From Cokeromyces recurvatus (lineage: Eukaryota > Mucoromycota > Mucoromycetes > Mucorales > Mucoraceae), in assembly GCF_025118155.1 (NCBI RefSeq), contig NW_026251411.1:1-64000 (forward strand): DNA of 64,000 nt. Direction: 5' to 3'. The notes beneath the pieces were generated by a model. That model ran no database searches. It saw nothing but the letters and a program-made list of their open reading frames with translations, and had not been told where the DNA came from. This document shows positions 1-64,000 of this stretch, one piece after another; position 1 is the stretch's first letter; each line of letters begins with the position of its first letter. The position numbers and the translations under genes are program-made.

Positions 1-711
1 TATCTTCTATCATATACTGAATAAAAATATACCACTTCTTTTAAACAATAAATCAAGCAATGCAATTGTATAAACATATTGATTTATGGAATATACTTTA
101 TACACAGAGCCAAATTTGATGTAATTATTATGATCTGAATATACTACAATTTGTTAAGAGGGCCTTTATTCCATTTATAATATTTAAGTAAAAGAATAGA
201 AATGCTATGAAATTATATATACAAAAAAGTAATAATAATTAAAAAACAATACTGATATAGCATATCTAGAATTAATTATGAAAAAGAGTAAGCTTTTAAA
301 AGCTATAACTTTAAAATTTAAAATCACAAAACTCTGTGTAATTCTATTCTTATTGATATAAAGTTACAACTAGTTAATTATAAGATATCTACTGAATGAC
401 ATAATTTATTAAGTAGGCAAGAACACAATTTCCCCACTTTAAAAGCATAATATGAATATTTTAATATTATATACTCCATTTTTTTTTATTTTTATTTTTA
501 TTTTTTTTTTTCTTAAAATGGTTGCTATAAATATTATAAGCGAATCTAATATCATACTCTACTTTCCATTTAGTGTCTGTAAATAACTATTTTTGTATCT
601 TTTTACTTACAATTTGCATCAAAAAGTTGAATTTTTCGCTAAAAGAAAAAAGTAAACGTCATGAGAACCTATCCAATCATAACCAACAAAATTCATAAAT
701 TGCTGCTGTTA

Positions 712-753
<42 letters not shown>

Positions 754-928
754 TATTTATAGATTTTTATATCCAAATAGCAAACACATATTTGAATTAT
801 TTATTCTTTATTAAAAGAAGTATATATTTCTGAACTCCTTTTTTTGTGTTTCTCTATTTTATTTTTTAACAATCCTATTTTATAATCTCATTCTCCTTTT
901 TAATTTTTATCTTATTTTTATACACAAG
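1..928. other. Upstream intergenic region, AT-rich
   Basis: No open frame of note and no RNA gene was seen. It holds a run of about 31 T at 716-746 and a pyrimidine-rich stretch just before the Psy2 start, which probably form that gene's promoter and leader. Confidence 0.6.
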
Positions 929-3900
929 ATGACAGAAGAAACTTTGATTTCAGATCAAGAACTTACGTCGATAGCTCATCGTGTCAAGATTTACCAGCTC
1001 AACATGGATACAGTTTGGGAAGATAAAGGGACAGGTTTCTGTTCCTATCAGTTGGTAATTATAACGCGTCTACTAAATAGTAGATTTTATTAATTTCATC
1101 TAATAGGGGTCTGAAGGAAAACCAGATCAAATCATTGTTCGTTCTGAAAATGATGATAAAATTATATTGGCTTCTAATGTATTTAAGCGTCGCTTATATC
1201 AAAGACAACAAGGTATACTATATAAAGTTTGTCTAGATTTCAAATTAATCTTGTTTTCATTAAACAAAAAAAAAAAAAAAAAAAAAAAAAACAAAAAAAA
1301 AGATACATTAATTGTTTGGACTGAAGATGATAATCGCGATCTAGCTTTAAGTTTTCAAGATTATCATAGCTGTGAAGAGATTTGGTAAAAATAAGGAATA
1401 TTGTCCATCTTAAAAGCTTATCAATATTTTTTTTTCTGTAGGCAAAATATAAATAAGAAACAAGAAGGTAATATATTTACCAGGGGTAGCGTATTGTTTA
1501 CTTAATTCTATTTAGATAATAATGGCGGCCTTTCTCCAACTGATTCACCAGAGAATACAACATTGCCTGAACCTGAAATGTCTAATTTGAAAGAAATTTT
1601 AAAAGTCTTATCTTCAGCCTATTCTCTATTTGAAAAGGATAAAATTGCTACATTCATTTCAATTGAGGTAAAGAATCATGACACTCATTTTACTTGAAAC
1701 TTATTTGTATAAATAGAATTATATTCAAAAATTATTAAACCTATTTGAAACTTGCGAAGATTTGGAAGACATTGCAGATTTACATCTTTTGTATGATATT
1801 ATATTGAAAATATGTAAGTTTATTTATACATGTGTGTACTTGTATTAAAGTTTTTTTTTTTATATATGTTGCTATTAAAAAGTAATGCTAACTGATCATG
1901 GAATTATTGAACAACTTGTTACTGATGAACATGTATTTAACTTTATGGGAATATTAGAATGTAAAACAAAACAAAAAAAAAATACATGTATGTAGATAGC
2001 TAATCATTAAATATATACATACATGTTTAAATAGATAATCCAAATACTCCTGATTTAAAAGCAAAGCATAGAGAATTCCTAAGAACGAAAGGTAACATTA
2101 AGCAGATTGTAGAATTTAACGATAAATCAATCAAAAGAAAGATAAATCAAACGTTTCGATTGGAATATCTTCAAACAATCCTATTACAAAATACAAAAGA
2201 AATAGACGATTCATTAATTAGTTTGTTAAATAATATTATATTTCAAAATCATGTTGAAATCGTAAATCACATACAAAACAATCATACTTTATTAAATGAA
2301 TTATTTCAATACGAGGAAGATAAACGAGATGACGTAATACAATTCATTCATCAACTATGTCAACTTGCAAAGCAAATGCAGGCATCTATTCGACTCCATT
2401 TATTTAGATCGTTATCAACTTATGGATTACTCGACATTATGTGCTACTCACTTGTTCATTCTGATAAAACTATTCGTACTACCGCTGTTAATTTACTTCA
2501 ATCATTTACTGAACTTGATGTTAGTACAGTTCGTAGCCATTTATTAACACAGACAATGCAAAAGAGAGACAAGCCACTATTAATTCAAATCATTGTGGAA
2601 CAATGTGCTGCAGATGCCAATCATGAATTGAAGATACAGTATTTTGAAATCTTGAGACATTTATTAGATTCAAATAATAATAATAATAATCATAGTAATT
2701 CACCACCTATTAATGATGTAAGTTGAATGATAAGATGAATAGAATTACAAACATAAATATACTTAAATATACCATTAGCTACATGGAAAAAAGTCATCTG
2801 AAATAGATGAATTTTTAGATTTATTTTATGAGAAATACATGGATGCATTCTTAAAACCTATTAAAGATTTAGAAATAAAAGACATGTATTTGAAAGGTAA
2901 TTTAGTTATATATTTATAAAATACACGGACACTGATATGTATATAAATGTGTTTTTTTTTTTTGTAATGTAGGACCTGTTGAACCTTTAGAATTAACATC
3001 GGATCAGGCACAATTATGTCTTTACATTTGTGAATTTATAAATTTTATGGTCAGAAATCATGGATACCGTAGTAAATATGTAATGTTAAATTCAGATACA
3101 GTAAAAAAAGTTTTACAATTATACAGATCAAAATATACATATATTAAATTATGTAAGCAATCATTCATTATTATTATTAGCAGTAGTATTTTTTATTCAT
3201 TATTTTATTATTAGGCGCTTTACGATTTATTCGTATTTGTATCTCAATATCAGATGAATTTTATATCCAGTGTCTTTTAAAAAACAAAGTATTTGAACCA
3301 ACAATTCGTATATTTTTAGATACAAATGGACGAGATTGTTTACTAAATTCAGCATGTCTTGAATTGTTAGAATATATTAGAAAGGTAAAAAAAGAAAAAA
3401 AAAAAGAAAAAAAAATCAAGCTGAATTTTATATCGTTATTCATATTTGAATAGGAAAATATCAAAGTGCTTGTGGATCATTTAATCACTAAATTTGGCTC
3501 AGTGCTGGACACAATTACATATATTTCAACTTGTAAACAATTGCGATTAAAATATGAGCATAATTTAAAAGCTCAGGAAGAATTAAATAATGAAAATGAT
3601 GATTTATCAAGGTAAAAAAAAAAAAAATAAAATAAAATAAAAAAAAATTCATTCTATATTAACATTACTCCACTATTTAATAGTAAATCAGATAAAAATA
3701 TAAATCATGATGGCTGGTCATCATCCACTGTTGATGACGGCGAAGAAGAATATTTTAATACATCAGATGAAGAAAAGGAAGAAACTGATTCACTAACGCC
3801 ACAAACATCTAAAGAAACTCACTTACCAATAACTCCATTAGTAAACTATGATGATGACGATGACGACGACGACGACGATGATGAAGCAATAATAGAAGAT

Positions 3901-4116
3901 AAAGAAGAATCAAGATCACTAAAACGTAAAGCCGTTGATGATAATGAAGAAGAGGAAAAGGAAGAATCGAATAGTACTAAATCTTTACCACCGCCTTTTA
4001 AGTCAAGAAAAGTATTAGAAGAAGATGAAGATGATTTGTTAACTAAACGTAAACCATTAACTCTTGCAAAAAAGATTGTAATCAAAACTGCGAATATTAA
4101 AAGAACGCGTTCATAA
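929..4116 (+). CDS. PSY2: Protein phosphatase 4 regulatory subunit 3 (Psy2/SMEK family)
   Basis: This is the regulatory subunit that targets the PP4 catalytic subunit to substrates; in other organisms it acts in the DNA-damage response, including gamma-H2AX dephosphorylation. The ATG at 929 opens [11 protein letters not shown] and leads into an EVH1/PH-like domain of about 100 residues ([45 protein letters not shown]), followed by the SMK-1/armadillo-like helical region. About ten short GT-AG introns join the frames; the first three are at 1055-1106, 1213-1302 and 1385-1441, and each keeps the frame open. The last exon encodes a strongly acidic Asp/Glu-rich tail with basic clusters (KSRK, KRKP, KRTRS) that look like nuclear localisation signals, and ends at TAA 4114. 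Family assignment is firm from the N-terminal domain and the acidic tail. Exact borders of the middle exons are inferred. Confidence 0.9.
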
Positions 4117-4158
4117 TGTATTATAAATAAATAATAATGAAATATATACACTACTTTA

Positions 4159-4545
4159 TTAATAAGACATAACAGGAATTAAAAACCCATTCTCCTCCTC
4201 TTCTTCATTTTTACATGTATAGTGAGTAGATAATTGAGTGAAAAATAAGGGTGTTAATGAATGAGTATTAATAGTTAATTTTGGTCTCCTGGATGGCTTT
4301 ATAATAGATAAATCAAGTGGCTTTATTAAAGGTCTTGTTATTGTGACTTGTTGTTGTGACACTTGTTTATGATGAGGTATAGTAGCAGCAGTCATAGTAG
4401 AGGAGGGTTGATCATTTATTATTGATGATGTGTAGTAATAGGATCTATCATATTCATCAGCGCTATAAGTTAAAATGATTGTATCTTGTAGATTAAAGCG
4501 TACAGTTTTAGTAGTAGTAGTAGTAGTAGTAGTAGTAAAAGGCAT
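4159..4545 (-). CDS. Small protein with a fungal RVxF-type PP1-docking signature
   Basis: This is a single-exon protein of 128 residues starting MPF and a poly-Thr run coded by a (TAG/ACT)n microsatellite. Residues about 13-35 read KTVRF, then a hydrophobic stretch, then TYSADEYDRS. A VxF followed by a TYS..EYDR block is, to my knowledge, the pattern of the Glc7/PP1-binding segment at the C-terminus of Bni4/Afr1-like fungal proteins; here it lies at the N-terminus. The rest is low-complexity with a basic PSRRPKL segment and a Glu-rich tail. Its stop lies 42 bases from the stop of the convergent Psy2 gene. PP1 binding is inferred from the motif only. It could instead be an unrelated disordered protein. 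Confidence 0.55.
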   Translation of the reverse strand: MPFTTTTTTTTTKTVRFNLQDTIILTYSADEYDRSYYYTSSIINDQPSSTMTAATIPHHKQVSQQQVTITRPLIKPLDLSIIKPSRRPKLTINTHSLTPLFFTQLSTHYTCKNEEEEENGFLIPVMSY

Positions 4546-4610
4546 TGTTTGTAAGGAAAATATAGGGAAAAGGGATCCTTTTTATAAAGCCCTTTTATAC
4601 AAACAAACAG

Positions 4611-4642
<32 letters not shown>

Positions 4643-5026
4643 CAAAAAAGTCTATTTTTATCTTTTAAGTTTGGGACCAATAATGATTATTTTTATTTTT
4701 ATTTTCATTCTATTTTCGTCTATTATTTTTTCTTTTTTGTAAATACACTATTTATCAACTAGACTTTATTATTTATGACTTTATATAAACAAAGCCATAA
4801 CATTGACATAAAGTTTTGTTGAATTCTTTCATCTTTTTGAAACTAATCGTTCATCAACTATGGAATAAAAATAAAGAAAGGTAGATGCCACTGTCTATGT
4901 TCAAATTCAGTTGAAAAAAAAAATTAAAAAAATAAAAATTTCTCAACTTTATCTTTTCTTTTAAGGAAATGTCAAGTTGTGGTATTTCTTATAACTCATG
5001 TTTACTTTTTTATTATAAATAATAAT
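4546..5026. other. Intergenic region with (AC)n microsatellite
   Basis: This is the promoter side of the small docking protein and the 3' side of the kelch-BTB gene. It holds about 14 AC units at 4610-4638 and a TTTATAAA box near 4580. No other feature was seen. Confidence 0.5.
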
Positions 5027-7123
5027 TCAATTAACGGTCATGTCAGAATTAGTAGAGGGTAATGCTATTGTCGTATTAAGTGGTATAAATTCATTATTAT
5101 TAATAATAGTAGCTATTTGTGTACTACGTTGTTGAGGATCGATATTATTTTGATGATAACCAGTACCATCTTGATTATAGGTAACAATACATTGAAGAGA
5201 AGGTGTCATGAATCTTGTTTTGCCTATTTCTAATACTGCTTCATTAGGTACCGCATCTAAAAATTCTTTTCTAATGGAAGCTGGCAAATCCATCAACATG
5301 TTTGATTTTAATATAAAGCCATAATTTTGAAACATAAAGTTGAGAACAAGCATTTTTAATCCTATTTCTTCAGCCAAGATTGCTTTTTCAAAAATCAAAC
5401 CACAATTTTCAATAGTTAAATAGCATCTATAAAGTCTTTCACAACATAACTTTTTTAATTTTTGTAAACAATACAAGTTGGCTAACACAAGCAATTCACA
5501 AATAATCTCACAAGTTTCAGATTCGTCTAATCGATCACTATATAAAAATTTTAAAAAGGCCATCACTACTTCAACAGGTTCAGGAATGGTCATCTTTTGT
5601 TCAATAGCTTCTAGCATACCAGACTTATGAATATTCTTAAAGTGCGGCCAACGAGTTAATAAGATGACTTGATGAACATGTATCTTTTCTCCATTAGCAG
5701 CAAAAATAGAAAAATCAGATAATTCAGGTGTATTCAATAATTGCATAAATTCTACTGATAATTTTGAGTCAGGTATATCATAAAAACCTAAGGATTCACT
5801 ATGAATAATAAAAGCATCTCTATAACCAAAAAAAAAAAATGAGTGAGCTAAAGAAAAGAAAGATAATCAAACTCGTTCTCTTTCTTTCTACTTGCCTAAA
5901 ATGATCATATCCATAAGCTCTATAAGGATCCATATTACCAAGAAATAATAAATGATGACTATTTACTTCAGATTCTTCTTCTTTATTAAATATTCCAAAA
6001 TAATTCCAATTCCCTACTTCAAAATGTCGATCACAATCCTGTTTTTCCCATTCTAAAGCATCTAAATCTAAAGACCAAAGACTATGAATAGACTCACTAT
6101 CATGTTGACCATTTACAAATCTTCCAAATACAAATAGCTTTCCACATATTGTATCACAAAAATGTTGACTCTTTAAAAGCACCATACCTTGATTACTATT
6201 ACTGCTAAGAACTAAATGAGGCGTAAAAGGTAGTTTCGAAAGATTGACCATAAACAGATCAGACACAGTGCTACCTTGCTCGTCTTTCCCTGCAAATATA
6301 TACATTTTATGTCCAATAAGTGTAGCTGAATGATTATATCTAGGCGGCATATGATTGTATTTTGTCCAAATCATTTCATTTAAATCAAGTATACAAATGT
6401 CATCTAATACATAAGTGCCTATATTATCTATTCATATTAATATGAATACTATTATCACTGGCATTAAATACTTGTTACATTCTGAGCTTCTAGCAAATCC
6501 ACCATATATAATTAATTTATCTTTATAGACTATGGCACTATGTAAATAACGTGCTGTAATACTATTCTTAATTGTAGGCTGATACCATGCTGATGTCTTG
6601 ATATCAAAAATATAGACATCTCCACAATAGTCTTGGTTTTCATTACAGCCACCTATTTTTTTTTTTTTTTTTTTTTTTAGGAATGTTATAATTATCTATT
6701 TTTGGTAATTTTTAAACATACCAAATACAATCATAGTATTTTTCCATCTAGTCATAGTATGTCCATATCTTGAAGAAGGTGGTGTACCTATTACATTCTA
6801 AAAATATACCAACAAAAAAAAAAAAAAGAAAAAGAAATAAATACTTTATAATAGAAGGACATACACACGTATATATATAAACATATACAAATATGTATAC
6901 ATGTATATATTGTATTATTTATTATAATAGGACGAACCTGAATACTTTTCCAACGCATAGTTATTAAATCAAGGCAATGTAAATCATCAGTAACATTACC
7001 ACCACCACCACCAAATGCATATAGTTGTTGATCTACTTTAACGAATGATGGCCTCCATATACCAACTATATTATCTCCTGATGTTTGTATAGGATGACTG
7101 TGTTTTAAAGGCAAAGCCAACAT
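5027..7123 (-). CDS. Kelch-repeat protein with C-terminal BTB/POZ domain
   Basis: Spliced exons encode kelch repeats first (QLYAFGGGGGNVTDDLHCLD, a TPPSSRYGHTM-type block, KLIIYGGF, YNHSATLIGHKMYIFAGKDE, KLFVFGRF). A BTB domain follows, with TPELSDFSIFAANGEKIHVH, VILLTRWPHF, and a C-terminal BACK-like helical part. Kelch before BTB is the LZTR1-like or Ral2-like order, the reverse of the common BTB-BACK-kelch order. Such proteins are usually Cullin-3 adaptors or Ras-pathway scaffolds; the role here is inferred. At least three introns are visible, one with a long T tract near 6657-6680. The start is uncertain: ATG 7123 follows a possible acceptor at 7130, and a MRFHS-encoding leader exon at 7269-7312 does not join in frame, so it may be untranslated leader. 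Confidence 0.75.
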
Positions 7124-8030
7124 AGTATTCTATATACGAATATATCAATATATAAAAAGGTGCTGAAGATATATATGGTGTTAGGAAAAGATAAAAAAAG
7201 AGAAAATAAAGTCAAATAAAAAAAAAAAGATAAAATAAATAAAATAAAAGACAAAGAATGAGATTTACCTCGTTTTATTATCATTACAGCTATTGTTGCT
7301 ATGAAAACGCATTATAGGGGTTAGTAGGGAGAGAGAGAAAAAAAAAAGTCCTTTTATTATTACGTAATATTTTGTGTTATTATTATTATTATTGTAAACA
7401 AAGAGCACAATATGTTTCAATTTAATAACCCACTTAAATTGGTAACGCTGTATTTTCCCCGGTTCTTATGAATAAAATGCACTATGAATTGGCCTTTAAT
7501 AAATAATTTATGTTTTATATAATAATAATAGATTTCCTAAATACATGCACTACTACTACTACTACTACTACTATTTTTAAGGCAATGATAAAGTTACTTT
7601 ACTTGGTTATACTCTTCACATGATTCTACGAGAGGATTCTAATGTACTTTAAAGAAGCCTTTTATAATAAAAGAGAGTCTTAGAATGATAAATTATTTCT
7701 AAAACAAGTATAAAAATAATAAACACAAGTTAAGCTTTTTTAAGTTATGTTGTTGAAATAGCCATTCTTCAAATATTAATATAGATTATTGGCGTTACTG
7801 CTTATCATGAAGATATATGTATATATGCGTTTATACATTTATACATTTATACATTTATATATTCATATATTTATACATATGCATTTATATGTATTTGTAT
7901 ATATTTGTATATGTTTTTTTTTTTTATCTGAAATTAATCAAACTTATTAGTGTGCCTACATCTCCGAATTAAAAGCAGAAGTGGTACTAAATTTCTTCTT
8001 TTCTTATTGTTATTTTTCTTATATTTGTAT
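7124..8030. other. Divergent promoter region with microsatellites
   Basis: This lies between the kelch-BTB gene and the Cla4-type kinase, which are transcribed away from each other. It holds a CTA trinucleotide run at about 7549-7574 and a TATACATT-like tandem array at about 7830-7915, then a T tract at 7915-7926. No RNA gene was seen. Confidence 0.5.
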
Positions 8031-8554
8031 ATGCCTGAAATTATTAAAGAAGGTTATCTCTCTTTGAAAGAAGAAGGTTTAAGGGCTTGGATCTGGTCTA
8101 AAAGATATTGTGTATTAAGAGATCAATCTTTAACTTTTCATCGTAATGAGGTATATTTATTTGAATTTCATCATGACTTATTATATTCATAACTTCTTTA
8201 GGCTGGACAATGTATTGGCTTAATATTTTTAAAAGAAATTGGTTCTGTAACGAGAATAGACCTTAAACCTTATTGCTTTGAGATATCTGCAAAAGACAAA
8301 ACATATTATATTGCTTGTAAAAGTGATGAAGAACTTTATAGTTGGATGGATGAAATTTACAATGTAAGTCCTTTTTATTTTTATTCTGTTTTATTTTAAA
8401 AATAATAATAACTATCATTAAAATAGAGATCATCTGTTGGAACTTCAAGTCCAACTAATTTCATTCATAATGTTCATGTTGGTTTTGATCCAATTACAGG
8501 CGCTTTCACAGTAAGATATTTTACCAACAATAATAAGAAAAGAAAAAAAATAAT

Positions 8555-8595
<41 letters not shown>

Positions 8596-10641
8596 AGGGA
8601 CTACCCGATCAATGGACTCGTTTGTTAAAAGGTTCAGCCATTACAGCTGAAGATGCAGCAAAGAATCCTCAAGCAGTTTTAGATGTACTAGAGTTTTACG
8701 CTGAACAAACAAAACGTGAAGAAGAAGAATATGGTACATCTCAACTTCAGGGCGCTGTTGAACGCATGAGTGGTTTGGGATGGGCAAAGATGATGCAAGA
8801 AAACTCACTTCAACAAACAAGTCAAAAGAAACCCATTCCTAATGTAAAATTACCTTCCAAAAATATACCTCCTAGACCTGCTCCTCCTCCCCCTTCTGCA
8901 CTTCAAGCCCTTTCTGAATTAAAAATACAAGTAAGTTTCCCATGTAAAGAAATAAATGTATACAAACTAATAGTCAATTAGGAACAACAAACACAATTAC
9001 CACCGCTGCCAAGACCTACACATAAATTAAATATGATTACACCTGCTTCACCAGTAAGTATATTATATTATATTATATTATATTATATTATATTATATTA
9101 TATTATATTATATTGCATATAATAATATAATAATATAATATAATTATAACTAATTATAATATAAATTATTAGGGTAATTACGCTTTACCATCTAGAGATC
9201 AAAATGAAAGTCCGATTCCCACTGGTAAATTAGTTAAAGATATTCACCTAGAAAAAGTTTTGGGTTCAGAAAGGGTTCCAATTCGTACAAGTAGTGTCGA
9301 TTATTATCAACAACAGGTATCCAGAGAAAAAGAACAACAGCAATTAGAAAGTGAACGTGAAAGAGAAAGAGAGCGCTTATATAAAGAAAGAGAAAGAGAA
9401 AAGGCAGCTGCTCAAGTATCGTCCAAGAAGAAGGTTGAACAAAGAATTAGTACAATGACTGAAGCTCAAATTATGGAAAAACTTCGTAAGTTATCTACGT
9501 ATATAGTTGCTTGTATATGTATCTATTTATATTGATTTCACCTCTCCCTTTCATATATGTATATGCATATATAGGTTCTGTTGTTTCTAAAGGTGATCCT
9601 AATGAATGCTATAAAAAAATTAAAAGAGTGGGACAAGGGTACGAAAAAAAAAGTAATTTCATATATGTGATTTGAATGCTTATATGTACCTTTTCGTTAA
9701 TTAGTGCATCTGGTTCTGTTTATGTTGCAAACTCTCTTGCTACAAATACAAAAGTGGCAGTTAAACAAATGGATTTGGCAAATCAACCTCGTAAAGAACT
9801 TATTGTTAACGAAATCTTGGTGATGAAGGAATCACAACATCCCAATATTGTTAATTTCCTTGATGCTTTCCTTATTGGAAGCTCTGATTTATGGGTAGTA
9901 ATGGAATATATGGAAGGTGGCGCTTTAACAGATGTCATTGATAACAATAGTAAAATGACTGAACAGCAAATCTCAACCGTATGTCTTGAAACTGTTGCAG
10001 GTCTTCATCATTTACATTCACAAAATATTATTCATAGAGATATCAAGTCCGATAATATCTTACTTAATTCTCAGGGACATGTTAAAATTAGTGACTTTGG
10101 TTTCTGTGCAAAATTAACAGATCAAAAGAGAAAACGTGCAACTATGGTAGGAACACCATATTGGGTAAGTTTGTTTCCATCTTAATTATATACTACAATT
10201 GAAATAACTCGTTATTATCATAGATGGCACCCGAGGTAGTAAAGCAAAAAGAATATGGTGCTAAAGTGGATATTTGGTCACTTGGTATTATGGCTATTGA
10301 AATGATCGAGAATGAACCACCTTATCTTGATGAAGAGCCATTAAAGGCCCTATATCTTATCGCAACAAATGGTACTCCAACATTGAAAAACCCTGAAAGA
10401 TTATCAAATGAGTTGAAATCCTTTTTAGCTGTATGTCTTTGCGTTGATGTCAGATCTCGAGCAACTTCTTTAGAATTAATGAATGTAAGTTTATTATTAT
10501 TCTTTCTTTCTTTTTTTTTTTCTTGGTTTTGCTTATATTTATTTTCATTCTTTTTTTTTTTAGCATGAGTTTCTTAAAAAGGCTGGTCCTTTAGAAATTT
10601 TGGCGCCTTTACTGAAATTCAGAACAAAAACAAAGATCTAA
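8031..10641 (+). CDS. CLA4: p21-activated kinase, PH-CRIB-kinase architecture (Cla4 type)
   Basis: This is a Rho/Cdc42-activated Ser/Thr kinase for polarity, septin assembly and morphogenesis. A PH domain comes first ([39 protein letters not shown]). Next is a CRIB domain, with [13 protein letters not shown] and [10 protein letters not shown], then a proline-rich linker ([11 protein letters not shown]) and a long Arg/Glu coiled-coil-like stretch. The C-terminal kinase shows [34 protein letters not shown] and GTPYWMAPEVV, so all catalytic residues are present. ATG 8031 was chosen because [10 protein letters not shown] is the PH start; the upstream in-frame ATG at 7950 would add a Leu/Phe-rich stretch atypical of the family. 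Several GT-AG introns are present; one carries an ATATT pentamer array and one ends in a 34-T tract. The intron within the CRIB falls exactly before GLP. The gene ends KTKI at TAA 10639. Confidence 0.92.
8558..8591 (+). repeat. Poly-T tract before an acceptor in the Cla4-type gene
   Basis: A run of 34 T precedes the TAAATAG acceptor of the intron that splits the CRIB domain. It is probably length-variable, and copy number may be misread in assemblies. Confidence 0.8.
9059..9114 (+). repeat. TATTA pentanucleotide microsatellite
   Basis: About eleven perfect TATTA units lie inside an intron of the Cla4-type kinase gene and are followed by a degenerate AATAT field. It is non-coding and should be spliced out. 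Confidence 0.9.
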
Positions 10642-10877
10642 AAAGTTGAATACATAATTCTACAACTATTTAAAGGAAATAGATTTATAAAATAAATATA
10701 AATTTATTATTATTATTATTATTATTATTTTTTTCAAATCCTGCCATTTCCAATATTAGACTTAAAAAAAAAAAGTAGTAACCTTTCGAAAATTTATTAT
10801 GTAATAATAGATTGTGTATTGTGAATACTATTTATGTACTGTTATTATTTATTTCTACTATATAAAATATATTACAT

Positions 10878-13839
10878 TTATAATGGACGACTACCACCAC
10901 GGTAAGAACCTTGACGAGAGACAGGATGTGATGCAGTTCCACGGGAACTACTTGAACGCTTCATACTTTCTTTCTCTTCATTGGCTTTCTTGGCTTGTTC
11001 ATGAATTTCAGCAAGAGTAGTTGGAGCAGGTTGATTACCACGTTTAAGAGTCCATTTACTCTTACGAAGATCAAATACATCCTAATAACAATTGTAAGTA
11101 TATATATATAAATATATATCAAAGAAGAAGAAGAAAGAAGTAAAAAAAAAAGGGGGGGAGAGGGAAGGAGAGGGTAAGGGAATTATAAATAAACTTACCA
11201 AAATCTTGAATTTGATTCTTGAACTTAAAGTTGAAGACTTGTACATTTCTTTCATTCTTTCGAAATAGGTATCCAGCCATTCTTTGTTCTTTCTGCTACT
11301 ACTTTCAAATGTTTGACCGATAGTAGTCATCAATTTACACATTGTCTCTGTTTCATCATCTTCGGGTTGTTGAGGATCAGAACAGAGTCGCATCAAACAT
11401 TCAATCATAACACGGTCAGATAACATTTGACGTTTATAGAGCTCACCCACAAATTGAACAAGACCAAGACCTTGACGCTTAGCTTTAACAGCAGCATAGT
11501 ATTCATCAGTTAACATTTCACTTGCTGAATTTTCGTCCATCTTTGGTAAGTTACTCTTCCAACCCTTTTCAAACTCTTGTTGACAACGATTTAGGAGGTA
11601 TTTACGATAAAGAGAACCACTGGAAACAGGTTCGCCATTCTTATCAAGAATGTTGACGTCCTTAATTTCAGTATTTTGTGAAATAACATCATACATTTTT
11701 CTACAAAGTTGTGCCCACATACTAGCAAAGTTAGGTTCATCACAAGCTTTATCAAATACAAGTTGAATGACGTTTCGGAGGGATTGTCCATTATCTTCTT
11801 TTTCAGATTGTTTAGCATATTCCCAGATTTGATCAGAAATAGAATCAAATTTTTCAATAGTTAATTTGTTAAGAAGGGCCTTCACCTTACGAGCAATCAT
11901 TTCTTGAGGAATTAATTCAGCCTCAACTTCAGCAACAATAGCTTCAGATGTTGTTGAAGCAGCTCCCCCTGTTTTAATGACAGCAGGGACCCAGCGGTTT
12001 TCACTCTTGGCCAAAGGTACAACTTGTTCAGGAGGAATGGTAGGACCACCAGACTGTTCTTTAGGATTATGTCGGTTCTTACCACCACGGCTACTTCTAC
12101 TTCTACCACCCTGAGATCCTTGACGCTCCATACCAGGAGAATTAGGTCCACTACTACCTTGACGATGAGAGAAGGAGCGACCACTAGAGAATTTACCCAT
12201 TTCCCCACGACTATCACGTGAATTGTTTCTAGACATACTGTCTCCTGATCCACCAGGAGTACGAGGTCCACGACCGCGTTCGGATGTTTGACGACGAGAC
12301 ATACTACGTCTATTTTCATTACTACCTGCCTCTTCAGTTGCAGATGGGAGTTGTGATAAGTCTTCGTCTGTCTCGGTACAAAGTTTTTGGAACTGGATCA
12401 AGAAGGCACGCTCATAAACAATCCTACCGGAAACTGGATCTTTTCCTTTTGGTGCTATAATCTCAGAGGGATATTGAATAGCACTAAAATCTTCAATCAC
12501 AGGTAAAGGAGCACGTTTAACCTTGGGAGGGGTATTACTACTAGGCGAAGTTACAGGAGAATCGTGGAATACATGTGCAGGAATAGCTGAGATGTCAAGA
12601 CGACCAGGTGCAACACCTCTAGCAATTTTATCAGCAGTGATAGCAGCAATACGTTCTTCATCTTCAATAGTAGGCTCATCTTTAGATTTATCATCATTTT
12701 TAAATTCACTATCTTCGGTTTCAGGTTCAGGCTTGTCGTTCGTTTCTTCCATTGTTTTAGAATTTTCGCCTTCTTCAACTGTTTTCTCACTTTCCTTACT
12801 TTTATCTTCTTCTTTTTCGTTTTGCTCAACTTCTTCCTTTTCCTATATCACCATTACAAATTTAAGGTTAATACGCTATCCATTATACACATACAAAAAA
12901 AAAAAACTTCAACTCACTTGAGGGTTCACGATCTTAACAGCACGAGAAGGAGATACTGCTTTAATCTCTTTATTTTCATCAGTCTTTAAAGAAGAGCTTG
13001 AAAGATTAATAACCTCACTTGTGTCAGGATTGATAATAGGAATAGCTTTGTTGACAGAAGGTTGTGGGACAAATGTTGGGTAAGTATTACGTCCGTAGAA
13101 CTGCCCATACTACATAGGTATTAGTGATATTGACTTTTAAGTATTTTTTTTTCTTAAAAAAATACTTACATATTGGTTGCCTTGCCAGTTTCCGGTACCA
13201 TTAGGAGATGTAGGATTTTTATAACCAGCTGGCATTTCTTGAGAGGAGCTATTATTTGGTTCAGGAGACTATAATAATTTTAGCAGCTGATTTTTTCTTT
13301 TATCAATAAATTAAACTTACGGTTGATACATTATCCATAGAGGGCACAGATTCATTAACTTTAGATTGGGATTCTTTATTAGATTCTGTACCATCAGATT
13401 GGTTTGACACTTTAAAGACAAAAAAATTAATTTAGTTAAATATTTTTTTTTTGAAGAACTATAAAAACTTGTATATTTACCTGTTTCAATGGAAGATTCT
13501 TCAACCAAATTAGCAGAATCGTTACTTGTTAAAGGTTCAGGATTACTTCTAAAAATTTTTTTTTAAGAAATTATTCAAATTAGATCTATAAAAGATGCTG
13601 ATTGGCTTTGAAGTAACTACATACTCATTTGCTTGGGCATCTATAGATGAGACTATTTCGGAAGAAGATGCTTCTACAGTTGCATTCTTGGCTTCAGCAG
13701 GTTCAAGTTCACTGATAGGTCCATTGTCGTTGTTAGATGTTTGCGATTCCACGTTTTGAGAGCTTGTCTGAGCAGCTTGAGCGTAGTTAAAAACTGATTG
13801 AGAGTTATCTTTTTCGGTTGTATTGAGAGTTGTATTCAT
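10878..13839 (-). CDS. TIF4631: Translation initiation factor eIF4G
   Basis: This is the scaffold of the cap-binding complex eIF4F. About seven exons start with MNTTLNTTEK at 13839. A low-complexity Ser/Asn/Glu N-terminal region leads to VYERAFLIQFQKL, which contains the eIF4E-binding motif Y-x4-L-hydrophobic (YERAFLI). An RGG/Ser-Arg-rich linker follows (RRQTSERGRGPRTPGG, RSRSSRGGKNR). The MIF4G HEAT domain begins near LIPQEMIARKVKALLNKLT and includes NVIQLVFDKACDEPNFASMW and LCRKMYDVI, and it binds eIF4A. The last exon (from about 11082 down) encodes a basic tail ending RGGSRPL, with TAA at 10878-10880. The deduced protein is roughly 830 residues, short next to many fungal eIF4Gs; the shortening appears to be in the N-terminal region. 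No MA3 domain is seen, as is usual in fungi. Confidence 0.9.
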
Positions 13840-14891
13840 TAGTTATTGGCTTAAACTTGCATATAACCTAGTTGTACCGAGTTGGTAATAGATATATGGG
13901 TTTTTCTTTAGAAAAATGTAATAATTCTACGCGCACGAAAAAATGCTAATCTATATTTGATAAACAGTCACGCTAAACTGGGGCTTAGATTTTAATTAAT
14001 TAATTATCTAATGGTAGTCCTCTTCTTGTAAATGGATAATGTATGTACTATAGAAATGTTTAATACAATAATGTAGATAAATTACATGCTATTTATAATT
14101 AAATGATAAATTGAGTAATATATGAGCTATAATTGAATATATAAATTTGTACTATAATTCATAACAGCCTGCCTTTTTATCTTATTTGTTTTTCTTTTGA
14201 TAGTGCTAGCGCTTGACTTTTTTCAAAAAGGGTTTCCAAAGCCTTTTTTTTTTTTTTTAAAAAAAATAAGAGTCAATAAAAGTCAAAAATAATGAGTGGT
14301 CTTAACAAGACTTTATCAGTCATTACTTTCGATTTATTATCTTCTTTTTTTAATAAAAGTATGCCCATTAAAGAGAGCAAGTTTAACGCCTATTAAAAGT
14401 TCTCCTTTAAAAAAAAAAAGCAGTTTCACATGTCTACTATCCATTCCTATTTTAAACATCTAAAACCAGACTTTATTTCTTTTGAATTTATATCCTTTAA
14501 TATAAGGGTAAAGAAAGGAAGTAATAAAAAACTAAATGTATAGTTTATTAACATACGAATACAGTAAACTATTTGCATACTATGAATGACTATACTTTAG
14601 ACAAGCAATACTTGACAAGTTAAAACGAGTTTTTTGATGTATTCCATGTCATTTGATTGAACTTGAAGTGTAATATATTTATTTATATATTTACTTCGTA
14701 AGCTTGTACAATACTTTTGTCTTTCAATAGATGTACAAAGCTATTAAGAATTCTTTTCTTTTTGGTTTATTCAGCAAAGTTAAGCTAATTCATAGTCACT
14801 AAACTATTAGTAAATAATAAAAATAACTTATGTTTGATATATTTAGCTCAAACAAAAGCTTGAAATAGAAATGGACAGCTTCAGTGGTTAT
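13840..14891. other. Intergenic region between eIF4G and HEM4
   Basis: This AT-rich DNA includes the eIF4G promoter side and the HEM4 3' side. No open frame or RNA gene was recognised. A CTAGCGC/TTTTTCAAAAAGG-type short inverted repeat lies near 14205-14235. Confidence 0.5.
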
Positions 14892-15701
14892 TTATTGTTG
14901 TTGTTGTTGTTGATCATATGCGATTATAGCATTTACCAGGTGCTCAGCATTAGGCTTATCAGCAACTACATTAACATGAAAACTTAATTCATTTATTATG
15001 TAATCTGATGTTGTAGGACCTATGACAGCTATTTTAGGGTGATTCCGTACGGTAAAAAGCTTCTCCTTTATTTGTTGATCAATAGTTGAAAGAATAAATT
15101 TTAAACCAGAAGGACTAAAATAAACTGCCCAGTCTGCTCTCATATCCAATCCTTGCATCCTATGTGCCAAATTAGGATGTACACATGTTGAATAGCTTTG
15201 AATTTCTCTAAACGGTAATTTTGCTTGATTTAAGGCCTCAGGAATGATATCACGCCTTTTGTCTCCTGCTAAGAACAATAAGGCTGACTTTGATCTTTCT
15301 TCCAAAAGAAATTTAACTAATTCAGCCGCTCGAGGCGCAACTGTCCATGATCGGTGACTTTTAAAAAGAGATAATTGCTCTAAAGCATTAGCCGTTTGTG
15401 GTCCTACAATAAAGATGGGTAAATTATTCCATTCTTCAATTACTTGACTGCTAATATCGTCTTCAATCAATTCATATGCTTCTTGAATAGCTTCTACAGA
15501 TCTTTGTGAAGTTAAAATGAGCCCACCTAAATGCTCTTGGTGAGGTCCATTTAAAATGATGTTCTTTAAAATGTCAATATTTTCAAGTTTATGATCAAGA
15601 ACAGGAATAAATTGAGGTATATAATTATATTTTAAAAATAGTTCTTTATATTTATCTTGATCATCTTGTTTCTTGAATAATATAACTCGCTTTTGAGTCA
15701 T
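14892..15701 (-). CDS. HEM4: Uroporphyrinogen-III synthase
   Basis: This enzyme catalyses ring closure and D-ring inversion of hydroxymethylbilane to uroporphyrinogen III in cytosolic haem biosynthesis. The 269-residue single-exon product is typical in length. Visible family features are the N-terminal KRVILFKKQDD strand, GLILTSQRSVEAI, LPIFIVGPQTANALE, ALLFLAGDKRRDIIPEAL, REIQSYSTCVH, WAVYFSPSGLKFIL, and KIAVIGPTTSDYI followed by VVADKPNAEHLVNAI. This is the two-lobed HemD fold. ATG 15701 gives MTQKRVILF, the expected start. The last residues before the stop are a poly-Gln run from a CAA microsatellite. Sequence similarity in this family is low, but the ordered motifs make the call firm. Confidence 0.88.
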   Translation of the reverse strand: MTQKRVILFKKQDDQDKYKELFLKYNYIPQFIPVLDHKLENIDILKNIILNGPHQEHLGGLILTSQRSVEAIQEAYELIEDDISSQVIEEWNNLPIFIVGPQTANALEQLSLFKSHRSWTVAPRAAELVKFLLEERSKSALLFLAGDKRRDIIPEALNQAKLPFREIQSYSTCVHPNLAHRMQGLDMRADWAVYFSPSGLKFILSTIDQQIKEKLFTVRNHPKIAVIGPTTSDYIINELSFHVNVVADKPNAEHLVNAIIAYDQQQQQQ

Positions 15702-16087
15702 TGTTAATCCTATAAAGTTTACGTGTATATAAATATGTATATTAATATATAAAAAAAAAAGTACAAATATCTATTTTGGAATATAGCATACGAAGTTCAC
15801 TTCATTATTCGACGGTGTTTAAAATCTTGTAACGACTTTATATCCGTAAGAGGATAACAGTAGAACTTTGCCATTTAATATCATTAATCTTGTTAAAGCT
15901 TAACGTCAATTTTTTTTTTTGTATTAACTATCCTAGACATGTTCCTCTCCTACTTTAAATACATGTTTACGATCTAAGCAATGTATATGAATAAGTGTAT
16001 TTTCTTTATATAATATTTACTAAAAACGAGAGAACTAAATTCATCCTATAAAATAAAATTGATTATGTAATATATTTCAAACTTGTG

Positions 16088-16120
<33 letters not shown>

Positions 16121-17060
16121 CAGCTAAAATTATTTTGCTTACAACTGATTATTAGGAGATCCATGACAAATAATATTTCCCAAGCTAAAAGAAGACATTT
16201 AGTACATTAAACACAGATGAGTGGTAATTTAATTCCAGCCATTATTGTTCATCTTATCATTACCATTATACTTCAATTACATATCTCTTTTATTTATTTA
16301 TTTTTTGGCGCATGACAATAATAGGTGGTAATTGTGACACATAAATAAGAGTTAAAAGAAGTGTACACTGCAAAAAAAAAATATTGAAAATCTACTTGTG
16401 TCAGGTAATTGTTAATCCTTGTACACATAAGAGATATTGCTAATTGGACTTCTTTAGAGAATATTTCTATCTAACACGCCTTCCTACTGTTTATATTCTT
16501 TATAAATTTGATTTTTGTTCTAAAGCATTCAAAAGAGTATTTATATATTGATTGTCTATACTACATACACTTTAGTTCTTTTAGTTGAAAAGCGTGCTGA
16601 TAGAAGTCTAATGTAATTTACTGTCTACTCTCGTTATTTCAAACATGTTTATTCATAAACTAGTTTCTTTACACAGTTTTTTTTTTATCACTACAAGTAT
16701 CATAATTACGATTATATATAATAAATGATTGAAAATAATAAATGCTTTTTAGGATATACAAGCTATCTTTTGAAAAAAAAAACCATCTATTGGAAACTAT
16801 AAATCTGCAATTTTCATACACTCCTTCCCATTGGCGTTGTGACCATTATATTTTAAATAAAGAATATATCATTTCTTCCACTTAAAGTTTTTCTAAAAAA
16901 AAAACAATGATTATTTATTTCGTAATTTATTATCATGGTCTAGTAGAGTGTATACCGTCTACTATTCATCTACATTACCCGGGGCAGTTCGATATTAGAT
17001 AAAGAGAGGGGTAAAAAAGGAAAGAGGGAGGAGTCAAGAATGCTTGGGTTGGAACCAATT
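15702..17060. other. Gene-poor AT-rich region
   Basis: No credible coding frame was seen. It has a run of about 32 T followed by CAG at 16089-16123, which resembles an intron end, but no adjoining coding exon is visible. It likely contains the HEM4 promoter next to 15702. Confidence 0.5.
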
Positions 17061-17061
17061 C

Positions 17062-17069
17062 TATAAATA
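17062..17069 (+). promoter_or_regulatory. Possible TATA box
   Basis: TATAAATA lies 34 bases upstream of an ATG that opens a short spliced reading frame. It sits in a locally less AT-rich stretch. The call is weak and rests on motif and spacing only. Confidence 0.25.
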
Positions 17070-17102
17070 TTTACCGAAGAAACAGTTAAGAACGAGAAAA
17101 GT

Positions 17103-17343
17103 ATGATTGTGATGAAGATGAGCAAATTCACATGGGATTCGACAGGTAGAGATACAAGTTTTGGATTTCTGTAGCTTATTCGAGAAGAAATAAGAATGAA
17201 TTAATTACGTCGAGATTGACTTGACATTATTCATGATTATGCTAGATAGGAAAGTATTTGTGTATTTTTTTTTTTTTTCATTTTTAGTCAGGAATTCAGA
17301 AAGACGTTGCAGACATGATTGTGACTTTTTACCGGATAACTAG
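17103..17343 (+). CDS. Possible short spliced ORF or transcript upstream of the HMG gene
   Basis: ATG 17103 opens MIVMKMSKFTWDST and reaches a donor (GGTAGAG) at 17146. An acceptor (TTTTTAG) at 17286-17287 rejoins in frame and the reading continues VRNSERRCRHDCDFLPDN to TAG 17341. The product would be about 32 residues with no recognised domain. The block 16,960-17,400 is visibly richer in G and C than its surroundings, suggesting that it is transcribed. It may be a non-coding RNA or a leader exon of the HMG-box gene 1 kb downstream rather than a protein gene. Coding status is a guess. Confidence 0.2.
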
Positions 17344-18397
17344 CCGAGCTGGTAACGAATACAACAGCTGTACTCAGATAGGATTAAGTAAGGGCTATAG
17401 TAGACATAATAAGAGTCATTTAATAGTTTAAATTTGTTAGAGCAATTCAAGTTTTTTTTTGCTAGTAAATAGGGTTAGAAAGCAAAGTTAAAAACTATTT
17501 GTACTCTAATAAAATGATTCAAAATGTGCAAAGTTAAAAATAATTATATGTAAAAAAAAAAAAAGATCAAAGGACTTGAATCAAAATAAGCAAGATACGA
17601 CAATTTAATTCAATAATGAGTTTAGATATATTTGCCACTTATTTTGATAGTAAAATAGATGTGTATATTTGACATTCTATTCTATTAAATCAATTGAATA
17701 AGAAACCTATTTTTAGATTCTCCCCTATTTTATAAATCTACCAAAATAAAGTAATAATCAATTTATCACGTTCATGCACTAGAACTGGGAATAAAAGGGG
17801 AGAAGTAAAGAATAACCAAAAAACAAAAGAAAGAAGAAGATCTAATTTCTTTATAATGAAGCATATTCAAAGCATAAAGAATAATAAAATGTTTATATTA
17901 AAAACATACATATACAGTCTAAACGTTGATCTATATAACAAACAGGTTTTTTGGGTATTATAAACTCTAAATTATATAAAGGAAGGAGAAGAGAAATAGA
18001 AATAGTTCTTATTATGAATCAGGTACAATGAAACTAGGCTATTTTGTATAGTAAAACGCGAATAAATAATAACATCTGTTTGTTTGCCATTGTACAAAAG
18101 GAATTATATTATTTAAAGTCAATTTAAGCCCAGTCCAAAAGAAAGAAGAGGAAGATATGTTGTGGAGTTATTAATACAATAAGAAAAGAATAAGTTTAGT
18201 GAGATCTAAACAAAATTTTTTTTTTCTCTCTTCCTTTTTTATTTTATTTTATTTTATTTTATTTTATTTTATTCCATATAAATATATACACATTTATATT
18301 CCTATAAATTATATCCTTTTCTCTCTCTCTCTCTTTCTCTCTTCTTCTTCTTCCTTTTCTTCTTCTTCCTTTTCTTCTTTTACTTACTTTAATTCAA
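17344..18397. other. Upstream region of the HMG-box gene
   Basis: No open frame was seen. A TTTTA pentamer array lies at about 18238-18273 and a CT-rich tract at about 18318-18380, directly upstream of the HMG-box start. The CT tract is likely leader or core promoter, as CT blocks often flank fungal starts. Confidence 0.5.
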
Positions 18398-18635
18398 ATG
18401 ACATTTATTCCTACTAAAACAAAAATAATGTCGATAGAAACTACTTCGTCTCCTTTTATTCATCGATTTTATACTAATAAAAAAGAAGAAAGTTTGACAG
18501 ACGATAAAAAATTTTCTATTTCTTCTACTCCTCCTTATTCTTCTTCTTTAGTAGTTGATTTAGCACCTATTTTAAATATCTGTGATTTAACTGGTACGTA
18601 AGAATTTTATTTTATATTTTATTTTATTTGTTTTT

Positions 18636-18670
<35 letters not shown>

Positions 18671-19767
18671 CTTAGACAACAGACCTCTTTCACCTGATTC
18701 ACCTGAAATAAAAACATTACTTATTCCCTCAGACAAACATAGTGATAAACTATCTTGTCCACCACCTTTCTTGGAACCTACTCCATTTATGGAACCTCTT
18801 AATCAAAAAGTTTATTTTCCTTTGGATTTATTTAAAGTCACAAAATTACCGTCATCTATCAATAATAGAATAATAAAAAGTCCTATATCTACTCATCAAC
18901 GTTCACGTCAAAACCCTTTTAAAAATAATAAAATACCTTTCACTTATACCAATGATACATCAAAATCATCTATCATACCTATGTCACCTATCATGGCTGC
19001 TGCTTCTGCTTCTGCTGCAGCCGCTGCTGACTATAGACACCCTGGTTCTCAAGTAGCTAAAGCTCTTTTACAGTCTATTCGTGGTAGTACCAGTCATCAT
19101 AAGAGATTATTAGATATCAATCTACAAAATAATCTTTTATTGGTAGACATGGATAAAGAGGATAGACAAGAATCAAATATGCCAAATAAAAAGAAAAAAA
19201 AACTATCTTCTTCTTCTTCTGCTTCTCCTTCTGATAATAATGTCGATCAGAGTATGTTTTTAACAAAGAATGCACATATTAAAAGACCTCGTAACGCATG
19301 GATTCATGTAATATATAAATATACAGATATACCTTTCTTTTATTCTATTTACGTGAATACTTAAATATTCATTTTTCTATTTATACATAGTTTCGTTGTC
19401 ATTATGGTCAAGCATTAAAATCTCAAGATCCAACACTTCGTGCTGAAGAAATTTCAAAGTAAGAAGAATTGAAGATTATTTATAATGAATTTTTATTTAT
19501 TTATTTATTTATTTTAGACGAGCTTCTCGTAGATGGGGTAAACTTTCTGAAAATGAAAAGAAACCCTGGCATGGACTGGCTGAACAAGAAAAATTAGCTC
19601 ATCGAGTTGCATTTCCTGAATATCGTTATTGTCCTCGTCGAGCTACTAACACACCTTCTTCCTCGCCTCCTAATCATAGACAAACAAATGAAATTATTGA
19701 CACATCAATTAATGTATTTTCTCGTACACAGCAACAAAAAAGAGTAAAACATATCTCAAAGCAATAA
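18398..19767 (+). CDS. HMG-box (MATA_HMG/Ste11-like) transcription factor
   Basis: Four exons encode about 350 residues with a C-terminal HMG box: HIKRPRNAWIHFR, then YGQALKSQDPTLRAEEISKR, ASRRWGKLSENEKKPWHGLA, and EKLAHRVAFPEYRYCPRR. This is the sequence-specific MAT/Ste11-type box rather than the non-specific HMGB type. Two introns cut the box, one after WIH (from about 19309) and one within SK|RAS. The N-terminal part is disordered with an Ala-rich run (AAASASAAAAADYRHPGSQ) and a KKKKK cluster. A start at 18398 or 18428 is possible. Neighbours are not the triose-phosphate transporter and RNA helicase that flank the zygomycete sex locus, so I do not call it sexM or sexP. A role in mating or nutrient response is inferred from the family. 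Confidence 0.82.
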
Positions 19768-20835
19768 TGTTTTATTATATTTGCATAAGAAAAAAGTATA
19801 TAAATATCTGTTCACTCACTCAATCAATCAATCACTCAATCACTCACTCACTCTCATAAAAAAAATTCTTTTTTTTATCAAAGCATTTTAAAAAATCAAA
19901 TTACAAAAAATTGTTCAATTTCATATCATAGCATTTCCCCCCCTTTTTTTTCCTTCCCCACCCCCTTTTTTTTAAATTACAAATAACAAAAGAAAACAAT
20001 GAATTTCACTTTTGTTTGTCTGTGTCTTTGTTATTGAAGCACTAGTGTATATTTTTTAACAATAATAAAAAAGAATGGTCATGTGTGTAATAATATCATT
20101 TTTTTTAATTCTTTCTTTAATGTTCTTATTACTGCTCTTGTTTTTTTTCCTTTATTGACTAACAATAAAAAATAGGGATCTTACCTTTTTTTTTTTATAT
20201 ATACAAAAAGAAAGAATTATAATGTAAATTACAGCAGGGGCTGGGAAAGAAGAAGGAAAAAAAAAAGTAAATACAACAAAAATAAACTTTATTTGTTTAT
20301 TTATTATTTTTACTTCTTTTTCTGGGACCTTGCTAATTAAATGAGTACATAGAATTAAGTCAAATATAGATTGTAAGGTAAATTAATTTTTATTCAAAAA
20401 AAAAAATATTATTATACTACAAGTACAAATGTATGATGTTTATGATAGCCTTTTGTAACGTATTTATGTATTCTATGTACTGCATTAATTTTGTAATCTG
20501 GATCTTTTTTCCAAAAGAATTGACAAGACGTAGCACATTTGCTTTGAGTTTAATAACCGTTAGTTTTTGTTTTTTGTTTTGTGTAAAATCCTATTATGAT
20601 CATGCGCTTTTCCTTTGAATCTCATTTATAGTATTGAATACTATGGGTGTAAATGATGATACTACTTTACCATGGTAACCGTTATATTATCGAAGCATGA
20701 CAGCGATCTGTTCTTTTTTTTTTTTTTTTTTTTCAGGTACCAAAATAAATAATAACGCCGCTGCAAAACTACAAACAACAATTAAATTGTAGCACTTTTA
20801 TTTATCTTTTCCTGTGTAATAATTTTAATGAATAC

Positions 20836-20879
<44 letters not shown>

Positions 20880-21188
20880 TTGTCTTTCATTACAATTTTC
20901 TATTTTCCTCCTCCTTTTTTTTTGTATATGTTTGTATGCCTCGTTTATTGTAGTAACTTTAATTCAGATTTACACTCAAATGGATAGAATGATGATGATT
21001 GTTGTTTCCATTACATAAGTTTTATTTTATCCATGAAAAGTATATAAAACAAGATACAAATTTTCAAACAGTTTCAGAAATATTTATATGCACACCAAGA
21101 AAACAATGGGTAATACACATGTATGTATGTATGTATGTATGCATAATATATACATGATATATGTTATTGTGGTGGAGCTTAGATTTTA
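19768..21188. other. Intergenic region rich in homopolymers
   Basis: It separates the HMG-box gene from the Sec7 gene; both end towards it, so it holds two 3' ends. It has C- and T-runs (19937-19973) and T runs at 20715-20733 and 20841-20873. A 61-codon open frame at 20433-20618 has no support. Confidence 0.5.
20841..20873 (+). repeat. Poly-T tract
   Basis: A run of 33 T lies in intergenic DNA between the two convergent 3' ends. No adjoining exon is seen. Confidence 0.8.
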
Positions 21189-24100
21189 CTATTGAAGATT
21201 TAGACTAAGCTCTTGTTTGATTTCTTTAAAAAGATCTACAGAATTACTATGATATACTAATTTGGTCGATGATAACGAGTTAGTTGTCATTTCGAGTTTA
21301 CTATTAAGGTTATACCCTTGTTCTTCTTCTGAAGAAGCTGCAGCCGCAGCCGTAGCCGCAGCTGCAGTAGTAGTCAACATAAACTCCTTTTGCTTCTTTA
21401 TTGTCTTTTCCAATACATCACAATAATTTTGATATTTGATGATATCATGTAACAGGTATTTCGATTTAGCCTCCCAATTATGAATCACTTTACTATAATT
21501 ATTACATTTACTAGGAAACTATATCAAAATAAATTTAACCATTTTTTTTTCTCCCTCCCCTCTTTTTTTTTAAAAGAAAAAAAGAAAAACAAATCTTACT
21601 TTCACTAAAATTTTTGTCTTCAAGTCACGATGAACATTAATTTCAGTATTTAATTCTTCCAAGTGCCGTTGTAATGTATCATACTGTTCCTTTTCGTCTA
21701 GTTGACTTGATACCATACTTGCTGATGGAGATATCCAATCATGAATCATAATTGAATCAGGGTCACGACCACCACTAAAGTGATTTTGGTTATATCCTTG
21801 TTCTATGGCATCCAAGTCAATAATAACATCATCAAGACAAGCTCCCCAACCATATTCCATATTTCCTACACCACCATGCAATGGTTCTTTACTTTGTCGC
21901 GCTGCCCAATAATTACAAGTTGAGACCCATTCATAGGCTTGCTCAGTTGATGCAACTTGGAAAAGATAAACTCCTCCATTCGGTTGTTGGATAGCAAAGA
22001 CATAGGGTCGTTGACGATTATATCCAGGCGGTGGTAATGGATTTGAAAGTGTATGATTTAATGCGATTTTACCAATTAACTGGGAACAGGACTATTATTA
22101 TAATAATTAAAAAAAAAAAAAAGAATTGAATAAAGATCTTTTGGAGTTATTTGTTAAACTTACTGCCCATTTATTTGGCGTAGAGCCACCAAAGGATACA
22201 GAATTAGAAAACTTGGTTACTTTTGTATGATTGTTATTGGTTAACACATCACCAAATGACATAGAAGTTGTTAATTTTCTCGACTTAGTAGGTTCAGTAG
22301 GTTGTACTGCACTTGAATGACGAAATAGGCTTTTATCGCTCATCATTTGATTTGATGTATTCGATTGCAAGGTATACATGCATAATTCGCCTTGTCCTAC
22401 TTCTAAATAGCATTCACGCCATTCACGATGCCGTGCCTTTTGTGTCGCATTTTCTAATAAATGCTTTCTAATCACTACACCTTCTTTATAATAAGGTGGT
22501 CTACTTGAAAATAGAGAAGTAGCATGCATGTTCATGTATTGCATCATGGGCTGTGAGGGAGATGCACTACGTGAATTAAATGAAGCAATACTTGAACTAT
22601 ATGAGGAAGAAAATGATTCTCTTCTAAGTGATTTTGCCGATGTTGGCGTTATTGAGCGATGATAGCCGGAGCTTGCGCTTGATCTTGGAGGTGGTGGAAG
22701 TGAGGAAGGGATAGACTAAAATGGAATCATTATTCGCCTTTAAATAAAAATAAACGAATAAATAAATTTATTTACCTGATCACAATCATCTATTAAAAAT
22801 ACACTTTCTCTTCCGGATTTACGAATAATCGAGTTTACACTTCGTTTCAAACCAAGTACTCGACGACTACCCAGAATACTACTTCGTTTATTTAAACTCG
22901 ATTTTCTTGAAAGGGGCTGTAAAATTTGATAATGCTTTACAGATATATACATTTCCTTTTTCATAAAAAATAAAATTTAGCTCTATCTGTTGATTTTGAT
23001 CTTCAAGTCATCTATAATATACCTTTAAATAAAACTCTATTTCAGCTTCCCAATTTCGGTTTTCTACTATAACACTTTTATTAAGCATTTCATGTTCTTT
23101 TTGATCACGGATAGTTGACATCGTATTACGAATAAATTCAGATCGTGTCATCTTGGGATGATTTCCTTGAGCAACATGAAGGTCAGTATTGAGTAATAGT
23201 AAAGAATAAACAGTAGCATATACAATGTCTAAATAAATCCCATTAATATTGTTTCTAGTGCATCTGTATGCATATGTCTATCTATACCAGAGCTTCCAAA
23301 AATACATTGTGGATTACAATCCCAATATCGATAAGCAAATGCTTCCAAGATACGATCAATTTGCTGTGCTTCAGCTTTGAAATATAATTTGCTGCAAAGT
23401 TTTCTAAATGCACTATCTAATCTCATATCATCGAATTCAAAATTTTTCATATATTCCTCAAGTACAGCGTTATGAAATGGTTTCCTATTAATAAATAAAT
23501 TTAAAATGAACAATTCATATATTATAGTGAATGTTGCTATTTATTTACCCTTGTCCAAGAAATTCTGCCATCTTTTCTTTCTCGATACCCGTTTCATTTT
23601 CCTCCCATAAGGATGTAGCAGTTTTAGTTATCAATTCTTGATCTGTTTGTTCTTCATCATTTAGATTCTGCTTGTCAGTATGCATTTGAATTGAGTTTTG
23701 TAATTCCTTTGTTTTAGGATCATCAAATAAATGCAAAGTATCGTTCGATGGTTTCCATACATCATCAATTGTTTTTGAGAACTCTATTGATAAATCAAGC
23801 TTCTTATCTTGTGCTGCTACAGTCGTAAGTGATTGAATGACAGATGGCTTTTTCATCGCTATGGCTCCTAATAATCTTTCTTCTGTTTTTTCACGTAATT
23901 TTATTTTATCTGGCTCTGATAATTCTTTTTCTTCTTCTGCATTCGTGATAGGCTCATTCTTTTGTTGACCTTTTATTTCTCTTAAATCAATCATCGTAAT
24001 CGTACTTGCTCGTTTATCTTCTTCTTTACGCATACTCCATCGTTTACTATTGCCACTATGACGTTTCCAATTCAGCATTGACTGAGCTAATTCATCATCT

Positions 24101-25299
24101 GCAGGTAGCTTATGACTTTTACGTTTTATCATTGTAGTGTCATCGGGCGAAGCTTGCATATTTAATATCAATCCACCTGCACTACCAAAATGTTCTCCAC
24201 TTAGTCGTTTAGATAAACTTGTATTCATATCTTCGTGTGAGATATCTATTGCATCTACAAATTCATCGTCGTCGTCGTCGTCGTCGTCGTCGTCATCGTC
24301 ATCGTCGTCATCATCCTCCTCCTCCTCCTCCTCCTCCTCTTCCTCTTCCTCATCAGTAGTAGTAGTAGTAGTAGTAGCTGTTGCTGTTGTTGTTGTTGTT
24401 GTTGTTGTTGGCTTATCTTCGGTTCTTTCTTCATTATTTTCGGCCATAGTTGATAAATGAACACTACTTTCATTTGAATTAGAATGATGTTCTTCTTCTG
24501 ATTCAAGGGAGGGTGAGGTGGATCTCTGTTCATCACATCCAAATGTTGAATATATCGAACAAGAACCAGAGGATTTCCTCATAGAAGATCTTGTGGAGAC
24601 AGATGATTTAGTTTGAACTATTGAAGCTGGCACTGGTTCAAAAACTTCAGGATGTTTTACGATATACTGATCCGGTAAGTTTGTTAAAAAATGTTGCTGG
24701 TTAGGCTGTAAGATGGCACGATTCCTTAACGGAATCTCTGTAGGTGGAGGAGCTAAGGGTATCTTTGGATGCTTTGGCATACTTCGATAAATAGGTCGTA
24801 CTTTTGGTGAATTATCCATATCATCTTCTAAATATTTATTTGACTAAATAAATGAATTAAAAATGAAATAAAAGAGTTTTTTTTTTTTTTTTTTTTTTTT
24901 TTGAGACTTTATTTACCTTTGCTCGCTTTTTAAAAAGGTTTGTAAAGCCACTAGATAAAGTCTTTTCTGTTGTCTTTAAATATATTTGTATATTTTAATA
25001 AATCAATAGTCTATTTAATGTATGAAATTATTTACTTTATTTAGTTCAGAAGATCTAGAAATAGAAGGTGCAATAGATGAAGACGCACTCCATGTTGCAT
25101 ATTCATGTTTTGTCTGATTTTCCGATATTGATTCATACTTGGGCTTATTTGACATGTTATATTCTTTTGGATTAGGAGAACTGGTAAGTAATCTAGATAT
25201 AAAACCTTTCTTTAGACTGCTTTCATTAATTGCGGAATTGGATCTTTGGCGAAATCTATAATTCTCATTAGGTGGAATTATACGAGAATTAGGTAGCAT
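21189..25299 (-). CDS. Arf guanine-nucleotide exchange factor with Sec7 and PH domains
   Basis: This protein catalyses GDP/GTP exchange on Arf GTPases in membrane traffic; the Sec7-then-PH order is that of EFA6/PSD and yeast Syt1/Yel1. A long disordered N-terminus begins MLPNSRIIPP at 25299 and carries a Thr/Ala run followed by a Glu/Asp run. The Sec7 domain begins near KMAEFLGQG and has LYFKAEAQQIDRILEAFA, whose Glu is the expected catalytic finger, then DIVYATVYSLLLLNTDLH after an intron (about 23228-23293). That intron is open in frame and must be removed for the motif to form. The PH domain follows (YYKEGVVIRKHLLENA, REWRECYLEVGQGELCMY, PYVFAIQQPNGGVYLFQV, AYEWVSTCNYWAARQ). A C-terminal coiled coil ends SLNLQ. 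Roughly ten exons are inferred. Confidence 0.85.
24264..24420 (-). repeat. Trinucleotide array encoding acidic and Thr/Ala runs
   Basis: GAC, GAG and ACT/GCA-type triplets in the N-terminal exon of the Sec7 gene encode a Thr/Ala run, then about a dozen Glu, then about a dozen Asp. On the opposite strand it reads as poly-Ser, which is an artefact. Such arrays expand by slippage. Confidence 0.85.
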
Positions 25300-25648
25300 A
25301 TTCCTTTTTATATCAAGAAATAAGTAAATAAACAGAAAGAAAGGATAAAAGAATAATGTATGTATTCTAATAAAAATATGTTATACAACAACAATGAGCT
25401 TATTTTTTTTTTTGAAAATAAGCATATACCCCTTTATAACCTTTTTCTTTTTCTTTTTTTTGCGGCATTGCTAATGCTTATTTTATGAAATAGAACCTTA
25501 CCCCTCCCCTTTTATACATAATGATACGCTTGATTTGGATATCTTTTATTATGATAAGCATCAGCGTTATAGCAGTAAATATACATGTATTGTATTATTT
25601 AAAGATGGTTTAGTGTAACGTATAAATAAGGCTTTTTTGCACATGTTA
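25300..25648. other. Short intergenic region
   Basis: It lies between the LYR-motif gene 3' end and the Sec7 gene start. It holds T/C-rich tracts at 25440-25460 and a CCCCTCCCC block near 25501. No other feature was seen. Confidence 0.4.
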
Positions 25649-26013
25649 CTAATGACTGTCATGGTTATATCTTTTTTGTAAGGTTCGGTATTTTCTCAAG
25701 TAGTACATCATTTCTAGTTCTATAGTATGTTGTTAATCTTTTTTTTTCTTATACAATGAATATGCATGCCTTTAATAATATATTCACCAAATTGAATTGC
25801 TTTTAATATCTCTTGTTCATCTTTTAAATCCTTTTTCTTCAAAAATGCTGCTTTTAATTTAGGTCGAAAAAAATGTGTATATCCTTGTGGATAATCTCTT
25901 CCTAAATATACCAACTATTTTTTGTTTTTTATGTGTAAGAAAGAAAAAAAAATATTATTTATAGTTACTTGTTTATAAAGTGCAATGACTTGTGATCTAA
26001 GATTACTTGACAT
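25649..26013 (-). CDS. LYR-motif protein, LYRM5/ETFRF1-like
   Basis: This small mitochondrial Complex1_LYR protein belongs to the family whose human member regulates electron-transfer flavoprotein. Exon 1 encodes MSSNLRSQVIALYKQ. Exon 2, joined by a GT-AG intron (25915-25968), encodes LVYLGRDYPQGYTHFFRPKL, KAAFLKKKDLKDEQEILKAI and QFGEYIIK. The genomic frame then runs into an unrelated tail, but removing 25720-25769 gives KELEMMYYLRKYRTLQKRYN then HDSH and TAG at 25649-25651, matching the family C-terminus (a KELEALY..LRKYR block). The donor of that intron is GC, not GT. The mature protein would be about 86 residues, normal for the family. The LYR tripeptide appears as ALYK. Identification is strong; function is inferred. 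Confidence 0.8.
25720..25769 (-). other. GC-AG intron in the LYRM5-like gene
   Basis: The 50-base intron begins GCATGC after AAAG and ends ACTATAG. It contains GATTAAC, a plausible branch site. Its removal restores the conserved C-terminus; retention gives a short, non-conserved tail. No GT donor nearby gives an open, conserved product. Confidence 0.7.
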
Positions 26014-26968
26014 TTAATTAAGAAAAAAAAATAAATAAATAAATCTACAAGACAAATGAAGATAGTAGGAAAAACCCCCCCCATATTATTAAATGGTCAC
26101 ACTACTTTAAATATCATTTCTCACGTTTTTGTCATTTAAATACACACTATTCCTGCTTTATATTCTATACTCAAACTAATACATGCAATATTTAACATCT
26201 CTAAAATAGATAGAATCATTTGATGTGAAAGTAGTCTTATTACTTGAAAACAGAAATGTCAACAGTAAAAAAAATATGGTGTGGAGGTAAAGGGTGTCCT
26301 TAAAGGAAAATAGTAATATATGGTCTTAAAATAAAGTACTAGATGAATAATTTGGCCCTGAAAATAATCTTCTCGGTAATTATCATGAACTTCAATAGGA
26401 TGAAGTATTCATTATTGACACATTTATCGAGAGAGAGTGCTTAGTTGGTTTAAACCTTAGACTCAATCTAGCATCCTGTGCTATTACTTGATGTTTCGTG
26501 ATCGTCCTGAATGAATGCACAGAGGATTTTGATGATTTATATCTGTTTCTGCTGCTTTTTTTTTTTTTTTTTTTTTGAAACTGGCTGGTAGGGCGATACA
26601 GCATACATAATAACAATAATAATAATAAAAAAAAACTATATGCTTATTGGTCTTTTTTAGTCGTATAAAGGAAGTAAATGTCAAATTTCACACACTCCAA
26701 GATTGTTTAAATACAGAAAAAAAAAAATTTTTTTTTAATACCCGCTAAAAAAAAGTATAAAAGGGAAGCTTATCTTTGCACGACTACGCCCCTTCCCCTT
26801 TCAATATTCATTGAATTGGGCGTACACTTTATCGTATAACTTATATTCCTTTATAAAGAAACAAACAAAAAAAAAAAAACCGCATAATTCAATAAAAACT
26901 TTATATTTTATACATATAAACCATTATTGCCTTTTATACTTTCTTTTTTTTTTCTATTCATTGTACTC
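26014..26968. other. Intergenic region and CTP synthase promoter
   Basis: It lies between divergent genes (LYR-motif on minus, CTP synthase on plus). A run of about 19 T lies near 26557-26575 and mixed A/T runs near 26718-26737. A TATAAAAGGG box at about 26756-26765 is 205 bases before the CTP synthase start and is a plausible TATA element. Confidence 0.5.
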
Positions 26969-28660
26969 ATGACAAAATACATTGTTATTTCTGGTGGTGT
27001 CATTTCAGGTATTGGTAAGGGAGTTATAGCATCAAGTACAGGTACACTTTTAAAAAGTCTAGGGTTGAATGTAACTGCAATTAAGATTGATCCTTATTTG
27101 AATATCGATGCTGGACTTATGACCCCTCTTGACCACGGTGAAGTCTTTGTACTTGATGACGGTGGTGAAGTGGATCTTGATTTGGGTAATTATGAACGTT
27201 TTCTTGATGTCGAGTTGAGTCGGATCAATAATATCACAACCGGTAAAATATACCGTCAGGTAATTGAACGTGAACGTCGTGGCGACTACCTTGGAAAGAC
27301 AGTTCAAGTCGTCCCCCACATTACAGATGCTATTCAAAACTGGATTGAAGAGGTAGCCAACATGCCTATCGACGGTGAGAACAAGCCTGATGTCTGTATT
27401 ATTGAGTTAGGAGGCACGGTGGGTGATATCGAATCGGCCCCCTTTGTGGAAGCCATGCGTCAGTTTCAATTTCGTGTTGGCCATGAGAACTTTTGTTTGA
27501 TTCATGTCTCTCTCGTACCTGTTGTAGGTTCTGTAGGCGAACAAAAGACGAAGCCTACTCAGATGAGTGTTCGTGATTTACGTGGTGCAGGCCTTTCACC
27601 TGATTTAATTGCTTGTCGTTCCTCTAAACCTCTTGATGAAAGCGTGGCTTCTAAAATCTCCATGTTTTGTCATGTCGCCCCTGAACAAGTCTTGGCTGTC
27701 CATGATGTTTCTTCCGTTTACCATGTTCCTATCTTGCTGCGTGAACATGGTGTGATTGATTTCTTTCGTCGTCGTCTTCATTTGGATGCCCTCGAGATCA
27801 GTGATGAGCGACGTTTAGCAGGCGAGCGTCTCTGGAGTGCTTGGACTCGCTTAGCATCGAGTTATGACCATTTACATGAAACAGTCACGATTGCTATCGT
27901 TGGTAAATATACGGACCTTCATGATTCTTACATCTCCGTCTATAAGGCACTTGAACATGCTAGTTTAGCTCATGGTCGTAAGATTGAAATTAAATGGGTA
28001 GATGCCTCTGATTTAGAACCTGGCATCCGTACGATAAATCCAATCAAGTACCATGAGGCATGGAAACATGTCTGTAGCTCAGATGGTATCCTTGTCCCTG
28101 GTGGCTTTGGTAGTCGTGGTATCGAAGGTATGATCTTGGCTGCTCAATGGGCTCGTGAACATAACGTACCTTACTTGGGTATCTGTCTTGGTATGCAAAT
28201 CTCCGTCGTTGAATTTGCTCGTCATGTCTGTCATCTGCCAAACGCTCAGTCTGCTGAAGTGGATCCTAATACGGATACACCTGTCGTCATCTATATGCCA
28301 GAGATCTCAAAGACGCATTTAGGTGGTACCATGCGTCTCGGCCTTCGTCCTACTCTTTTCCAACCTAATACTGAAGGATCGATTGTACGTCGATTATATG
28401 ATGGGAAAGAGTCTGTAGATGAACGCCATCGTCACCGTTATGAAGTGAATCCTATCCATGTTGAAACATTTGAAAAGAAGGGTCTTAAATTCATTGGTAG
28501 AGATGAAAAGGGAGAGCGTATGGAGATTGTTGAATTAGAGGGTCATCCTTTCTTTGTTGGATGTCAGTATCATCCTGAATATCTGACTCGTCCTTTAAAA
28601 CCTTCTCCTTTATTCAATGGTCTCATTATGGCAGCTATTGGCAAATTAAATACGATATAA
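26969..28660 (+). CDS. URA7: CTP synthase
   Basis: This enzyme makes CTP from UTP, ATP and glutamine. The intronless product is 563 residues from ATG 26969 ([19 protein letters not shown]). An upstream in-frame ATG at 26927 would add 14 hydrophobic residues not found in the family, so it was rejected. The synthase half shows [45 protein letters not shown] and [10 protein letters not shown]. The glutaminase half shows [17 protein letters not shown] with the nucleophile Cys, and HPEYLTRP with the catalytic His-Glu pair. Length is a little short of the 579-591 of yeast and human forms, from a shorter C-terminal tail. The codons are C/G-richer and more biased than those of neighbours, as expected for a highly expressed gene. 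Confidence 0.97.
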
Positions 28661-29169
28661 TTTTTTTTTATTATAATAATAAACTATACTATACTATACA
28701 TAAAGTATCATGATTGCAAGTAAAATTAGTATGGAAATATAAGCATCTCATATAAAATGAAATCTTCAGGGGTAAATTTTAAATATTATAAAAAAAAAAT
28801 TGATTTCATGAAACACTCTTCTTCTCCTTTCTTTTTTTTTTTTTCCCTCTTTTCCTTCTCCATGACATTAGAAAGTTAAAAAGTATCAAAAAGATCACAG
28901 TTAAAAGAACATTGCAGGTCATATTTATTTAGTATATATGCATATATGCATATACAAGTTACTTATAAGATTGCTTATATAAGAACTTTTTCTTTTTAGT
29001 TACTTGATTTATTTAATACAAAAGAAATAGAATGAAATACTATAGATAAATATATAGATGTATGTAGCATAATATGTATAGAACTGGAGTGGAGTGGAAT
29101 AGAGTGGAATGTATGTATGTGTGTGTGTGTTTGAATCCTATTTTACCTCATCACCTTTAATAAAGTATA
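28661..29169. other. Convergent 3' intergenic region
   Basis: This lies between the 3' ends of CTP synthase and the gene on the minus strand. It holds AATAAA-like signals near 28676, TATGCA repeats near 28938-28953 and a short GT repeat near 29111-29130. Confidence 0.5.
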
Positions 29170-30613
29170 CTAATAATATACTTTACGTGAAAATCGAGGC
29201 GTTGTAGAAAGAGAATTAGTAAAAGTATTATTAGTGGTAGTGGATGTATTTGGTGATTGATAAGCAGGTGAAGATGCATATTGAGAAAAAAAAGATGGGT
29301 CATTATATAGATTACAAGAAGAAGAAGACGTTGGTCTTGGTAAGTTTCTTTTCTGTAGCTTTCGTTGTCTTTTCTTTAATTCCATCTCTTTTTGTGATGT
29401 AAATAGTTTTGTTAAAGCTTCAATCACCTTTGGTGTATTGATATTATTCTTCTTTCCAAATTCAGTCGCTAATTTGAATGGATCATCTAACTCTCTAATA
29501 GGTACTGGTATTTTAATAGTGTCAGATAATTCTACATTAATAGTAATTAAATGTCGATTTTCAGGCGGTGGTGGTGGTGCAATCTCGGTTGGTATGGGTG
29601 TACGTCCGTCATGTCTATAATTAATTGGCTCTGGTATATCTGCTGATGCTGTATCAGAATAGCGCTGTTTAGAACGAATTGAAAACCTTGTTGGTCTACT
29701 ATGTTCCTCATGATGATGAATAGAATGTCGTAAGGGTGGTATATTACTTTTATGATTAGACTGATAGCTATCTTCAGAACCCCATGACACTAATTCTCCT
29801 GTATCCCAGCCATCTTGATTGTTTCCATTCTTATCAAAACAATCGAAATTAAATAAGTCATTATTACTATTTATCTTATTGAAGTCCCCATCTTTACTAG
29901 AGCTTATCGCATTAGTTGTTGTTTCTTGTTTGCCGATAGAATTAACTCGTTTTCCCCAATTCTCTTTTTTATTATTTTCAGTTTTGAAGTTATTTTCAAC
30001 CGTATTTTTAGATTTAGATAGTTGATTCCAAGCCTTTGAAGGAAAAAAAAAATTAATAAAACAACTCGGAAAAAGAATTACATATGATATGTAATACCTC
30101 TGATGTTTCCCAGAAAGGTACTTCAACTAGATCTGAATTTGCCCAATTAGAATCATTTTTTAAAGATCTTTGTAAAGTTGATGGTGAACTGCCATTAGAA
30201 GATGTTGATCGAGCAATTTGATTATGCTTTATAGGATTACTGTTTTTAGTACTAGTTGAAAAACGGTCAGTTGTATTTGATGCTTTTGGATTATTAGTTT
30301 TATTCGTCTTTTTTTGCCCTTTATTAAAGCTTTTAGGTAAGCCTAAATTAGTCTCTGCCTTTTGAATGGCCTCTTGCATCTTCTTTTTAGGTATTTGAAC
30401 TTTGAGTCTCTGAGCCAAAATAATTTCTTCATCAATAGGCTTGTAATTATGTCCACGACGATGAAGATTGCCACTTCCAAGATCGTTGGGTCCAATTTTC
30501 ACATCCGGATCAACAAGTTTTTTCCATGCATCTATATTATCTGAATTGGCAACAGGTGTTTGTGAACCCCAGGTTGCAGTAATGGGACCATACTCATCGT
30601 CGCTGTCGCTCAT
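29170..30613 (-). CDS. Conserved hypothetical protein, disordered with one folded block
   Basis: Two exons start MSDSDDEYGPITATWGSQ at 30613 and join across an intron at about 30034-30098 (WETSE|AWNQLSK). The N-terminus has a compact block (DAWKKLVDPDVKIGPNDLGS, GHNYKPIDEEIILAQRLKVQ, KKKMQEAIQKAE). The middle is Asn/Ser-rich. A block of about 70 residues near the C-terminus (HLITINVELSDTIKIPVPIR, DPFKLATEFGKKNNI, VIEALTKLFTSQKEME) looks folded, with beta strands then helices, and resembles ubiquitin-like or UBX-adjacent modules only superficially. The tail is basic and Ser/Thr-rich. I do not recognise the family; I think the C-terminal block recurs in other zygomycete and basidiomycete proteins. 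Coding status is firm from length and splicing. Confidence 0.75.
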
Positions 30614-32732
30614 TAAGTTTAAATCAACTACTATGAATTATCTAAATATATATATATATATGAATATATAAATATATGCCTTATATATGTGTATATCGAA
30701 AATAAAAATAAGAAAATTGCTTTTTTTTTTTCTTTCTAGACTGAGAAATAGACATATCGGAAATTAAATGATTAGCCAGCCCACTCGATAATCTATCAAA
30801 TGACTATATAAAATAATAACACTGATTTCCTCAGATCAAGTTAGAGAAAATAAAAAAGTAACAGTAAAAATGAAAGGAAAGAGTGTTAAATATAGAATAA
30901 TTTAATAGCATCATTTGTATCCAGATTTAAGCAATAAAGAAGGAGATTTCATTGCAAGCTTAGATAGTCTCTATCTTTTGATAGGATATATCTGATCGTT
31001 AAAGTCTAGGACTAAAGTGTTACTATAAAGATATATCAAGGTTATACTCACTTTAAATAGGATTCAATCTATCGAATACAGCATTTATTTTGGTTCAATT
31101 TATACTAAACAAATTCAAACGCTTTATTTTAGATTTGCTGAATTAAACAATGGTAGCAAGTCTTTACGTCCTTTAGCAAATCATTAATATGAATAAGTCT
31201 TTTTAATGTGTATACCAACTTATTAAATTATAAGCTTTGCCAATAAGTACAATGAACCCTTTTAGTAATTAACTAAAATGATGTACTTTAACATAAGCAT
31301 AGGTTTTACTAAACATATGCTATTAGTTTTCAAAAAAAAAAAAAAAAAAAAAAGATGGTTTCATAATGTAGCTATTTCAGCTCCACAAGAATGAAAACAG
31401 TCAAGTTAAACTATTTATTTAATTCAGGGTTCAAAAAATAATGATGATACGCTTTTTTTCTTTATCATCATAAATCTCAATGTGTTTGGCTCACTCTTTC
31501 TATTTTTTATTTTAAATAAACTACAGTCAGTTCCTAGGGATCTTTTATATATATATAGATACATATATATGTCATATCAACAAAAATAAGGTACAAAGAC
31601 TGTAGCAGTAGTAAACAAATACAAAAAAAAAAAAAAGATGATTAATACAAACAAGTTTCCTATATACAAGACATTATCTATAGTATGATCTCACAATCGT
31701 ACATATTTAATTCTCTCTTTCTATACAAACTTCAAGACTGTAAGAAGCGACTATTTATAGAGTTTTACAATAGATCATGGGATCTTAATATCTATAGAAT
31801 CGTATTGAAACATCTTGAACTGCCATTATCTGCTGCTTATCAGTCATAGTTAAAAAAAGAAAAGAAAAAAATCGTGTTTCTCATCTGTTTTGTGAATAAT
31901 GAATATTTTTAGACTGTTTACGTGTTGGGATCCCTTTTTACTAATAAAATAAAATGTTGCTAGACGTGAAGGTTCGAGATCGACTGAGAAATCGTAAATA
32001 TATAATTATTTGAACTACTAACTTTGGTGAAGATATTAAGAAACTTCATTCTCAGACACTATTTTGTAAGTGATAATAATAAAAATAATAATAATAAAAC
32101 CGGGGTTTTAAAAGTGATCATTATTGTTTGCTGTAATGGCTTTGTATTTGTACTAGAAAATTATTTATTTGCTTGTTGAATGTATTATAAGCATGTAAAA
32201 TACCCTTTTATTTATCAGCTACTTTAGTATAGAATCTTTTTTTTTTTTTTTTTTTTTTTAGATTTATTGTGGCTTAATAACATAGTCACTTTATTTTGTA
32301 TTCTATAAAAAAGGTTTGTGTTACTTGGTATATAATTATGCTGCATAATAATCATAAAAAAAAAGAATGATATCATGTCCTTATTTATTCTTTTTTTTAA
32401 AAAAAAAAAAAAGTAAAATTTAACAAGTATAGCTACTATTTAATAGTTAGCAATAATTTAATCAGTAGTAGCAATTAGGCTGATTTAGGTAATTTACTTT
32501 GTTAAGTAAATAATATATGATTACTATGGGTAAATTATAATAACATTCATAAACTGAGTTCATTATGCAACTGAAACCTTGTATTATCTAGTGGTCACAG
32601 AGTTCTATTTCTTCCAAAAAAGGGAAGTTTACTTTATTAACAAAACAAAATGTCAATCCAATTATTATTATTTTTTTCCTTTTTTTTCTTTTCATTCACT
32701 TGTAAAAAAAAATAGAATAAAATAAAATAAAG
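30614..32732. other. Gene-free intergenic region
   Basis: No coding frame longer than background and no RNA gene was recognised. It holds A runs near 31331-31353, a run of about 24 T near 32238-32261, and several AATAAT microsatellites. Promoters of both flanking divergent genes must lie at the two edges. Confidence 0.55.
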
Positions 32733-34208
32733 ATGTCAACAAACACTTCTGTACCTAAAGAGACTTCAAATAAGTCTGAAGATATAAATGTAGAAAATGA
32801 AACTTTTGTTAACAAAAAAGTAAGTGAAGAAGAAAAGGAAATGCTTAAAGAAGATGATAAGGAAGAAAAGGAGAAAGAAGAAGATAAACCTACTGTTTTG
32901 GATAAAAATGATATTGAAGAAAAAGAAGAAGAAGAAGAAGAAGAAGGGAAGGGAATGGAAGTTGAGGATAATTCAATTCCTACTCAACAAAATAAAACGA
33001 CTCTCTTAGATACGCCTGCTACTACAAATACGACTGTTGAACAGCCATCAAGACAACGTAGTAGTTCCATTACTCCTGCAGCTTTATTAGAATCTACTTT
33101 AGACAGTTTAGCTTCCTTTTCTTCAAAAATAAATCCTCTTACTCAAAGAATTGGCAAGGGATTAGGACAAGTGAGACAGGTATTAAACGTTATTTTTATT
33201 TTTATATCCCCTCCCACACGCCTTTTTTCTTTCTTTCTTCTTACATCATTTTTATAGTATGCACAAGAAAAATTGGGTACAGCTGAGGATATTACTGAAC
33301 TGCCTCAAGAATACAAGGATTTGGAAAAGGTAAAGTCATTTATATACATATAAATAGATAGGATATATAAAATAAACCAGTCCCTTTTATACATATTTAG
33401 CGTGTAGATACCTTTCAACAAATTCATCAAAATTTCCTTAAAGTCACTAAAACTTATAATTCACCCGCTTATGATTATCCTCTTCAACTTCAAGAATCTT
33501 TGAAAGGATTCACAAATACTGTGACTAACCAGATTCAACAACTAACAAACAAGTCCGACCAACAACGTGCACAGACATCATCGGACCATCATCCTAGAAC
33601 ACTTTCTCACGCTGTAGGTCGTGTTGCCTTGGAAGGAGCTGCTGAAATAGGCCAAGATGATGCATTTGGTGCTGCACTTCAAAAATTAGGTGAAACTTCC
33701 ATTATGTTGGGTAATGCGAGATTAGCCATGGATCATGCAATTGTGTCCAAATTTAATACACCTCTTTTGGTATCACTTAAAACGACATTTGAGAATACGA
33801 ATAAAGCAAGACGTCAAGTTCAGATCAAAAGGTTAGCATTAGACGCTGCCAAGACAAATTATAGAGAATCACCTACAAATAAATTAGACTCAGCTCGATT
33901 ACAAGTTGAACAAGCTGAAGATGAATTTATAGGTGCAGTAGAAGAAGCGACTCATTTGATGAAGGCTTTATTAGAAGACGTAAGTGTGGATGTGGAGAAT
34001 ACAAGAAGAAATAGATTTTTAACAAATTATCTATTTATTTTATTTTATTATTTAGCCCGAGCCTTTCCGTGATTTAGCAGACTTTGTCCAAGTTCAATTA
34101 TCTTACTTTAAAGAAGCTCAAGAATTATTTTCAAATTTAGTGCCTGAACTTGAAGAAATTAAAATGACTCAAGAAACATTATTTCATGAAAATAATCATC
34201 AGTCATAA
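32733..34208 (+). CDS. GVP36: BAR-domain protein, Gvp36 type
   Basis: This is a membrane-curvature protein of the Golgi/endosome-vacuole system in yeast. Four exons start MSTNTSVPKETSNK at 32733. The first 100 residues are a Glu/Lys-rich disordered extension coded by GAA triplets, unusual for the family. The BAR-like region begins DSLASFSSKINPLTQRIGKG and continues LGQVRQ|YAQEKLGTAEDITE, LPQEYKDLEKRVDTFQQIHQ, KTYNSPAYDYP, LGNARLAMDHAIVSKFNTPL and KARRQVQIKRLALDAAKTNY. The helices expected of the Gvp36 BAR fold are all present to the end (PEPFRDLADFVQVQLSYFKE, TQETLFHENNHQS). Introns are short with GT-AG ends. TAA is at 34206. Confidence 0.87.
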
Positions 34209-34325
34209 GCAGCCATTGTATCACGTGTACTTGTTGAAATACATCATTTATTTATACATGCATATACAAATATATATTTTTTTGTGTACTCGTCTTTTCT
34301 TTCTTTCTTTCTTTTTTTTTGAATT

Positions 34326-37185
34326 ATGTTTAAAGATAATAATAATATATTAATGCCAACAAAAGATAGCATCTTAAAGGTAGCTCCTACTGTAAAATCA
34401 ACTTCAATTAATGTGATTATGAATGATATGACTCATATTTCTTCTGATCCTGTCAGTATTCCGAATACATTCCATTCTTCCGCTTCTATTTCTTTATCCA
34501 TTGAATTGACTAAAAATACCTTCTCTACCAACAACAATCAACAACAAACTGAGATCACTCAAAATCCAACAAATCTATCCAACACTCTAAAACAAGAAAT
34601 ACAACAGTCTTCTTCTGGATCATTGGGTAGTCATTATTCATCTCAATCACTTTTACATCGTATGGCTCATTCACCTACTAAAAAGGCATCAGCAGCTACT
34701 TCTCCAACTAGTGTATCTGTTAATGGTAATGTCGTTCACGATGTTGTTGTTGTTGCATCATCATTACAGCAACAAGATAGCAATAAAATCGAATTAGTTG
34801 AGCAACCATCTGCGGCTATTAAAAGTTTATTAATAAAACGAACTCAGTTTGACATGAATGATGATTTAACGGAAGCAGCAGATGTTGTGATGATGATGAA
34901 CCAAGGTAGTTCTATTAGAACCAATACAACCTCATCTACTGTTTCAATAGACTCGGCTGTTGAAGAAATAAATAGTCATCAACGAATAATAGAAGAACAA
35001 TCAGATCATATTGATTATCCATTAAAGGATAAAGCTTCTTTATCAAAAGACTCTTCTTCTTCCAACAACAACAACAAGAAGAAGAAGAAAGTGTCTGTAT
35101 CTAATTTGGAAACAAAAACTGGCTTTTGGTCTTGGTTCAAGTTTGATTCAACAAATTCAGAAGAAGACTTCATTAAACATACACAAGAAATAACAAATAC
35201 TTTTTCAACCTTGAATAATAATAATAATACAGCGAATCAAGCTGTAACTAATGACACAACTGTAAATAAATCATTACCTTCATGGTCACTTTCTTCATTA
35301 TTTTCTTCAACATCAACAACCAATCATCATCATCATCATCATCTATCTACTAAACCTATTATTGCTAATCATCATCATCATGAGCAACATCAGTCTTTTG
35401 ATACTAAAGACCAAAACATTCGTAAAATTAAAAGTACTTCTTCATTACCTATTTCTTCTTCTCCTACTACTACAATTCCCTCCTTAAGACAGCCTGCTTC
35501 AATCGATTCCTTTCATGATTCTCTCATAAATACTAAAAAGAATAACCTCGTTTTACCTTCATTTGATTCCCTTTTTGAATTTCAACAAGCTATTACTCCA
35601 TCTTCACCACCCTCTACTACTACTACTACACCTCACTTTTTTATAAGAATTATAAATGCTATCAATTCTATCTTGATACCACCAAAGCCATGTCTTGATG
35701 ACATTAGTAATGTAACAACAACAACAACATCATCACCATCTAATTGGATTGCAACAAAGATGAAAAATAAATTTGCAAACTTTATTGAAGATATCAAATC
35801 TTCATCTTTATCCAGTCAAGATCCTATAAAGAAAGCAATGATGATAAATAAGCGTATGGTGATTGTTGGTGTTCATGGTTGGTTCCCGATGAAGGTAATC
35901 AGATCCAAAAGAAGATACATTTATATAATATTATTATTACTCATGTATGTATATCCTATCCTATCCTATCATTAGCTGGTTCGTAGTATGATTGGTGAGC
36001 CAACTGGGACTTCTATTAAATTCTGTGAGCAAATGTTGGCTGCAATAAAACTTTATTTTCAGTCAGAACACCAGGTCATATTACCTGATGATGCTATTAC
36101 ATTAGTCCCTTTAGAAGGGGAAGGCAAAGTAGAAGATCGAGTGAATCATTTATATAGTCAATTGTTGGATAATTCTGAATGGTTAGAGGCTGTCTCATCT
36201 GCAGACGTCATAATGTGGGCTACTCATTCACAAGGTACACCTGTATCACTCATGTTATTGCATCGTTTGCTAGAAAGAGGTCATGTTCATCTTATTCGAC
36301 AATCCATCACTGTTTTAGCTATGGCAGGCATTTCTCAAGGTCCTTTTCCTGCTTTAAAAGGAAATTTAGTTGTAAAGGTAAGTGATATAAATAGATATAT
36401 ATGTATAAATAAACAAAAAAAAAAAAAAAAGACACCATATCTAATCCTAATTACCAAAGTAGTATTTTGAGGCAGATGCTGCTCGTGAATTATTCGAGTT
36501 TATGGATTCAGAAAGCCCTATTTCAATTAAATATCGACAGTCTGTAGACTACGTATTAAAAAATGGAGTTAAAGTTGTCTTGACTGGCTCAATGCAGGAT
36601 CAAGTCGTACCACTTCATTCAGCTCTCATGTCCTCCGTCCAGCATCCTTCTCTCTTACGAACGCTTTATATTGATCATCATCTTTATTCTACATCTGATA
36701 ATGAGTTTTTGATTCGGTTGATTGTTTTTGCTTTACGGTTACGTAATATGGATTTATCTGATCATGATCTCTTGGTCTATTTAAGTGATATACTTGCAGG
36801 AAGTTTATATGTTCTCGAAGGAGGACATTCCACCATTTACGAAGAGATAGGTGTTTATTTAACTGCTGTTCAATATACATTTGGAACTGCGCCTTTTGGA
36901 AATCGTATACGATCTGTACATTCTTCTCCAAGAACAACAGGACCTGAATCATCCATTCTCCTAGAACCCACCCTAATACCCTTTACTGCTAAACAGCAAT
37001 TGAATCCATTTTATTTACCTTGGGCTTTGCATGCTATTTGTCATGATTCAAATATATTAGAAAATACGTCTCTTAAAGAAGACTTGTCTACCATGTTGAC
37101 TTTATTTAAGAAATGGGAGCCCACCAGTACTCGTTTAAAAGAGCTTAAATTTAGACTAGATCCTTTTAGAACATTTAAACTATGA
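34326..37185 (+). CDS. Large protein with C-terminal alpha/beta-hydrolase-like domain
   Basis: Three exons encode a protein of about 900 residues. The first 500 residues are disordered: Ser/Thr/Asn-rich with a His run, Lys and Asn runs, and a conserved-looking TKTGFWSWFKFD block. The folded part starts KRMVIVGVHGWFPMK, followed after an intron by LVRSMIGEPTGTSIKFCEQM, DVIMWATHSQGTPVSLMLLH, VVLTGSMQDQVVPLHSALMS and a C-terminal helical part. VHGW (oxyanion-type loop), HSQG (nucleophile elbow with Ser) and the DQVVP Asp suggest a Ser-Asp-His lipase-like hydrolase. I think it belongs to the uncharacterised fungal YML020W-like group; this is from memory and weak. The substrate is unknown. Its start is 117 bases after the Gvp36 stop, on the same strand. 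Confidence 0.75.
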
Positions 37186-38029
37186 TACTAATAATAAAAG
37201 AAGCATCCTATAATCGTATTTAACAAAAAAAAAAAAATCATTCCAATTTATAAACCATAGTTACCTTTTATAGTAGTATTGAAACTAGATTTTTCCACTT
37301 TCTCATGAATGAATCATAAAACTACTTGATTCTATTCCTATTAACAAAAAGTGGTTTTATTCTTGTAATGATAACTTTGAGCAACTATTTTATCTAGAAT
37401 CTCATCAATATTCCATTTGAAATTTTAACCCAGTAATTGAAACAAAGTGATCTTGGTGACAATTCCAACTTTGTTCATCTACATTATAGAATCACATTTT
37501 GCAATAGAAAAAAAAAGTATGTGTGTATGTTTGTGTTTTTTTTTAATTTAATAAAAGAAGTACAAATAAATTAAAGTTTACCGGTTTTCCATATAATTTA
37601 CATTTCCTGTAATAATGATTCCTCAAATTAATATAACGACAAGTGAAGAGTATTCCCCCTTTTTTTTTTTTTTCTTTTGGATCATCATACAATAGAATAA
37701 ATTCTAACATGTTAGGATATAATTTTAATAAAAAAAAAGTGGGTGCATTTCACTTTAACTTACTCGACATCATCAATCAACATGCATTTGACATTCACAT
37801 GCACACTATTATCACTTGGTAGCTTATTCTATCAATCTACTTTATCGTATTCACAATTACCTTTTAGTCTATATCAATTGACCCATGTATCTGCTACTAC
37901 TTTTTTTTTTAATAAAATACTAAAATTCAAATATGGATCATGTTAGCATTCTTTATCAAACATACTAGTAAACTTTTTTTTTTGGGTTAAAATATAGAAG
38001 CAATTTATTTATTTTTAAAAATTTTTGAG
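37186..38029. other. Intergenic region
   Basis: This lies between the 3' end of the hydrolase gene and the A-rich repeat field. A 67-codon frame at 37743-37946 starts M but has no conserved features. T runs lie at 37657-37672 and 37901-37911. Confidence 0.4.
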
Positions 38030-38345
38030 CAATAATAAAAGAAAAAAAAAGTAATCATAAAATAAAATAAAAAAAAAGTAAATATAAAAAAAATAAAAAA
38101 AAAGGTAATCATAAAAAAATAAAAAAAAAAACGTAATCATAAAATAAAATAAAAAAAAAGTAAAAAAAAAAAGAAGGGCATAAAGTAAATATAAAAAAAA
38201 AAAAGTAAAAAAAAGAGGGGCATAAAGTAAATAAAAAAAAAAGGGGGCATAAAATAAAATAAAATAAAAATTATATACAAAAGAAAAAAAAATATTTACA
38301 AAGATATATACAAAAGAAAAAAAAATATTTACAAAGAATATGTAC
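38030..38345 (+). repeat. A-rich degenerate tandem repeat field
   Basis: Repeated variants of GTAATCATAAAATAAAAT, GTAAATATAAAAAA, GGGCATAAAGTAAAT and AAATATTTACAAAGA alternate for about 300 bases. The words recur in different order, which suggests expansion by slippage and unequal exchange. It lies immediately downstream (3') of the repeat-protein gene on the minus strand and may contain its polyadenylation region. Confidence 0.75.
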
Positions 38346-38488
38346 AAAAAAAAAATATTTACAAAAGTATATACAAAGACTATTCACAATATTTACAAAG
38401 GGTGCCCTGGCTTCAGTAGTAGTAGCAGTTTTGATTTTCTTGTAACAAAAGCCTCCTTCTCACTGCTTTTCGGAAGGCCACCACCGAC

Positions 38489-39340
38489 CTAGAAGTTACC
38501 AAAGATTATTCCTTCCATAGGATCACCGTCGGTGGCAGCCAAGACCATCCCCTCAAAGATTTCGCAGAGGAAATCTACGGGATCATCGACCTCCATGAAG
38601 TCAATGTCCAAATCCATTTCTTCAGACTTCATGGAGGCCGGAGAGGATGGCCCATTGAGAGAGACCATGTCAGCAGCGAGAGGAGACTCTTCAGGGGAGA
38701 GCCAGGACACCCAGGAAGCAGAGGAATCCCCTTCACCAGGAAGAGGAGGCGACCAGCGCGAAACGACATCTTCTATTGACAAAATGGTGGTCTGTTGACC
38801 ACCATCTTCTTCTTCACCAGGAAGGACAAACGACCAGCGCGGAACAGGTTCTTCTTCACCAGGAAGTGGGGGCGACCAGCGCGAAACAGCGTCTTCTTCA
38901 CCAGGAAGTGGGGGCGACCAGCGCGACACAACATCTTCTCTTAACAAAATGGCGGTCTGTTGACCACCATCTTCTTCTTCACCAGGAAGAGCATACGACC
39001 AGCGCGAAACAGAATGATCTTCTTCACCAGGAAGAGCATGCGACCAGCGCGATGTAGAACGATTTTCATCGTTATCAAGTGAACCAGCACCAAAGGGAAA
39101 GGCGTCAACGCCATCGGAGGAGAGAGGAGGAGGAAGAGTATAAGAAAATAGACCAGCTATATCGTCGGATTCATCACCACCGGCCTGCCAGGTGGTGTGA
39201 GGAGGAGGAGGAGGAGAAGGAAAGAAAGTAGCCGTCAAGGCCGCGTAAGCAGTTGAAGCCGCTGTTGAAGCGGCATAGTAAACAGTTGATGCTGCTGTTG
39301 AAGCAGCGGACGAAGCATAAGAGCGAGAGAAGACTATCAT
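38489..39340 (-). CDS. Repeat protein with WS-x-x-LPGE units (unknown function)
   Basis: An intronless frame of 283 residues is far richer in G and C than everything around it. The N-terminus has Ala/Ser/Thr repeats (SYASSAASTAASTVYYAAST), then PSPPPPPHTTW. Between about residues 95 and 212 there are seven copies of a unit read as SRWS-x-x-LPGEE (xx = HA, YA, PP, PP, FV, PP, then a degenerate WVSWLSPEES copy). A longer unit, LPGEEEDGGQQT-x-IL followed by EDVVSRWSPPLPGE, occurs twice. The C-terminus is acidic (EEMDLDIDFMEVDDPVDFL, GDPMEGIIF). No signal peptide, membrane segment or known domain is evident. Two shorter frames on the other strand are shadows. It could be a lineage-specific scaffold or effector-like protein, or a remnant of a repetitive element. 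The function is unknown. Confidence 0.6.
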   Translation of the reverse strand: MIVFSRSYASSAASTAASTVYYAASTAASTAYAALTATFFPSPPPPPHTTWQAGGDESDDIAGLFSYTLPPPLSSDGVDAFPFGAGSLDNDENRSTSRWSHALPGEEDHSVSRWSYALPGEEEDGGQQTAILLREDVVSRWSPPLPGEEDAVSRWSPPLPGEEEPVPRWSFVLPGEEEDGGQQTTILSIEDVVSRWSPPLPGEGDSSASWVSWLSPEESPLAADMVSLNGPSSPASMKSEEMDLDIDFMEVDDPVDFLCEIFEGMVLAATDGDPMEGIIFGNF

Positions 39341-39552
39341 TTGTTTAAAAAAAAATTATATTAGAATCATAGCAATGATCACCCCTTTTTTTTTTTCTAT
39401 ATCCCATATTTTATATATTATTAGTATACTTACAGTTAAACATTTTTAGAAAATAATTTAATTAAAGAAAAAAAAAAAGGGAAGGAAAAGGAAATAAAAT
39501 GATTTTTTTTATAAACTCTTTCATTCAGTAAAGAAAAAAAAAAGAACTTTAC
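39341..39552. other. Promoter side of the repeat-protein gene
   Basis: This AT-rich stretch with short A and T runs lies between the repeat-protein start and the tandem duplication. A TTTTATATATTATTAG stretch at about 39408-39424 might serve as a TATA-type element, 70 bases upstream of the start. Confidence 0.3.
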
Positions 39553-39559
39553 TCCTTTT

Positions 39560-40263
39560 TTTTGTCAAAAAGTAAAGAAAAAAAAACAATGCATCACGTA
39601 CAATTTTCCTTTTTGAGATCAATTTGATTACATGTTTTCAAAAAAAACTATATCTTGTTTTCATATGCAAAATCATAATAAAAAAAGTGTGGGAAGAAGA
39701 ACCAATTAACCGGAAATTTCCTTTTTGAGCGTGGTTTTTTCGGATGTATGAATTTCAGGAGAAAAAAAAAAGACTTATGCTTTAAAAACTTTTTTTTTCA
39801 TTCAAAAAAAAAAAAAAAAAAAAAAAAAAAAAGCGCGATTCTTTTTTTACGTGCTCAAAAAATAAAATTATGAAAACACTTTTTTTTTTCAAAAAAAAAA
39901 TGGGGGGGGTGTAACAAAGAAGTGTTTACACTTGCCCAGTTTTATACTTTAACTCATCATATCACATCACATCATTAAACAACATATAATACATTTTGTC
40001 TTTAATTTTGTATGTATTTTACTTTTAATTTATTATTATATTTATTTTTTTTTCTATGATTTTATACTATTTTATAAAATAAAATGTAAAATAAAAAAAA
40101 TATGAATGACTAGTGTTAACGTGAGCCAATATAATATGTCACTTTTTATCATCTTTTTGGAATGGGGGGGTTTTTTTAAAAAAAAATGCATGTAGACATC
40201 AAAAAAAGTTGTACCTTTTTTTTTTGAAGTCAGTTAATGCAGCAAAAAAGAATTAAAGTTCAG
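39560..40263 (+). repeat. Tandem duplication, copy 1
   Basis: This unit begins TTTGTCAAAAAGTAAAG and ends TTAAAGTTCAG. It contains the ordered words GCATCACGTACAATTTTCC, TTTTTGAGCGTGG, TTTCAGGAGAAAAAAA, AAAAGCGCGA, TTTTTTACGTGCTC, GTAACAAAGAAGTGTTTACA, ACATCATTAAACAACATATA, GTGAGCCAA and GTCAGTTAATGCA. All recur in the same order about 757-782 bases downstream. There is no coding frame. Confidence 0.85.
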
Positions 40264-40319
40264 TAAAAAAAATGTGTCAAGCTTCTGCCTAAAAAAAAAA
40301 AACAGGAGTAAGTTATTTT

Positions 40320-41045
40320 TTTTGTCAAAAGTTAAAAAAAAAACAATGCATCGCGTACAATTTTCCCCATCAGAATAAATTTGAGTTCATGTTTTTTTTT
40401 TAAAAAAAACAACATCTTTTTTTTTCATTTGCAAAATAATAGTTAAAAAGGTGGGGGGAACAAGAACCAATTAAATAAAAATTTCCTTTTTGAGCGTGGT
40501 TTTTTGGATGTGTAAATTTCAGGAGAAAAAAAAAGACTAATGCTTTGAAAACTTTTTTTTTTGAATGAAAAAAAAAAAAAAAAAGCGCGACTCATTTTTT
40601 TTACGTGCTCAAAAAATAAAAATTATGAAAACACTTTTTTTTTTTACAAAAAAAAAAAAATGGGGGAGTGTAACAAAGAAGTGTTTACACTTGCCCAATT
40701 TTAAATTTTAACTAACTATTCATATCATATTACATCATTAAACAACATATAAGGCATTTTGCTTCTAATTTTGTATATGGTTTACTTTTTATTTATTATA
40801 ATACGTAATTTATTATTATACATAATTTTTTTTTCTCTGATTTTATACTATTTTATGATATCATATAAAATATAAAATGTAAAAAAAAAAAAATGAATGA
40901 TTAGCACTAATGTGAGCCAACATGTATCTTTTTACTACTATTTTGGAATGGTTTTTCCTCTTAAAAAAATATATACACATAAAATCAAATTGTACCTTTT
41001 TTTTTTTGGAGTCAGTTAATGCAACAGAAGGAAATTAAAGTTCAG
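40320..41045 (+). repeat. Tandem duplication, copy 2
   Basis: This second copy has diverged by substitutions and homopolymer length changes, for example GCATCGCGTACAATTTTCC. The ACGTGCTC and AAGTGTTTACACTTGCCCA blocks are kept exactly, while the poly-A/T spacers differ in length. There is no coding frame. Confidence 0.85.
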
Positions 41046-42456
41046 CTCTAAAAAAAAAAAAAAAAAAAACTTGCGCAGACAACCTTTTGAATTTTATGGG
41101 GTTGACTTAAACATGTTAACCTATATAATGTTTGACTGCCTAAAATTATATGAATAAATTATTTTACACACAAATAATAATATATGCTGTCCAATTTGAC
41201 AACAGCATAGACGAGATAATGATAAAGAATTTTATTTATTGATTTGTAAATAATGGTATATATAGAGTATATAAAATAAAAAATATTATGTTGCGGTATG
41301 ATCTATAGTATACATTATACAAGTATAAACTAGAGTATATGACTTTAATATATGCTTAATTGACGGTATGATTTAAAGAAGAAAAAAAAAGAAAGAAAAC
41401 TAAAAAGAAGTACAGTATAGTTTGTGACTTGTTTATTCAATGTAAAAAGAATGATATAAAGACTATTTTGTGTCTATACCAATTGCTTGTATTTATATTA
41501 ATGAGTCTTGAAACAGTGTTAGTATTCAGCAGATATATACGTATTGTTGATTCAAGCTACTGATTTATATATATTATTATCTATTGGGCGTTATAATGAC
41601 CTGATTAAGGTTTTAAATTGTTTGATTTAAGTATAGGTTCCTGATGTCTTTTTATATTTTATTGTATTGGATCAAAGACGACCTGAATCCTTTGTCAAGG
41701 TTATAAAAATATAATTTATACATCTAGACGATTGAATGTCAATAAGTTTTATATTATATTATTTATAAAATGTTATATACAGTAAGATATGATATATTTT
41801 ATCGTTTATCCTGTGTTATGTAATCCATCTTTTATAATATTATTTATGCTTATATCCAGAGCTTATTCTATAGCAATTCCTTTATTAAGGTATATTTTAT
41901 ACACACACAAAAAGAGGATAAATTCAACAAGACAGCATCTATTTGAATATGTGTATATATAAAATGATTTTATTAATTTTGTTGTCTATTTTTTGTTGTC
42001 AAATAAATCATCATTTTCATGTCATGTTTAGTGTTTGTTGTATAGGGTTGATGATAATGTTGTCAAATAATAAAAATGCATCTGTTATAATATTATATGC
42101 TTATCATATACACATATTTTTTTTTTTACTATAAAATATCCCTCTTCTTCTATAAATGATACGAGTATACTACATGTATGCATTTTCTTTTCTTTTTTCT
42201 ATTAAATAAAGAATTTTATTATAAGAGTAATAGTAAGCAAGATATATAGTATAATGTGAAAAAAAAAACTATAATATACGCTGATGATCTCTTCCCTCCC
42301 CCCCTTTTTTTTAATTACTATTATGCATGAAAAAAAAATTGTAGCCAATAACAATTAATAACGATGATGAATGTTGTGACCTTTTAATTTTATTAGTTTA
42401 TCTGAGATTATCTGTTTTTTTTTTTTTTCTCTTTTCTTTTCTTTTCTTTAGTTCAA

Positions 42457-42483
42457 ACTACATAGTAGTCACTACATAGTAGT
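42457..42483 (+). repeat. Direct repeat of a 13-base palindromic hairpin
   Basis: ACTACATAGTAGT occurs twice separated by one C. Each copy has 5-base arms (ACTAC, GTAGT) around an ATA loop. Confidence 0.8.
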
Positions 42484-42534
42484 TGTAGTAAGTTATTAAG
42501 AGACATGGATGGTACGATTCATACATGTTGCCCG

Positions 42535-42567
42535 TGCCACTATGACTGTGGCATAGAAGCTTTTTTT
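42535..42567 (+). other. Hairpin followed by a T run
   Basis: TGCCAC and GTGGCA form a 6-base stem with a TATGACT loop, followed after a few bases by seven T. This could end a small RNA made by RNA polymerase III, but I see no A- or B-box promoter and no recognisable RNA. Confidence 0.3.
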
Positions 42568-42727
42568 AGTATTGGAGTCCGCTTCAGTGCTAGAGGAAGT
42601 TAGTCGACTGTCCAGTCACATTTATCCATATCATGTCCTCTTCAATAGCTTCTACAAATTGTCGGATTTTGGTACCAAACATATCCCTAACTAGGATTAG
42701 ATTAATATTTGCATTCAGCTATTTATC

Positions 42728-42813
42728 ATGATCTATATGTGTATATATGTTCTATATATATGTATATATGTTCTATATATATGTGTATATATGTCCTATA
42801 TATATGTATATAT
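42728..42813 (+). repeat. Degenerate 20-22 base tandem array
   Basis: About four units built on TGTATATATGTTCTATATA, with one TTC to TCC change. Non-coding. Confidence 0.75.
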
Positions 42814-42859
42814 CGTGAGCACGTAATTAAAGTGTTTTAGCAGAGGCATACATCAATAC

Positions 42860-42896
<37 letters not shown>

Positions 42897-42925
42897 AATG
42901 AAATAAAAATTATACTATTTTTTCC

Positions 42926-42956
<31 letters not shown>

Positions 42957-43487
42957 GAGGAGAACGTGTTTCACATTTATTAGTGTTATTTGACTTTTAA
43001 AATAACAAAAAGAGAGTCATAGTCAATCTCTAACACAACTTTTATAGTATTTGTTTTTATATAAATTGTTTATTCTATTAAATTACTTTAATTTATAATG
43101 GACAAAAAAAGAAAAAAAGATTTATTTATGTACATTTGTATAAAAAAAAAAAAAAAAAAAAAACTATCCGTGGTAGACATAAAAATAGAGTAGCTATGCA
43201 CATAGTATATTTGAGGAATGAATCATCATCATTAGGATGTACATAAAATCTTCCACGTAATATTAGTAGTAATTTTACTTGAAAAACACCTGTTTAAAAT
43301 TACTATAGAGTCACTTCAATTGTATATAATGCAAGTTAGAGAAACAGGTTATATTTTTATTACATATTCGCTCCCAAAAAAAAAAAAAAAAAATGTATGT
43401 ATGATTATAATGTAACAAAGATTTGCGTGCTTATTATATAACGTATGGAAATAATAAAATGTAAATAATATATACTTCTTTTTTTTT

Positions 43488-44997
43488 TTAATGAGTTTGT
43501 TGAACTGAGCATAATTCTGGGTTACAATGACTTGTAAAACCAGTATTATCAGATTCAATTTGAAGAGTAGAATGATGTACACCAAATAGATCGCAAATGA
43601 TATGTTGACCTTTAGATAAGACCTCATCATAACTACAAACGCTTTGATCTACTTTAATATGAGCAGTCAAAGAGTATTTACCAGGAGACAAAGTCCAAAC
43701 ATGTAAATCATGTACAGCAATAACGCCAGGAACTTCTAAAAGGGATTTCTCAATAAGATCAGGATGAATATTACCAGGAACGCCTTCCATAAGCACAGCT
43801 AATGAATCTTGTACGAGATGATAAGTTGTATATAAAACTAAAATTGAAAACAAAAAGGTGCACATTGGATCAACAATGGTATATTCGGGTTTAAAAATAA
43901 GAATAACTGAAGAAATCAAGACGCCTAAAAAAAACACACATAATAAAATTAATCATCTTTGACTCTTTATCCCTCTTTCAATCTTACCAACAGATGCTAA
44001 TAAATCACCAAGAACATGAAGAGCAGCAGCTCGAAGATTAATATTAGTTTCCTATAAGAATATATGAATACCAAATATCCACACTCGAAATAACTATTAT
44101 ATGTCTTTATATACCTTATGAGGCACATGAGAATTGGTTTCATTACCAATGGTTGTAATTGAATGGTCTTCTTCATCATGAGAGTGTCCATCATGAGAGT
44201 GTCCATGATGATGTCCACCTAATACATAGGCCAAGCTAATATGCTTATTAATATACATGTATATTTTTGTATGAATAATCAAAACTTACATGACATTTAC
44301 CAAAACGCCAATTATAGCAGTAACGCACATCTAAATTTACATTGAAAAAAAAAGATATGAATATAAATCGTAAAAATCATACACAGTTTAATCATACCAA
44401 CTTAGCATTGATTACTTGAGGATTCTTTATACGTTGAATAGCCTCATTTACTAAGAATCCTGTAAGAATCCAAATAGTCAAAACAGAAACTAAAGCAGCA
44501 ATCACTTCTGCACGATGAAATCCAAATGTATGCTCTAAAAAAAAAGAAAAAACATCCTCCTAAGTAAATGAGATTAACAATAACCTTTAATTAAACCTTA
44601 CTTTTCGTTGCTGGCTTCTCTGCCAAATAAATAGCAACAAGAGCGACGATAAAACTAGCAACATCTGATAACAAATGAAACGCGTCGGACATTAAAGCTA
44701 CATACGTTTTAAAATTTTTTGTTAGCAGTGGATTCCAAGTAAAAAAAAGGCCTTTTCTTCTTTTTATAGTTTACCTAAAGAATTAGCAAAATATCCGGCA
44801 ATTAATTCAGTTGTAAAGAAAAGACAAGCCAAGCCAACTGCAAACCATAACTTTTTTTTTGTTAATGCTGCTGCTGAGCGATCCTTCAAAGTCACATTTG
44901 TACAATTTTGCTGAGTATAGGTATAAGACACTACATTTCCATCACTTGGAAGTTGAGCACCTAAAAGTGGTGCTCTTTCCGAATTCGAAGTAGTCAT
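43488..44997 (-). CDS. ZRC1: Zinc transporter of the cation diffusion facilitator family
   Basis: This Zn2+/H+ antiporter moves zinc into the vacuole or another compartment. Six or seven exons start MTTSNSERAPLLGAQ at 44997. Transmembrane helices include LWFAVGLACLFFTTELIAGY, ALMSDAFHLLSDVASFIVAL, EHTFGFHRAEVIAALVSVLT and ILTGFLVNEAIQRI. The paired metal-site motifs are HLLSD in helix 2 and HVLGD in helix 5. The loop between helices 4 and 5 is His-rich (LGGHHHGHSHDGHSHDEE), typical of the Zrc1/Cot1/ZnT branch. The cytosolic C-terminal domain shows VHDLHVWTLSPGKYSLTAHI and GVHHSTLQIES. Splicing across 44219-44290 gives VNV|ILAYVLGG, restoring helix 4. The C-terminus ends in Cys/His-containing SHCNPELCSVQQTH. 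The symbol is given for the yeast family member; the exact orthologue is not proven. Confidence 0.88.
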
Positions 44998-45894
44998 CTT
45001 TTATCGAAATGAATGTGTTTGTAAGAAATACTAAAAAACAAAAAAGAAATTAAATAAAAAAAAAAAAAAAAAAAAAAGTTGAAATTATTTTATTTTTAAT
45101 TCAATTTCAGCCAAACAAATTCTATTGTTTTGAAGTCAAGTATATAATAAATACTGTCAACAAAATAAACAAATTTTTGTTAGTAATACCTCCCCCTTCC
45201 AAATACAGCTTTTTTAAACCAATCAAATTATTATTGAACACATGTATTTTGCCTTTCTTTCATTTTTTTAAGACATATTACCAAACAGTAATCCTAAACT
45301 AACAAAGAAAAAAAAAGGACCCTCCCCCCTTCGTAGACTCCTTCCATTCCAATTCAGCAAATGAGTCATCATATTGAATGGCAAAAAAAAAAAAAAAGGA
45401 GAGAGAGAGCTCCTCCAATAAAATAGATTTCGATAAAATTGAAACCATAATCGATTTTGAGTCTGTCTTACAAGTTAAAATGAAAAATATTATAAATGAG
45501 TCTAATGTTTTAGTGAAGAAAGTTACTCCAAGAGACAAGAAGCAAATATAGTATATATATATGTATGTATGTATATATATACTAACTAAACTAGATTCAA
45601 AAAACAATATGTACTCTTCAGGGGGTGAATCTTTCTATACCAATGATGGTAGAGTTGTGAAGCATTCTGCAGAGTTTAGTTTATGTCTTTTGTTGCAGAA
45701 TTTAATAAAGACAGTAATACTGTACTACTAGGAAACCTTCCCAAAAAGCAACCATTAGCTCATAGCTCATATATTTATACATGTATAAAACACAATAATA
45801 AATAAAGATAAAAAAAAATACTACTGCAATCAAGTAAAATTGATGTAAGAAGTCATATTTTATATAGTAAAAATAATTAAAAAAAAGGGCCGAT
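44998..45894. other. Intergenic region
   Basis: This contains the zinc transporter promoter and the 3' side of the lipase gene. A run of about 22 A lies at about 45056-45078, and TATATGTATGTATG repeats lie near 45551-45582. Two frames on the minus strand (45299-45607 and 45702-45902) are Phe/Tyr-rich and unsupported. Confidence 0.45.
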
Positions 45895-47580
45895 TTAAGC
45901 AACAGGTAATCTGTCGTTATCAGTAGGACAATACACCTATCAAATAATAATATAGAAAACGATAAGTTGATATATTATATACATTTAAATCATTTTCTTA
46001 TTTACCTGAAGTTTATCATTAAATTTCATGTCTGAAGGCTTTGATACACTCTTTAAGAACATTTGATTCCAAACAGCCTGTATACATTTTTAACATACAT
46101 GAGTCATATATTCAATTGTTAGAAATTTGATTTACCTTTGCAATCCATCGATGAGCCTTTAAGCTGGGATGGAAACAATCAATATTACTATAAGTTAGTG
46201 TTAGTAAGCATTTTATTCTAATTTATACAGCCATATATGTATGTAAACCTTAGAGCATCAATAGGGAAACTTGATAAATCAATAGGCATAGGATTATACA
46301 TAACAGCAAAGGTACCATTGGTCGTTCCTTTATATTTGTTAGCAATAGCTTGTAGCTTTGTATTATAAGCTATGTTGTAGATATAAATATATGAGATTGA
46401 TCCTATTATATTTGTTTAATTATTTATTTATTTACCATCAGAAATTTTGTCCATGTTAGCCATGTTTTCAGCAGAACTAAAACACTCACATTCATCTGTA
46501 TTCTTTAAGAATCCGTTAGGTACACAATAAGCATTTCCATGAGTCAAGGGATATACTCCTGATACTTTAAAAGTACCCACTTATTTCAAATAACAGTTAG
46601 TTATATATATAAAATAATTATACATGCATATATATATATATATATTTACATAAATTCACAATAACTTTTGGTACTTCATCTTTAATACGTTTAATGGCTG
46701 CTTCAACATAATTTCCATACGCTTCGGGAGTGACATGATTAACACTAGAGCCAGTTTTACAAGTATTACATTGATCATTACCTATATTTGTATTTATAGT
46801 ATCGTTATAATAAAAATGTCAATATATAATATAGATGAATACTTTACTGCCAATTTGAATAGTAATCATTTTCCAATCATTTTTATAGCTAGTCGAAAGG
46901 ATATAAGACTTCATACCTGTAATGGCAGAAGAGTTAGAATCATATACAATTATAAAACTAGAACTAGATTCTTACGAAGAATAAGATAGTCCAATTCATA
47001 ATCCAAGTTCTTGGCAATGGCACCACTTTGAGCACCATTTAGGTTATCCCTTAAAGGTCGATCTATCATATTTACAAGTCATTACTATGAACGATTATTT
47101 AATTCTATGAATTTAACTGACTTACAAAATGATAGTGGTAAAGTACAATTCCCACCAGTACACAATGAAGCAAGATGGGAAAGTACAGAGGCGCCTTCAA
47201 TATCTGGATTATAGTGTTTCATAAAATTAGCAATAGTGATCGCATCTGTATCACCACCAACAGCATAACTTTTGCCACGATATTCAGTTATAAGGCTTAT
47301 ATTAATAATTCCGGAGCCTTCATAATCAACACCGTGCATACCGAATCCTGCCATGATACTTTATGTATGTAAATAGAATGTTATAGACAATCTAAATAAG
47401 TATGTACCTATCTCCTAATGCGCCTACAACTTTTATATCATCAATACGAAGATCTGTAATATCTTTTGCAGGTCCTGTTCTTGGAGTTAAAGAAGGGCAA
47501 TCAGATATGGATGCTGCATTAAGAGCAATAGTACTTGCTACAAAACTAGAAAAAACAAATAATGGGTTTAAAAGTTTCAT
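45895..47580 (-). CDS. Secreted GDSL lipase, phospholipase-B1 type
   Basis: This is a GDSL/SGNH-family esterase with predicted secretion. Exon 1 encodes a signal peptide (MKLLNPLFVFSSFVASTIAL) followed by NAASISDCPSLTPR. Splicing across about 47354-47408 creates GALGDSIMAGFGM, the block I Ser motif; unspliced, the Ser codon is broken. Block III is GNDQCNTCKTGSS after another intron. Block V is DCFHPSLKAHRWIAKAVWNQ, with the catalytic Asp and His. Other segments include ANFMKHYNPDIEGASVLSHL, HVTPEAYGNYVEAAIKRIKD and YCVPNGFLKNTDECECF. The architecture matches animal and zygomycete phospholipase B1 (PLB1-like) rather than bacterial GDSL esterases. Many Cys suggest disulphides. The substrate (phospholipid or another ester) is inferred. 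TAA lies at 45895-45897. Confidence 0.85.
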
Positions 47581-49899
47581 TTCCTTTTTTTTTTTTTTTT
47601 TTTTTGTATGTATGTATGTATGTATTGTATTAGATTTGATAGAAAGAAAAAATAGGTTTCTTTTATATACTTCATATCGTTACACTTCCTCCCTCCCTCC
47701 CCCCAATATCTACTCATTGTATATGTATAAATTTCTTATTCATATACATATTTGTTCCTTTGAATACGGTGATCATTATTGCGAAGAATGCTATATTTTG
47801 TAAACCTTATACAAATTAAATGCTTCTTTAGGATTTGAGAAATCTAAACTTTTGTGATATATGCCCACAGCCCTAATACCTTACTCTTAGACCACATGTC
47901 TATACACATATATCTGTATACATTTAGCTTGACATAAGAGACCATGACCTAATTGTACAATCCACAATGTATAACCGTATAAGTTTTAATTTAGATATAT
48001 TAATTTCACATAGCTAATAAATAAAGAATGGCCATCATAATAATAGATATGTCTATTTCAAAAATAGGGTAACACCTTTGAAATATCAGCTGTCATCATA
48101 GCAATAATGTAGATAGAGAAGATAAAAAAAAAAGAATTTAATATTTTTATATTGAAAAAGGATGAAATTCCTCTATATAGAATAAATGAATAGTGGAATG
48201 CATAAAAAAAAAAAAAAAAAAAGGAAAGGCCCTTGTATCTAGTATGTTTCTCTCTTGAATAGCAAAATGTTATTATATAATAGATAATAGTAGGATGTTT
48301 AAAGCAATATACATCTTTTCTTATTATGATGTTTAATACAACAATATCTATAGATTTCAAAATAATTTGATATCTACTCATTTATAAGCTCTCATATATA
48401 AATATATATATGCCTGTATGTATTTCGGCTTGTATATTATAATAAAATACAAACATGTATAAAACACACAATAGAATTAGGATACACAGATCGATTGTGA
48501 TATGTTCGTCATTCAGGCACAACTATATGTTAGTTTGTCTTACTATAAATTTTTTATATGTACATAGTATATGTCTAAAGAAGGAAACAGTCATGTTTGT
48601 GTATATTAAGGTCATCAATCTACTCATTCGATATCTATTTTATTGTAACAATATAATAGATATTACTACTGAGTGTTTTATAACACATCATTATATATTG
48701 ACTAATACAGTATTTACATCTTGACTTCAGGTATTCTTAGTTCTTTTCTAGACAAACCAACAACAACAATAACAAAAAAAAAGCGAAAAAATTCAAAGGC
48801 TCTTTACCATGTATCTCTCAGGTAATTGTTTTCGTATTTCAACGGGTGAAAAGCAGACTTGATTAGTAGTATTTAATAAGTGTGCCACCGAAAACAGCTT
48901 GAATTCTGCTGAGCATGAACTTTGGACTCATGATAGAGTTGCTGTTTTAAACTTTCGACACATTGTGTCTGTATTAAGGTCTACAGACTCTTTCAAGACC
49001 AGTATATTTTGTGAAAACCTTCTCCTCTACCATTGCCCCCCCACTCCTATCAAATAAAAAGGAGACTGTAGTCACCAACAGTAATACACGAAAAATAAAA
49101 TAAAGCCATCTAGTTGACGTAAAGGCAAGCTGATGCATTGACGGTAAGACTAAGAAATAAGTTGATTATAATTTTATTGGCTATTAATGTATTATCTATG
49201 TTTATCAATCTCTCACATTATTATCTCAATATAAGTATAGTAAATAAATAAATATACGTATGATATGTATGTATTGGTTATTCATGTTCCTGTATGAAAG
49301 AGTTCTTTTTTTTTTTCAATGTATCTCAATAATTTTTGGATAAAACGTAAACTATGACAACTTTTTCTACTTCAACATTTTCTCAACAAATATAAAAGGC
49401 CACATATGGCATGAAACAGCTTCTCTATTCCTTCGAGGATTATTTGCTGGTTTGCAGTATGTAGTATACTCTTTAATCTTGATTATCTTTACCATCGTAG
49501 AATTCGTCTTAAAATCATGCCCTCTCCTTATACTGACTTGATCAAATGTTTATACAGTCCTCTGTTCTTCTTCCCTTTTGATTACCAAAAGATTTTTTTT
49601 TAGTTTCTTTGTTAGCTTTTTTTTTTTTTTTTTTTTTTTTCTTTGATCTCTCTCAAGTAATACAATATTATTTGATTATGGTGCTTAAAAATTTTATTCA
49701 ACACTAATATTTATTTCCGATAAAAATATCACTTCGATTCTGTTCCGACTCGGACATGAAATAAACCAAAGAAAATTAGATAATGTAATTTCGTATTGCA
49801 GGCGCAGCGTAAAAAAATACAAAAAAAAAAAAAAAAACAACAAAATTATTAACGAAAAGCAGAAATAATAATATTCCTCCTTTTTGAATATAATCCATC
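47581..49899. other. Large intergenic region
   Basis: This contains promoters of the lipase (minus) and RPS23 (plus). It holds a T run with a TGTATG repeat (47586-47625), a CCCTCCCTCC block (47688-47703), and A runs near 48203-48222. The segment 48,820-49,150 is less AT-rich than its surroundings but holds no frame I can identify. T runs lie at 49614-49640. Confidence 0.45.
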
Positions 49900-50783
49900 A
49901 TGGGTGCGTAATAATCAAACATGTCAATTAATGGATTTAGCGTATAGATAAAATGGATATGGATAAAGAGAATGGGATGGATGGTATATAGATTGGGCAA
50001 TTTCGAAATTCAAAAGTTTCGGCTGTCAAAAAAAAAAGACATTATAGGAATGGCGCACAAGAAGCATATATAATTCATTCAAATGTGTATATGAAAGCAT
50101 TCAATTAAATTGATGGACTCGAATATTCAGTAACGTTCTTTATTTGTACTGTACATACAGCTCCAGGAGAGTTATAAATATATATATATCGACTTGGAAT
50201 TTACATTAACAAAGGAGCAAAAATAAAAAACAACATTCATTTTATCTATTTCCATATTATTTTTTTTCAGAAAAAAAAAGCTGCTAAATTCATTAATTGA
50301 CATGATATTTTTTATGGAATTAAGTTATTAATCTATTATTATATCTTAGGTAAGGGACAACCTAGAGGTTTGAACGCAGCTCGTAAGCTCCGTATTCATC
50401 GTCGTGATCAACGTTGGGCTGATAAACAATACAAGAAGAGAGCCCTCGGTACCGCTTTCCGTTCTTCTCCCTTCGGTGGTTCTTCTCACGCTAAGGGTAT
50501 TGTTCTTGAAAAGATTGGTGTTGAAGCTAAGCAACCTAACTCTGCTATTCGTAAGTGTGTTCGTGTTCAACTCATTAAGAATGGTAAGAAGGTCACTGCT
50601 TTCGTTCCCAACGATGGTTGTTTGAACTATGTTGATGAAAACGATGAAGTTTTGATTGCTGGTTTCGGTCGTAAGGGTCGTGCTATTGGTGATATTCCTG
50701 GTGTCCGTTTCAAGGTCGTCAAGGTCGCTGGTGTTTCCCTTCTTGCTTTGTACAAGGAAAAGAAGGAAAAGCCCAGATCTTAA
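49900..50783 (+). CDS. RPS23: 40S ribosomal protein S23 (uS12)
   Basis: This is the decoding-centre protein of the small ribosomal subunit. The second exon (50350-50783) starts GTAAGGGACAACC and encodes [60 protein letters not shown] and [20 protein letters not shown], ending KEKKEKPRS. The universally conserved KQPNSA loop is intact. The start codon is not in this exon. ATGG at 49900-49903 followed by a GTGCGT donor gives M-G|GK, the expected N-terminus, with an intron of 446 bases, long for this window. Codon usage is strongly biased towards CGT, AAG, GGT and CTC-type codons, consistent with high expression. Exon 2 is certain; the four-base first exon is inferred from frame and splice signals. 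Confidence 0.92.
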
Positions 50784-51179
50784 ATACTATTTTTTTTTAT
50801 ATGCAGATTATATAAATAAATGCACAAACTTGTCAAAAATTATTCATTTTTGGTTGCTTTTTTTTTTTTTTTTTTTTTTTTTTGTTAAATTATCTTATTT
50901 ATATATTTAGGTGTTAATAAATAATAGTCCTAAAAAATGCTTGAAAGTATTCAAAATAAAATCTTCTCCTGGATCTCCTCCTAGAAGACGGCAACTGTTT
51001 GTCAAGTCGTTTATCTCGCCAAAAAAAATATTAAAAGTGACTCGTTAAGTCAATGTATTTTTTTTTTTTTTGAAATTCAACAATGTATTTAAATCAATAA
51101 AAACTTATGGAATGACGGATTGTACATAATGATGTAGTTTCCCTTTAGTTTTTCAATAAAATTCATAAAAATTAAGCAG
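50784..51179. other. Intergenic region after RPS23
   Basis: This holds the RPS23 3' end, with a long T run at about 50860-50883 and AATAAA-like signals. The transposase remnant begins to be recognisable from about 51,180. Confidence 0.4.
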
Positions 51180-52290
51180 AATATGAATGCGTTTGATAAA
51201 GTGCACAGTTGTTGTACTCTTGGTTACAGACGTGGATATTATCCTGAGCATTATTATCATTAATACCAACGTACTCTATGATTAGTTTCTCTCTATTAAA
51301 CTCATCTGCAAGCACGCTCTTTACTTTTGTTCACTTTTTTTCTTGCATGGCCCCCTATCTTTTCTTTGTGGTGACTTCTTTATTGCTACATGAATGACAA
51401 TAAGTGCGTGTATAGCATCAGTGTTTGTCTGTAATGGGACTTTAGTTTTTGGTATCTTTACTATGGCGGGTGTTTCAATATCGGATCTGGCCTATTTACG
51501 CCTCAAATTAGTATAAAATCTAGTTTCGTCAATAAAGACACTGTTTTTTTTTATGAAATCTAAATCAGACTCTTTCCATTCCATGAACCATTCGTGTTTT
51601 GTCTGTAAATAATAGCTGACAGAGCTTCTGGTTTAGGGGTCCAAATGTAGGCTTTTTGATTGGCACTAGTATGTTGTTTCTCAAAGCGATGGATAAGTTG
51701 CGTTTTAGAAATAGAGACCTCCATAAAATGTTTAGATAAGTTATTAATAACATCTTCAGTGTAAAGCTGAGAATCCTCGTCAAGTAGATTTTGAATGTAT
51801 TCCTCGTGTTCAAATGTGAAAGAGCTTTTACAGCCAGCATTCTTTTCTAAAAGTTTATATAATATATATATATATGTATATACATATATTCTTTTTTAGA
51901 AATGCTCCCACCATCGTCGAGCAGTACGAGGCTTGATATCAAGCTCCTTTGCAAATCAGATTGTCCTTCCTCTTAACTCAGCATTTTTCTAGCGTTCGAT
52001 TCATAAATATCTCTCTTGTCTTATCGTTATAATCAGTGTAATAAGTAGTACGCTTTGATTTTTAGTTTGGGTAACGGCCTTTTTGGCTTTTTATTATCGC
52101 TTTTCTTCCCGTTTTTTTTTCTTCAATAGACTTGTGAGTGTCTAAATAGGAGCTTTGAGAGATAATAATTTCCAGTACAATGTTGAGATTTGTGATCTGC
52201 GCTAGAACATCCTCCATAGGGTCGAAAAAAATTCTTTCCTGTTCGTTATAGATATTTTCCTACTCATCTTTGTAAAAGAAAAATATATAT
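51180..52290 (-). pseudogene. Decayed Tc1/mariner-type transposase
   Basis: Read on the minus strand in changing frames, the order is that of a zygomycete Tc1-like transposase. First comes an N-terminal piece, DPMEDVLAQITNLN. Next is a helix-turn-helix segment, AKELDIKPRTARRWWEHF. Then EHEEYIQNLLDEDSQLYTED and VINNLSKHFMEVSISKTQLI, followed by EWFMEWKESDLDFI, and FIDETRFYTNLRRK with the first catalytic Asp and the DE pair. The TPAIVKIPKT block follows. Stops and frame changes interrupt it, for example TAG right after NLRRK. No clear second Asp block or terminal inverted repeats were found. It is inactive. Confidence 0.7.
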
Positions 52291-52692
52291 TCGTTTTTGC
52301 GAAGCTTTGAAACAAAAGCGAAGAAAGAAAAGTCGACCAGTTTTAAAATCTTTAAAAGTTTATACTGTTTTTTTTTTATAGCCAATTTGATTTAATCTAT
52401 TGTGACATTTCCCCCCTCCCCCTTCAATCAAAAAGACAAATTTTATTGGCATGAATAAACAAAGTAGATTTTATTTAAGGACAATTATTTTCAGCTTAGT
52501 GCCATTCACTTTGGGCAGAGTAGAATTTATTTTTCAGTAAAAGGACATTTAATTTTTTGCAATGTGACCGTTCTCGCTGTATATAATTTTAGAAAAACTA
52601 TTGTGATGAACAACGTACGTTTAGCATTAAGATTACACAAATTCTGTCTGATGAATTGATCATATGATTTCTTCAACACACACCTAGAGTCT

Positions 52693-52741
<49 letters not shown>

Positions 52742-53053
52742 GTCTGCTTCAATGCAATGAAAATAAAATAATCTGTATTATTATTTGATTACAAAACAAT
52801 AAAAATCTATCCATGGTTTCTATTATTTTTTATGTTTCATATATAAATAACTCGGAGATATGATTTATTTCATACATCTAAAATAATTTAAAAGAAAAAG
52901 ACATGTATCTATACAATCTTCTTTATGCAGTATAGAAATCATATAGTTGTATTCTTATACATATACATATTCATATATGTAATAGAAATTTATGTCTATA
53001 TTATGAAACAACAAAGGAGGAAAAAAAAAAAGAAGAATGAATTATGTAATCCA
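52291..53053. other. Intergenic region with a 43-T run
   Basis: This includes a run of about 43 T at 52695-52737, the longest homopolymer in the window. No gene was seen. Confidence 0.5.
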
Positions 53054-53794
<741 letters not shown>

Positions 53795-54118
53795 TTATTA
53801 TTAATAATAATAATAAAGAAAAGGAAAAAGAGAGAAAAGGATAGAAAAAAAAAAAAAAAAAGAAAAGAAACTCAACAAAAATAAAAAAAAAGGGCGACTA
53901 CGAGAGTTCTCCTGTCTCACATTAATAACAATATCAACTTTTTAAAGAGCCGAAAGTATGTGGTGTGTCATAAGCTGTTATTTATTTTAATTATTAAAAT
54001 ATTCTATCAACTGGAGTTGATAAACCATATTCACCATTTTCAATTTTTCTTAATAATTCAGCTTCTTTTTGAGCTTCCCTCTCTGCTTCAGCATTATTCA
54101 ATTCATCTAAATAACTTG

Positions 54119-56157
54119 CTAATACATATGTTTTTTCTTTTTTTGCATATTATCAATTTTAACGAAAGATGGATGTGACATAATATCTTTTATCGTTGGA
54201 CGTTCTTTAGCTTCAGTTGTTAATAACCATTCAATCATTTCACTCATTTCCAAGGATACTTTTGACAAAGCTTTCTTTTGCTTGGAGAAGTCACCAATTC
54301 TTAATAATTCCCATGTTTCATCTGCATCAGGTAATATAATACCGGTTGATAATTCAAGTAAAATAAGTCCAAGACTATGTATATATATTATATAAGTCCC
54401 ATCTAATAGAATCAAAAAATAGATATATGTATATACATATGTGTATATGTATTTTTTTTTTTTTTTTTTTTTTTTTACCTAAAGATATCAGCTGGTTTGT
54501 CAAAGTTTTCTCGAAGTAAATCGGGCGCCATATATCTTCTATCTCCTTCTCCTTTTACCCATTTCATATTCTGAAATATGTATTTATTAGTTTTCTCCTC
54601 TTTTTTTTTTTTTTTTTCCAATAAACCCGTATTACTTACTGCAGGGATTTGCACTGAAATACCAAAGTCCGTGATTTTTATGCAGCCATCTTTAGCAATT
54701 AATATGTTTGACGGTTTTAAATCCAAATGAGCAATGTTGGCTTGATGAATATCTTGTACACCAAGTACAATTTCATAAAATATTTTCCATACTATATTTT
54801 CATCTATTTGACGTTTTTTGAATTTAATGTATTTCTCAAGGCTACACACATAGAATAGAAACTGTTATTTTTTTTTTCTTACATAATAATAGACTACACA
54901 TCACATTAAATATCATCATTACCTTGCACCAGGACAGAATTCAAGTTGAATAAATAAAAATCCTCTTTCTTCCCATGCATTCATTAACTCAATACAATGT
55001 TCACTTCCTTTCACTTTTCTCAGGTTTTCTACTTCAATTAATTGCTGCCATCGATCATCCCAATTTGTAAATATGGACTTTGATTTCTTGACTGCACATA
55101 ATTCATTTGTAACAGGACAACGCGCTTTCCAAACTTCAGAGAATTCACCTATATCTATTTTACCCAAGATAGGAAATTTAGCATCAAAATAATGTGTAAA
55201 CATGGCACCTTCAGGAATAGGTTGACGTCTTTCTTTCTCGTCATCGGGTATCGTTCGATCTTCAGGACCATAATTTTCGAAATATTCTGTCGTTAAAAAG
55301 TGAGGCCAATCAGTAATCCACGGTGGACCTCTTTGATGTTGTCGACGAAGTATTTTCATTTTATAAGAGGAAGATAAAACATATTCATCAGGTTCATCTT
55401 CTGGATTATGACTTGAAAAGAATGCATCCACTTCGTCATTATAGGTATGTCGTGTAAGAGGTAATGTTGTCTTTTCTTCATAATTATCTGTTTCTCCTTC
55501 TTCTTCTTCTTCTTCTTCTTCTTTAATAACAGACTTTTGTTGATCTTTACTTATTCTTTCAAAGTCATCTTCGAAAATAGACGCAAATATGGAATTTCTT
55601 CTTGGTATATTATTCTCTTTTGGATTTATTGGCGTGTTATTACTATTTAATAAAAGTTCATTATATAGAGAACGTTGAAATAAACTGCTTCCTCTTTCTT
55701 TTCGCATTTCATCATCGTCTTCAACATCAAAGGCCTCTACATAATCGTATTCATCCTCATCCTCATCATCCTCATCATCTATTCTATGCTCAACACCAAA
55801 TAAATCATGAAATACTCCACTAGACCCTCCTTCTTGTGGATTATTATTATTGTTACTTCTTAAATGATCTGATGGAGAATGGTTGTAACCATAGTTGCGA
55901 TCTAACCAACTAGAATGTCTATCTACCATAGGTGCGTTCATTCTAGATGGAGTCCAATTAGATGACATGGTATCTCTTACAGGCGATTGAGCGCCTATAT
56001 AACTATATTTGGCTTCTTCTTCTGGAGATTGTACAGGAGTATCAAAGAGGGTATCCATACGACTCTTTTTTAACAATGTCGTAGTGTCATTTAAAGAAGG
56101 GGACAATTCACGTTTTTTTTGAACATCGTCGTTAATTTCAGAAACAGATGTTGACAT
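54119..56157 (-). CDS. WEE1: Wee1-type inhibitory protein kinase
   Basis: This kinase phosphorylates the inhibitory Tyr of Cdk1 and delays mitosis. ATG 56157 (MSTSVSEINDD) was chosen over the in-frame ATG at 56172. The first 300 residues are disordered with acidic runs and SP/TP sites. The kinase begins FPILGKIDIGEFSEVWKARC, then CAVKKSK, AHLDLKPSNILI, ITDFGISVQI, and KGEGDRRYMAPDLLR after an intron. The EGD-x-RYMAP block and HLDLKP loop identify the Wee1 branch rather than a general kinase. Four or five short introns are present. As sequenced, the last exon stops at 54119 after a Lys-rich run, but a one-base change in an A7 homopolymer would continue the frame to TAA 53994, adding about 44 residues including EYGLSTPVDRIF. 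See findings. Confidence 0.88.
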
Positions 56158-57097
56158 TATATAAGCATGCAACTTAATTTGTTGTTAATGTTATTTGGTA
56201 TATATGTGTGTATGCGTGTGTGTGTGTGTGTGCGTATGTATGTATGTAAGAGAGAGAGAAAAAAAAAAGAGAAAGAGAGAAAGAGAGAGAAAACAGATAA
56301 TTCATGTACGTGTGAAAATAAAAAATAAATAAAATATATCAGATCTTTGATTGGCTAATTTTTAACAAAATGAAACTCCCTTATTATAAATAAAGAGAGT
56401 TCTCAGAACAAGTATTACATGTCATATTATTTTAATAAAAGGTTATATGCAACCTATATGCACGTGCATTATTAATATATGAGCTTGTTCTCCTTTTTCT
56501 CTCTCTCTCCCTAATCCGTGTTAGTGACTTGTTTGTCAAATCAATCAACAAACATATCTCTTAGTCATGACAACCTTTTTATTTCCAACAGACCAATGAA
56601 AAGGTTCAACATAAACAAAAGTGACTTAGAATCCAGTCTAATAAAGTTAGTAGTTTATATCATCATTAGACTGACACACAATTAATAGAAATTTAATATT
56701 TGTAGATATTCTTAATAAATGCTGTTTCATACCCTTTTTTTTTTTCTTTCAAAACAAAAAAGAGAGAAGGGGGAGCTTTGATGTTTAATTAGTGTTAATA
56801 GACTATAGCATGTTGATAGTGAATGTATTTAAATGAACATCGTCAAGATTTGAATTTAATGAATGACTTCAAATGTATGAAATTTCCCTTTTCATATAAT
56901 GATCTCTTTTATATAGACTGTAGATAAGGATATTTTTTCTTTTTTAATCACTAAAACATTCTTTCGCTTGATTCACTCATATTAAATGATTCAAGTATGA
57001 AAACTATTCAAGTGTCTTTAGCCTCCCTCCCCTTTAAATCTAAGGCGAAAAACAAAAAAAAAGACTCTATTTATTTTTATTATATTACATCATTTAT
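56158..57097. other. Intergenic region
   Basis: Contains the Wee1 promoter and the Kri1 3' end. GT and GA repeats lie at 56205-56290 and a CT-rich segment near 56490-56512. A 102-codon frame at 56997-57305 is an antisense overlap of the Kri1 3' end and is rejected. Confidence 0.45.
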
Positions 57098-59053
57098 TTA
57101 CTTTGTTTTAGCTCTCTTATTCTTCTTATTCTTTTTCTTTTCAATTTCTTTTCTTTTTCTCTTTCGTTCTCTTTGTTCTTCTTCTTCAAGTTGCTTTGTA
57201 ACCTTATTAATATGCTTTATGAGATCCTTCTTTTTAACATCCTTATTCTTTTCGAATAATTTCTTTTCACGTGCTTTCTTCTTATCTGGACGATATCTAG
57301 AATAGATGCAAAATTATTATAAATATGTCAAGTATAAATAAAATAATAGTAGACACTACTTACGGCGCAAGTTGTTTTATACCAACATATTTGTTTAATA
57401 CAGCATCATCTGCTAATAAGATTTCTTCAGCTGTTAAACCATAATCTTCTGGTTCAGTCTTTGTATATTTAAATCTAGTAAATACATCACCACCAATCAC
57501 ATCTTCATAGTTAAGTGAATAATATTCATCCATTAGCTTTTGGAATTTCTCCTTTTTTTCTTGAATCTCATTTGATGGTACTGGAGTAGCTTCTCCTTCT
57601 TGATTTTCATGGTCTGGAAGATAATCTGCATCCATGATATCATCATTCCATACAGGTTTTACAAGAGCATCCGCTTCTCCTTGTTCATAGTAGTCATCGT
57701 TAAAGACACTGTTCATTTGTGCATCAAACATAGCAGGGTCAAAGTCAGCATCTAAATCAATGCCCTCTAAACCAGAAGCATTGATGCCTGTAATATCACG
57801 AAGTTCCTTGAGTTTTTCATGGATTTCTTTCATCTTCTTGTTCTTTTGTTGTTTTAATTCTTCCATCTTTTGTGCCTTTAAAGCTTCTTTATGTGCCTTT
57901 TGTTTTGCTCTTCTTCTTGCTCTTTTACTTTCTTTACGACGTACAGTACCTTCTATTTCACGAGCATATGTTTGAATAGTTGAAGAACCTTCTTCTTCAA
58001 ATCGAAAATTATATTTGCTTTCAAATCTATCTACGTCATCCAAATATTCTTCATCCTTATCTTTATCAATATCCTCCAAATAGTCTGCATCTGTCTTGTT
58101 TCCAGCTTTATCTACCCAGCCACGATTTAAGACATAGTTTATTAAAAAGGCATCATCTGGATCAATATTAGGGTTATCTTTGTAATTACTCCATTCTTCA
58201 AAGGTCTTTTTAGAGACTTCATCATCCTTCATATGTTCTAATAAGAATTTATGATATTCATTTTCTTCCTCTTCTTTTTCTTTATCCGTTTTAATCTTCT
58301 TGGTTAAGAATCCATCATCGTCATCATCATCTTCATCATCTTCTTCTTCTTCAGCAGCTGCTTTGAAAGCATTCTTTAATTCTTCTTGTTCTTGTTCATG
58401 TGTCTTTACTGTCTTCTTAAGCTCTTCTGATTCATCTATAAAACCACCATGTTTAAGTAGCATATCACGTTCATAATCTTTAAGGGTAACAGGGCGTTCC
58501 TTTTTTTCGCTGCTGACTGTCTTTTCAAAGGTAGCATCATCAAAAAAATTGACATCTTTTTCATATACACGAGGATCCTTATTTCTGATTGCAGCAATGG
58601 TACGGAAAATTTGAGAATCAACAGCGGGGGTCAACAGTTGAGCGTCATCATCTTCTTCTTCATCGGAATCTTCTGAACTTGATTCTTCAACTTCAGCGTC
58701 ATTACTCTCTGTTTCTTTTTCAGCAATTTCGGCTTGAATCTCTATATATAACAAGAAATTAGATCATGATCTACAACTAAACACTTGCATTTTTTTTTTT
58801 CATTTGTTTATTTACCTTCAATTGCTTTTTGCACTGTTGAATTTGTATTTTTATTTTTTTTTTAAAAAAAAAATATTAGAATTTGGATCCAACAATTAAA
58901 ACCAAATCTCAACTTACATAATTCAGGTCTTTTATAGTCTTCAGAAGGATCACTCCTTTCAATAATATTTAAAGGAATGTTTTCTTGTTCTTCCTTTTTT
59001 TCCTTTTTTTCCTTTTTTTCCTTTTTCTCCTTTTTCTCTTTATATTTGCCCAT
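57098..59053 (-). CDS. KRI1: Ribosome biogenesis protein Kri1
   Basis: This nucleolar protein is needed for 18S rRNA maturation and works with Krr1. Exon 1 encodes MGKYKEKKEKKEKKEKKEKK, a slippage-prone run, then IIERSDPSEDYKRPEL. Exon 2 is tiny, encoding NTNSTVQKAIE, and joins EIQAEIAEK by phase-1 splicing. The main exon encodes acidic runs and the family blocks KDPRVYEKDVNFFDD, TLKDYERDMLLKHGG, FLINYVLNRGWVDKAG, YNFRFEEEGSSTIQTY, EGTVRRKESKRARRRAKQ, and YYSLNYEDVIGGDVFTRFKY. The last exon encodes the basic YRPDKKKAREKKLFEKNK tail to TAA 57098. The charged pattern and the ARE-x-x-GTVRRK block are diagnostic for Kri1. Confidence 0.92.
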
Positions 59054-59972
59054 TTTCTTTTTGATCTAGATTCGAATAAAAAAAAAAATTATAAAAAAAA
59101 ATATTTTCTTTCCAAAAAAAAAAGAGAGAAAAAAAAATTACTGGATTATTCTATTAGCCAATAAAATAAAGTATTTTTTTTTCTTTGAACTAATAAGGAG
59201 AATAACGGGTCTATTTTATTACAGTCAAAGAAACTAGGTTGGGCCAATGAGAAAAAAATGGGTCGTTTCAAAATTGGATTGGGACACCAATGCAAAAATG
59301 GGGCATCAACATGAAAGTGGGATATATTGAGACACGCTTAGTTTTTTGGGCGAATGTATATATATAAACAAGAAGCTGTAATCTTGTTCCATTTAACAAG
59401 AAAGGCCACTAATAGACTATCAGACTACTAAGATGATCATCCAAATTAGGATATGATTCACCTAACTTAAATGATCCCAGAACGAACAATCATCCCAGAT
59501 TCGAATTACTTAAGGCAATAAGGAGCATTTCTGTGAGTTTGATAGAGTGAGTGAACTATCGTTTTTGAAATAATAAAGCCAAGTAAAGTGATTAGGATAC
59601 GTAGAATGTAGGGTTTTTATTATTTGTAAGAAAGAAAGACCTAGAACCACCAAGTCTTGGTTACAATCATTATTTATGCTCTGTAATATTGGGTTCCATA
59701 TGTAGTACAGGTACCAATATTATGATAATAGCAGATCAGAAAACCGACAATTACAAATGATTACATTCATACAAGTAACAAGTAACGATAAATGTATGTA
59801 AAAGGAAATCATGTTGGATCAATAAAGTTCTTCAGTCAGTTTATATTGAATAAACACTCACACAAGCATCTAGATTAACCCACTGTTTTGTTTTTTTATA
59901 TATGTATATCTTTTTTATCTACCGATTCTACAGAATGAAAACTTAAATGACATCCCCTTTCTCCTATTTTAG
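59054..59972. other. Intergenic region with possible promoter and an open stretch
   Basis: A TATATATAAA box lies near 59358-59368. From 59437 to 59532 a frame without a start stays open and reads SSKLGYDSPNLN, DPRTNNHPRFELLKAIRSIS, then meets a GTGAGT donor. It might be an upstream exon of the fragment at 59973, but the phase does not fit as sequenced. Confidence 0.35.
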
Positions 59973-60496
59973 TCATTTATGCTGATACCCATCAATTATT
60001 GGTCAAGGCTGTACCAAAACTGACTCACAAAAAACTATACAACTTTGCTGCTTTATTTGTTGGTCAAGAAAAGAATGCCGATGCCGAGATCACTGAAGCT
60101 TTCTTACAATTTAGTAATGAAATAGAAGAAGATTTTAATAGGCAACAACAGTTCCCCAACATTCAGTATAGCACACTAATCTCAATAGTCATGCGTAGCT
60201 TTGAGATGCTTATAGAGAATCATGTTGGAGCCAACTTCAAGCCAAAAACGTTGCGCTATCTCTTTACGAGGCCTTCTGACACAATTGAATTTCCAGACCT
60301 CCCTTTCCGAACTGGTGTCAAACGCGACCTAGCTGAACGGGTATATAATGCTATTTGTACCAATCAAAAAGTAATTTACCCTGCTAATCTGGAAGTTGCC
60401 GACACTCACAAAACCTCAATCAACAACAATCTTATTGATGAATGCCGCCAAAGATTACATGGCTTGAACCTGACTGAAGCATGTAGAGCAAATTGA
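59973..60496 (+). pseudogene. Orphan coding fragment, possibly element-derived
   Basis: A strong-looking acceptor (CTCCTATTTTAG) at 59971-59972 opens a frame of about 174 codons reading IYADTHQLLVKAVPKLTHKK, LYNFAALFVGQEKNADAEIT, SIVMRSFEMLIENHVGANFK, KTLRYLFTRPSDTIEF and RDLAERVYNAICTN, ending EACRAN. The balanced composition and predicted helices say it was, or is, protein-coding. There is no usable ATG at its start and no clear upstream exon. The IENHV..NF....RYL pattern reminds me of N-terminal parts of large multicopy zygomycete proteins such as Fanzor/TnpB-like or related element proteins, but no catalytic part follows, so this is only a suspicion. Confidence 0.4.
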
Positions 60497-61340
60497 AAAG
60501 TATAGCTCGATTGATAAACATAAAAGATTTCACTTACTTGTTATCTATGAAGAATGATACTCATTTTTGTGAAATACTATCCAGTTGTAAAAAAATAAAA
60601 ATATCAGATACCCAATCATGTGTTCAATTAGTCTCCTAAATCGAATAAAATAATATTAAAAGAAGGAAGAGCATTCTTCTCCCGTAGAATTTACTTTGAT
60701 CTGTAATCAACCTTAAAACCAAGATTCATGATCACAGTTGGAATTGTCCACTAGTTTCTTTCATAAAAAAAAACACACACACACTTTTAAATTGTGAATC
60801 AATTATTAAAACACACTCTCCTCCTCCCCTCTTTCTTTAAGGAATCAGATGGTATTTATTGGCTAAAAGAAAATTCATTTATTGAGCATGATCAAAGATG
60901 CAAATATTAAAAAAAAAAGGATCGTTTATTGACATTGAGAGCACTGTATATATCTAAAGTGACTTTCCCTCCTTTGAAGATATATGCATATCAAGTTGCT
61001 TTTCATGGAATAAAAATAGTCTACTGGTTTATCACTTTCTCAAACTATTACCACAAAGTCTCAATTTTAATCCCAGACTACTTACAAAAATTTTCAAATT
61101 GTCTCATTCATCTAGTAAGACAATGTTATCTTTTACCAAATAAAATTATTATTATTATTTTTATTATTTTTATTATTATTATATTCCTTTTTTTTTTTTT
61201 TTTTTTTATTAGTTTGTTTGCTTAACCCTTATATAAGCATTACCCTTTCTTCCTTTCCCCTCCCCTTTTTTTTAAAAAAAAAAATACATATATATATAAA
61301 TATATATATACACACATATATATATATTTTATAAAAATAG
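60497..61340. other. Intergenic region, promoter of the second PAK
   Basis: AT-rich with a TTA-type repeat near 61146-61182, a T run of about 24 at 61185-61207 and a TATATA field near 61288-61329 just before the start. A 98-codon frame at 60929-61225 ends in a Phe run and is unsupported. Confidence 0.45.
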
Positions 61341-63854
61341 ATGGGCAATACTATAGCAACGCCCAGTAGCCATGGCAATTATCAGTCAAGTAGACGACCA
61401 TCTCAAAAACCATCATCTACAAGGAGTTTACGTAAAATGACTTCATCATCTACCTTATCTAGTATAAAATTATATAAACAAAACAATAAGTCTGAAACCT
61501 CTCTATCCTCTAAAATGTCGACAAAGTCTTCGAATCGTCATCCATCTACTTTTGGTGAGAAAATATTGGACATTAGTAAACCAACTAAATTTGAACATGG
61601 CATTCATGTAGAATATAATAGAGATAGTGGGAAATACATGGTAAGCTAGTAACCATGGATAAGATCTTCATTTTTGTAATATATATATACATATATGTGT
61701 ATACATATATATATTATATACATATAAATATATATATTTATATATGCATATAGGGATTACCCGATGTATGGCAATCAAATTTACCAAGCGATGATATATT
61801 AGATACACATTACGTTACTCCTCATCTTGTACCCTCACCAGTTAAGCCAGAATGTAAAAGTATTCCCCTCCCTTTAAAGCAATGTTTAAGAAATGAACAA
61901 GGAATGTCTCCTTATTTTTGTTTTGTTTTTGTAATTCATTTTTTTTCTTTTTGTATCTATGTAAAAAAAAAAAAAGAAAAGAAAAAAAAAGAAAATATGA
62001 ATAGAAAAAAAAAAGTGAATATTATATTTCTATGTTCTTAAAATAAGAGACATTTCTTGTTCATTATATGTATACATATATTTATAAAGACAACTTAAAA
62101 CTCATTAATGATCTTTAATAGGTGATTCAGATGCATCACAGAAAACGCCTACATTAATTGGAAAACCATACAATGTACAACACAACATTCATGTCCAAGT
62201 GGGTAAATATGGTTTCAAAGGTTTACCACTTGAATGGCAAAAGATTTTATTAGCTTCAGGTGTGCCTGAAGAAGTCGTTCAGAATAACCGGAAAACAGTT
62301 GAGAATTTGATGCATCATATTCGAATGCCAGATTCACTTCAGTCAGATAATAAACAGCAGCTGTCATCTTCTACAACTTCATCTTCTTCTAATCATACCA
62401 TAGTAGAAGAAGAAGAAGAAGGAGAAGAAGAAGACAGAGACAGAGAGTTTAAAGAAAAGAAGGAAATGACGTTACCAATAGGTTATGCACCTCCTTCAAG
62501 AGCAAGATCATCTAAATTATTACATTTATCTTTATTTAAATCCTCTATTGATATACCACCCCTTCCTGAAATAGACGATTCTTCACTTTTTATGAATTCC
62601 GTTAGTCATACAAGCTCTGATTCACATTTAGCATTAAATTCGAATTTTATTGGTAAGCAGTAGTGAAGTATAGTAAATAAATGATAAGTAGAGATAAGGA
62701 GTGAAGATTTGATATCTTCATTGCTTAACTCCCGCACTTACACTCACACTCACATTCACATATTAGATGACTTATTGGATGCAGCAGACCCTAATACATT
62801 ATATACCGACTTTATATTGATAGCAGAAGGTGAATCAGGACCCATGTATGCCGCTAAACATACCAGTACAAAACGCATTGTTGCCATCAAAAAGATTCCC
62901 CACAAGGCAGAAGAGAAACTAAGCAAGATAAGAAACGAGTTGACAACGATGAAGATGAGTCGACATCCGAATGTGGTTGAGTTTATTGCCTGTTATACCA
63001 CCCCAGAAGAAATTTGGGTTGTGATGGAATGCATGGATGTTTCTTTGGCTGATATTATTTCGATTGAACCATTACAACCTCGTATGCGTGAGGATCAAAT
63101 TGCACGTGTGGCAAGAGATATCTTGAGAGCTCTCTGTCGAATTCATCGACTCAATCGTATACACCGAGATATTCGAAGTGATAACATCTTGTTAAATTTA
63201 CGGGGCGAAATTAAGCTAGGTAAATACATACATACATACATAAAAAAAAATCTTTCATCCTCCTTTTCTTACTCTTACTATCTCATAGCTGATTTTGGAC
63301 ATTGTGCTCAGCTTTCAAAATCTCAACCTGAACGTAATTCAATTGTGGGTACACCTTATTGGATGGCACCAGAAGTGATTAAAGGATTAAACTATAATGC
63401 AAAAATCGATATTTGGAGTTTAGGAGTGGTTTTAATAGAGATGGCAGAAGGCAATCCACCTTATGTAGAATACCCGCCTTTAAGAGTAAAATAGATATAT
63501 ATATATAAAGAGAGAGAGAGAATGCATTATTATGTTCATTTTACTTACTTTTTTTGTATCTATTTTATATAGGCTTTATTTTTAATTGTATCAAATGGTT
63601 TACCTCCATTAAAAGAACCAGATAGATGGTCAGAACCATTTAAAGATTTTTTGAAATTATGTACGATAGAGAATCCAGAAGAAAGGCCAGATGCAGAAAC
63701 GTTATTAAAGCATCATTTTCTACGTTCTGTGGGTACAGCAGAAGATATAATTGAACTAATTGAAGAAACACGTAGATTAGAAATGTTACAACAAGAAGAA
63801 GAAGAAGAAGATGTGATAGAGGAAGAAGAGAGTACAGAAAAAGGATGTTCATAA
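61341..63854 (+). CDS. p21-activated kinase with two CRIB domains
   Basis: This Ste20/PAK-family kinase of about 620 residues has six exons: 61341-61640, 61754-61853, 62122-62652, 62767-63219, 63289-63485 and 63573-63854. MGNTIATPSS fits an N-myristoylation consensus. The first CRIB is at about residues 78-112 (ISKPTKFEHGIHVEYN, then GLPDVWQSNL). The second is at about 146-180 (IGKPYNVQHNIHVQV, then GLPLEWQKIL). A Ser-rich, Glu-rich linker follows. The kinase shows EGESGPMYAA, AIKKIP, IHRDIRSDNILL, ADFGHC and GTPYWMAPEVI; the usual catalytic-loop Lys is Arg. No PH domain is present, unlike the Cla4-type gene at 8031. The tail is acidic (EEEEEEDVIEEEE). Kinase identity is certain; which yeast PAK it corresponds to (Ste20 or Skm1) is not. 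Confidence 0.9.
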
Positions 63855-64000
63855 CCACTATTTTATTAATGAATGGAATGATGATAATATCCATATATGT
63901 ATAAATAGATATGTATATGAATATTTATATATATATAAACGTATACATGTATATATATTTATTATATGTATATGTACATGTATAATTTTTTTTTCTCTTT
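63855..64000. other. 3' flank of the second PAK
   Basis: TATATG/TATACA-rich DNA runs to the end of the window. No gene was seen. Confidence 0.4.

Follow-up and report, generated by a model that had tools for sequence, protein, structure and literature searches.

A conserved fungal PAK-related kinase with two unlike CRIB modules and an N-terminal myristoylation motif

Among the effectors through which Cdc42 and Rac govern cell polarity, PAKs hold a central place, and human PAK1 and PAK4 carry one CRIB each. At the end of the Cokeromyces recurvatus window (the whole 64,000-nucleotide stretch analysed here, C18:1-64000 in a genome of 28.05 Mb) lies a gene for a PAK-type kinase with two, which raises the question of whether both modules are real, where the second came from and what they would do for the kinase. 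From the N-terminal to the C-terminal end, the 620-residue protein consists of an N-myristoylation motif, a basic Ser-rich region, CRIB1, an LPSDD...LVPSP segment, CRIB2 with a tail, a linker and a Ser/Thr kinase domain. The reading we lean towards, with somewhat more confidence than doubt, is that the gene belongs to a separate PAK-related lineage within early-diverging fungi whose product would be membrane-anchored, with CRIB1 docking GTP-bound Cdc42 or Rac and CRIB2 switching the kinase on. Sequence shows how the protein is laid out, how far that layout is conserved, which signature residues mark it and where its kinase falls in the tree, and it is the assignment of docking to CRIB1 and of switching to CRIB2 that we infer.

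The gene occupies positions 61341-63854 of the forward strand, well past the end at 62300 given in the earlier note, and is divided into six exons with joins predicted from the DNA (Table 1). In this splice model the coding sequence is 1863 nt long without an internal stop, all introns are GT-AG, and the open reading frame of exon 1 starts directly 3' of an in-frame stop. Without removal of intron 1, the frame of CRIB1 runs into a stop after two codons, and the module is readable only when spliced. The public NCBI model of the locus (P0001) also contains both CRIBs and differs from the present model at the end of exon 2 and in exon 3; the present model outscores it against six of six orthologues, for example with 845 vs 800 bits for P0005 and 866 vs 809 for P0006. 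An inverted repeat of 26 nt (85%) at 61892-61917 / 62040-62065 in intron 2 lies near the alternative exon 2 end of the public model.

Table 1 Features of the dual-CRIB kinase gene in window coordinates.
Feature	Position	Strand	Residues	Content or basis
Exon 1	61341..61640	+	1-100	N-myristoylation motif, basic Ser-rich region, CRIB1 core; splice model
N-myristoylation motif MGNTIAT	61341..61361	+	codons 1-7	pattern match
CRIB1 core ISKPTKFEHGIHV	61572..61610	+	78-90	Pfam PBD match
Intron 1	61641..61753	+		phase 0; cuts CRIB1 between KYM and GLPDVW
Exon 2	61754..61853	+	101-133 plus base 1 of codon 134	splice model
GLPDVW of CRIB1	61754..61771	+	101-106	
Post-CRIB1 motif NLPSDDILDTHYVTPHLVPSP	61778..61840	+	109-129	mean majority fraction 0.74, 74 proteins
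Intron 2	61854..62121	+		268 nt; carries inverted repeat
Exon 3	62122..62652	+		CRIB2, autoinhibitory-like tail, acidic/Ser linker, LPIGYAPPSRARSS motif; splice model
CRIB2 core IGKPYNVQHNIHV	62157..62195	+	146-158	own-genome PBD match 62157-62300
GLPLEW of CRIB2	62220..62237	+	167-172	
Autoinhibitory-domain-like helices after CRIB2	62238..62327	+	173-202	PBD profile, AF2
Linker motif LPIGYAPPSRARSSKL	62472..62519	+	251-266	mean majority fraction 0.54
Exon 4	62767..63219	+		kinase N-lobe, catalytic loop; splice model
Kinase domain	62802..63728	+	323-579	span includes introns 63220-63288 and 63486-63572
Catalytic loop HRDIRSDN	63162..63185	+	443-450	Arg447 at the Lys position of PAKs
Exon 5	63289..63485	+		DFG 63291-63299, activation-loop Ser479 63339-63341, APE
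Exon 6	63573..63854	+		C-lobe, C-terminal helix, acidic tail, stop; splice model

As wholes, CRIB1 spans residues 78-106 and CRIB2 residues 146-172, within a few residues of the ranges first proposed. Taken alone, each exceeds the Pfam PBD cut-off of 21.3 bits, CRIB1 with 37.9 bits (E 2.3e-9, residues 77-115) and CRIB2 with 33.6 bits (E 4.8e-8), and both PBD matches lie N-terminal to the Pkinase match, as expected from the earlier description of a PAK-type kinase with two CRIBs. The pattern I[SG]xPxxxxHxxHV has two matches in the six frames of the window vs none in 50 two-base-block shuffles. An artefact or chance as the source of the two CRIBs is rejected, since each passes Pfam separately, both stand in the public gene model and both are conserved as described below. 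The best PDB matches of CRIB1 are PAK4 and PAK6, and an NCBIfam scan of the protein gave kinase matches only, far below cut-off.

The two modules are, as judged from profile coverage and model prediction, unequal. The 59-position PBD profile is covered from 1 to 39 by CRIB1 and from 2 to 51 by CRIB2. In the AF2 model of P0001, CRIB2 forms a hairpin with following helices (helix blocks pLDDT 69-73), and CRIB1 forms a hairpin only, at low confidence (block means 36-53). The segment 3' of CRIB1 is the conserved LPSDDILDTHYVTPHLVPSP, unlike the tail after CRIB2, and its motif NLPSDDILDTHYVTPHLVPSP occupies the position of the autoinhibitory helices in a PAK. The description of two complete CRIB/PBD modules is thus right for the cores, which are both complete, and too broad for the longer PBD/autoinhibitory tail, which is found on CRIB2 alone, leaving CRIB1 without one.

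In protein searches, the dual-CRIB layout was found in Mucorales, Umbelopsis, Jimgerdemannia (Endogonales), mortierellids, Glomeromycota and Calcarisporiella, the lineages of four species being looked up and the remainder assigned by the names of the source species. Both CRIBs are present by strict pattern in 83 of 91 relatives, which makes the arrangement that of a conserved family and no local event. Among the eight that fail the pattern, Pfam detects two PBD stretches in P0182, and the remaining seven look truncated or mis-spliced when their sequences are inspected by eye. The first search yielded 82 of 2199 candidates. In the second (best 120 of 398 matches; 7979 scored), scores descend from 484 bits in Glomeromycota to 421 for yeast Ste20, with the partial Glomeromycota members P0097 and P0121 below the yeast score. 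A search carried to E 10 yielded 67 among 183 candidates, and each comes from the same fungi or from unnamed collections (P0184, discussed below, among the latter). Candidates had to share five-residue words with the query, and absence outside these fungi is thus provisional.

Conservation was read from an alignment (A2) of 74 family rows and 4 yeast Ste20 rows, which omits 18 of the 92 family proteins (near copies, partial models, later finds, P0015 and others). None of the 74 family rows departs from the core Pro, the two core His or the Trp in either CRIB, and the Ile and Val are retained in 72 rows or more. Mean conservation is highest in CRIB1 (0.88, the best block), followed by the CRIB2 core (0.75), the kinase (0.71) and the post-CRIB2 tail (0.48). 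That a single CRIB functions, with the other a remnant that has decayed or is optional in splicing, is hardly credible. An intron does interrupt CRIB1, and two public models have odd joins, P0080 being without the CRIB2 core and P0081 without the CRIB1 stretch from HGIH to GLPDVW; however, the invariant residues are held in both modules across the alignment, and the flanking residues kept in P0080 and P0081 suggest wrong splice calls.

The N-terminal end carries a candidate lipid-anchor signal. The call of MGNTIAT follows the pattern G-{EDRKHPFYW}-x-x-[STAGCN]-{P}, which we take to be the PROSITE form, and such a motif is present in 51 of 92 family proteins and in none of 92 other proteins that these searches brought up. 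Among the family models, 38 are without an MG start, many of which begin within conserved N-terminal motifs and look 5'-truncated, and three with an MG start fail the pattern. In the 49 rows of A2 that begin with MG, the net N-terminal charge runs from +3 to +11, with a median of +9. In P0083, P0050 and P0042, which have no MG start, LGNQVST, LGSQVSS or LGNSLSN appears near the N-terminus, which would fit a wrong join of an upstream exon to the myristoylation motif.

In the kinase domain, all 74 family rows of A2 have Arg in place of the catalytic-loop Lys, which all 4 yeast Ste20 rows keep; the Arg is found in all 89 family proteins having the segment, which is absent in 3 of the 92. At the position of PAK1 Thr423, all 72 ungapped family rows have Ser, the residue of group II PAKs, and not the Thr of group I. 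The PDB sequence scores of the kinase tie between MST1 (238.2 bits) and PAK1 (237.8). No Pfam match to a PH domain was obtained at E 0.1, unlike for the Cla4-type PAK of the window.

Of 73 family rows, 38 have the DFG glycine and 35 have S, R, A, V or T in its place, with at least nine changes between G and non-G on a quick tree, so that kinase activity may differ among relatives. Together with the universal catalytic-loop Arg and a CRIB1 core conserved above the kinase, this drift is what would be expected if the protein were mainly a membrane-bound GTPase scaffold, its kinase weak or drifting towards a pseudokinase and its catalysis of little weight. We consider this decidedly unlikely, because the VAIK Lys (72/73), the HRD Asp (74/74), the DFG Asp (73/73), and the activation-loop Ser and APE Glu (72/72 ungapped rows each) are retained, and the C. 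recurvatus protein itself has an intact DFG. Src-family tyrosine kinases, moreover, have Arg at the same catalytic-loop position and are active.

The final kinase tree, which has long branches and one outgroup row and omits four outgroup rows, P0063 and P0184 (long branches) present in the first tree, places the dual-CRIB family in one clade (99/97) outside a separate clade of Ste20, Cla4, human PAK1 and PAK4 (98/93). In the first tree, the branch parting five MST/GCK outgroup rows from 35 PAK-type rows has a support of 100/96. With groups named after the first tree had been seen, AU p values for joining the family to PAK4, to the Cla4-type and to the Ste20-type are 0.0106, 0.041 and 0.0485. 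By these modest values a derived Cla4-, Ste20- or PAK4-type kinase is disfavoured, the Ste20 grouping weakly, and the family appears to form a branch of its own among the PAK kinases.

The earlier note attributed the second CRIB to duplication within the gene, which is not supported as stated. Over 20 core positions, CRIB1 and CRIB2 are 54% identical, CRIB1 is 56% identical to PAK1 and 55% to the Cla4-type, and CRIB2 is 57-59% identical to the Ste20-type; the two are thus no closer to each other than either is to single CRIBs, and a recent in-gene duplication finds no support. The likeness of CRIB1 and CRIB2 within one protein (0.545) is no greater than that between proteins (0.542), and any duplication would therefore predate the split of these phyla. 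On an ancient duplication the CRIB comparison is neutral, speaking neither for nor against it. Both family consensus CRIBs begin with I-G-K-P, and that G or K occurs in 0 of 14 single CRIBs, which may be taken as a weak hint of an old duplication; against it, the K is missing from several CRIB2s of other orders, and the CRIB1 of the window begins with ISKP.

Elsewhere in the genome, seven distinct PAK loci (6-7 kb examined per locus) each show one CRIB core with GxPxxW and an activation-loop Thr, and the dual-CRIB arrangement is, as the earlier note held, unusual. An intron at the site of intron 1 in CRIB1 is also found in three Cla4-type PAK CRIBs, and four distinct Ste20-type CRIBs are uninterrupted. 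When a second dual-CRIB gene was sought with P0052, the best among 84 listed matches was the window gene, which was also the sole match among those listed for residues 1-117 of the query, the N-terminal CRIB part. A PBD search of the genome revealed no other CRIB pair; intron-split CRIBs can escape it, as CRIB1 itself did. Pieces of a PAK-like kinase lie at C56:681816-682735.

A Cla4-type PAK lies in the window at 8031-10641 (+), about 51 kb upstream of the dual-CRIB gene (PH 56.9, PBD 80.1 bits), and a Ste20-type PAK on the same contig at C18:195585. Positions 1-5520 of L009 (C18:193500-199019) and L010 (C27) share at least 5520 bases at 100% identity, holding a Ste20-type PAK, which reflects either a recent segmental duplication or an assembly duplication. 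The locus L016 (C21:117982-118137) has the CRIB IGMPADFRHVGHIG in a 404-aa open frame and appears WASP-like by eye.

As to GTPases, a single place in the genome matches human Cdc42 at 74% identity over residues 55-191, and pieces of the Rho type lie on 8 further contigs. Such a repertoire would allow the two CRIBs to read different GTPases, for example Rac by CRIB1 and Cdc42 by CRIB2, and the protein would then act as an AND gate and not as an avidity device. The modules are consistently unlike, CRIB1 being nearer the PAK1/Cla4-type and CRIB2 nearer the Ste20-type; however, a preference for Cdc42 or Rac is rarely predictable from CRIB sequence alone, and we rate this alternative as unlikely.

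In the membrane-anchored docking and switching arrangement that we favour, the lipid and the basic N-terminus would keep the protein at the plasma membrane. CRIB1, without an autoinhibitory tail, would dock GTP-bound Cdc42 or Rac, and CRIB2, with a tail resembling the PAK autoinhibitory domain, would free the kinase once a second GTPase binds. Requiring two GTPases and the membrane would give a steep kinase response to dense patches of active GTPase, as at growing tips and buds, and a kinase with two CRIBs could retain active GTPase within such patches. The earlier suggestion of one binding and one autoinhibitory CRIB fits this anatomy, in which the tail is on CRIB2 only, and the roles themselves are put forward as probable assignments. 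The tail is seemingly lost, by eye, in the second-type paralogues P0060 and P0080, and with such erosion the switch role of CRIB2 cannot hold for all members. The fungi with this kinase include ones with fast coenocytic tip growth and arbuscular mycorrhizal fungi. A conserved two-CRIB PAK with a lipid-anchor motif offers a natural test of how effector avidity shapes GTPase patches, and its catalytic-loop Arg and drifting DFG glycine a test of how far a PAK active site can change.

Compared with known kinases, the fungal Ste20-type PAKs (yeast Ste20; Cokeromyces L009/L010, L011, L012 and L013) likewise have a CRIB N-terminal to a PAK-type kinase, and differ in the one CRIB seen and in an activation-loop Thr. 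The Cla4-type PAKs (the window copy, L014 and L015) share the CRIB-kinase order and the CRIB intron site of CRIB1, and differ in the one CRIB seen and in a PH domain, which is Pfam-scored for the window copy. Human group I PAK1 differs in its activation-loop Thr and catalytic-loop Lys, whereas group II PAK4 resembles the dual-CRIB protein in its activation-loop Ser (RRKSLVGTPYW) and departs from it in the catalytic loop HRDIKSDS. The metagenomic P0184 (449 aa, on a 1466-base contig) combines two PBD stretches with a PAK-type kinase; unlike the dual-CRIB family, it has the canonical catalytic loop HRDIKSDN and GG in the MEGGAL segment, and in the first tree its long branch (82/41) falls outside the two PAK clades, which suggests two-CRIB kinases in at least one other lineage.

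Two CRIBs in one protein are already known. In the excerpts of the sources, Dictyostelium GnrC has two consecutive CRIBs at its N-terminus (PMC8847673), coronin 7 has one in each WD-repeat domain, with GDP-loaded Rac reportedly preferred (PMC4585930), and phospholipase D2 (PLD2) has two according to a title in reference lists; these resemble the C. recurvatus protein in carrying two CRIBs per chain, but as there described none is a kinase. The view that known PAKs have a single CRIB agrees with the PAKs seen here, and among the matches listed from the open literature no natural two-CRIB kinase was found. An excerpt of PMC10234108 describes two CRIB-like pieces cloned from each of CDC42EP1 and Bem3, and two WASp CRIBs in tandem that were pre-localised at the plasma membrane. 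In PMC12048676, Cdc42 was enriched by a synthetic tandem CRIB, but not by a single CRIB, at the membrane sites where Cdc42 is active, and N-WASP with its PIP2-binding basic stretch gave the same enrichment. This construct (2xwCRIB) shares the tandem CRIBs of the C. recurvatus protein but is, in that account, an engineered WASP pair without a kinase or lipid anchor. Tentatively, and with doubt the larger share, the dual-CRIB family may be regarded as a third deep fungal PAK class outside the clade of Ste20, Cla4 and animal PAKs, retained across Mucoromycota, Glomeromycota, mortierellids and Calcarisporiella. In that view the kinase, with its Src-like catalytic-loop Arg, would be myristoylated, would detect the coincidence of two GTPases and would be nature's version of the tandem CRIB engineered to demonstrate avidity-driven patterning of Cdc42.
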